NCBI GenBank assembly: GCA_945907755.1 | Contig: CAMDTN010000026.1 | Location: 1 to 34,233 of the forward strand | Source: Singulisphaera sp. GP187 | Lineage (GTDB): Bacteria; Planctomycetota; GCA-002687715 | Length of the DNA: 34,233 nt | Direction: 5' to 3' | Part shown: piece by piece, positions 1 to 34,233 of the stretch | Numbering within the stretch: position 1 is the first letter of the stretch | How the letters are laid out: the number at the start of each line of letters is the position of its first letter | The notes under the pieces: model-generated | What the model was told of the DNA's origin: nothing | The model's database searches: none | Seen by the model: the letters and a program-made list of their open reading frames with translations, nothing else | Translations under genes and position numbers: made by a program

Positions 1-989
1 CTGCTGGTGGTGGCCAACACATCGTCGAGTTCTGTGTAGCGCGTGCCTTCGTTCTCTTCGTTGCTGTTCAGCGGGCCCGCAGCAAGGAAGCCCGTGGCAG
101 CGCGGGCCCAACGGTCGGCAGGGTCGAGTTCATCGCCCGCAAGTTGCCAGCGCACGAACACATCCGCGGGCAAATCTTCGTTCATGGCTTTGATCACGAA
201 GTCGCGATAAGGCCACGCATGCGGGCGCTCTTCGTCGAATTCGTAACCATTGCTGTCGGCGTAGCGCGCCACATCCAACCAATGCCGCGCCATGCGTTCG
301 CCGAAGCGCGGGCTGGCCAACAGTTCATCGACCACGCGTTCCCAAGCGCCGTCGGTGTTGGCCACAGCAGAGCCGCCGCTGGCAGCGGCAGCAGCGAAAG
401 CATGCACCGCTTCGGGCGTTGGCGGCAGGCCCGTCAACACCAAGTGTGCACGGCGCAGCAGCGTGGCGGCGCTGGCCGCTGGAGCAGGCGCAAGACCGCG
501 CTGCGATAGCGCATCCAACACAAATGCGTCCACCGGGTGTGCAGCACCGTTGTGCGGCGGCTGCACCGAACGCAGCGGGCCGAAAGACCAGAATGCGCGG
601 TCCGCCGCTGTCACTTCACTGGGGTTGCGCGGCAATTGCGGCGGCGGATCCATGGGCACACCCGCTGCGACCCACGCTTCCAGTGCGGCAATGTCCTCTG
701 CCCGCAGCGCATCCTCCTTGTAGGGCATGCGCGGTTGCTGCTCGCCACGCACCGTAGCCAACAACACGCTGGTGGACGGCGCTTCTATGGCCACCACCGC
801 GCCATGCTTGCCGCCCCGCAGCACTGCTTCGCGAGTGCTCAAATCCAAACCACCCCGTGTCTTTCCGGGGAAATGGCAGCGCACGCAGTGACGCTCCAGT
901 ACCGGCCGCGCGCGCTCCCAAGGCGACGCAACTTGCGCTGGGGCAAGGCCCGCTAACAACATCATGAGGACCAAGAGCTTCGTGATCAC
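1..989 (-). CDS. PSCyt1/DUF1549 secreted cytochrome-type protein (partial, C-terminus outside window)
   Basis: An open frame of 329 codons runs from a GTG at 989 to the left edge without a stop. The N-terminus is a signal peptide (MITKLL, hydrophobic run, APAQ cut site near residue 19). A haem-type C-V-R-C-H motif lies at residues 35-39, and the RMPYKEDAL-like segment typical of PSCyt1 follows near residue 90. From about residue 130 the sequence matches DUF1549/PSCyt2 (FWSF, a [19 protein letters not shown]-like motif, [16 protein letters not shown]-like motif). Such proteins usually continue into DUF1553 and total 700-1100 residues, so about a third is visible. The family is strongly enriched in Planctomycetota and Verrucomicrobiota; its biochemical role is not settled. 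GTG 989 is preferred over ATG 965 because it gives a complete signal peptide with a positive residue. A TAGGAT box (999-1004) ends 9 nt upstream. Confidence 0.85.
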
Positions 990-998
990 GCAGCGAAG

Positions 999-1004
999 AT
1001 CCTA
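999..1004 (-). promoter_or_regulatory. Candidate -10 box of the PSCyt gene (leaderless type)
   Basis: On the minus strand TAGGAT ends 9 nt before the GTG start at 989. No convincing -35 and no Shine-Dalgarno are seen. It fits the TANNNT-before-start pattern found at other genes in this window, at the long end of the spacing range. Confidence 0.4.
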
Positions 1005-1014
1005 CAGTCCGTGC

Positions 1015-1044
1015 TTGACTTTGGTGGGGGCGGGAGGCCATGCT
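1015..1044 (+). promoter_or_regulatory. Candidate sigma70-type promoter for the 1100 secreted protein
   Basis: TTGACT (1015-1020) is followed after 18 bp by CATGCT (1039-1044). The same spacing and a similar -10 (CATACT) occur before the secreted protein at 25907. Transcription would start near 1051 and leave a leader of about 50 nt carrying the Shine-Dalgarno. Confidence 0.45.
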
Positions 1045-1099
1045 TGTGACAACACTGCCCCGCCTCGGGGTGGCGGCTTTTACCTACGGAGCTTTTTCA

Positions 1100-2134
1100 A
1101 TGCGACCACTCAGTTTTGCGCTGTCCTTTGCGTTCCTTGCTTCAGCCTTGTGCGCCCAAGGCGGCACCATGACCCAACTGGTGAACAACAACACCATCGC
1201 GAATGGCAGCACGGTGACTTGCAACACCACCGTAGCCGGCGCTCAATATCATGTGCAGAACAGTTTCTGGCGCGCGTTCAACCCGTCAGCCATGGGCATC
1301 ACGACGCCCATTGATGTCACATGCATCACCTATGGCGTTGAATTCTGCACTGCGGGCGTAGCCTCTGTTCCAGCGTTCCAACAGCCCTTGCAGATTCGCC
1401 TGCGCAAGGCCATCAATACTCTTGCGTCAACATTCCCCGGAGCCACGCCGGCGGTCACGCACACCGAAATTTTTTCCCAAGCCAATGTTGCCGCCAACGC
1501 CGCCAACAAGGTCTTCACCCGCGGCATGAGCACGGTGGTCACTCTGAACCCCAACGACTTGCTGGTGGTGGAGCTCTACTTGCCTGACGGCGTCGCTGGT
1601 CAGAATGTGCTGTTCCCTGGTTCGAACTCGTTGGGTCAAACGGCCCCTGGTTATATCTCTGCACCCGGTTGCGGCATCGCCGCGCCAACGCCATTCGCTG
1701 GCATCGGCTTCCCCAATGTGCACATTCTGTTGGATGTGAACTATGTGGTCACGGGCGGGCTCTTGGTGCCTTCGGCTTCGACCATCACCATCCCGAGCAG
1801 CGCCAACCCCGGCTTCACCGACTTGACCTTGATAAACACCAACCTGATCCCCGGCCACGAAATCTGGAACATCTACAGTTGGCAGCCCTGCCCCGGCGGC
1901 GTGGGCAGTGGCCCGTTCCTTGGCCTCTGCTTCGTCACTTTGGGCGACGTGCTGCCCCAACTGTCAACACCTTTGGGCTTCGCACCCTTCCACTTCTTGG
2001 CGGATAATTGCACCATGAGCTTCGGTCCCTTCCCCATTCCCAGCGGCATCACGCTGGAGTTGGTGACTGTGGACTACAACTCTCTGACTGCCACACTGAA
2101 TGGAGTGTCCACAGCAATTCAGATCGTCCTCTGA
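1100..2134 (+). CDS. Secreted hypothetical protein
   Basis: A protein of 344 residues with a clear signal peptide (MRPLSFALSF..., ALCAQ cut near residue 20). ATG 1100 is chosen because GGAG at 1088-1091 lies 8 nt upstream and because an upstream start at 1040 would add residues in front of the signal peptide. The mature part is rich in Thr, Ala, Gly, Asn and Val, looks all-beta and has a few Cys residues suited to an extracellular protein. The C-terminal third resembles the beta-sandwich tails of other secreted proteins in this window. No catalytic motif was recognised and no function is proposed. It probably has its own promoter (1015-1044) and lies divergent to the PSCyt gene. Confidence 0.8.
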   Translation: MRPLSFALSFAFLASALCAQGGTMTQLVNNNTIANGSTVTCNTTVAGAQYHVQNSFWRAFNPSAMGITTPIDVTCITYGVEFCTAGVASVPAFQQPLQIRLRKAINTLASTFPGATPAVTHTEIFSQANVAANAANKVFTRGMSTVVTLNPNDLLVVELYLPDGVAGQNVLFPGSNSLGQTAPGYISAPGCGIAAPTPFAGIGFPNVHILLDVNYVVTGGLLVPSASTITIPSSANPGFTDLTLINTNLIPGHEIWNIYSWQPCPGGVGSGPFLGLCFVTLGDVLPQLSTPLGFAPFHFLADNCTMSFGPFPIPSGITLELVTVDYNSLTATLNGVSTAIQIVL

Positions 2135-2168
2135 TCTTTAGGTGTGGCTTTCGGGGCGCAGCGGAACC

Positions 2169-2174
2169 TAAGAT
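2169..2174 (+). promoter_or_regulatory. Candidate -10 box of the EEP hydrolase gene
   Basis: TAAGAT ends 7 nt before ATG 2182. No Shine-Dalgarno is seen. This supports 2182 as the start, because the alternative ATG at 2173 lies inside the box. Confidence 0.4.
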
Positions 2175-2181
2175 GGGCTCC

Positions 2182-3726
2182 ATGCGCCCCGCCTGCATTT
2201 TCGCTGTATTGCTTTTTGTCGCCGCTGCCCTGCCCGCCCAATGGAGCCCCGCAACGGGCCAGTGGGGCAAGACTCTTGCGGACGATGTGCGTGTCATGTC
2301 CTACAACGTGCAGGACTGCTTGTGCTCTACCAACACCAAGCAAGCTGGTGCGAATAACTGGACCGCGCTGGCTCGCATCGTGGCGGCCATGCGCCCGGAT
2401 GTGCTGGTGTTGCAGGAATGCGCCGACAACAGTGGCAACGGCACCGGCACAACCATGGACACCGTGGCCAACATGACCACCGTGATCAATCTGTTCCTTC
2501 ACGGCGGCACCGACACTTTCACCGCGGGCAGCCCCCCGGTCGGCGCCTATGTGCAGCTTTATGCCCCTACCTTCGACCTGCCCTACATCTTCGTCAGCAC
2601 CGTGCACGACAACTACAACCGCAACATCATCTTGTCGCGCTGGCCCTTCGCTGACCTCAATGGCGACACCCAATCACAACTGAGCAACATTCCCAATGTG
2701 ACTGCACACCTCTATGCAGGCGGCGGCAACGGTGGCATCCGCGGCTTCATGTTTGCGGAAATCAACCTGCCCAGCACCTACGCTGGCGACCTCATCGTGG
2801 GCAACGCGCATCTGAAAGCAGGTGGCACTGCGGCTGACCACACCCAGCGCGTCAACGCCGCGCGCAATGTTGCGTATTACATCGACCACTTGCTGAACGG
2901 CGCAGGCACTGGCACTCCGGACCCCTTCGCGAAAATCGCCGATGCACCGGCCGCCGCATTCCTACCGAATCCCAACACAGCAGTGGTGCTCGGCGGTGAT
3001 TGGAACGAAGACGAAGTCACCAACGGCACCGTAGGCCCAGCGGCATGGCTGACAGAGGCGCTCACACCCGATGGCGTAGGCGGCACCGATGGCACCGACC
3101 GGAATCGCACCGATATGGCCCTCGACGGCGCGCAAGATTTTTTCACCGCCAGCACCTCCACCGGCTTCAGCGCCAAGTACGACTACATCGCGTTCCAAGA
3201 CAGCGTGGCGGCGCGCAGGCGCGGGTTTGTCTTCAACACAGCATCGTTGGGCGGCGCATCTATTCCGGCCGCGCTCATCGGATACCCCGGAACAATTTCG
3301 TCCATGACCACCACGGCATCGGACCATCGCCCAGTGATCGTCGATTTCATCTTGCCACGCGCCTTAGCCTGCAACACCGCTGCTATCGATCTCGGCTTCG
3401 CGAAACTCGGCGGCAACATGCTGTTCCCACGGTTCGCGGCTTGCGGATCAACTGCAGTTGGCGCGCCAGTCACACTTGCGCTCAGCGATGCGGCGCCGAG
3501 TGCGCTGATCTACATCGGAGTCGGTGCCACCACTGGTTTTTTGAACATCGCCGGGGGCACCATCTTGCCCACACCTCTCAGCGTTTTGGGGCCGTTCCAA
3601 AGTGATGCGTTGGGAGCATTCTCCATCACGATTCCGAACGGTGCGGGCAGCGCTGTGGTGCAGTGGGCCATCGTGGACCCAGGCGCCACCTTCAGTCTCG
3701 CCTTTTCCAACGGCCTCAGCTTCTGA
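2182..3726 (+). CDS. Secreted endonuclease/exonuclease/phosphatase-family hydrolase with C-terminal beta-sandwich
   Basis: A protein of 514 residues that starts with a signal peptide (MRPACIFAVLLF..., LPAQ). The EEP-fold landmarks occur in order: SYNVQ (metal-site Asn), LQECAD (metal-binding Glu), NAHLKAG (His), GGDWNED (Asp/Asn pair), YDYI and SDHRP (catalytic Asp-His). All key residues of the fold are therefore present. The family cleaves phosphodiesters or phosphomonoesters; the substrate cannot be read from sequence, but secretion suggests scavenging of extracellular DNA, RNA or phospholipid head groups. The last roughly 120 residues, after an ALACNTAA motif, form a separate beta-rich module similar to the whole mature protein encoded at 6355-6819. 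Start 2182 is preferred over 2173. The gene ends before a bidirectional terminator. Confidence 0.87.
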   Translation: MRPACIFAVLLFVAAALPAQWSPATGQWGKTLADDVRVMSYNVQDCLCSTNTKQAGANNWTALARIVAAMRPDVLVLQECADNSGNGTGTTMDTVANMTTVINLFLHGGTDTFTAGSPPVGAYVQLYAPTFDLPYIFVSTVHDNYNRNIILSRWPFADLNGDTQSQLSNIPNVTAHLYAGGGNGGIRGFMFAEINLPSTYAGDLIVGNAHLKAGGTAADHTQRVNAARNVAYYIDHLLNGAGTGTPDPFAKIADAPAAAFLPNPNTAVVLGGDWNEDEVTNGTVGPAAWLTEALTPDGVGGTDGTDRNRTDMALDGAQDFFTASTSTGFSAKYDYIAFQDSVAARRRGFVFNTASLGGASIPAALIGYPGTISSMTTTASDHRPVIVDFILPRALACNTAAIDLGFAKLGGNMLFPRFAACGSTAVGAPVTLALSDAAPSALIYIGVGATTGFLNIAGGTILPTPLSVLGPFQSDALGAFSITIPNGAGSAVVQWAIVDPGATFSLAFSNGLSF

Positions 3727-3891
3727 AGCACGCCCTCGGCAAATGCGCGGCTAGGTAGGCAGCTCCGAGAACGCAGGCGTAGGATGCCGGCAGGAAAGAG
3801 AGCGCGCGCACTGGTCACCTTGTCCAACGTCTCCAAGGCCTCGTGGCTTCTGTGACTTGCTGATGCTCCTCGATGCTTCGGCATCAAATGA

Positions 3892-3930
3892 AAAATGCCG
3901 CGCCGACTTGAAGAGCCGGCGCGGCATTTT
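3892..3930. terminator. Bidirectional Rho-independent terminator
   Basis: A perfect 14-bp inverted repeat (3892-3905 with 3917-3930) with an 11-nt loop. The arms begin with AAAA and end with TTTT, so the hairpin has a U-tract in both directions. It separates the convergent genes ending at 3726 (+) and 3950 (-). A smaller hairpin with a TTCG loop lies just before it (arms 3872-3876 and 3881-3885). Confidence 0.9.
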
Positions 3931-3949
3931 CATCGAACTCGATCCTAGA

Positions 3950-5800
3950 TCAGGAACCCGAGACGAGGTAGCCGTTCAAGCCGTCCGGCGTGAACAGCAG
4001 CGTGGAGCACGCCGGGGTCGCGATCGGGACGCCGGTCGTGAACTGGTAGAACTGGCCGCCGACTGGCGCCGCGCCGAGCGTGGGATTGATCGCCAGCGGC
4101 GTGGACGCTCCGAGCGGGGCTGGAGCGCTTCCCGTCACACCCGCGGAGATGCCGATCCACATCGCCATCGCGGCCGGTGTCGGAAGGACGCCACCGAGAC
4201 TGTCGATCGAGATGTTGCCGGTCACGGTGTCGAAGAGGATGCTGTAGGTGGCCGCATTCGTCGCCACGACGGAGCCGAAGCGGAACACCCCGTTGTAGTT
4301 GACGGAAATGAGCCCCGGGCCCGGATTCGTGATGGTGATGTTGCCGCTGCCGACCGCCGCCGGGTTCAGGTCGTGGTGGGCGCCGACGACCTGCCGCCAA
4401 GAGTTCTCGAGCGCGGTCGGCGAGAAGTCCGCGAACACGAACTGATCGAAGCTGACGAAGCCGTTCGAGACGATCGCCATGTTGCTGCGGGTCGTTCCGA
4501 AGTACGGCATTCCAAGGCTGGCGCAAACCGGCGAGGCGTTGAGGTTGAGGAACACGGCCGATTCATCGGTCGCCGGTCCCGCGAGCGGGAAGATGATGCC
4601 GGGTCCGGTCGTTGTGCTGAGCTGCGCGGCGGCGCTGAGCGCGAAGCCGTCCGGATTCGTTGGGCTGAGGACGATCATCTGAGCAGTGATCGCGGATCCA
4701 GTCGGAAGCGCCGGCGCCGGGAAGTTGAGAACGACGGGTGAGCCGGCCCCGAGCGGGAAGGCGAATCCGGGGAACGTCAAGCCATTGAGGTAGGTCAACG
4801 TCGGGTCGCCACCGAGGACATCGACATTCAAGGTCTGCGTGGCCGTGACTGCGAGGCCGCCCGCGCCGAGCGCCTTGGCGGGGAGCAGGCTCAACGCGAG
4901 TTCCCAGCCGAATCCGACGTGTGTGCTAGCGATCGTCGCGGTGACGTTGTTTCCGACGCAGGTCGTCGAGATGGCCGCGCCGCCCGCAAGGTTGCAGGGG
5001 TTCGCCTGCGCGCCGTTGAAATCGACGCTCGCTTCGGCGCTATTGGTCTCCCAGATCGGAGACGGGGCGCCCGCGACGGCATAGTTGATCTGGAAGGGCA
5101 CGCCCTGCGTGAACGCATTGAGGCTACCGTTCGTGATCGGGAGGTAGGCGCCGGCCACGCCGTTCTGTTGAAGCGCATTGCCCGTCCCCGGGGTCCCGAG
5201 GATCGAGATCGGAGGGAAGAACGTCGAGGCCGTGCTTCCCTGAGCCCCAAAGTCGAGCCAGTAGGTTCCGGGGGAAAGTACGATCGCGTTGCCGGTCATG
5301 GTGATGGCCATGATCTTGCGCGTCTGGTTCGCGGCCGTGCACAAAGCCGGCATCAGGAGGAGCGTACTGCGGAAAGCACCGGTCCACGCGGTCGATGTCA
5401 TCTGGTTCGCCGCGCTGAAGTCGGCGACGATCACTCCACCGGCACCCGGCTGGCCGCACCAGATTCTGTAGTTGCCCGCGGTGAAGGTCGACACCGTCGA
5501 GTTGCCCGTGAGCGTCTGGTAGCCGTAGACCGTGATGTCCGACAGCGTCCAGGTCTGGCCGGCGGGGACGACGAAATCGTCAGCAAGCCGTATCGTCGCA
5601 TTGGCGGTGTAGCCGAACGTGGTGAGCGCCGGTCCACCCAACGCCGCTGATGTGGTGTCGAGCGCGCAGCCATCACCCGACGGGACCGGAAGGATGCAGC
5701 CAGCGGCGGCGCCGGGATTCGTCACGAACGGACCGTTGTTGTACTGCGCGACAAGCGTCGACGACGCGAGGAGCAGGGCGATAACTATGAAACGCTTCAT
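3950..5800 (-). CDS. Large secreted beta-sandwich protein, paralogue of 25907-27556
   Basis: A protein of 616 residues with a signal peptide (MKRFIVIALLLASS..., LVAQ). ATG 5800 is chosen over 5809 because AGGAG at 5810-5814 sits 9 nt upstream of 5800 but directly touches 5809. Residues about 30-240 form one beta domain (LADDFVVPAGQTW and YRIWCGQPGAGG-like motifs). Residues about 250-616 align by eye with residues about 205-549 of the protein at 25907 (shared DFNG, GxGWxxALSxLP, GLTFPGFxFP/GGLIW and VSNGxxxF segments), so the two are paralogues with different N-terminal domains. Function unknown; probably cell-surface. Codon choice (TCG, ACG, CCG, GTC, CTC; few TTG) differs from the rest of the window, including its own paralogue, which suggests acquisition from a relative. 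Confidence 0.82.
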   Translation of the reverse strand: MKRFIVIALLLASSTLVAQYNNGPFVTNPGAAAGCILPVPSGDGCALDTTSAALGGPALTTFGYTANATIRLADDFVVPAGQTWTLSDITVYGYQTLTGNSTVSTFTAGNYRIWCGQPGAGGVIVADFSAANQMTSTAWTGAFRSTLLLMPALCTAANQTRKIMAITMTGNAIVLSPGTYWLDFGAQGSTASTFFPPISILGTPGTGNALQQNGVAGAYLPITNGSLNAFTQGVPFQINYAVAGAPSPIWETNSAEASVDFNGAQANPCNLAGGAAISTTCVGNNVTATIASTHVGFGWELALSLLPAKALGAGGLAVTATQTLNVDVLGGDPTLTYLNGLTFPGFAFPLGAGSPVVLNFPAPALPTGSAITAQMIVLSPTNPDGFALSAAAQLSTTTGPGIIFPLAGPATDESAVFLNLNASPVCASLGMPYFGTTRSNMAIVSNGFVSFDQFVFADFSPTALENSWRQVVGAHHDLNPAAVGSGNITITNPGPGLISVNYNGVFRFGSVVATNAATYSILFDTVTGNISIDSLGGVLPTPAAMAMWIGISAGVTGSAPAPLGASTPLAINPTLGAAPVGGQFYQFTTGVPIATPACSTLLFTPDGLNGYLVSGS

Positions 5801-5809
5801 TGGGAACAT

Positions 5810-5814
5810 CTCCT
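5810..5814 (-). promoter_or_regulatory. Shine-Dalgarno that decides the start at 5800
   Basis: AGGAG on the minus strand lies 9 nt from ATG 5800 and 0 nt from ATG 5809, so only 5800 can use it. Confidence 0.65.
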
Positions 5815-6354
5815 AGGTTGGGATAACAGGGACACCGAACGAGACGCGTAGGGTTGAACCGCGCTCGACTACTTGAAGCCCAACGCCGCCGATCCAGCGG
5901 TTTCAGCTGGATCGATCAAGCGATCAGGTTTCTTGAACTCCTGCGCCAGCAACTACGTGCAGCCACAGTTCATCGTCGGCGAGTCAAACTTGAACCCACC
6001 TCGACGAAGTGAAGGCTATCTCGGCGGTGGTCACGGAAACAAGTCTTTTCTTCGTCACGATTCGAGCGAAAGACGCGGGTTCGATCGCCGCCGGGGGTGT
6101 TCACGGGATCGTGCCAGATCGATGAATACCTAGGAACCGCTGACGGCATAAGACGTGGTTTGTCAGCGTCTTGCGACTCGACCCTAGACAGGCGTGCGGG
6201 GCCACCTAGGTCACGCAGTGTCGCGCTGCGACGGATTCCAGCGGCGACATCGCTGCCGCGACCCTGCAGCATGTTGAGCGCTCGCCCCCAAAACGACCAA
6301 CGCGGACGCAACCTGTGAAGGCCGCGCCCGCGTGGGCACCGAAGAACGATCAGA
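5815..6354. other. 540-bp stretch without a supported gene
   Basis: Both strands were read and no frame has a convincing start, domain or codon pattern. It shares the GATC/CGATCG-rich look of the gene to its left rather than that of the gene to its right. It contains a hairpin with 8-bp perfect arms (5891-5898 and 5906-5913) and a longer-range 7-bp inverted repeat near 6137-6172. A short segment at 6072-6092 looks like the T-arm of a tmRNA or tRNA but lacks the rest of such a gene. Confidence 0.5.
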
Positions 6355-6819
6355 TTAGAAGACCTGAAGCGTTGTGGTGTTGCTGGTGCAGAAAGTGAGG
6401 CCCAAGCTGGGGATGCCGCCACCAAGGCCGCCGCCGCCAAAGCTCGGGAAGCCGATGGCCACCGACTGGCAATGCAGGGTCTGGCTGGGCACTGTAGGAA
6501 TGGTCCCGCCGCTTGGAGCCGCAGGCATCGTGAAGCTAACGGAAGCTGATCCGCCCGCGCTGGCGGTGCCGAGCGGCAGGATGATCATGGGCTGCGCAAT
6601 GTCGAGACTGAAGCCGCCCAACGGGCCTAGGCTGAAGGTGGTGCTGCCGAGGCTTTGCGCCGCAGCGACGAACACCATGCTGCCTGCGGGTGCGCCGGTG
6701 ACACTGATGCCGACGGTCTGGCCGAAGTTGACGGAACCCGTGATGGCGAGGGCAGAGCATTGCGCTGACACGGCGCCTGCGATGACCAGCGACATGATCG
6801 CTGCTGAAAACATTTTCAT
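6355..6819 (-). CDS. Small secreted single-module protein
   Basis: A protein of 154 residues: a signal peptide (MKMFSAAIMSLVIAGAVSAQ) and one beta-rich module of about 130 residues ending in a Gly-rich segment (GGGGLGGG). ATG 6819 has a strong AAGGAG (6827-6832) 7 nt upstream; longer readings run back into ettA. The module resembles the C-terminal tail of the EEP hydrolase at 2182-3726 (same order of a LGPLGG/LGPF motif, a Gly-Ala-Ser strand and a closing hydrophobic strand). Function unknown. It starts 37 bp after the stop of ettA on the same strand and could be read through from it; a TTGACG (6855-6860) with a CATACC downstream may give it its own promoter. No clear terminator follows. Confidence 0.75.
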   Translation of the reverse strand: MKMFSAAIMSLVIAGAVSAQCSALAITGSVNFGQTVGISVTGAPAGSMVFVAAAQSLGSTTFSLGPLGGFSLDIAQPMIILPLGTASAGGSASVSFTMPAAPSGGTIPTVPSQTLHCQSVAIGFPSFGGGGLGGGIPSLGLTFCTSNTTTLQVF

Positions 6820-6856
6820 TGAGTCACTCCTTGGTATGGCGGGTAATGCCCCCCCG

Positions 6857-8524
6857 TCAACCTTTGAGTTTGCGGTATTTCGCGGCGTTGGATTCGCTCT
6901 TGCCACCACGCTCCTCGGCCAAGCGTTCGACATAGGCGCCGTAGTCGCCTTCGAACAGTCGTACCTTGCCGTCGCCTTCAAAGGCCAAGATGTGCGTGGC
7001 CAAACGGTTCAGGAAGTAGCGGTCGTGGGAGACCACCACTGCGCAACCCGGAAACCCCTGCAGGGCATCTTCGAGCACGCGCAGCGTTTCGACATCGAGG
7101 TCGTTGGTGGGCTCGTCAAGTAGCAACACATTGCCGCCGCGCCGCAGCAGCTTCGCCATTTGAATGCGATTGCGTTGGCCGCCGCTGCACTCCCCCACCA
7201 ATTTCTGTTGGTCGGTGCCGCGGAAGTTGAAGCGCGCAACATAGGCGCGGGAGTTCACTTCCTTCTTGCCGATCATCATCAGATCTTTGCCGCCAGTGAT
7301 TTCTTGGAACACGGTCTTCGTTGGATCCAAAGTGTCGCGCATCTGATCGACATAGCAAAGCTCCACCGTGCTGCCGATGGCAACGCTGCCGCCATCAGGT
7401 TTTTCTTGCCCCGCGATCATGCGCAGCACCGTGGTCTTCCCTGTGCCGTTCTTGCCGATGACGCCCACCACCGCGCCAGGCGGGATCTCAAGGTTGAGGT
7501 CTTTCACCAGCGTGTTGTTGCCGTAGGCCTTGCTGACGCCGGTGAAATTGATGACGCGGTCGCCCAGGCGCTGCCCGTGCGGGATCACCAGTTCGATGGC
7601 GTCATCGCGCATTTCAAGTTCGCGCGCTTCCAGTTGCTCGTAGTTGCGAATGCGCGCCTTGTTCTTGGCCACGCGCGCGCGCGGCGACTGCTGGATCCAT
7701 TCCAATTCGCGCTCGATCATGCGGCGCACGCCGGTTTCTTCGCGTTCCTCAACGCGCAGTCTCTCGGCACGCTTGCGCAGGTACTGCGAATAGTTGCCCT
7801 CGTAAGGCGTGGCGCGACCACGATCCAGTTCCAACATCCAGCCCACCACATTGTCCAGGAAGTAGCGGTCGTGGGTGATCAAGATCACACAACCGTGGTA
7901 GGCCTTCAGATGCTGTTCCAACCACTCCACCGTGTCGGCGTCGAGATGGTTGGTGGGCTCGTCCAACAGCAACACATCCGGCTGTTCCATCAGCACTTTG
8001 CACAAAGCCACACGGCGCTGCTCGCCGCCGGAGAGTTTGGTGACATCCGCATCCCCAGGCGGCAGGTTCAACGCGTGCATGGCTAAATCCAGCTCGCGAT
8101 CCAATTCCCAAGCGTTGCGATGGTCGATGCGCTCCTGGACGTGCGACAGCTCGTCCATCACGCGCTCCATTTCTGCGGGGCTCAAATCCGTCGCCAACTT
8201 TTCGTTCAGCGCTTCCCAGTGGTGCAGCATGTCGCGCACAGGCTTCACGGCTTGTTCGAGATTGCCGCGCACATCCAATGTCGGGTCCAATTGCGGCTCT
8301 TGCGACACATAGCCCACGGTGCAGCCGTCCGCTAAGCGCGCGAGGCCTTCGTACTCCTTTTCCACACCCGCCATGATGCGCAGCAGCGTGCTCTTCCCCG
8401 CGCCGTTGTGGCCGATGACACCAATCTTTGCGCCGGGCAAAAAGGCCAGCGTGATATCCCGCAGCACGGGCCCGCGGTCGTAGTTCTTGCACACATCACG
8501 CAACACATAGACATAGTCAGCCAT
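6857..8524 (-). CDS. ettA: Energy-dependent translational throttle protein EttA (ABC-F)
   Basis: A protein of 555 residues, the same length as E. coli EttA as I recall it. It has two ABC domains with no membrane segment: Walker A GHNGAGKST and signature LSGGEQRR in the first, GKNGTGKTT and CSGGQRNR in the second, each followed by a LLLDEPTN Walker B (NHLD, NDLD) and an H-loop (THDRYF, SHDRYF). The charged linker between them (RAERLRVEEREE to RVAKNKARI) is the P-site tRNA interaction motif that identifies the EttA branch. EttA binds the ribosomal E site and gates entry into elongation according to ATP/ADP level. ATG 8524 is preceded by TATGGT (8531-8536) at 6 nt and by no Shine-Dalgarno, suggesting a leaderless mRNA. 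An upstream reading to 8599 would overlap the divergent gene. Confidence 0.96.
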   Translation of the reverse strand: MADYVYVLRDVCKNYDRGPVLRDITLAFLPGAKIGVIGHNGAGKSTLLRIMAGVEKEYEGLARLADGCTVGYVSQEPQLDPTLDVRGNLEQAVKPVRDMLHHWEALNEKLATDLSPAEMERVMDELSHVQERIDHRNAWELDRELDLAMHALNLPPGDADVTKLSGGEQRRVALCKVLMEQPDVLLLDEPTNHLDADTVEWLEQHLKAYHGCVILITHDRYFLDNVVGWMLELDRGRATPYEGNYSQYLRKRAERLRVEEREETGVRRMIERELEWIQQSPRARVAKNKARIRNYEQLEARELEMRDDAIELVIPHGQRLGDRVINFTGVSKAYGNNTLVKDLNLEIPPGAVVGVIGKNGTGKTTVLRMIAGQEKPDGGSVAIGSTVELCYVDQMRDTLDPTKTVFQEITGGKDLMMIGKKEVNSRAYVARFNFRGTDQQKLVGECSGGQRNRIQMAKLLRRGGNVLLLDEPTNDLDVETLRVLEDALQGFPGCAVVVSHDRYFLNRLATHILAFEGDGKVRLFEGDYGAYVERLAEERGGKSESNAAKYRKLKG

Positions 8525-8530
8525 GCGGCC

Positions 8531-8572
8531 ACCATAGCGCGCAAGCCCGCTGCCGAAAGTGCGTGCTACGCT
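8531..8572. promoter_or_regulatory. Divergent leaderless-type promoter pair (ettA / membrane protein)
   Basis: Minus strand: TATGGT (8531-8536), 6 nt before ATG 8524. Plus strand: TACGCT (8567-8572) preceded by TGC (extended -10), 8 nt before ATG 8581. The two start codons are only 56 bp apart and neither has a Shine-Dalgarno. Clear -35 hexamers are not seen. Confidence 0.5.
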
Positions 8573-8580
8573 CGCGCGCC

Positions 8581-9219
8581 ATGTTGGCCCGGCCTCCACA
8601 AGTGCTCTTCGCAGCCTTCGCTGCAGGCGCAGCAGTCATGCTCGCGGAATTGACCGCGCCCCGCGCGCTGGCGCCGCTTTATGGCACGAGTTGGCGCATC
8701 TGGGTGACGATCATCGCGGGCACCATGGCCGCCATGGCGCTGGGCTACTTTCTTGCCGCGCGCTTGCGCCCCGAACAAATCACGCCACGCAAACTTGCGC
8801 GTCTCTTATTCGCAGCCGCAGTGTTGTCTGTGCCCGCCGCCTTCTGCGTGGTGCCACTTGGGTCGCTGTTCGAGCCCACGCCGCTACCACTGGACCAAAT
8901 CAGCAGCATCGACGATGGCTTTGGCGCTTGCCTCATCGTGGTGGCGCTGCTGTTCATGCCCGCCGCCGCGTGCTTGGCCGCTGCTGCCCCACTGTGCGCG
9001 CGGCTCCTGGAAGTGGCGGGCAAAGATTCAGGCAGCGCAGCGGGGCAGGTTCTGTGCGCAGGCACACTTGGGTCAATCTTGGGAACTCTCGCCCCAGTGC
9101 ATTGGCTTTTGGATGGCGTGGGCGTGCGCATGACCTTGCTGGCCGGCGCCTCCATGCCGCTGATCGCCGCCCTGTTCTTGCAACTGGCGGCTCAGTCGCC
9201 GCTGTCGCGCAAAGCGTGA
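8581..9219 (+). CDS. Multi-pass membrane protein resembling the membrane half of fused MFS/spermidine synthase proteins
   Basis: A protein of 212 residues with about six hydrophobic segments. The beginning (AELTAPRALAPLYGTSWRIW, then GTMAAMALGYFLAARL) and the GTLGSILGTLAPVHWLLDGVGVR-like segment near the end follow the membrane region of fused MFS/spermidine synthase proteins. The soluble methyltransferase-like synthase domain that normally follows is absent: the protein ends just after the sixth segment (SPLSRKA). Its role is unknown; a transporter or a partner of a separately encoded synthase are both possible. ATG 8581 is chosen over 8563 because TACGCT (8567-8572) sits 8 nt upstream. Its 3' end overlaps the convergent permease gene by 28 bp. 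Confidence 0.75.
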   Translation: MLARPPQVLFAAFAAGAAVMLAELTAPRALAPLYGTSWRIWVTIIAGTMAAMALGYFLAARLRPEQITPRKLARLLFAAAVLSVPAAFCVVPLGSLFEPTPLPLDQISSIDDGFGACLIVVALLFMPAAACLAAAAPLCARLLEVAGKDSGSAAGQVLCAGTLGSILGTLAPVHWLLDGVGVRMTLLAGASMPLIAALFLQLAAQSPLSRKA

Positions 9220-10883
9220 ACAAAATGTTCTTCGCGCTGCTCGAAGGTGCGCGCAGCGACGAGGCAGCCCGCCACTGCCAACAACGCGCACAGCGCGAGA
9301 ACTAACGGCAGCGTGATGGCGAAGGCCCAAGGTGGCAGCAGTCGTCCGACCACTGGAAAATCCGTCACCGGTGCCAATGCAATTGCGGAAAGCAAACCCG
9401 CCACTGCAAACTCTGGCAAGAAACAGAACAGCTTCACCAAGGTGGTGACACAGCCTTGGCCTTGGCCAGACTTCAGCACGCGCTTGCGATCTGCTGTAGC
9501 CAGCGGATGCGGCCAACGCACAGAAAATACTGCGCCTACAGACACCGCCAGGGTGTGGAAGATGACGATGCCAACGGCCACATGCGGCCAAGTGGACATC
9601 ATCATAAAAGTGTCGCCGGCCATGACGCCTAACAGCATCAACAGCAGCGCCATCAACGCTAGGTCGATAGGAATGGACAGGCCTAGCACCGCCAACATGC
9701 GCCCCGCTATCAGTTGCACGCGCCGCGCTGGGGTCAGCACCAACAACGTCAGCCCTTTGCCGTCAGCTCCGAACAGGCCGTGGTGGAAACTGGCGCGCGC
9801 CAATGCAAACAGCGCCGGGAACCACCACACAAACCACGGCTGCGACGATTCACTTTGCTCGCCCAAGCCCATGAACACCCAAGGCAAGCAGATGAACACC
9901 ACTTGCTGGATCCACTGCATGCGCAGTTGCGGATCGCGCCACAGCAAGCGCAAGTGCAACATCATGCTGGCTGCTACCACGCGCGGCAGGAATGGAATGT
10001 CGGCGCTGTTCTTGTGGGTCACCACCGCGCTTGCCGGTGGTTCCATTTCGCCATCCAACATTTGTTGTAAGCGTGCCGCGCCGAAGCGAAACGCCGCGAA
10101 GGCTGCAAGCAAGCTGAACGCAATGCGCAACGGAGCGAGGCCGCTAAAGTCGCCTTGCCAGAGGTCCACCAAGCCCGCGCTGGGCAGCCATGAATAAAAC
10201 GCGGGCGGCTGCAACTGCATCAACTCTGCGGTGCGCCCAGTGTTGAGGTAATTCATGTCCACCAAGCGGAAACCGATGTAGGCCCCAATGCCCACCAAAC
10301 CGCCCATGATGACGGCGAAGTCGCGCATGCGGCGGCGCGTCATGGCAGTGGACATCAAGAAGAAGATGGCCAGCGAAACGAGGTGCCCCATCACCAACGC
10401 TGCCAACACGCACAGCACACGCACACCGATCAGCAGCACGCCACCGCCTTGCGCCACCAGCACGCCCAACGGTGTAGCCGCGTAGAGCGGGCTCATAACG
10501 GACAGCAACCCCGACAGCACCATTGCGGCAAACACTTCCTTGGCCGCAACGGGCAAGTGCATGATGCGCCCAATGTCGAAGAACTCCGAAACCGCCATGC
10601 CCACCAAAGTCAGCACGCACTGCGCGATGAAGATGGAACCCAGCGCATTGGCCAATAGGCTCGGGCCCAATTCTGGTTGGCGCGAAACGCCGATGGCTGT
10701 GCCAAGAACCATCAAGCCCGCAAAGCCCAGCATCGCCACATTGACGAGGAGTGTGAACACCAATGCCACGGGCTTTGCAGTCCGCGCGCGGAACATCAGC
10801 TTCAGGCGCAGGCCCAGAAGGATCTTGCAGCGTTGCAGTGTGCTCGGCGGGTGTCCGAGCGGAAGCGCGGGGCCGTTGGTCAC
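9192..10883 (-). CDS. ABC transporter permease
   Basis: A protein of 563 residues dominated by about twelve hydrophobic segments, with a cytoplasmic N-terminus (STLQRCKILLGLRLKLMFR) like ABC-2-type export permeases of the large fused kind. It starts at GTG 10883, which overlaps the TGA of the upstream ATPase gene by 4 nt (GTGA), so the two are translationally coupled and must form one transporter. The substrate is not indicated by sequence. The middle carries a soluble loop (residues about 255-300) and a LLWRDPQLRMQW motif near a second membrane block, as in proteins made of two fused permease halves. The 3' end runs 28 bp into the convergent membrane protein gene. Confidence 0.82.
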   Translation of the reverse strand: MTNGPALPLGHPPSTLQRCKILLGLRLKLMFRARTAKPVALVFTLLVNVAMLGFAGLMVLGTAIGVSRQPELGPSLLANALGSIFIAQCVLTLVGMAVSEFFDIGRIMHLPVAAKEVFAAMVLSGLLSVMSPLYAATPLGVLVAQGGGVLLIGVRVLCVLAALVMGHLVSLAIFFLMSTAMTRRRMRDFAVIMGGLVGIGAYIGFRLVDMNYLNTGRTAELMQLQPPAFYSWLPSAGLVDLWQGDFSGLAPLRIAFSLLAAFAAFRFGAARLQQMLDGEMEPPASAVVTHKNSADIPFLPRVVAASMMLHLRLLWRDPQLRMQWIQQVVFICLPWVFMGLGEQSESSQPWFVWWFPALFALARASFHHGLFGADGKGLTLLVLTPARRVQLIAGRMLAVLGLSIPIDLALMALLLMLLGVMAGDTFMMMSTWPHVAVGIVIFHTLAVSVGAVFSVRWPHPLATADRKRVLKSGQGQGCVTTLVKLFCFLPEFAVAGLLSAIALAPVTDFPVVGRLLPPWAFAITLPLVLALCALLAVAGCLVAARTFEQREEHFVHALRDSGD

Positions 10884-11701
10884 AGGAAATCCACGCCGCT
10901 GCCGTTGGTGCGCGCGCCACCTGCCAGATGCACGAACACATCTTCCAAGCTGGCGCTATCGCCCAAGCCCGACTGCACTTTCACTTCAGCGAGCGTGCCG
11001 CACACGCGCAGGCTTCCTTCGGTGATGATCGCCACGCGTGTGCACAGGCGTTCCACCAACTCCAACACATGCGACGAGAAGAACACCGTGACGCCGCGAT
11101 TGACTGCGTCCGTGAGCACGCCGCGAATGGCACGCACGGTGACTGCGTCGATGCCGTTGAAGGGTTCGTCCAAGAAGAGCACGCGTGGCCCGTGCAGCAG
11201 CGCGGCGGCGAGCGCGACTTTCTTGCGCATGCCCATGGAAAAATCCATCAGGATGCGCGAACGGTCGGCGGCAGCCAGCTCCATCAGCTCAAACAGCGCT
11301 TCGCTGCGACGGCGGCCTTCGTCGTTGGGCAAACCATGCAAGCGTGCCACCAACTCCAACATCTCCCGCGGCGTCAGGCGGTCGTACAGCGACGGATCTT
11401 CCGGCAGCACGCCGATGCGGCGGCGCAGTTCCAGCGTTTCGGTGGCGCAGTCGAGGCCCAACACTTTGGCGCTGCCAGCGGTGGGCTTCAGCAAACCGCA
11501 CAACATGCGAATGGTGGTCGATTTCCCTGCGCCGTTGGGGCCCAAGAAGCCAAAGAACTCCCCTGCTTGCACTTCGAGGTCCAATGGCAACACCGCTGTC
11601 TTGGCCCCGAAGTCGCGACGCAACCCAAATGTTTGAACAACCGGTGCTGCGGCACGAATCCCGTGAACCTGAATATCCGGCGCTGTTGCGTCACCTTGCA
11701 T
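10880..11701 (-). CDS. ABC transporter ATP-binding protein
   Basis: A protein of 273 residues, an ABC-2-type exporter ATPase. Walker A GPNGAGKST is at residues 54-62, Walker B (VLFLDEPFNGID) follows, and the H-loop is SSH. The signature is FSMGMRKK in place of LSGGQ, as is usual in this CcmA/NatA-like subfamily (compare YSxGMxQR). A 20-residue N-terminal extension precedes the domain. It is coupled by a 4-nt overlap to the permease. ATG 11701 is preceded by GAGGAT (11708-11713) and by a perfect TTGACA (11730-11735) 16 bp further up, with no Shine-Dalgarno, so the message is probably leaderless. Confidence 0.92.
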   Translation of the reverse strand: MQGDATAPDIQVHGIRAAAPVVQTFGLRRDFGAKTAVLPLDLEVQAGEFFGFLGPNGAGKSTTIRMLCGLLKPTAGSAKVLGLDCATETLELRRRIGVLPEDPSLYDRLTPREMLELVARLHGLPNDEGRRRSEALFELMELAAADRSRILMDFSMGMRKKVALAAALLHGPRVLFLDEPFNGIDAVTVRAIRGVLTDAVNRGVTVFFSSHVLELVERLCTRVAIITEGSLRVCGTLAEVKVQSGLGDSASLEDVFVHLAGGARTNGSGVDFL

Positions 11702-11707
11702 GGATGG

Positions 11708-11758
11708 ATCCTCTCTTGATAGCGGCGCTTGTCAATCCTGCACGCAGCCCGATAGTGT
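11708..11758. promoter_or_regulatory. Divergent promoters with interlocked -35 boxes (ABC ATPase / hutI)
   Basis: Minus strand: TTGACA (11730-11735), 16 bp, GAGGAT (11708-11713), 6 nt to ATG 11701. Plus strand: TTGTCA (11729-11734), 18 bp, TAGTGT (11753-11758), 6 nt to ATG 11765. The two -35 boxes occupy the same seven bases on opposite strands, so polymerase cannot bind both at once. Confidence 0.6.
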
Positions 11759-11764
11759 CCGCAC

Positions 11765-13045
11765 ATGGAAATCGTCATTCGCGGCACTGGCGAGTGGGCC
11801 ACCTTGGACACAGGAGTGGCAGGCCCGCGCGCTGCTCGGCAACTTGAAGATGCTGGCCTACGCCAAGGAGCCAGCGTGCATGTGCGCGACGGTGTCATTC
11901 AACGCGTCGGCGCTGCGGATGAAGTGCCCTCGGCGCTGCCACATTTGCCGGTGCTGGATGTGGGCGCCATGTTGGTCACGCCGGGGTTTGTCGACCCGCA
12001 CACGCACCCCGTGTTCGCGGCCACCCGCGAAGACGAATTCGAACAACGCTGCCGTGGCGTGAGCTACGAGGAAATCGCCAAGCGCGGCGGCGGCATCCGC
12101 AACAGCGCGCGGAAACTGCGCGGCGTGGCGCCACAACAGATGTTGGACGCCGTGCTGGATCGTGCCGACGGCTTCTTGCTGCACGGCACCACCACCATCG
12201 AAGCCAAGAGCGGCTACGGCTTGTCGCTGGATTCCGAACTGGCTTCGCTGCGCGCGATCCGCGACGCCAATGCGGCGCATGCTTTGGATTTCGTGCCTAC
12301 ATTCCTCGGGGCTCACGAAGTGCCCGACGAATTCCGCGCCGATCGCGAGGGTTACATCAGGCTGCTGATCGACAGCATGCTGCCGCAGATCGCACGCGAA
12401 GGCTTAGCCGAAGCCTGCGATGTATTTTGCGAGGCCCATGTGTTCAGCGTGGATGAAGCACGCCGTATTCTGTTGGCTGCGCGCGCGCTGGGTTTGCAAC
12501 TGAAGCTGCACGCCGACGAGATTGCGCCCATCGGTGGTGCGGGCCTTGCAGCCGAACTACACGCACTGAGCGCCGATCACTTGGTCGTTGCATCAGAGCG
12601 CGATCTTGAAGCCATGCGCGACGCTGGTGTCGTGGCCGTGCTGCTGCCCGCAACTTCGCTGTACTTAAACTTGCCGCAAGACGCGCCGGGGCGGCGCATG
12701 CTCGCGCTGGGTTTGGCTCCAGCCTTGGCTACAGATTTCAACCCCGGTTCGTCGCCCACGCGCAACATGTCGTTTGTGCTGTCACTCGCGTGCATCAAGT
12801 ACGGCATGAGCGCGGCGCAAGCACTGGGCGCCGCAACTTGGAATGCGGCGCACGCCATTGGCCGCGGCGGAAAATGCGGCGCCATAGCACCAGGCTTCGT
12901 TGCAGACTTTGCAATATTCAATCTGCCAAACTTGGCATCGCTTCCGTATCACTTCGCAGAGAACCGTGTCCACACGGTGATCAAGCGCGGAGTGCCGGTG
13001 GTGCAGGCAGGGCGGTTGTTGCCCGCTGCACGCAACGGCGGCTGA
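11765..13045 (+). CDS. hutI: Imidazolonepropionase
   Basis: A protein of 426 residues of the amidohydrolase superfamily. HutI hydrolyses imidazolone-5-propionate to N-formimino-L-glutamate, the third step of histidine breakdown, in the cytoplasm. Family marks: metal-binding HTH at residues 79-81 (DPHTHPVF), GTTTIEAKSGYGL around 141-153, LGAHEVP around 181-187, HADE with His249, and TDFNPGSSPT with Asp324. Length and motif positions match the family. No other hut gene (hutH, hutU, hutG) lies in the window, so the pathway genes are scattered here. ATG 11765 has TAGTGT 6 nt upstream and no Shine-Dalgarno (leaderless type). About 310 bp of structured sequence and a strong terminator follow. Confidence 0.96.
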   Translation: MEIVIRGTGEWATLDTGVAGPRAARQLEDAGLRQGASVHVRDGVIQRVGAADEVPSALPHLPVLDVGAMLVTPGFVDPHTHPVFAATREDEFEQRCRGVSYEEIAKRGGGIRNSARKLRGVAPQQMLDAVLDRADGFLLHGTTTIEAKSGYGLSLDSELASLRAIRDANAAHALDFVPTFLGAHEVPDEFRADREGYIRLLIDSMLPQIAREGLAEACDVFCEAHVFSVDEARRILLAARALGLQLKLHADEIAPIGGAGLAAELHALSADHLVVASERDLEAMRDAGVVAVLLPATSLYLNLPQDAPGRRMLALGLAPALATDFNPGSSPTRNMSFVLSLACIKYGMSAAQALGAATWNAAHAIGRGGKCGAIAPGFVADFAIFNLPNLASLPYHFAENRVHTVIKRGVPVVQAGRLLPAARNGG

Positions 13046-13284
13046 CGCCGTCCACTCGACGGCGAGAAAAAACTGCCGCCGGCGCGACATCCGGCTGCTC
13101 CGTGCTGTATGGTGTTCATGTCCCCGTCGAGGGGGCCGTGATCTTGCTGGGGTCGCTTAGCAAGATCGGGACTGGAAGTGCCAACGACGTGTCGGTATTG
13201 AGCGTCCGAGGCTGGCCCAGACCCCGCGCTGTTCCGTGCTTTGCACGGCCCCGGCGCGCCGGTCGCATGAAAGGAGGTGGTTGA

Positions 13285-13320
13285 TTGAAATTTCGTGAAC
13301 TGAGAGGTTCCCCCACCTGA
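13285..13320 (+). CDS. Possible 11-codon leader peptide
   Basis: TTG at 13285 begins 11 codons (MKFRELRGSPT) ending in TGA 13318-13320. AAAGGAGGTG at 13270-13279 is close to a perfect anti-16S match and ends 5 nt before the TTG. The stop overlaps the first arm of a hairpin (CCTGAG pairing with CTCAGG), and a terminator follows 35 bp later, which is the layout of a translation-controlled attenuator. Evidence is layout only; no homologue is known to me. Confidence 0.35.
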   Translation: MKFRELRGSPT

Positions 13321-13354
13321 GGCCGACGGGCCTCGCTCAGGGAAACCTGATTGT

Positions 13355-13393
13355 TGCCGACCGGCGTAAGTATGCCGGTCGGCATTATTTTTT
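13355..13393 (+). terminator. Strong Rho-independent terminator
   Basis: An 11-bp perfect stem (13355-13365 with 13374-13384), 8-nt loop, followed by TTATTTTTT. It ends transcripts coming from hutI or from the structured region, and isolates them from the operon at 13670. Confidence 0.9.
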
Positions 13394-13669
13394 GCGCGCT
13401 CGCGCGCCGCAAAGGCGGACCGCGTTCGAACACGCCTGATGCTGTGCGCCGAATGAACCTCGGCATTCTCCCAGCCGATAGAACCACATGGTCCGTCCTG
13501 TGTTCTTGAACGCGTCAATCAGAGAGCGAGTCTCAGTGCCTACATGCTGTTTCGACTATTAAAATAGCCTTGTTACAGCCTTGCCATAATCGCAGAATGC
13601 GGCGGCTCGTTAGGTGCTCTGCACTTGCGACGCCATGGTTCCCCGTCCCATGAAGTGAGGTTTCCTGCT

Positions 13670-15385
13670 GTGCTTCGAATCACCCTTGCCGCTCTCTTTT
13701 TCGCTGCGGGGCTCAGTGCCCAAACCATCACAGGCACCATAGTCACCAACCTCGGAGTGCCTGTTGCGAATGTCACCTTAGAGTTCAGCAACGGTGCTGT
13801 GCCACTAACTCCACTGACCAACGCTCTCGGGCAATTCAGTTGCACCGTTCCAGTGGGCACCTACGACATCACCATGGTGCCATCCGATAACACGCTTGCG
13901 CCGCGACAGTTCCTAGGCGTGGTCTTAGGCGTCGTGAACATGGGCACCATCGTGTTGCAGCCAGGCATTGCGCTGTCGGGCACGGTAATGGCGGGCGGCC
14001 TGCCACTCTCTGGCGCCGACATCAATGTTTATGACGCAGTCACCGGCGTGAAGCTGTTCATTCAGAATGACTCCACGAGTGCGCTGGGCACCTACACCGT
14101 CATCGTGCCCGCAGGCGCCTTCAATGTGCGCGGTGCGCCGCCAGCAGGATTGATCTTGGTGGCACAGATGTTCAGCAACATCAGTGTGTTCGCCACAACA
14201 ACCTTGCCGACCATGACCCTACCCGCAGGCGTGGTGCTGAGCGGCAATGTGCGCCACTCCATCACGAATGCCGCCCTCGTTGATGTGGACATTGATGTCG
14301 ACAACTACTTCACCGGCGTACGCGTCCAGACACCTTCAGACAACACCGACTCATTGGGCAACTTCAGTGTCATCGTGCCTGTGGGCGTCTTCAATATCAC
14401 GCTCGATCCACCGCCCACCATGGCGCTGCTCGCACGGCAATTCTTCGGCATCCCCGTAGGCGGCACCACCAACGCCGGCGTGCTGACGCTCCAACCAGGC
14501 TTCACCATCACAGGCACTGTGGTGGGTGCTTTGAGCGCGCCGCAGAGCGCATGCAATTTGGATGTCGACACTTATCCCGGTGGGTTCCGCATGTACACCG
14601 CGAATGACAGCACCACCGCCACCGGAACTTTCATCATGGTGGTGCCCGCTGGCACCTACACCCTGGCTGTGCATGCGCCCATCGGCTCCACCTATGTCGG
14701 CACGCGCACAGCCAGCTTCGTCGTCGGTGCCAACACCAACCTCGGCACCATCACGCTGCAGCAAGGCGTGCTTTTCAGCGGTGCGGTGACGAACTGGTTC
14801 GGGCTTCCTGAGCAGGACTGCGACATCGATGTGTATAGCCCAACAACTCTCGCAGAGTTGGTGCTGACCGGCGATGCCACCTCGGCCAACGGCAGCTACA
14901 GCGTGCGCGTGCCTCAAGGCACTTGGGGCGTGCTGTTCAAGTCGCGCAAGACTTCACTGGTGGCGGACAGCACCTATGCGAGCGTCAGCATCGGTGCTGG
15001 CGGCGGTGTGCTTTCACCTGTGCTGGGCCTGAAGCAAATTATGGTGTATCTCGACGGCGCATCGCCCAGCATGATCATCCCTCAGGGTGGTTCAGTGCCA
15101 GTGATTGCCGCCATCTATGTGCCCGGCGGTCTTAGCCCGACCACTGGCAGCCTGCAGCTTTATCTGATGGATCCCAACGGAGTCGAAACGCCGCTGTACG
15201 CACCACTGCCACTGTCACTTCCCGCGCAGTTCTTCGCCATGTGGCAAGGGTTGCCGCTGCCCTTGGCCCCTGTCAACGCCGCTTTCCTTGGAAAACAGTT
15301 CAAGTTGAAGGCGCGGATCAGCAATGGTGCCGCAGTGAACCCTGTCATCTACGACAGCGACGAATTCAGTTTCACCATTCAGTAG
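13670..15385 (+). CDS. Secreted protein with five tandem carboxypeptidase-regulatory-like domains
   Basis: A protein of 571 residues. Signal peptide MLRITLAALFFAAGLSAQ, then five repeats of about 85-90 residues at roughly 19-98, 99-187, 188-277, 278-367 and 368-455. Each has the pattern of a strand with xSGxV, a VDV/INV strand, a D-S/D-T turn, a LGxYxVxVPxGxY strand and LGTITLQxG, as in CarboxypepD_reg/Cna-B-like transthyretin-fold domains. Residues 456-571 are a different beta domain (LQLYLMDPNG). These folds usually serve as stalks or glycan/protein-binding spacers, so a surface role is likely. GTG 13670 is preferred over TTG 13625 because it starts directly at the signal peptide and has GTGAGG 9 nt upstream. 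It ends 6 bp before the glycosyltransferase gene and so is probably the first gene of the export operon. Confidence 0.82.
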   Translation: MLRITLAALFFAAGLSAQTITGTIVTNLGVPVANVTLEFSNGAVPLTPLTNALGQFSCTVPVGTYDITMVPSDNTLAPRQFLGVVLGVVNMGTIVLQPGIALSGTVMAGGLPLSGADINVYDAVTGVKLFIQNDSTSALGTYTVIVPAGAFNVRGAPPAGLILVAQMFSNISVFATTTLPTMTLPAGVVLSGNVRHSITNAALVDVDIDVDNYFTGVRVQTPSDNTDSLGNFSVIVPVGVFNITLDPPPTMALLARQFFGIPVGGTTNAGVLTLQPGFTITGTVVGALSAPQSACNLDVDTYPGGFRMYTANDSTTATGTFIMVVPAGTYTLAVHAPIGSTYVGTRTASFVVGANTNLGTITLQQGVLFSGAVTNWFGLPEQDCDIDVYSPTTLAELVLTGDATSANGSYSVRVPQGTWGVLFKSRKTSLVADSTYASVSIGAGGGVLSPVLGLKQIMVYLDGASPSMIIPQGGSVPVIAAIYVPGGLSPTTGSLQLYLMDPNGVETPLYAPLPLSLPAQFFAMWQGLPLPLAPVNAAFLGKQFKLKARISNGAAVNPVIYDSDEFSFTIQ

Positions 15386-15391
15386 CGCGCC

Positions 15392-16639
15392 ATGCACAAC
15401 GGACCTCGCATCCTCTGCTACAGCCACGACACCTACGGGCTTGGGCACTTGCGTCGCAATCTGCTGTTGGCGGAACACTTCAGCAACGCTTGCCCGAAGC
15501 GGCCATCCATTCTGATCGCCACGGGCAGCACCCGCGCTGGTTCGTTCCCAATGCCGCCGGGCACCGACACACTGAAGTTGCCGTGCATCACCAAGCGCAC
15601 TGATGGCAGCTACGCGCCACGCTCTCTGGAGGGCAGCCTCGAGGAAGTGTTGGCGTTGCGCGGCCGCCTGCTCTTGGCTGCCGTGAACGCGTTCCAGCCG
15701 CATTTCCTGTTTGTAGACCATGTGCCTGCAGGTTTGCTTGGCGAGTTACGCGAAACGCTGCACCATGTGGCGGGGATGCCGCGGCGTCCCTTCCTGTGCT
15801 TGGGGCTGCGCGACATCATCGACGAGAAACAGCGCGTTCTGTCCGAATGGCAGCGTGACGGCGTGAATGAAGTGTTGCCGCTTTACGACCGCATCTTCGT
15901 CTACGGCGACGGGCAATTGGGCAGCAGCGCCAAGGAACTCGGGCTGGAGGAGCGCTTCCCGGGCAAGGTGATTCACACGGGCTATCTCGCACGCCCACGC
16001 GCCGTCGCGCGAGCGGATGCTTTTGCGCCGTATCAACCGCGCGGCACCGAGATGCCCAGGTTTCCGCTAGGGCAGGCGCCTGTGGTGCTTGTCACCACGG
16101 GCGGTGGTGGCGACGGCCACGAAGTGCTGCGCCACTACGCCAGCTTCCTCGAGTCGCACACCAAACCTTTGCCATTCCACAGCCTCGTGGTCGGTGGCCC
16201 GCTGCTCTCACACCGCCGCACCGACGAACTGCGCCTGCGCTTCGCATCCATGACACACTCCGTCGTCTTCACCGACTTTGTTGAAGACATGGACGTGCGC
16301 ATCGCGAATGCAGCCGCCGTGGTTTGCATGGCGGGCTACAACACCGTGTCTGAAGTGTTGGCCGCGGGCACACCGGCCTTGCTGGTGCCGCGCGATGGGC
16401 CGCGCTTGGAACAGATTCAGCGCGCTAACCTGATGGCCGCGCGTGGCAGTTGCCGCACCGCACGCCTAGCGGAACTGTCGCCGCAACTATTGGACGCATT
16501 CCTCGGTGATGCCCTCAGCGGCCACTGGAAGCCCAGCGCACCACCCAACCTCGCGGGGCGCGAGCGCGTCTGCGCTGAAATGGCCGCGCTGATGGAAGGC
16601 GCGTTCAGCAAGACTCCTGCGCCCGTCGGAGGCGCGTGA
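15392..16639 (+). CDS. Predicted glycosyltransferase (COG4671-like, GT-B fold)
   Basis: A protein of 415 residues with a GT-B two-domain layout. The N-terminal HDTYGLGHLRRN motif (residues 12-23) and the C-terminal VTTGGGGDGHEVL (around 234-246), then FTDFVEDM and AGYNTVSEVLAAGTPALLVPR follow the MurG-like/COG4671 predicted glycosyltransferases. These transfer a sugar from a nucleotide donor to a lipid or glycan acceptor on the cytoplasmic side; donor and acceptor are not predictable here. No membrane segment or signal peptide. Second gene of the operon: 6 bp after the repeat-domain protein and 5 bp before the next glycosyltransferase. Confidence 0.85.
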   Translation: MHNGPRILCYSHDTYGLGHLRRNLLLAEHFSNACPKRPSILIATGSTRAGSFPMPPGTDTLKLPCITKRTDGSYAPRSLEGSLEEVLALRGRLLLAAVNAFQPHFLFVDHVPAGLLGELRETLHHVAGMPRRPFLCLGLRDIIDEKQRVLSEWQRDGVNEVLPLYDRIFVYGDGQLGSSAKELGLEERFPGKVIHTGYLARPRAVARADAFAPYQPRGTEMPRFPLGQAPVVLVTTGGGGDGHEVLRHYASFLESHTKPLPFHSLVVGGPLLSHRRTDELRLRFASMTHSVVFTDFVEDMDVRIANAAAVVCMAGYNTVSEVLAAGTPALLVPRDGPRLEQIQRANLMAARGSCRTARLAELSPQLLDAFLGDALSGHWKPSAPPNLAGRERVCAEMAALMEGAFSKTPAPVGGA

Positions 16640-16644
16640 TCTGA

Positions 16645-18966
16645 ATGGGCCGCGAGCGCATCGGCTATGTATTGAAGAAGTTCCCGCGGCTGTCTGAAAC
16701 TTTCATCTTGTCCGAATTATTGGGCGTGCAGGCAGCGGGCATCGAAACCACGGTGTTCACGCACCGCCCCGCCGACAACGAGCCGCGCCACGCAGACTTG
16801 CAAGATTTGCGTGCGGAAGTGGTGGAACTGCCAGAGAAACGCAGCCGCGTGCCTGAGATCTTGGAAGCCAGCGGCGCAGCCCGCGCAGAACTGGAAGCGC
16901 TGTTAGTGCGCGTGCGCGGCGATGGAACCGGCGAGAACCCCAACAAGCGCGGCGAAGGCCTGATCGCGCAGGGCGCCGCGTTGGCCAAGGAAGTGCGCGC
17001 CCGCAAGATCACACACCTGCACGCTCATTTTATGACTGTGGCGGCGCGCATCGCCTATGTGGCGCACTTGCTCTGCGGAGTGCGCTTCACCGTGACCAGT
17101 CATGCCAAAGACATCTGGCGCCACGATGTCGACCGCGAACTGTATGCGGCAGTAGCCGCACGCGCCCACGCCGTCGTCACCGTGTGCGACGCCAATGCCG
17201 ATTTTATTCGCAGCCAACTGCTGCGCAGCGGCCGCGTGGTGCGCATCTACAATGGCTTGCCGGAAGCCGTGCGCACGCCTCCCGCAGTAGCACGCGACGC
17301 GCAATTGATCGTTGGCGTTGGCCGACTGGTGCCCAAGAAGGGTTTCGATGTGCTGCTTGGGGCACTGCAATTGCTGGAGCAACGCGGCGTGCCCTTCCGC
17401 GCGATCATCGTCGGCAACGGCGAAGAGCACAGCGCGCTGACGCAAATGGCGCAGCGCTGCGGGCTGGATGATCTTGTCGACTTCACTGGCGCGCTGCCGC
17501 GCGAAGAAGTGCTGCGGCTCTTGGCTTCAGCGCGCGTGGCGGCATTGCCCTGCTTGCGCTGCGACGACGGCAACCAAGACGCTTTGCCCACCGTGCTGTT
17601 GGAAGCTCTCGCCTTTGGCACGCCGGTGGTGAGCACCCCGGTCGCTGGCATTCCTGAAATCGCTGACAGCGGCGAACACGGATTGATCGTGCCGCAGCAG
17701 GACATTCCAGCCACCGCAAATGCGTTACAGAGACTGCTGAGCGACGACGCGTTCTGGCAACACTGCAGCGAGCGCGGCCCTCAGCGCGTTGCTGAGCGCT
17801 TTCGCCAAGAACAGACTTTGCCGCAACTCACCGCGCTTTTTCGGGGCGAAGTCCCTGGCGCCGTCGCTGGGCGGGAATCTTTGAAAGTGCTGCTCTTATG
17901 CGCCGACTCCGGGATTGCGCCGGATGGCACCAAGGGGGCCAGTTTGCATTTGCGCGCCATGGCGCGCGCGCTGCAAGAGTGCGGGCATGAAGTGCAGATG
18001 CTCACGCGCCGCGCCCCAGCCGCTGGAGCGATGCTTGGTTTCCCTTGGGCGCAACTTGCTGACGCATCTGCGCTGGGCGACCAGCTTGCCGCGCTGAAGC
18101 CCGACTTGATTGTGGAGCGGTATTCACTGGGGCACACCGCGGCGCTGCTGGCGGCGGCGCACGCACGCATCCCTTTCGCTCTGGAAGTGAATGCTCCTCT
18201 GGTCATAGAAGCCAGACTGCATCGGGCGCACACCTTGCACGGTGGAGAATCCGAAGCTGAAGCGCTGCTGTGGCGCGAAGCGCCATTCGTGTTCGCGGTG
18301 TCGCGCCCACTGCTGGATCACATTCGCAATGTGCGCGGCAACGCCGACGGCCTGCACTTGTTGCGCAACGGTTGCGACCCAGCACTGCACCCGCAGCCCG
18401 CTGCGCCCGCAGCCGGCGTCCCCATCCTCGCCTTCCTCGGGCATCCCAAACCATGGCACGGCGTGGGCGCGTTAGTGCCCCTTGCTCAAGCGCTGCAAGC
18501 CGCAGGTGTCGCCGCGAAGCTACGCATCATCGGTGGCGGGCCCGGTGCTGACGCGGTGCTGCAGGCCGCTGCCGCTGCGGGCGTCGCAGATTTATTCAGC
18601 AGTAGTGGTGCTTTGGACGAACGCGCCGCGGCGCAAGAACTGTCCGCTGCCACTTTGCTGCTGGCGCCCTACCCGCCGTCCGATTTCTTCTGGTTCAGCC
18701 CGCTGAAACTGGTGCAAGCCGCGGTCGCTGGCGTGCCCGCAGTCACCACCGACCTTGGCGATATCGCGGAAATCACTGGCGCTGGTGGCGTGTGCGTGCC
18801 TGCGGGCGACAACGCCGCTTTCGCTGCAGCAGTCATCGCTCTGTTGCAAGATCGCCCGCGTTTGGCGAAGCTCGCAGCCGACGCCCGCCAACGCGGGCTG
18901 GCTGAGTTTCCTTGGGTTCATGTGGCCCAACGGATGCTGCAAGCCACTGGTCTGCCGACGCGATGA
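16645..18966 (+). CDS. Fused double GT4-type glycosyltransferase
   Basis: A protein of 773 residues, about twice the family length, made of two GT-B glycosyltransferase units. Unit 1 (about 1-405): KKFPRLSETFI at the start, VGVGRLVPKKGFDVLL, then the E-x7-E region EALAFGTPVVSTPVAGIPE near residue 319. Unit 2 (from about 413): LKVLLLCADS, TKGASLHLRAMARAL, ILAFLGHPKPWHG, and PLKLVQAAVAGVPAVTT, where the first Glu of E-x7-E is replaced by Lys/Gln-type residues, as in some GT4 members. The fusion suggests two sugars added in sequence by one enzyme, or one active and one regulatory unit. The TGA overlaps the ATG of the ABC gene by 4 nt. Confidence 0.85.
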   Translation: MGRERIGYVLKKFPRLSETFILSELLGVQAAGIETTVFTHRPADNEPRHADLQDLRAEVVELPEKRSRVPEILEASGAARAELEALLVRVRGDGTGENPNKRGEGLIAQGAALAKEVRARKITHLHAHFMTVAARIAYVAHLLCGVRFTVTSHAKDIWRHDVDRELYAAVAARAHAVVTVCDANADFIRSQLLRSGRVVRIYNGLPEAVRTPPAVARDAQLIVGVGRLVPKKGFDVLLGALQLLEQRGVPFRAIIVGNGEEHSALTQMAQRCGLDDLVDFTGALPREEVLRLLASARVAALPCLRCDDGNQDALPTVLLEALAFGTPVVSTPVAGIPEIADSGEHGLIVPQQDIPATANALQRLLSDDAFWQHCSERGPQRVAERFRQEQTLPQLTALFRGEVPGAVAGRESLKVLLLCADSGIAPDGTKGASLHLRAMARALQECGHEVQMLTRRAPAAGAMLGFPWAQLADASALGDQLAALKPDLIVERYSLGHTAALLAAAHARIPFALEVNAPLVIEARLHRAHTLHGGESEAEALLWREAPFVFAVSRPLLDHIRNVRGNADGLHLLRNGCDPALHPQPAAPAAGVPILAFLGHPKPWHGVGALVPLAQALQAAGVAAKLRIIGGGPGADAVLQAAAAAGVADLFSSSGALDERAAAQELSAATLLLAPYPPSDFFWFSPLKLVQAAVAGVPAVTTDLGDIAEITGAGGVCVPAGDNAAFAAAVIALLQDRPRLAKLAADARQRGLAEFPWVHVAQRMLQATGLPTR

Positions 18967-20672
18967 AACTGAGCTTCAAGCCCACATCCACTCTTGCTGC
19001 GGTGCGCTTGATGAGCCCTGCTTTGCGCGGCGAAGGCGGTGCCGTTGCAGGCGCCATCGTGTGCACTGTGTTCCTCGCGCTTCTGGAATTGGCGAGGCCT
19101 TGGCCCATCAAGCTGGCCTTGGATGCGTTGCTGAATGCAGATGCCACCGGACGCGAGCGCACCTTACTTGAGGCTGCTCTCGTGGTGGTTGCCATCGCCG
19201 TCAGCGCAGGCTTCGTGCAATTGGGGCGTGCGGCGTTGGCCGCACGCACAGGCCGCAAGATCACCGCGCGCGTGCGTGCGCGCGTGTTCGAGCACATCTT
19301 GCGGCTGCCCTTCGCAACACAGCGCACGCTGCACAGTGGCGACCTCCTCACCCGCGTCACCGGCGATGTCAGCATGGTGCGCGACCTCTTGTTCACTACT
19401 TGGGTTGGGGCGCTGGAGCGCGTGCTGGTTCTTGCTGGCACGGCCGTTGTGCTGTTCGTCATCCATCCACTGTTCGCGCTGCTCGTGCTGGCACCATTAG
19501 TGCCTTTCGTATTGGTGTTGCGTTTGGCCAGCATCAAGATGCGCCGCTTGGTGCGCCGCCAGCGCGAAGGCGAAAGCACCAACGCGATTCACGCATCCGA
19601 AAGTTTTCGGCAGTTGCGTTTGGTGAAAACTCTCGGTGCCGAGGCTGTGCTGGCGAAATTTTTCCGCCGCGGCACCCGCAACGCAGAACGCGTCGGCGCC
19701 AAAGCCGCGATGGCCGCGGCGCGCATGGGCCTGTCTGCCGAATTGCTCACCGGCGCGGGGCTGGCACTGCTGCTGTGGGTCGGCGGCGGCGCGGTGCTCG
19801 ATTCAGGCATGGACGCCAGCATCTTGGTTGTGCTCGTGTCCTATGCGCGCTCGATTTACAAACCGTTGCGTGGTTTGTCCAAGGAAGGCACGCGCATGGC
19901 GAAAGCCACCGCCTGCGCCGAGCGCATCCAAGAATTATTGCTGCTGGACGCCCCCGCAGAAGACGCCGGGCCAGACATTCCGCCGGGGCGCCACACGCTG
20001 GTGCTGCAAGACGCTGCGCATTTGCACGACGGCCAGCGCGGCTTGCAAAGCTTGAGCGCCGAACTGCGCCCCGATGAACTCACCGTCGTGGTGGGCGGCA
20101 ACGGTGCGGGCAAGAGCACGCTCGCGGCCTTGTTGCTGCGCTTGCTGCCGCTGCACAGTGGCAGCATGCGTTGCGCGGGCGAAGAAGCTGCATCGTGGTC
20201 CTTGCGCAGTTGGCGTGCGCGGTGCGCATATGTGCCGCAAGAGATCCATCTGTTCGGCATGACGGTGCGCGAGAATTTGTTGCTGGCGCGCTCTGACGCC
20301 GACGAAGCCGCACTGTGGCGCGCGCTGGACATCGCTCAAGCGCAAAGCTTGGTGGAACGACTGCCCCAAGGCTTGGACACCATGTTGTCCGAAGCAGGCG
20401 CCAGTTTGTCTGGCGGCGAAGCGCGGCGGCTGATGCTGGCCCGCGCTGCATTGCGCGATGCTGCGTTGATTGTGTTGGACGAACCGCTCGCTGGCATCGA
20501 TCCAGTCGCTCGGCCTGCTGTCATCGCCGCAGTGCGCAGTCTCGCGCGCGGGCGCTGTGTGATCGTCATCACGCACGAAGCCATCGCAGAACTCAATGCC
20601 GATCAACAACTCACCCTCGACGAAGGGCGCCTTGTGCATTGCGAACGCCGCGCAGGGCGAGCCACTTCATGA
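18963..20672 (+). CDS. ABC half-exporter (membrane plus ATPase domain)
   Basis: A protein of 569 residues: a six-helix exporter membrane domain (about residues 15-305, with the EFRQLRLVKTLGAE-type coupling segment) followed by an ATPase domain. Walker A GGNGAGKST is near residues 376-384; the Q-loop is VPQE, the signature SLSGGEARR, Walker B LIVLDEP and the H-loop ITHE. It should dimerise and, given the flanking glycosyltransferases and outer-membrane barrel, most likely flips a lipid-linked or free glycan across the inner membrane (inference). ATG 18963 lies in an ATGA overlap with the upstream stop; the downstream gene also starts in an ATGA overlap (20669-20672), so all are translationally coupled. 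Confidence 0.9.
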   Translation: MKLSFKPTSTLAAVRLMSPALRGEGGAVAGAIVCTVFLALLELARPWPIKLALDALLNADATGRERTLLEAALVVVAIAVSAGFVQLGRAALAARTGRKITARVRARVFEHILRLPFATQRTLHSGDLLTRVTGDVSMVRDLLFTTWVGALERVLVLAGTAVVLFVIHPLFALLVLAPLVPFVLVLRLASIKMRRLVRRQREGESTNAIHASESFRQLRLVKTLGAEAVLAKFFRRGTRNAERVGAKAAMAAARMGLSAELLTGAGLALLLWVGGGAVLDSGMDASILVVLVSYARSIYKPLRGLSKEGTRMAKATACAERIQELLLLDAPAEDAGPDIPPGRHTLVLQDAAHLHDGQRGLQSLSAELRPDELTVVVGGNGAGKSTLAALLLRLLPLHSGSMRCAGEEAASWSLRSWRARCAYVPQEIHLFGMTVRENLLLARSDADEAALWRALDIAQAQSLVERLPQGLDTMLSEAGASLSGGEARRLMLARAALRDAALIVLDEPLAGIDPVARPAVIAAVRSLARGRCVIVITHEAIAELNADQQLTLDEGRLVHCERRAGRATS

Positions 20673-22930
20673 GCTGGGCGGAGTTGTTCGCGAGTTGCGC
20701 CCCGTTGTTGAGCGAGTCGCAAACTCTCGCATTGTTCCGCGCTGCCGGAGTGGAAGTGGATTCCATTCAGCCACTGTGGCGCAGGTTGTCGCCGCGACCA
20801 CCACAGCGTTTCTCGTGGCTGCTGCGCCGAGGCGAGGAAAGCCAGCTTGCTGCCGTCATCGTGATGCCCGCGCCGCGAGCGGCAGAAGTGCTGGACAAGT
20901 GGACGCGCCTGCACCCGCAAGAAACCGCATTCGGTCCCGGAGTGCGCGCGTTGCCGAACGCGCTTAGGTTTGGCGGCGACTCCGCCGCGGGTGCGCTGCT
21001 GTTTCTCTGGCCCAATGATCGCGAATTGCGCGACGCCAAACACATCGCCGATTTGGACAAGCTCAAACGCTTGCTGCCAGAAGCCGATGGCGCAGTGCCC
21101 GCGGGCTGGCGCGTGCGTGGCAAGCAATCGCAACTGCGTTGGGTGCGCTTCAAGCCTGAAACCCGCGCTGTGGCGCGGTTCGAATTTGGCCTGAAAAACG
21201 ATGCCACTGGCGCCACTAACCAACGCGCGCTGTATTTGCGCTTGTTCCAAGATGCGCGTGGAGCGCGGCTGGACACACTGCTGCGCCATCTCGCGCTGCA
21301 CACACCAACATTGCGTGCCCCACAGGCCTGCGGCGTTCTGTTCGAAGGCCGCTGCCAATTGGAAAGCGTCGTTGCAGGCAAGCCTTTAGACGCCAGCCGC
21401 GCCCTGCCGCGCGTCCGCGAAATGGTCGCGGCCATGCAACTCTTACACAACACTCCATGCCTCACGCAATCGGGCGTGCAAGACCGCGGTGCCGACTTGG
21501 ACGATGTTTCACTGTTGGCCCCAGAGCTCACTGGATTGGTGGAAGAGGTGCGCGCCGCGTTGCGCGATGCACAACAACACTGCACGCCAGCGCTGGTTCA
21601 CGGCGACCTGTACCTCTGGCAATTTCTCGCCGATGAACATGGCGTGGGCCTGATCGACTTCGAACGCGCTGGGCCTGGCTACATGGAAGATGACATCGGC
21701 CTGCTCTTGGCGCACACCACCCTCGCGCACGAAGAAAACGCCGACGCAGCCGCCTCAGTTTTCCGCGAATCTCTGTTGCATGAACTTGGCCGCAGTCCCG
21801 GCTGGTTTCAGCGCGCCGAAGCAGCAGCCCTTGCGGCGTTGGCCTTGGGCCCGCTCCGCCGAGGGCTGCCCGACGCGTTGCAGCGTGCTGAACAACGATT
21901 GCACTTAGCACTGTTGCGCTTGCGCGCCTTTGCGGTGCCTCCGCTGCATGATTCCGCAGAACTGCGCGTGGGCGGGCTCCTGTGCGACAAGTTGCACCCG
22001 CGGCTTGCTGGCTTATGGCCGGGACGCTTCGTGGATGCCGCTGGACGCAGCGCCCATGGCCTGTACGACAGCGCTCTCAAGACTGTGCGCTTGCTGGAAG
22101 CCAACGAAGACCCTCTTTCTTGTGGCGGAGAGCTTGTCGCTTGGCGGCCGTTTTCGCGCGCCGTGCTGCGGCGGACTGACGCAACCGGCCCTGTGTTCGT
22201 GAAACGCTACGCCGGCAGCAAGGCGAAGCTCGCGCGCAAGCGCCACGCGTTGGTGCAAGAAGTGGCCGCACGCGTGGCGGGGTTTCCTGAAATCGCGGCC
22301 ACGCTTTCTGGTGCCGACAACGAATTGGTCACCACTGCGCTCGCTGGCACGCCCTTGCACGATTTGTTGATGCGTGGCGATTCGTCGGCTGCGCTGCACC
22401 AAACCGGAACTCAACTGGCACGCTTCCACAGCAGCGCTGCTCCGGATGTGCCTGTCACCGCGCGGCCCACCACGGCGTTCCTCCTTGCAGTGCTGCAACA
22501 GTTTTCTCCGAACTTGGTGGCGCGCGCAGAACGCAGCGCCGCGAACTTGGTGGCGCCTTCCGACGAGCGTCGCTTCTTGTGCCACGCAGATTTGCATGAT
22601 CGCAATGTGCTGGTGCACCCTAGCGGCATCGGGTTGATCGACTTGGACATGGTGCAGCCGGGCGACCCTGATGAAGACATGGGCAACCTCGCGGCCCACT
22701 GTGTCCTGCGCGCGCTGCAGCGAGGAACTACTGCGGAGGCCGGCTTCCGCGATGCCCGCATCTTGCTTGCCGCGTGGCGCGCCAACGGCGCAGGCACGGG
22801 GCGCGAATCCGCCGCCGCCGCACGCACCTTCTTCCGACTGGCGGTGCTCTACACCTTGCGGCGGCGCTGGAGGCCGCTCACTCCAACCTTGCTGGCTTTG
22901 GTGGACGAAGCCGGAGCCATCTGCCCATGA
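20669..22930 (+). CDS. Tandem APH-like phosphotransferase (two kinase units)
   Basis: A protein of 753 residues with two aminoglycoside-phosphotransferase/choline-kinase-fold units. Unit 2 has a complete Brenner motif (HADLHDRN near residue 637, then LIDLDM). Unit 1 has HGDLYLWQ near residue 310, then LIDFE: the catalytic Asp is kept, but the metal-binding Asn of H-x-D-x4-N is Gln, and unit 1 may be weakened. The first 130 residues are not recognised. Such kinases phosphorylate sugars, choline, ethanolamine-type groups or antibiotics; in this operon a sugar or glycan-lipid substrate is more likely than resistance (inference from neighbours). ATGA overlaps on both sides (20669-20672 and 22927-22930) place it firmly within the operon. 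Confidence 0.83.
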   Translation: MSWAELFASCAPLLSESQTLALFRAAGVEVDSIQPLWRRLSPRPPQRFSWLLRRGEESQLAAVIVMPAPRAAEVLDKWTRLHPQETAFGPGVRALPNALRFGGDSAAGALLFLWPNDRELRDAKHIADLDKLKRLLPEADGAVPAGWRVRGKQSQLRWVRFKPETRAVARFEFGLKNDATGATNQRALYLRLFQDARGARLDTLLRHLALHTPTLRAPQACGVLFEGRCQLESVVAGKPLDASRALPRVREMVAAMQLLHNTPCLTQSGVQDRGADLDDVSLLAPELTGLVEEVRAALRDAQQHCTPALVHGDLYLWQFLADEHGVGLIDFERAGPGYMEDDIGLLLAHTTLAHEENADAAASVFRESLLHELGRSPGWFQRAEAAALAALALGPLRRGLPDALQRAEQRLHLALLRLRAFAVPPLHDSAELRVGGLLCDKLHPRLAGLWPGRFVDAAGRSAHGLYDSALKTVRLLEANEDPLSCGGELVAWRPFSRAVLRRTDATGPVFVKRYAGSKAKLARKRHALVQEVAARVAGFPEIAATLSGADNELVTTALAGTPLHDLLMRGDSSAALHQTGTQLARFHSSAAPDVPVTARPTTAFLLAVLQQFSPNLVARAERSAANLVAPSDERRFLCHADLHDRNVLVHPSGIGLIDLDMVQPGDPDEDMGNLAAHCVLRALQRGTTAEAGFRDARILLAAWRANGAGTGRESAAAARTFFRLAVLYTLRRRWRPLTPTLLALVDEAGAICP

Positions 22931-24762
22931 AACTCCTACTGCTCGCACTGTTCGCGTTGTTAGTGGCGTGCGCACCCTTCGACCCCGGCGCACCACAGGA
23001 TTTACCCGCAGGTTTTCCCGGCGGCGTGAACTTGGGCCCAGGGTATTTGCAACGCCGCCAGTGCGTTGAAGCACGCGGGCATTGGGATGGCAGTATTTTT
23101 CGCGCCACACGTTTCGTGGCGAAAGACGCAGACGACGAGGTGGTGCTGCGCGGTGAGGTGGTGGCAGTGACGCCGCTGTCGCATGTGATTGTGGGTGGCG
23201 CGCATCTGGCACTGGAAGCGGAAAGCCGCTTCTTTGATGCGGAAGGCGCTGTGTTGCAGCCGGAAAACCTGAGTGTTGGCGCGTGGGTGAAAGCGGAGTG
23301 CATCGAACGCGCCGACGGACTTGCCCTGCGCAAGCTCTCAGTGCGCAACCGACCTGAAGGAGCGCTGGACGAAATCCAAGGCACCATCACACTGGCCGAC
23401 CGGAAACGCCACCGCTTAGAAATTGGAGGCTTGCCCGTGCGCTTCGATGCGCGCGCGCCGGTGGGGTGGGCTGTGAAAGACACCGCCGTCCCTGCGCCGG
23501 ATGTTTCCGCGCGCGAATTCAGTGCCGACAACAACAGTGGCCTCGCGCGTGTGCGCCAACTCGATGACGACGACCTTGCCTTTGCCGACCAACACCGCGT
23601 CACTGATTGGTTGCGCTTCGCGGGTGAAGTGCAGTACGACATGGAATGGCGCGGTAATCACGACTTGCAAGACTGGCAAAAGCGCGACCGCCTGATCCAC
23701 GAGCTTTCCGCCACGCTGGAACTGAGCATGCAGTTCTCGCGCAAAGTATCGGCCTTCACCAAGCTGCATTTGAGCTCTGCCGATGTCCTCTTCGATCAAG
23801 ACAACAACATCGACCTCGGCCAATCCGTACGCGTCGATGAGAGCTTCGTGCTGTTGGAAGACTTGATCGCGCCCGGTGTTTCTTTGCAGGTTGGCCGTCA
23901 AGATTTCGATGATGGCCGCGAATGGCTGATGGACGACACGCTGGATGCGGCGCGGCTCTGGCTGAATCTCGATGAAAGCGTGTTCGAGGCTTCCGTGAGC
24001 CGCAAGGAGTTCACCTCAGATCCGCAGCACGATGGCGTGGACAACTGGCTGCTCGCGTGGCACGGCCAGCCGCTGCGGGGCACTACAGCGACGCTCTATC
24101 ACATGGAACGGCAGCGCGACACCGCCATCACGATGGACCGCGCGTGGACGGGATTCACCGCAGAGTTCAGTGATTCCGACTGGGTGCTTTGGGGCGACGG
24201 TGCGCTGTTGCGCGGTGAAGAAGGCCTGAACAGATTGCACTCATGGGGTTTGGATTTCGCCGCCATGTGGGCGCCCAGCGGCGTGGCTTGGCGTCCATCG
24301 CTGTACGCCGGTTGGGCCAAAGGCAGCGGCGCGTCGTTCCCAGCGCAGAACTTCCAAGATGGCACCTTCCGCCAGAGTGGTCTGAACGACAACAACGACC
24401 GCTTCAACGGCATCACTAGTTTTCGTTACCTCGGCGAGTTGATGCAACCGGAGCTCGCGAACATGCAAGTGCTGACGCTCGGCGCGGGCGTGCGCTTGGA
24501 CAGCGACTTCTCACTCGATGTTGTGTACCACCAGTATTCGCAATCCGTGCCCATGGCCCACTTGTTCGACACGCGCTTGCGCCTGACGCCGCAAGGGATT
24601 GATGTGCGGCTGGGCAGCGAAGTGGACTTGATCCTCGGCGTTGATTGCATTCCGGGAGTCGAGATGGAATTGGTGCTGGCGTGGTTCGATCCAGGGCGGG
24701 CGTTCGCATCAAACGCCGACGACGCTTGGTTCATGACTCTGAAGATCGAGCACCGTTTCTGA
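22927..24762 (+). CDS. Lipidated AlgE-like outer-membrane beta-barrel with DUF5666-like domain
   Basis: A protein of 611 residues. Lipoprotein signal: MKLLLLALFALLVAC, lipobox LVAC with Cys15. Residues about 55-175 hold two DUF5666-like beta repeats (LRGEVVAV, LSVGAWVKAEC, IQGTITLAD). From about 210 to the end the sequence follows the alginate-export (AlgE-like) barrel family: VSLQVGRQDFDDGREWLMDDTL-like motif, alternating strands, and a C-terminal aromatic end (LKIEHRF). AlgE-type barrels let anionic polysaccharides cross the outer membrane. Being last in a glycosyltransferase/ABC/kinase operon, it is the likely exit pore for the product. A lipid anchor on this barrel family is unusual. Starts in an ATGA overlap with the kinase gene. 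Confidence 0.82.
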   Translation: MKLLLLALFALLVACAPFDPGAPQDLPAGFPGGVNLGPGYLQRRQCVEARGHWDGSIFRATRFVAKDADDEVVLRGEVVAVTPLSHVIVGGAHLALEAESRFFDAEGAVLQPENLSVGAWVKAECIERADGLALRKLSVRNRPEGALDEIQGTITLADRKRHRLEIGGLPVRFDARAPVGWAVKDTAVPAPDVSAREFSADNNSGLARVRQLDDDDLAFADQHRVTDWLRFAGEVQYDMEWRGNHDLQDWQKRDRLIHELSATLELSMQFSRKVSAFTKLHLSSADVLFDQDNNIDLGQSVRVDESFVLLEDLIAPGVSLQVGRQDFDDGREWLMDDTLDAARLWLNLDESVFEASVSRKEFTSDPQHDGVDNWLLAWHGQPLRGTTATLYHMERQRDTAITMDRAWTGFTAEFSDSDWVLWGDGALLRGEEGLNRLHSWGLDFAAMWAPSGVAWRPSLYAGWAKGSGASFPAQNFQDGTFRQSGLNDNNDRFNGITSFRYLGELMQPELANMQVLTLGAGVRLDSDFSLDVVYHQYSQSVPMAHLFDTRLRLTPQGIDVRLGSEVDLILGVDCIPGVEMELVLAWFDPGRAFASNADDAWFMTLKIEHRF

Positions 24763-24824
24763 GCACCGAGATTCGCCGCGCGCGGCCGCGCACAGCGAGC
24801 TGAACGCGCGCAATAAAACGACCA

Positions 24825-24850
24825 AGGGCCCCCTCTTGCAAAGGAGCCCT
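24825..24850. terminator. Convergent terminator between the export operon and the RRM gene
   Basis: AGGGC (24825-24829) pairs with GCCCT (24846-24850), extended inward by CC/GG after one mismatch. On the minus strand the hairpin is followed by a TTTTA tract (24813-24818). It separates genes ending at 24762 (+) and 24910 (-). Confidence 0.6.
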
Positions 24851-24881
24851 CGTCAGTGCATCAGCTATGCCGATGCAGGTT

Positions 24882-24902
24882 CAGACGGCGCGAAGCCGTC
24901 TG
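24882..24902. repeat. Perfect 8-bp hairpin after the RRM stop codon
   Basis: CAGACGGC (24882-24889) pairs with GCCGTCTG (24895-24902) around a 5-nt loop, 8 nt past the minus-strand stop. It has no U-tract, so it may protect the RRM mRNA 3' end rather than terminate it. Confidence 0.5.
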
Positions 24903-24909
24903 TGTGTGA

Positions 24910-25362
24910 TTACCAACGGTCGCCGCCGCCGCCGCCGCCGCTGCTGCCGCCGCGACCGCCGCCACGTGAGCCGCCACGGGAGCCGCCGCGACTACCGCCG
25001 CCGCCGCCGCCGTAACCGCCGCCGCCGCCGCCGCCGCCGCCGTAGCCGCCGCCGCCGCCGCCGTAGCCGCCGCCGCCACCGCCACTGCCACCGCCGAACC
25101 CGCCAGTGCGCGGCTTGCGCTCATTGGCTTCGTTCACGTTGACGCGACGACCGGCAACATCAGTGCCGTTCATCTCTGCGACAGCCTTGTCGGCGTCGGA
25201 GTCGTTCCCGAATGTCACAAAGCCGAAGCCCCGCGAACGGCCGGTTTCGCGATCCATGATCACCACTGCTTCGGTGATTGCACCGAAGCGATCGAACAGG
25301 GTGCGCAAGCCGGAATCGTCAGTAGCCCAGGGGAGTCCCCCAACAAACAGTTTCTTAGCCAT
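24910..25362 (-). CDS. Glycine-rich RRM RNA-binding protein
   Basis: A protein of 150 residues. Residues 3-80 are one RNA recognition motif with RNP2 KLFVGGL and RNP1 RGFGFVTF intact, including the aromatic residues that stack on RNA bases. Residues about 85-150 are a low-complexity tail of Gly with Tyr, Ser and Arg (GGGGYGGGGG, SRGGSRGG), ending GGDRW. It matches the small glycine-rich RRM proteins of cyanobacteria and planctomycetes, which bind single-stranded RNA and are often cold-induced. ATG 25362 is the only start that gives the full RRM. A leader of about 295 nt with strong hairpins precedes it, as in cold-shock genes. Confidence 0.93.
   Translation of the reverse strand: MAKKLFVGGLPWATDDSGLRTLFDRFGAITEAVVIMDRETGRSRGFGFVTFGNDSDADKAVAEMNGTDVAGRRVNVNEANERKPRTGGFGGGSGGGGGGYGGGGGGYGGGGGGGGGYGGGGGGSRGGSRGGSRGGGRGGSSGGGGGGDRW
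24919..25098 (-). repeat. GGC-rich triplet tract coding the glycine tail
   Basis: Long runs of GGC/GGT glycine codons interrupted by TAC/TAC-like tyrosine and AGT/CGT codons. Such triplet tracts can change length by slippage; reading frame is open on the coding strand. Confidence 0.75.
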
Positions 25363-25663
25363 AGATCTCAGACCTCTGCTCCGTCAGGAGCAACCGAGCC
25401 TGTGCGAACTTCAAGCTGCTTAAGGCAGCTTCAACGGCTATGTCTGTTATGGAGAGGCTCGGCCCAGCCACAACAAGGCATTCCCGTCATCGGATCCATC
25501 CTCTCCAAATCAACAGGGCTCGTGAATGCGCGGCTACAGGCCGGAAACGGTCGGGCGGTGTTCTGACGGCTGCTCTTTTTAGTGCGAGCCCGCGAAGAGA
25601 CTTCGTGGGCACGCGGCGAACAGATGGTCAACAGGACAGGGTTCGGAACGGATCTTGGCGCGT

Positions 25664-25692
25664 AGTCTACAGGCGCCCACCCCACACCACAA
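25664..25692 (-). promoter_or_regulatory. Candidate promoter of the RRM gene
   Basis: On the minus strand TTGTGG (25687-25692), 17 bp, TAGACT (25664-25669). Start of transcription would be near 25657, giving a leader of about 295 nt. The -35 is weak (3 of 6), so the call rests on spacing and the -10. Confidence 0.35.
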
Positions 25693-25720
25693 CCCTAGGG
25701 TCCAAGTCAAGCCCGCTCAA

Positions 25721-25747
25721 AATCCTGCCAATGGCACGCGCAGGATT
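25721..25747. promoter_or_regulatory. Perfect dyad just upstream of a consensus -35
   Basis: AATCCTGC (25721-25728) and GCAGGATT (25740-25747) form a perfect 8-bp inverted repeat with an 11-bp gap, ending 3 bp before TTGACA at 25751. The size and place suit a dimeric regulator site; as RNA it has no U-tract. Confidence 0.4.
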
Positions 25748-25750
25748 GCC

Positions 25751-25780
25751 TTGACATGAGTCTTGCACCGAGTCCATACT
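25751..25780 (+). promoter_or_regulatory. Sigma70-type promoter of the 25907 secreted protein
   Basis: A perfect TTGACA (25751-25756), 18 bp, CATACT (25775-25780). Start near 25787, leader of about 120 nt with a Shine-Dalgarno. Confidence 0.6.
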
Positions 25781-25906
25781 GCCGACATCCGAGTCGTTTG
25801 CCGCGTTTCTCAGTTGTTTGTGCTGAAGTTTCACCTCTGTCTTGCAACTGTGTTCCGCGAACAACTCTGTTCCTTCACCCACCCGCACCAAAGGAGTCTT
25901 GTTCCC

Positions 25907-27556
25907 ATGAAAAAATGCGCTCTTTTCTTGATCGCTGCCATGGCCATCGCGATGCCCGTAACGGCACAGTTGGTCACCGTCGGCACCGGTACCACCAAAA
26001 ACACGATTTACAGCGAACCGGCCCCCTACGGCAACTACTGGTGGGGTTCCCGCCACCAGTTCATCATCCAAGCCGCTGAACTCACGGCCTTGGGCGTTGG
26101 CGCTGGCGCCAACCTGAACAGCATCGGTTTTGATGTGTTCGCCGTCAACGGCCAAGCGCTGGTCAATTTCGAGATCAAGGCCGGCCTGACCACCACCCCC
26201 AACCTGTCCTTGGGTTGGATTGCGGGCACCACGCAGGTGTTGGCCCCGATTCCTAGCTACGCGGCTACCGCCGGCTGGAACACGCACGTGTTGTCCGCAC
26301 CCATCGTGTGGGACGGCACCAGCAATGTGGTCATCGAGACTTGCTTCAACAACAGCTCGTACACGCTGAACTGCGTGTTCAACCAGACCATCGGCGCGTT
26401 CACTGCCTCGCGTTGGTATCGCAACGATGCTGTCGGCATCTGCTTGAACGCGGCCACCACTGGCATGTCAACCACGCGCCCGAACATGCAACTCGGATTC
26501 GCAGGCGCTGCACTGCCGCCTGAGTACCAAGTGAATCAGGGCGCGTCATCGCTCGATTTCAACGGGCTGCAGAACACGGCCTTCGCCCTGAACACCGCGC
26601 AGGTTTGCGCTGGCGGTCCTGTCACAGCGAACATCGGCACCAACGTTCCCGGCAACGGCTGGGATATCGCCCTGTCCTTCCTGCCTGTGTTGCCCGCATC
26701 CGCAGGTGGCATCACGCTGCCCGGTGGGCAAGTGTTCAATCTCAATTTCGCCGGCGGCTTGATTTGGCTGAACGGTGGCCCAGCGCCCTTGTTCATGCCT
26801 ATCCCTGGCAGCTTCCCCATCACCTTCACTGCACCTGGCGCACCCTTCCCGCTGGCGGCACAGCAACTGGTGTTCGACCCCTCCAACCCCATCGGCGTCG
26901 CACTCAGCCAAGCTGCTGCGATGAATGTGGTTGCCGCCGCCACCATGCCCCTCACCCTCACCGATGACAGCAGCGTGAACATCGCCTTCGGCGGCACGCC
27001 TCTGTGCGGCCCAGCAACCCTGTCGCTCTACGGCACGGCGTACACCAATGTGAATGTCGTCTCTAACGGTCGCCTCATGTTTGGCCCAGCGAATCTCACT
27101 TGGACGCCAACTGTCGCTGCAACCCTCATTGACGCGCCCTCCTTTGGCGTGTGGGCGGACTTCAATCCAGGTGCCGGCGGCAGCATGAGCATCAGCTCAC
27201 TTCTCGTCGGTGGCATCCGTGTGGATTGGACCGCGGTGCCATATTTCGGCGGCGGCGCGCTCAACACCTTCGGTCTGCAGCTTGATGTCTCAGGTCAAGC
27301 GCAAGTCGACGGCCTCGCTGGCATGGGCGTCGGTGCCGGTGGCCAGTGGGTGGGCATCAGCGGCGGCAACGCCACCACGGCCACCGACCTCGGCCCGGTG
27401 GTCTACACACCCGCTAGCATCGTGCCCGTAGCAGGCCCAGCAACGCCTGCTCCGATGGTCTACGCCATGGGCCTCCAAGGTGGTGTGACCACAGGCCTCA
27501 CCAGCATCAGTTACATCCCCAACGCGGGCGGCAACTATGACTGGGTGAGCAACTAA
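25907..27556 (+). CDS. Large secreted beta-sandwich protein, paralogue of 3950-5800
   Basis: A protein of 549 residues with a signal peptide (MKKCALFLIAAMAIAMPVTAQ). ATG 25907 has AAAGGAG (25890-25896) 10 nt upstream. Residues about 25-200 form a domain with APYGNYWWGSRHQ, VWDGTSNVVIETCFNNSSY and RPNMQLGF, a module also seen in large surface proteins of Bacteroidota. Residues about 205-549 match the C-terminal part of the protein at 3950-5800 (DFNG, GNGWDIALSFLP, GGLIWLNG, VNVVSNGRLMFG). The consensus promoter and good ribosome site suggest high expression, as for a structural surface protein (inference). Function unknown. A strong hairpin follows the stop. Confidence 0.83.
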   Translation: MKKCALFLIAAMAIAMPVTAQLVTVGTGTTKNTIYSEPAPYGNYWWGSRHQFIIQAAELTALGVGAGANLNSIGFDVFAVNGQALVNFEIKAGLTTTPNLSLGWIAGTTQVLAPIPSYAATAGWNTHVLSAPIVWDGTSNVVIETCFNNSSYTLNCVFNQTIGAFTASRWYRNDAVGICLNAATTGMSTTRPNMQLGFAGAALPPEYQVNQGASSLDFNGLQNTAFALNTAQVCAGGPVTANIGTNVPGNGWDIALSFLPVLPASAGGITLPGGQVFNLNFAGGLIWLNGGPAPLFMPIPGSFPITFTAPGAPFPLAAQQLVFDPSNPIGVALSQAAAMNVVAAATMPLTLTDDSSVNIAFGGTPLCGPATLSLYGTAYTNVNVVSNGRLMFGPANLTWTPTVAATLIDAPSFGVWADFNPGAGGSMSISSLLVGGIRVDWTAVPYFGGGALNTFGLQLDVSGQAQVDGLAGMGVGAGGQWVGISGGNATTATDLGPVVYTPASIVPVAGPATPAPMVYAMGLQGGVTTGLTSISYIPNAGGNYDWVSN

Positions 27557-27594
27557 CCTCGCCTGAGTAATCGGCTGGCGTAAAACCCGCCTCC

Positions 27595-27635
27595 ACGAAG
27601 CCTGCGCCGACAAAGGTGCGGGCTTCGTCACTTTT
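27595..27635 (+). terminator. Terminator after the 25907 secreted protein
   Basis: A 14-bp stem (27595-27608 with 27615-27628, two G-T pairs), loop GACAAA, then CACTTTTG. Its right arm touches the stop codon of the convergent exoribonuclease gene, so it may act in both directions. Confidence 0.75.
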
Positions 27636-29397
27636 GCTGCGTGGACATGCCGCGTGTCTGCGGCGCTAAATCCACCACCACTTGCAAGCGCACGAAGTCC
27701 ACTGCCGTGATGACGACGCTCAGGCGCTCGCCTTCGTCGAACACGCGGTTGCCTTTGCGCGAAGTCACGCGCATGCGCGGGCCGTCCACTTGTTTGCGCC
27801 CGTCCATGCTGCGCGCTGGCAGAAATAAATGCACGAACTGTTCGTGCAGCAACAAGTCCAAACCCCAGGGCGACACGCGTTCGATCATCGCCATCACTTT
27901 TTGGCCCACAAAAGCGTGCATGTACTGGCACACCTTCAAATCTCCCACCGCAACTTCCACCAGCGAGGCCATGTCGGCCTGCGCCGAAGCGTGCGCAGCC
28001 ACATCCACCAAGTCCAGCATTTTGTCGGCTTCGAGTAGTTCCAATTCCGCCAGCGCGTCGCGAGATTGCAATTCGTGCAGCCAGCGGTGCACCATCAAGT
28101 CGGGGTAGCGCCTGATGGGCGAGGTGAAGTGCAAGTAATGCTGCCGCGCCAAACCGTAGTGTGGCGCCTCGCCGCCTGGGGGCACCAATTCGTAAACCGC
28201 GCACTCCATCAGGCTCATGATGCGCGCGATGGTGGCTTCGGGGTTGGGTCTGCGCCGCGCCTGCAAGATCAAGCGCCCGATGTCGCGGCCGGTCAGCCGT
28301 TCTTTCTGCGGCACGCGAATGCCGTACTTCGCCAAGTTGGCGATGGTGGCGGCCAATTCCTTCGCGTCTTTCTCTGGGTGAATGCGATAAATGGCTGGCA
28401 TGCGCCGGTCGTTGAAAAAGTCGCCCACCGCTTGGTTTGCCGCCAGCGCGGTCTCTTCGATCAGCGCTTGCGAGAAGAATGTATCGGCACGGTAGATGCG
28501 CTCGACTTGGTGTTCCGCATTGAAGCCGAACTTGCGCTCGCCGCTTTGCAGACGCAACGATCCGCGCGCATCGCGCAGTTGTTGCTGGCGCTTGGTCCAT
28601 GCCGCAAACGCGCGCAATCGTGGCGCGATGGCTGCCATTGCGCGCACGCTGTCGTCGTCCACGCCATCCAGAAGGTTTTGCACGCCACGGTAAGTGCAGC
28701 GGTGCACACTGCGGATGACACTCTTGTGGATGCGCACGCCGCGCCGCGCGCCGTCGTCGCCAAAATGCATGAACACGCTGAACGCGAGGCGATTGCGATG
28801 CGGCATCAGCGAACAGAGCGTGTTGGACAATGCCTCCGGCAACATCGGGATCACTTGATCGGCCAAGTACACACTGGTGGCGCGGGCCAGTGCTTCGGCG
28901 TCCAAATAAGTCCCTGGCACCACATAGTGCGACACATCGGCGATGTGCACGCCCACTTCCACGCCGCCGTCCGGGTGGTCTTCGATGCTGATGGCGTCGT
29001 CAAAATCTTTCGCGTCTTCGCCGTCGATGGTGAAGATGGTGGCGCCACGCAAGTCTTCACGCGCAGCGCAATCTGCTTCCGACGGGTCTGTGGGCAACTG
29101 CGCGGCTTCTGCAACCACACTTTCGGGAAACACTGTGCGCACGCGGAAAGTGGCCAACAATTCCATCTCTTCGCTGTCGGCGTCGCGGTAGCAAGCGGGG
29201 CCTGTTTCCATAGCGCCGAAGCTGGTGCCCATGGCGTCGATGAGTTCGCGCGCATACGCGCGTTCGGGCAAGCCGTCGTCTTCAGCCTCGTCGTTAGCAG
29301 CGACCTCCGGCTTCACTTCATCAGGCGGCTCTTCGCCGCCACCCAACGCCTTGCGCAGGTCTGCAAAACTCTTGAAATCTTTCGATTCTTCGCCCAC
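27628..29397 (-). CDS. RNase II/R family 3'-5' exoribonuclease lacking N-terminal cold-shock domains
   Basis: A protein of 589 residues. The catalytic RNB domain begins near residue 115; the active-site motif TIDGEDAKDFDDA holds Asp125, Asp131, Asp133 and Asp134, matching the four metal-binding Asp of RNase II/R. HYLHFTSPIRRYPDLMVHR is the conserved late RNB segment, and an S1-like RNA-binding domain follows (about 500-575). The usual N-terminal OB/cold-shock domains are replaced by about 110 residues that are acidic and low in structure at first (EEPPDEVKPEV). It degrades single-stranded RNA processively in the cytoplasm. GTG 29397 is the start: TAGCAT (29404-29409) lies 6 nt upstream, and the ATG at 29405 is in another frame. 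Confidence 0.9.
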   Translation of the reverse strand: MGEESKDFKSFADLRKALGGGEEPPDEVKPEVAANDEAEDDGLPERAYARELIDAMGTSFGAMETGPACYRDADSEEMELLATFRVRTVFPESVVAEAAQLPTDPSEADCAAREDLRGATIFTIDGEDAKDFDDAISIEDHPDGGVEVGVHIADVSHYVVPGTYLDAEALARATSVYLADQVIPMLPEALSNTLCSLMPHRNRLAFSVFMHFGDDGARRGVRIHKSVIRSVHRCTYRGVQNLLDGVDDDSVRAMAAIAPRLRAFAAWTKRQQQLRDARGSLRLQSGERKFGFNAEHQVERIYRADTFFSQALIEETALAANQAVGDFFNDRRMPAIYRIHPEKDAKELAATIANLAKYGIRVPQKERLTGRDIGRLILQARRRPNPEATIARIMSLMECAVYELVPPGGEAPHYGLARQHYLHFTSPIRRYPDLMVHRWLHELQSRDALAELELLEADKMLDLVDVAAHASAQADMASLVEVAVGDLKVCQYMHAFVGQKVMAMIERVSPWGLDLLLHEQFVHLFLPARSMDGRKQVDGPRMRVTSRKGNRVFDEGERLSVVITAVDFVRLQVVVDLAPQTRGMSTQQK

Positions 29398-29403
29398 AAG
29401 CGC

Positions 29404-29413
29404 ATGCTACCTT
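29404..29413. promoter_or_regulatory. Overlapping divergent -10 boxes (exoribonuclease / serine hydrolase)
   Basis: Minus strand TAGCAT (29404-29409), 6 nt before GTG 29397. Plus strand TACCTT (29408-29413) with upstream TGC (extended -10), 7 nt before ATG 29421. The two boxes share bases 29408-29409, and the start codons are 23 bp apart. Confidence 0.5.
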
Positions 29414-29420
29414 GCGCGCC

Positions 29421-30539
29421 ATGAACAGATGCAACGAGTTGTTGGCGCTGGTGCTGTTCGCACTGTTGGGTTTCACTCAATCGCCGCTCGCTGGGCAAGA
29501 GCCCGCAGCGCCAAAGCCAGAAGCCGCCGCGCCCGCCGCGATGCCAACGCCGGACGAAGTGCGCTCCGTGCTACTTGCGGCTTTGGGCAAAGATGAAGGC
29601 GCATGCGCCGTGGCTCACATCCGTTGCGGATCGATGACGCAGGTTGTTGGCGCTGGCACTGTCGGCACCGGGGGTGAGATTCCCAACGAGCGCACCATCT
29701 TCGAGATCGGCTCCATCTCCAAAGTGTTCACGGCCACGCTGTGGCGTCTTGCGCTGGCGCGCAAAGAAGTCAGTGCGCAAGCAACGCTGGGCGATTGCTT
29801 CGACCCCGCCGCGCTGACTGGGCCTGCGCGTGGGATTCTGCTGGCCGACCTTGCGCGCCATCATTCCGGCTTGCCGCGCATGCCTGCGAACTTCAAACCC
29901 GCGCGACCCGCAAACCCCTACGCTGATTACACACTCGCGTTGGCGTTCGAAGCCCTCGCCACTTGGAAGCCTCCCGCGCAGCCTGCGACCTACGCCTATT
30001 CCAATCTTGGAGTCGGCCTTCTCGGCAATGCGCTGGTTGCCCGCGGCGGCGCGGATTGGGCCAGCCTCATTCGCACCCGCATCACCGCGCCGTTGGAACT
30101 GCACGACACCAAGGTGACGCTGGATGACGCGCGCCTGCCGCGCTACGCAGTGCCGCGCACTGCGAACAAGCCCTTTGTCACCTGGACTTTCGATTGCCTC
30201 GCACCGGCAGGAGCGCTGAAATCCACTACGGCAGATCTGCTGCGCTTTTTGAGTGCGCAAGAATTGTGCGCCGACGAAGGCCTCGCAAACGCATTCCGCG
30301 ATCTGCGCGGCACGGTGTCCCCTGCTGGCGGCAACAGCAGCATTGGCTTCGGTTGGCACATCGCTCCGCTCGCTGACAGCAAGGAATCACTCGTCTGGCA
30401 TAACGGTGGCACGGGCGGTTCCCGCAGTTTCTGCGGATTCATCCCCGGGCGCCAAGTTTCCATCGTGGTCTTGGCTAACAACAGCCACGCCGACACCGAC
30501 GGCGCCGCTAGGCAACTCCTGCGCCCTCTGCTCCGCTAA
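29421..30539 (+). CDS. Secreted serine hydrolase (beta-lactamase/PBP-like fold)
   Basis: A protein of 372 residues with a signal peptide ending near GLAGQ-type residues 21-25 and a Pro/Ala linker. The class C beta-lactamase/DD-peptidase landmarks are present: SISK (Ser98-x-x-Lys101), YSN (near residue 193-195) and HNGGTGG (near 327) in place of KTG. The family contains esterases, D-aminopeptidases and cell-wall peptidases besides beta-lactamases; the HNG form of the third motif is usual in the esterase/peptidase-like members, so drug resistance should not be assumed. Starts at ATG 29421, 23 bp from the divergent exoribonuclease start. The next gene on the same strand begins 48 bp downstream with its own promoter. 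Confidence 0.86.
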   Translation: MNRCNELLALVLFALLGFTQSPLAGQEPAAPKPEAAAPAAMPTPDEVRSVLLAALGKDEGACAVAHIRCGSMTQVVGAGTVGTGGEIPNERTIFEIGSISKVFTATLWRLALARKEVSAQATLGDCFDPAALTGPARGILLADLARHHSGLPRMPANFKPARPANPYADYTLALAFEALATWKPPAQPATYAYSNLGVGLLGNALVARGGADWASLIRTRITAPLELHDTKVTLDDARLPRYAVPRTANKPFVTWTFDCLAPAGALKSTTADLLRFLSAQELCADEGLANAFRDLRGTVSPAGGNSSIGFGWHIAPLADSKESLVWHNGGTGGSRSFCGFIPGRQVSIVVLANNSHADTDGAARQLLRPLLR

Positions 30540-30550
30540 CGCGCCTTGGC

Positions 30551-30580
30551 TTGCACTTCGCAACAGTCCGCGCATAGACT
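30551..30580 (+). promoter_or_regulatory. Leaderless-type promoter of the thioredoxin-like gene
   Basis: TTGCAC (30551-30556), 18 bp, TAGACT (30575-30580), 7 nt to ATG 30588. No Shine-Dalgarno. Confidence 0.45.
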
Positions 30581-30587
30581 GCCCGCC

Positions 30588-31334
30588 ATGCGCGCAATGA
30601 CCTTGTTTTTGCTGTTGGCTGCCGTTGCTCATGGCCAAGCCGTGAACAACGCGGCCTCGTTCACCGGCGACCTCGAGTTTATTAGCGGCTACGAAGCGGG
30701 GATGGCGGAAGCCAAGTTCACTGGGCGCCCAGCCATGCTGTTCTTCGTGAAGCAAGGCGAGGACAAATGCAAAGTCTGGAGCGGAACCGCCTTCAAGGAC
30801 ACCAACTGCAAGAAGACTCTTGAGAATTATGTGTTGGTGATTATCGACGGCGAAGCCGAGCCCGAAGCGCGCAAGAAATTTCCCTCGAAGGGCTACCCCT
30901 TCGTGAAATTCGTGAATGCTGCTGGCGAACGGCTGTGCGAAATCTGGGAGAGCGCCACGCCAACGGTGTTTGAAATGGCCGCCGGCCGTGGCTTAGGGAA
31001 ACACGGGCAAATCCGCTACAGCGCCACCTACGCGCGAGAAGTTATCGCAGCGGACAGAATAGAAACTGCGTTGCCGCTGAAAGAGTTTCGCGAAGCCATC
31101 CGCTGCATTGCCGAGATTGAGAAGATCAACCACGCGGGCAAGCTGCTGACGCGCGCGCAAGTTGTCAAAGGGGAATTGCAAGCGGAAGCGCGCAAGCGCA
31201 TCGCTGCTGCACAGCAAACTCAAGCGAGCAATACCGCCAACGCCAAGCTGGCCCTTGCCGCTGTGGCCCGCGAATTCGCGGGCCTGCCTGAAGCCACCGA
31301 GGCCGATGGCCTCGCGCGCAAACTCAAGCCTTAG
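30588..31334 (+). CDS. Secreted thioredoxin-fold protein without CxxC
   Basis: A protein of 248 residues. Signal peptide MRAMTLFLLLAAVAHGQ. Residues about 25-125 follow the thioredoxin fold: GYEAGMAEAKFTGRPAMLFFV, then KCKVWS at the active-site position, ENYVLVIIDGE, and the cis-Pro strand GYPFVKFVNAAGE. The active-site CxxC is reduced to a single Cys (CKVW), so it cannot act as a normal dithiol oxidoreductase; a second Cys lies at TNCKK about 14 residues on. The C-terminal half is helical and charged. Role unknown; a redox chaperone or binding protein is possible. Its stop overlaps the convergent yedE gene by 11 bp. Confidence 0.75.
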   Translation: MRAMTLFLLLAAVAHGQAVNNAASFTGDLEFISGYEAGMAEAKFTGRPAMLFFVKQGEDKCKVWSGTAFKDTNCKKTLENYVLVIIDGEAEPEARKKFPSKGYPFVKFVNAAGERLCEIWESATPTVFEMAAGRGLGKHGQIRYSATYAREVIAADRIETALPLKEFREAIRCIAEIEKINHAGKLLTRAQVVKGELQAEARKRIAAAQQTQASNTANAKLALAAVAREFAGLPEATEADGLARKLKP

Positions 31335-32427
31335 TCGCACGCGCGCTGCGCATCACTGTCAGCGCGTACAGCAGCACTAACGGCAGCGCGATGGTCACGA
31401 ACATCCGTCCGCCTTCGGTGGTGCCGCCCGGGCCTGCGGGGCCTGCGGCCACTGAGATCATGGTGAAATTGTGGGCCAATGCGCCGCCCACGAGGATGCC
31501 TGCGGTGGTCACAGCGGCATCGCCGTTGCCTTCGCCGGTCAACACAATTTGCCTCACAGGGCAGCCGCCGGCGAAAGCGCCGCACATGCCCACCAGCGCC
31601 AACGCGAGGGCATTCCAGAGCCAATCACCATGCGCCACAGGCTGGCCATCGAAAGCCCAATTGGCTTTGCCGGTGATTAGTGCTGTCACTGCGTAGCCCA
31701 GCACAAACAGCACTGCCGCAACAAGCATGCGCCCACCACCCGCAAAAACTTGGCGCGCCGCAGCAATGGCGCAGAAGCCGCTTTGCGACAAGGCCACGCC
31801 GGCGCCGATGCCGACGATCAATGCCGTGCTCCACAGCGCGTGCGCTGGTCCGGTGATGGCACCAGCGCCAGGGCCGAGCAGGAACCCGCCCGCGAGGAAG
31901 AGAATCAGCAGCAGCACATAGACACTTGGGCCGATCAAACCCAACACCGGTGTGACCACCTGCGTCTTGCCGAGGTGATAGCCACGCCGCTCCATCACGC
32001 GCGCCACGCCGACGCCCGCGAGGAACCCTGGCAATGCAAGCCATGCATTCAGGTCGCCGCCGCCCAAGCGTTGCAACATGCGGAAGGGGCAGCCGAGGAA
32101 CACCATGGCGCCAACGCCCATGATCAATCCCAGCATGAAGCGCGTCACTGCGAAACTGCCGCTGCGAGCTTCGAAAGTGCGCGTGGCCATGCGCCAGAAC
32201 AGCGCGCCTAAGACAACGCCAACAAGTTCCGGCCTGAAGATGCGCGGCGCAGCAGCGGGAGCGTTGAAGCCCAGCGCGCCAGCGAGGTCGCGCAAGAAGC
32301 ACGCGCCGCAGAGGCCCATATTGCCGGGGTTGCCGGCGGCCACTAACCACGCCGCCAACACGCCCACGGTGAACAACGCCACAAACGCAGGCCACAGCCG
32401 CATCAAAGGCAAGTTAGATCTGAGCAT
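31324..32427 (-). CDS. yedE: YedE-like putative selenium transporter (YeeE/YedE family)
   Basis: A protein of 367 residues with about ten membrane segments. YedE marks: NMGLCGACFLRDLAGALG (Cys40, Cys43), IFRPELVGVVLGALF, FLGCPFRMLQRLGGGDLNAW (Cys113), QSGFCAIAAARQ (Cys219) and GMCGAFAGGCPVRQ (Cys282, Cys289). The family includes the YeeE/TsuA thiosulfate importers; this branch is tied to selenium genes and thought to import a selenium compound through conserved Cys. ATG 32427 is chosen over 32436 and far-upstream starts because TAGGAT (32435-32440) ends 7 nt before it, and the longer readings are Arg-rich and overlap the amidase. The nearby selD, with an amidase between, supports the selenium role. 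Confidence 0.88.
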   Translation of the reverse strand: MLRSNLPLMRLWPAFVALFTVGVLAAWLVAAGNPGNMGLCGACFLRDLAGALGFNAPAAAPRIFRPELVGVVLGALFWRMATRTFEARSGSFAVTRFMLGLIMGVGAMVFLGCPFRMLQRLGGGDLNAWLALPGFLAGVGVARVMERRGYHLGKTQVVTPVLGLIGPSVYVLLLILFLAGGFLLGPGAGAITGPAHALWSTALIVGIGAGVALSQSGFCAIAAARQVFAGGGRMLVAAVLFVLGYAVTALITGKANWAFDGQPVAHGDWLWNALALALVGMCGAFAGGCPVRQIVLTGEGNGDAAVTTAGILVGGALAHNFTMISVAAGPAGPGGTTEGGRMFVTIALPLVLLYALTVMRSARATKA

Positions 32428-32434
32428 GGCGCGC

Positions 32435-32456
32435 ATCCTACGCGAACCACTATGCT
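32435..32456. promoter_or_regulatory. Divergent leaderless-type -10 boxes (yedE / amidase-selD)
   Basis: Minus strand TAGGAT (32435-32440), 7 nt before ATG 32427. Plus strand TATGCT (32451-32456), 6 nt before GTG 32463. No Shine-Dalgarno on either side and no clear -35. Confidence 0.5.
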
Positions 32457-32462
32457 GCGGGC

Positions 32463-33641
32463 GTGAGCGATCGTTTCGCCGAAATCTGCGACCCCTTTGT
32501 GCTGCGCGCTGCCGACCCATCGCCCGCGAGCGAGAAACCGCAAGGAAGCGCCGGCCCACTAACAGGCTTGCGCGTGGCGGTGAAAGACAACATTGATGTC
32601 GCCGGAATGCCCACCGCGGCGGGCAATCCCGGTTATGCAGCCCTGCGCGGCGCAATCGTGCGCGATCATGCTTGCGTGGCGGCGCTGCGCGCTGCGGGCG
32701 CAATCATTGCGGGCAAGACCGTGATGGACGAGTTCGCCTATGGCGCCGACGGTGGCAACGCTCACTACGGCACGCCGCTGAATCCGCGCGCGCCGCTGCA
32801 CACTTGCGGTGGGTCTTCGTGCGGCAGCGCGGCGGCTGTGGCCGCGGGGCTCGCTGCCATCGGGCTGGGCACAGACACCGGTGGATCCACTCGCATCCCG
32901 CCCGCCGCCACGGGGCTGTTCGGGTTGCGGCCCACTCATGGCGCCGTCAACGCGGTGGGCGTGGTGCCATTGGCTGCAAGTTGCGACACCATTGGTTGGA
33001 TGACCCGCGACGCCGCAACCATGGATCAAGTGACGCGCGTATTGGTGCCTTCGCTGCGGACGCAAACGCCGCTGCCGCTGCTGCTGGTGCCAGACATCTT
33101 CGCTGCCTGCGATGCAGACCTCGCCGACGCCGCGCACGAAGCCGCACTGCGCTTGGGCGCACGCGACGCCTGCACGCTGCCCGCAACGCTCGCAGAGTGG
33201 TTTGAACTTTATGTTGGCCTCACGCGCGCAGAAATCCGCACGGCTCATGGGGCCATGGTCGCTTCAGGCCAGTTGCGCTTTGGCCGCCAAGTGGGCGCGC
33301 GCATGGCTGCCGCCTGCGCCGCCGAGGATCAGCCACTCATGGCGCTGCGCCGCGCAGAACTGCGCCGCCAAATGCACGCGTTACTGCAAGGTTGCGTACT
33401 CGCCTTCCCAACTCTGGCCACGCGCACGCCGCTGCGTTGCACGGACGACGCTGCACGGGACGCTTGCCGCCGTCGCATCTTGCCCATCACGGTCATCGCG
33501 CCGCTGCTCGGGTGCCCAGAGATCACGCTGCCTGTGGGCAGCTGCAACGACGGTTTCCCCGCAGCGCTGTCGTTGTTGGCAGCCCCCGGCGCCGAAGCCT
33601 CGCTGCTGCACTACGCACACCAAGCCGCAGCGGTACGATGA
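32463..33641 (+). CDS. Amidase-signature family hydrolase
   Basis: A protein of 392 residues. The Ser-cisSer-Lys triad of the amidase signature family is complete: Lys41 (VKDN), Ser118 in GGSSCGSAAAVAAG and Ser142 in GTDTGGSTRIPP. It is short for the family (450-500 usual) and close to malonamidase-type and AtzF-N-type enzymes; the C-terminal region is compact and lacks an added domain. It hydrolyses a C-N amide bond; the substrate is not predictable. GatA is unlikely without gatB/gatC. GTG 32463 is the start (TATGCT 6 nt upstream; the nearby ATG at 32452 runs into a stop). selD begins 7 bp after its stop, so both are probably co-transcribed. Confidence 0.86.
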   Translation: MSDRFAEICDPFVLRAADPSPASEKPQGSAGPLTGLRVAVKDNIDVAGMPTAAGNPGYAALRGAIVRDHACVAALRAAGAIIAGKTVMDEFAYGADGGNAHYGTPLNPRAPLHTCGGSSCGSAAAVAAGLAAIGLGTDTGGSTRIPPAATGLFGLRPTHGAVNAVGVVPLAASCDTIGWMTRDAATMDQVTRVLVPSLRTQTPLPLLLVPDIFAACDADLADAAHEAALRLGARDACTLPATLAEWFELYVGLTRAEIRTAHGAMVASGQLRFGRQVGARMAAACAAEDQPLMALRRAELRRQMHALLQGCVLAFPTLATRTPLRCTDDAARDACRRRILPITVIAPLLGCPEITLPVGSCNDGFPAALSLLAAPGAEASLLHYAHQAAAVR

Positions 33642-33648
33642 CCACGCC

Positions 33649-34233
33649 ATGAGCGAGATGCCACGCCTTACAAGTCTCAGCCCAGGCGGAGGATGAGCTT
33701 CTAAAATCGGCCCCGCCGATTTGGCGCAGGTTCTGCGCCATCTTCCACCTGTCATAGATCCAGCAGTTGTCGTCGGCATCGAGCACGGCGACGACGCCGC
33801 CGTTTATCGCCTTGGCTCCGGCGAGAACATCGTGGCCACGCTGGATTTTTTCACGCCCGTAGTAGACGACCCCTTCGACTTCGGGCGCATCGCCGCAGCG
33901 AATTCGCTCAGCGATGTCTATGCCATGGGCGGCACGCCGTTGTTCGCTCTGTCCGTCGTCTGTTGGCCCGTCAAACTGGGCATGGAACCGTTGGGCCGCA
34001 TCCTCGCGGGCGGTGCAGCAGTTGCGACAGCCGCGGGCATTCCCATCCTCGGCGGCCATTCCGTAGACGACAGCGTGCCCAAGTTCGGACTGGTTGTCAT
34101 CGGCCGCGTCGATGCCGACAAGTTGTGCACCAACAGCGCCGCGCAGGCGGGCGATTTGATTTACCTCACAAAACCCATTGGGTCTGGTGCGTTGACCGGC
34201 GCGCTGAAAAAAGATTTGCTGCCCCCTGAACAG
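33649..34233 (+). CDS. selD: Selenophosphate synthetase with in-frame selenocysteine codon (partial, 3' end outside window)
   Basis: From ATG 33649, 15 codons lead to TGA 33694-33696, after which the same frame stays open to the window end. Read through as Sec, the start is PRLTSLSPGGGUASKI, matching the SelD active-site loop (GxGCGCKI or GGGUASKI) with Sec16 at the catalytic position and Lys19 next to it. SelD landmarks follow: GDDAAVYRL, TLDFFTPVVDDPFDFGRIAAANSLSDVYAMGG (segments), ILGGHSVDD and LTKPIGSGAL. SelD makes selenophosphate from selenide and ATP for Sec-tRNA and selenouridine. 195 codons are visible of about 345. Standard gene callers would stop at residue 15 or start late. Two hairpins after the TGA may form the SECIS. 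Confidence 0.95.
33694..33696 (+). other. UGA selenocysteine codon of selD
   Basis: TGA in frame between GGG and ASKI, the position of catalytic Cys/Sec in all SelD proteins. Homology continues on both sides in one frame, which excludes a true stop or a frameshift. Confidence 0.93.
33704..33739 (+). promoter_or_regulatory. Candidate bacterial SECIS: two abutting perfect hairpins
   Basis: Hairpin 1: AAATCGGC (33704-33711) with GCCGATTT (33715-33722), loop CCC. Hairpin 2: GGCGCAG (33723-33729) with CTGCGCC (33733-33739), loop GTT. They touch end to end. Bacterial SECIS elements lie just 3' of the UGA and need a small apical loop with an early G; hairpin 2 has this (GU in the loop, 33 nt after the UGA), hairpin 1 does not. 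Confidence 0.6.

Follow-up and report, generated by a model that had tools for sequence, protein, structure and literature searches.

Bacterial glycans are exported by three textbook routes, namely the Wzx/Wzy, ABC-2, and synthase pathways. An operon that mixes an MsbA-type pump, an AlgE-type pore, and two kinases, all complete in one unit, raises the question of what it produces and how that product leaves the cell. The operon lies in a window of 34,233 nucleotides, which is the whole stretch of Singulisphaera sp. GP187 DNA analyzed here, and this window sits on contig C26 of a host genome of 2.68 Mb (94 contigs, 97% complete). Domain calls made with Pfam and NCBIfam profiles give the following six genes.

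g1, 13670-15385, + strand: secreted protein with CarboxypepD_reg (beta-sandwich) repeats (Pfam PF13620, two copies, E=1e-14)
g2, 15392-16639, + strand: GT28/MurG-like GT-B glycosyltransferase (Pfam PF04101, Glyco_tran_28_C, E=5e-11)
g3, 16645-18966, + strand: fused GT4 pair, with GT4a at about 16645-17850 and GT4b at about 17851-18966 (Pfam PF13692/PF00534, two stretches)
g4, 18963-20672, + strand: type-IV (MsbA-fold) ABC half-exporter, predicted to serve the inner-membrane step (PF00664, 3e-33; PF00005, 6e-28)
g5, 20669-22930, + strand: fused APH-fold kinases, with K1 at about 20669-21979 and K2 at about 21953-22930 (PF01636, 3.6e-22, both halves)
g6, 22927-24762, + strand: AlgE-type outer-membrane barrel lipoprotein (PF13372, Alginate_exp, 2e-14)

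Direct reading of the sequence confirms the layout given in a preliminary description of this DNA: six genes, gaps of 6 bp (g1-g2) and 5 bp (g2-g3), and three ATGA overlaps at positions 18963 (g3/g4), 20669 (g4/g5), and 22927 (g5/g6). The g1 start codon is GTG and is preceded by the Shine-Dalgarno-like sequence AAGTGAGG. The profiles also support the domain calls made at that time, giving CarboxypepD_reg and GT28 for the first two genes, followed by the double GT4, the ABC protein, the double APH, and Alginate_exp. Upstream of the operon lies hutI (imidazolonepropionase, NCBIfam), and among the downstream genes scanned are those for a beta-lactamase-fold protein and for an amidase; no glycan-synthesis-like genes were seen in the scanned flanks.

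On sequence evidence, g2-g6 (15392-24762) is one instance of a conserved module composed of GT28, GT4a, GT4b, ABC, K1, K2, and AlgE barrel. When 99 relatives were queried with the kinase only, strong matches (E<1e-10) were obtained in 10 other genomes. The ABC gene adjoins the kinase in all 10, and an AlgE gene is present in nine, which bears out the earlier expectation that the double kinase co-occurs with the AlgE-like gene; in the tenth genome the contig stops inside the kinase. The counterparts of g3 and g5 are frequently two separate genes each in relatives, and GT4a and GT4b are split in most, whereas both reside in a single fused frame in the window. K1 and K2 share a single reading frame in 11 loci, including those of one Nitrospirota member, a Zixibacterium, gammaproteobacteria, and sphingomonads, and a Paracoccus plasmid copy encodes one kinase of 740 aa, as long as a fused pair would be. 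Long frames spanning kinase and barrel also occur in several GC-rich genomes, and those examined outside one family are not fusions.

The module is absent from two genomes of the same genus and is therefore patchy. Scores of the barrel profile are bimodal among 294 Planctomycetota genomes, of which 28 (host included) exceed 300 bits while the next best reaches 106, such that carriers make up about a tenth of those sampled. A scan of GTDB genomes seeded with the barrel alignment yielded 80 loci, which were then subjected to profile searches; this query favors module members, and the counts from the scan are biased accordingly. Carriers in this barrel-seeded scan belong to the Planctomycetota, Alpha-, Beta-, and Gammaproteobacteria (many of them environmental), Nitrospirota, Zixibacteria, Acidobacteriota, and Verrucomicrobiota (an Opitutaceae MAG). 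At least four core genes are found in 59 loci, with the window and Escherichia coli counted in. GT28, GT4, ABC, and kinase genes accompany the barrel in 47 of the 60 loci having 6 kb upstream of it, and ABC and kinase genes in 34 of the 43 having 8.5 kb on each side. When the seven genes are compared two by two, their distances correlate for 21 of 21 pairs (rho 0.21-0.61, 27 dereplicated loci; at most 1/500 permutations as high), and species history explains part of this correlation. A chance neighborhood was rejected on the basis of the kinase neighbors in relatives and the barrel-scan loci with the full gene set, and the earlier proviso that the neighbors might not be conserved in any relative gives way to a gene set kept together across many phyla. 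The six-gene unit as originally drawn is retained for g2-g6 but not for its first member: of the 59 module loci, only 12 have g1-related genes beside them, either upstream of the core or downstream of it, and by this distribution g1 is a frequent but optional partner rather than a core component.

The module also occurs in E. coli, where plasmids of 18 of 5,426 complete genomes carry its seven genes in unchanged order with a nucleotide sugar dehydrogenase after them. This cassette of eight genes, including the UDP-sugar dehydrogenase, is flanked by IS remnants, and its plasmid copies are at least 99% identical. The sources of the carriers are cattle, pig, crow, and food, along with one human-associated record; cattle, food, and other animals predominate. 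Public annotation names the products by domain only, and the annotated start of the AlgE gene is probably too late, because the reading frame runs on upstream as far as a start that resembles a signal peptide. The window kinase query gave no match on plasmids because the plasmid copies are too divergent; the GT28 query did recover them. The module is probably a mobile, self-contained unit for glycan secretion. Its compactness, at seven to eight genes, makes the question of its function directly testable.

Predictions of function begin with the barrel. The structural model of g6 (mean pLDDT 87.1) has two N-terminal beta domains (aa 46-181) and an 18-strand barrel (aa 229-611), whose best solved fold match is AlgE (3rbh, E 4.5e-23, TM 0.77 by target length). 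OprD-family porins come after AlgE in this search, and the barrel family profile matches AlgE with E=2e-33. Judged from the model and the profile together, the barrel and AlgE are true homologues. The lipobox LVAC of g6, in MKLLLLALFALLVAC, agrees with the lipidated barrel described previously, but this property does not extend to the whole family: the E. coli and several marine barrels have signal-like N-termini and no obvious lipobox cysteine.

For comparison of individual residues, positions were mapped onto AlgE from Pseudomonas aeruginosa after shifting the numbering by 32 residues for the signal peptide, the difference between the full length of 490 aa and the mature chain of 458 aa. The columns corresponding to Arg152, Arg353, and Arg459, which are members of the AlgE selectivity ring (PMC4118822), are mostly Asp (36/57), Asn (39/57), and Glu (42/57), and Arg is retained at the Arg152 column in 8 of 57 barrels. 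Because these three arginines are not conserved, the pore is unlikely to select alginate as AlgE does. The module barrel thus resembles AlgE in sequence, fold, and strand number, but differs in its ring columns and in having its own N-terminal beta domains. Likewise, alginate secretion employs a synthase channel, whereas the module has an ABC pump and the six genes include no GT2 synthase. An alginate locus was rejected because the ring arginines are not kept and GT2 is absent.

The inner-membrane component also departs from the familiar routes. Its architecture, one ABC_membrane domain (TMD) fused to one ABC_tran domain (NBD), is shared with type-IV exporters such as MsbA, PglK, and NdvA, whereas ABC-2 systems (Wzm/Wzt, KpsMT) use a separate permease and ATPase. 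We built a tree from 54 module ABCs, the exporters of seven carrier genomes and of the window genome, and five E. coli references. In this tree, made by a quick method and with the glycan-exporter references NdvA and PglK not among its rows, 53 module rows and five further module ABC copies group into a single clade (SH-aLRT 100) that is separate from MsbA, CydCD, and MdlAB. Four of the five further copies are identical to tree rows, and one comes from the L045 genome, just beyond the fetched stretch; the module ABC of locus L069 falls outside the clade on a long branch. All NCBIfam scores lie under the cut-offs, those of the NdvA, PglK, and HepA models far below. Assignment as MsbA or as a drug exporter was rejected in view of the separate clade, and the grouping with lipid or drug exporters that could have undone the original proposal is not observed in this quick tree.

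Wzx/Wzy systems bring together a flippase, a polymerase, a PCP, and an OPX protein, and none of these is found among the six genes or in the scanned flanks. By profile scan, the operon lacks Wxz-type flippase (Wzx), polymerase, PCP, OPX, and GT2 synthase alike, and it has no initiating transferase or sugar-nucleotide gene. The earlier statement that the locus is not of the Wzx/Wzy, synthase, or ABC-2 type therefore holds for the window operon. Other contigs of the host genome encode four initiating transferases, two of PF00953 and two of PF02397, and a single OPX protein. The module is thus distinct from the ordinary exopolysaccharide gear of the host, from which it may borrow an initiating enzyme.

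A structure model built on K1 alone (mean pLDDT 92.8) shows the APH/choline-kinase fold and carries an additional N-terminal beta domain. The catalytic HxD and the metal-binding Asp are invariant in 45 K1 rows and 48 K2 rows, and K1 has an invariant Gln where Asn is usual. The solved structures closest to the module kinases are kinases of drugs, sugars, and choline. Maltokinase, glucosamine kinase, and corramycin phosphotransferase are among the PDB profile matches, the last being the best match of K2. The module kinases share the fold, HxD, and metal Asp with the APH-fold sugar kinases, but differ from them in the K1 N-terminal beta domain and in being paired within an export operon. A parallel in function is offered by WbdD, the chain-terminating kinase of the ABC-exported E. 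coli O9a O-antigen, which likewise is a kinase in an ABC-type glycan export pathway. Profile matches to WbdD are weak (E 0.03-0.05), however, and the module proteins are paired APH folds in which no methyltransferase or coiled coil is seen.

Among the glycosyltransferases, the best PDB match of g2 is MurG (1.5e-6), and 57 columns are invariant among nine module GT28 members including that of E. coli. The g3 protein matches an EpsE-like NCBIfam model (4e-58) below its cut-off. Homologous GT28 and GT4 enzymes, together with a second glycosyltransferase, occur in redA-redB type loci of rhizobia and in similar loci of roseobacters and Azospirillum. A nucleotide sugar dehydrogenase lies near some of these loci, as it does with some module copies. 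In contrast to the module, the stretches read contain no AlgE barrel and no APH kinases, but instead ABC genes of the oligopeptide type and a long ABC protein (with a cNMP-binding domain in the one scanned), as well as a His-phosphatase and a deacetylase in some. A search of the open-licence literature yielded no account of the module. It is apparently undescribed, a provisional statement because subscription papers and preprints lay outside the search.

Considering these components together, the operon very likely encodes a pathway for the assembly and export of a glycan, and we assign a probability of roughly 0.6 to the complete reading, in which a glycan is assembled, it or its acceptor is phosphorylated, and the product is exported by the ABC protein and exits through the AlgE-type barrel. 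In the cytoplasm, GT28 and the two GT4 enzymes would use host nucleotide sugars to assemble a short glycan or repeat on an acceptor encoded outside the module. The absence of a polymerase suggests either an oligosaccharide or a processive GT4, and the lack of an initiating enzyme in the module points to host lipid carriers or a soluble acceptor. Ahead of export, K1 and K2 would phosphorylate this glycan or the acceptor, and the phosphate might serve as a cap or as a tag for export, comparable to that made by WbdD on O9a. A homodimer of the MsbA-type ABC protein would carry the glycan across the inner membrane, and the barrel with its periplasmic beta domains would let it out through the outer membrane, where g1-like CarboxypepD_reg proteins, in copies that have them, may retain it on the cell surface. 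The route from ABC protein to barrel is a likely one, and the evidence leans toward a glycan that reaches the outer membrane in soluble form and not linked to a lipid. For the phosphorylated surface glycan of the preliminary description, assembly and export are well supported, while we only infer the placement of the phosphate on the glycan itself, as we do the glycan substrate, the phosphate position, and a direct hand-over from ABC protein to barrel. From sequence, the odds that K1 and K2 modify the glycan itself appear even.

A related pathway, which we consider rather unlikely, would have the ABC protein flip a lipid-linked oligosaccharide in the manner of PglK, with the glycan being released from its lipid, or joined, within the periplasm and only then reaching the barrel. 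MurG acts on polyprenyl-PP sugars, and the MurG-like GT28, the MsbA/PglK type of the ABC protein, and the two PF00953 and two PF02397 enzymes of the host are consistent with such a scheme. However, the window operon has no initiating enzyme, lipid-cleaving enzyme, or ligase, and g4 scores only 99 bits with the PglK model against a cut-off of 1000. It is somewhat less likely still that the kinases act on something other than the exported glycan, either by making sugar phosphates, by phosphorylating a carrier, or by regulating as protein kinases. APH-fold enzymes do include anomeric sugar kinases and choline kinases, and both maltokinase and glucosamine kinase are among the profile matches, but the operon lacks a nucleotidyltransferase to use a sugar-1-phosphate, and the two kinases are kept paired, often fused, and usually between ABC protein and barrel.

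Two further explanations are less likely again. The recurrence of g1-type proteins beside the module and the presence of OprD-family porins behind AlgE in the fold search would fit a cell-bound glycolipid or protein glycan (with g1 as acceptor) and a barrel serving as an uptake or permeability porin. We regard this as improbable, given that AlgE is clearly the nearest relative by fold and sequence and that the barrel stays with the ABC protein and kinases over many phyla. Glycosyltransferase, APH, and ABC genes are a common theme of antibiotic clusters, and this theme, along with the K2 match to corramycin phosphotransferase, recalls a small secondary-metabolite cluster whose APH-like kinases provide self-protection before export. 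This explanation is highly improbable for a locus with a window operon devoid of genes for scaffold biosynthesis, conservation across many phyla, a complete eight-gene cassette on E. coli plasmids, and an AlgE-type pore kept with the gene set. What the module makes may be a glycan of the cell surface or of biofilms that nobody has sought so far. More tentatively, the module might represent a fourth general route for Gram-negative glycans, which leads from a type-IV ABC protein to an AlgE-type porin, uses phosphorylation by paired kinases as an export signal, and has spread horizontally across many phyla and to E. coli plasmids.

Several other genes recur beside the core. Families of sigma-54 response regulators are found at 17 loci and histidine kinase families at 14, beta-helix proteins at 16, and UDP-Glc dehydrogenase at five. 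A sulfatase with DUF5666 adjoins the core at three loci and a DUF5666 repeat family at four; by a weak Pfam match, DUF5666 resembles the N-terminal domain of the barrel.

In the K1 kinase domain of the module, the catalytic loop carries an invariant Gln (Gln318 of window g5) that is present in all 45 aligned K1 rows, whereas APH kinases usually have Asn at this position. GT28 and GT4 are also found in Roseobacter, Azospirillum and rhizobial (redA-redB) loci (L029, L031, L032, L181 and L182). However, these loci carry oligopeptide-type ABC genes and a gene for a long ABC protein in place of the kinases and the AlgE-type barrel.

Among 5,426 complete E. coli genomes, 18 have an IS-flanked copy of the module together with a UDP-sugar dehydrogenase, carried on plasmids, and no chromosomal copy of the IS-flanked module was found in this set. 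One complete plasmid copy is listed here with two genes that adjoin the module in other genomes.

L033:1890-12068 (NZ_CP012501.1 159889-170067), complete IS-flanked module copy with UDP-sugar dehydrogenase, E. coli plasmid
L110:3-1457, protein with five DUF5666 domains, adjoining the module
L057:10939-12789, DUF5666-bearing sulfatase, adjoining the module

DUF5666 resembles the N-terminal domain of the AlgE-type barrel.

In one marine Planctomycete clade (L025, L039-L043, L049, L050, L059 and L092), a sigma-54 two-component pair lies upstream of the module, and genes for a beta-helix protein and ketosynthase/FabD-type proteins lie downstream. The contig of L040 (QNYK01000079.1) is titled "Bacillota," but its ABC protein falls within the Planctomycetota module ABCs in the tree, and this carrier is probably a mislabelled MAG.

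In one family of the same taxonomic order (L020, L021, L022 and L036), no stop codon closes K2, and its reading frame continues into the barrel's lipoprotein signal. This may reflect either an internal start or an odd fusion.

Follow-up and report, generated by a model that had tools for sequence, protein, structure and literature searches.

Bacterial SECIS elements are diverse and hard to predict. The SECIS element of Escherichia coli fdhF has a GGUC-like loop core. In the accessible text of PMC8659212, it is described as one 40-nt hairpin whose upper part lies 11 nt from the UGA. The bSECISearch consensus, in the form quoted in the available part of PMC13188914, is a single stem-loop with a loop of 3–9 nt, an upper stem of 4–16 bp, a G in the first two loop positions within the pattern N1-G-[G/U]-N-N2, a UGA-to-loop distance of 16–37 nt and a minimum free energy (MFE) of at most −7.5 kcal/mol; the same source, a review of 2026, states that distinct bacterial SECIS classes exist outside this single model. 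Selenocysteine (Sec) in SelD is already common and well known (PMC1794560, available part), and SelD bSECIS elements of prokaryotes have been predicted with RNAz (PMC4561486, available part). The eukaryotic SPS genes, members of the same gene family, carry stem-loops beside the Sec UGA that aid recoding, an SRE next to a 3′ UTR SECIS or an HRE without one (PMC4561486, available part); their likeness to the element described here is one of position only. No account of a bacterial SECIS made of two hairpins turned up within the accessible text of the open-licence literature, and a supplementary figure of PMC4561486 on SelD bSECIS might show one.

The window analysed here, a planctomycete sequence of 34,233 nucleotides, is contig 26 of a genome of 2.68 Mb in 94 contigs (97% complete). 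The 5′ part of selD, encoding selenide, water dikinase, occupies 33649–34233 on the + strand; it starts with an ATG at 33649 and the frame stays open past an in-frame TGA up to the contig end, which falls inside the gene. The fragment matches the NCBIfam selD model TIGR00476 with 248 bits (cut-off 125), and with TGA read as U its translation runs ...RLTSLSPGGG-U-ASKIGPADLAQVL..., placing the TGA (33694–33696, + strand) at the catalytic Cys/Sec site with SelD homology on both sides. Twelve genomes of the same order were searched, our own included: 11 have selD, each with one TGA within the match, and G008 gave no selD match. Among the matches listed, TGA stands at the same place in many of 59 near genomes (own included) and of 392 of the phylum, and TGA-carrying selD genes are numerous in further groups too; other homologues have Cys. 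The gene shares with the Sec-containing SelD family the catalytic Sec and the selD equivalog match, and no unusual traits were noticed in the protein; the difference lies in the RNA signal only.

The sequence-only reading had identified this TGA as SelD codon 16, the catalytic Cys/Sec position, and had concluded that the organism must carry selA, selB and selC. Translation, TIGR00476 and the TGA of the relatives agree with the identification, and all three genes were found in the same genome, as in an organism that decodes Sec. selA lies at C67:8060-9145 (E 1.3e-126) and is adjoined by the tRNA-Sec gene (78 bits, anticodon tca). selB was matched on contig C75 (325 bits) and runs off that contig; its end was located by eye on contig C54, hence the gene is split over two contigs. 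Upstream of selD, a putative selenium transporter of the YedE family (31324–32703, − strand; TIGR04112, 290.6 bits, cut-off 200) is given here as its longest open reading frame; because this frame overlaps an amidase frame (32463–33641), the true start of the transporter is probably further in. The amidase is the sole gene between transporter and selD, and the contig end is therefore a selenium locus. A search for further selenoproteins in our genome, limited to the molybdopterin family, gave three matches, none with TGA. Two selD matches are found in at least the planctomycete genomes G004 and G210 (both with TGA) and G024, G029 and G070 (one with and one without TGA).

Numbered from the T of the TGA (position = window minus 33693), the selD mRNA continues with a single-stranded spacer of 7 nt (33697–33703, + strand) followed by two hairpins. 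Hairpin 1 (H1; 33704–33722, + strand; AAATCGGC/CCC/GCCGATTT) has 8 bp, 11–18 paired with 22–29, and a loop CCC (19–21) without G. Hairpin 2 (H2; 33723–33739, + strand; GGCGCAG/GTT/CTGCGCC) has 7 bp, 30–36 paired with 40–46, and a triloop GUU (37–39) closed by G-C. Both are perfect, they abut directly and they form part of the MFE structure; U33722 and A33740 (U29-A47) can add a pair to H2, U29 then leaving H1. The fold of 33694–33760 has −22.4 kcal/mol compared with −14.3 kcal/mol for shuffled sequences (z −3.09; 0 of 200 as good), and three pairs checked in the window have probabilities of 0.98–1.00. The perfect 8- and 7-bp hairpins that the earlier reading had seen behind the TGA with no gap from one to the other, the second with the G-containing loop, thus stand. 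Chance is very unlikely because the pair is conserved. Rfam gave no match in 33000–34233 at E values up to 5.

We compared H2 with the published bSECISearch constraints as quoted in PMC13188914 (available part). It has a 7-bp stem, a loop GUU (or GGUUC), the G in its required place (G-GUU-C), a UGA-to-loop distance of 32 or 33 nt and a segment energy of −13.7 kcal/mol (row L002), and like the model element it lies inside the coding region with N1 and N2 of a 3- to 5-nt N1-G-U-N-N2 loop paired. Among the Sec sequences that bear the peptide motif given below, the loop is GGUNY in 105 of 107 and AGUNU in the other two, so that all 107 present GUN. These features suggest that H2 is the SECIS bound by SelB. 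By contrast, H1 departs from the quoted G rule: its loop in the window reads CCC, and among 77 tandem sequences just two carry a G at the first or second loop place; because of this rarity it is no typical SelB ligand. The locus differs from the quoted model in this second conserved hairpin of 7–8 bp, with its G-free loop, lying between UGA and SECIS and flush with the latter. The earlier description of a stacked pair as unusual is right with respect to the published single stem-loop, but the arrangement is common within some clades rather than an oddity of this genome, and H2 alone fits the model.

With the E. coli fdhF element the selD signal shares the GGUC-like loop core and the SelB route. 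It differs in that H2 starts 26 nt from the UGA and H1 fills the gap (fdhF geometry as given in the available part of PMC8659212). The fdhA genes of order relatives (L397-L401) contain a TGA, and their SECIS loop, GGUCU at 22–26, is of the E. coli kind; the G-GUC-U loop resembles that of H2, whereas the fdhA element is a single near hairpin without H1.

The tandem arrangement was found in all 11 same-order genomes with selD: H2 is present with 6 or 7 of 7 pairs, and a hairpin occupies the H1 place in each, perfect and in the same register in six loci (L002-L007) and shifted, with 5 bp each, in five (L008, L014, L023, L162 and L163). The codons just after the UGA align without gaps among selD genes. 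Outside the phylum, the exact H1 register recurs with other sequences in Gemmatimonadota (CTCGGC-CCC-GCCGAG) and Myxococcota (ATCCGC-CCG-GCGGAT and CTCCGC-CCC-GCGGAG); one Rhodospirillales record (L241) has 6 of the 7 inner H1 pairs, yet p is 0.44 against its own shuffles. H1 recurs across Planctomycetota, Gemmatimonadota and Myxococcota and in a single record from Rhodospirillales. That the stems should be kept among relatives with TGA, with altered sequence, is what was observed. The selD finder missed 5 of 349 loci (L080, L095, L155, L161 and L264).

Of the 55 far-loop Sec clusters, 47 have a Watson-Crick hairpin of at least 4 bp at positions 9–28, compared with 28 of 80 other Sec and 4 of 52 Cys clusters. 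Where H1 is out of register, a shifted hairpin is present in 15 of 21 clusters, and six of the 55 lack any hairpin at the H1 place, whether shifted or in register. Cys-selD sequences with the same motif form a small control (4 clusters, 11 rows): H2 pairs are lost in 9 of 11, L354 and L356 keeping 6 of 7. The Cys relative L248 retains all 7 H1 pairs.

For the covariation analysis, 92 distinct Sec-selD sequences were chosen solely by the peptide [AST]QV[LM] at codons 11–14 and then aligned; they derive from the 107 motif-bearing Sec rows, in which some records are doubled (e.g. L003 = L167), and their selection predates the last 20 loci, which were picked as forms without TGA. In H2, 97.0% of cells are paired, double changes occur at three pairs, and the closing pair 36–40 is G-C, G-U or A-U in all 92. 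The seven inner pairs of H1 are paired in 80.4% of cells. Taken jointly, the hairpins show 109 double-change cells compared with 42.7 in shuffled alignments and a covariation score of 0.285 versus 0.130 (0 of 500 shuffles; slid registers ≤0.073). The corresponding values for H1 alone are 72 versus 35.8 cells and 0.291 versus 0.136 (0 of 500; slid ≤0.114). When H1 was scored by itself, two out of five count measures were not above shuffles, namely pairs changed on both sides (163 of 500) and further pair types (108 of 500), and pair 12–28 revealed no clear coupling (A-U 4, A-C 15). RNAalifold drew H2 only, both in the full set of 92 and in a taxon-weighted subset of 61. In single-sequence folds of 93 distinct sequences, a local hairpin occupied the H1 place in 82, and the MFE structure contained H2 as drawn in 73; the best pair probability has a median of 0.98 (mean 0.65) for in-register H1 and of 0.99 (mean 0.80) for H2.

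Silent sites provide a further measure. The third base of Ala codon 8 lies opposite base 16. Among sequences with G16 it is C 31 times, T twice and never G; among those with C16 it is G 35 times and C and A once each. After clustering at 80% identity the C:G ratio is 12:0 versus 0:10. When downstream Ala codons are pooled, C and G are nearly balanced in either group (C:G 360:416 and 373:344); one such site (DDA) is biased in the direction of codon 8, so part of the signal is due to shared descent. The switch between G-C and C-G at 16–24 took three changes on the tree, one of them forced by well-supported branches, and with so few changes the Fisher values overstate independence. The silent base 27 of Asp showed no significant coupling with base 13 (p 0.25).

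Shuffling of synonymous codons in the 55 far-loop clusters gave a mean z of −1.44 for H1, with 69% of clusters below −1 and 16 of 55 singly at p ≤0.05; the Fisher value is 3e-15 if the 55 clusters are treated as independent. For H2 the mean z was −2.64 and all clusters lay below −1. The four Cys clusters with the same peptide had mean z values of −0.42 (H1) and −0.25 (H2). An earlier run with fewer loci was in line with this, yielding −1.42 (H1) and −2.46 (H2) for 35 far-loop Sec sequences, and in the H1 zone a mean of −0.16 to −0.41 for 46 single-hairpin class A Sec sequences (loop at 30–34; −0.41 at the H1 place itself) and of −0.54, reaching −0.65 a few bases on, for 88 Cys-selD, whose H2 place scored +0.11; 48 other Sec sequences gave −0.34 at the H1 place and a peak of −0.89 at 13–36. 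In the H1 zone, Cys genes too show some structure, clearly less than tandem Sec genes. That both hairpins are under selection as RNA is supported by these sequence comparisons, and for H1 the support is good.

On a tree of 107 of 188 rows retained after thinning, in which the Cys rows were reduced to 22, it takes 10 changes to explain the tandem label, at least seven of them forced. This pattern points either to an old arrangement that was often lost or shifted or to several gains. Rows labelled as having H2 but no in-register H1 did not cluster on this tree, since 272 of 500 shuffles scored as low. We ran a covariance model built on both hairpins over the 59 near genomes, our own included, under stricter filters. 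Its best 20 matches (E ≤7.5e-8) are all at selD and, among the matches listed, the next in our genome has an E of 0.005; the model is rich in selD coding sequence, so tandem signals may exist in other genes.

How might the two hairpins act together? We propose a bipartite recoding signal in which H2, with its G-GUN-C/U apical loop, would serve as the SECIS for SelB-GTP-Sec-tRNA, and H1, with a loop lacking G, would fold out the 19-nt stretch that separates H2 from the short spacer. With H1 folded, the base of H2 would adjoin that of H1, and the path to the UGA would shrink from 26 nt to about 7 nt (plus the H1 base), close to the spacing of ~11 nt in fdhF of E. coli. The best reading of the data, which we hold with moderate confidence as one joint proposal, is that UGA-16 of selD is decoded as Sec by the organism's own SelA/SelB/SelC system, H2 being the SelB ligand and H1 a spacer hairpin that folds away the extra distance to the UGA. 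One ground for taking H1 as a spacer is that class A selD genes, in which the loop is nearer, have no extra hairpin. Four order relatives with both genes (G003-G006) were compared, a TGA-containing fdhA fragment of G010 standing outside the comparison: in all four the fdhA loop GGUCU lies at 22–26 and the selD loop at 36–40 behind a 5-bp hairpin, and the same SelB presumably serves both genes. According to the available part of PMC4513850, a ribosome with UGA in its A site covers ~11 nt and in E. coli the lower SECIS stem opens on its approach, so that H1 may have lost its outer pairs by the time of decoding.

The main rival to the spacer role is a pausing role: H1 would assist recoding on its own at the mRNA entrance, slowing or stalling the ribosome while the UGA is near the A site, or hindering termination, regardless of where H2 is placed. 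H1 is strong and conserved, it starts 8 nt after the UGA, approximately at the entrance of a ribosome that covers ~11 nt (PMC4513850, available part), and readthrough elements beside UGA are known from the SRE and HRE of eukaryotic SPS genes (PMC4561486, available part). Yet the 46 class A selD genes carry no extra hairpin, their signal being no more than that of Cys-selD, which favours a role in distance, and we consider pausing unlikely on balance. Improbable, in our view, is an H1 without present function, be it the relic of an earlier SECIS close to the UGA or a side effect of the conserved K-I/L-x-P-x-D/E-L codons. Other selD genes do carry a near hairpin at 15–29 as their likely SECIS, H1 sits in a conserved peptide, and Cys genes have both the fully paired L248 and a mild excess of structure; the silent-site coupling (31:0 versus 1:35), the excess over synonymous shuffles and the shifted hairpins in out-of-register clusters speak against it. 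Mere chance or coding as the origin of the hairpins is likewise disfavoured by the shuffles and the coupling.

An exchange of roles, with H1 as the SelB ligand and H2 as accessory, would put the ligand nearer to the UGA, with a loop that starts 15 nt after it, just under the published 16–37 nt; but a CCC loop conflicts with the G rule (PMC13188914, available part), H2 presents GUN throughout the motif-bearing Sec rows, and we rejected this highly improbable assignment for its loop without G. That the TGA truly ends the protein, stems from a sequencing error or has been reassigned, with hairpins there by chance, is scarcely credible given the single TGA in selD of every selD-bearing order genome, the many elsewhere among the matches listed and the full Sec machinery; reassignment and a pseudogene were rejected on the same grounds.

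If the spacer reading of H1 holds, its reach could extend beyond this locus. We suggest tentatively, and with rather more doubt than confidence, that several phyla use a modular bipartite selD SECIS, in which a SelB-binding hairpin that is perhaps too far away is combined with a conserved non-binding hairpin that folds the distance away. Far loops would then generally need a folded spacer, the 16–37 nt rule (as quoted in the available part of PMC13188914) would hide a rule of three-dimensional distance, and finders working on sequence only would miss part of the signal. A two-part element that several phyla conserve, located in the gene on which the whole selenium pathway depends for its supply, offers a concrete class to test; it could improve selenoprotein finding and raises the question of how SelB measures its distance to the UGA.

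Other planctomycete selD genes have other layouts, among them a single GGACCU-N5-AGGUCC hairpin (24–29/35–40), a near hairpin at 15–29 and a long hairpin with the loop UGGAN at 41–45. Eight sequences of family f43 (L031, L120, L123, L127, L130, L134, L135 and L145; genomes 85–100% complete) carry selD with an in-frame TGA and show no hairpin signal in the next 80 nt relative to synonymous shuffles (mean z −0.57 to 0.70). The long hairpin, with an outer stem like GGACCU/AGGUCC, is found in family f29 (L009, L032-L035), and its loop is at the 37-nt limit quoted in the available part of PMC13188914. The near hairpin, GGGUCC-NNN-GGACCU, occurs in family f66 (L078, L088, L089, L091 and L107) and in part of L307-L320; some selD genes of this type have a second hairpin at about 36–50, which makes another two-hairpin layout in a different register.
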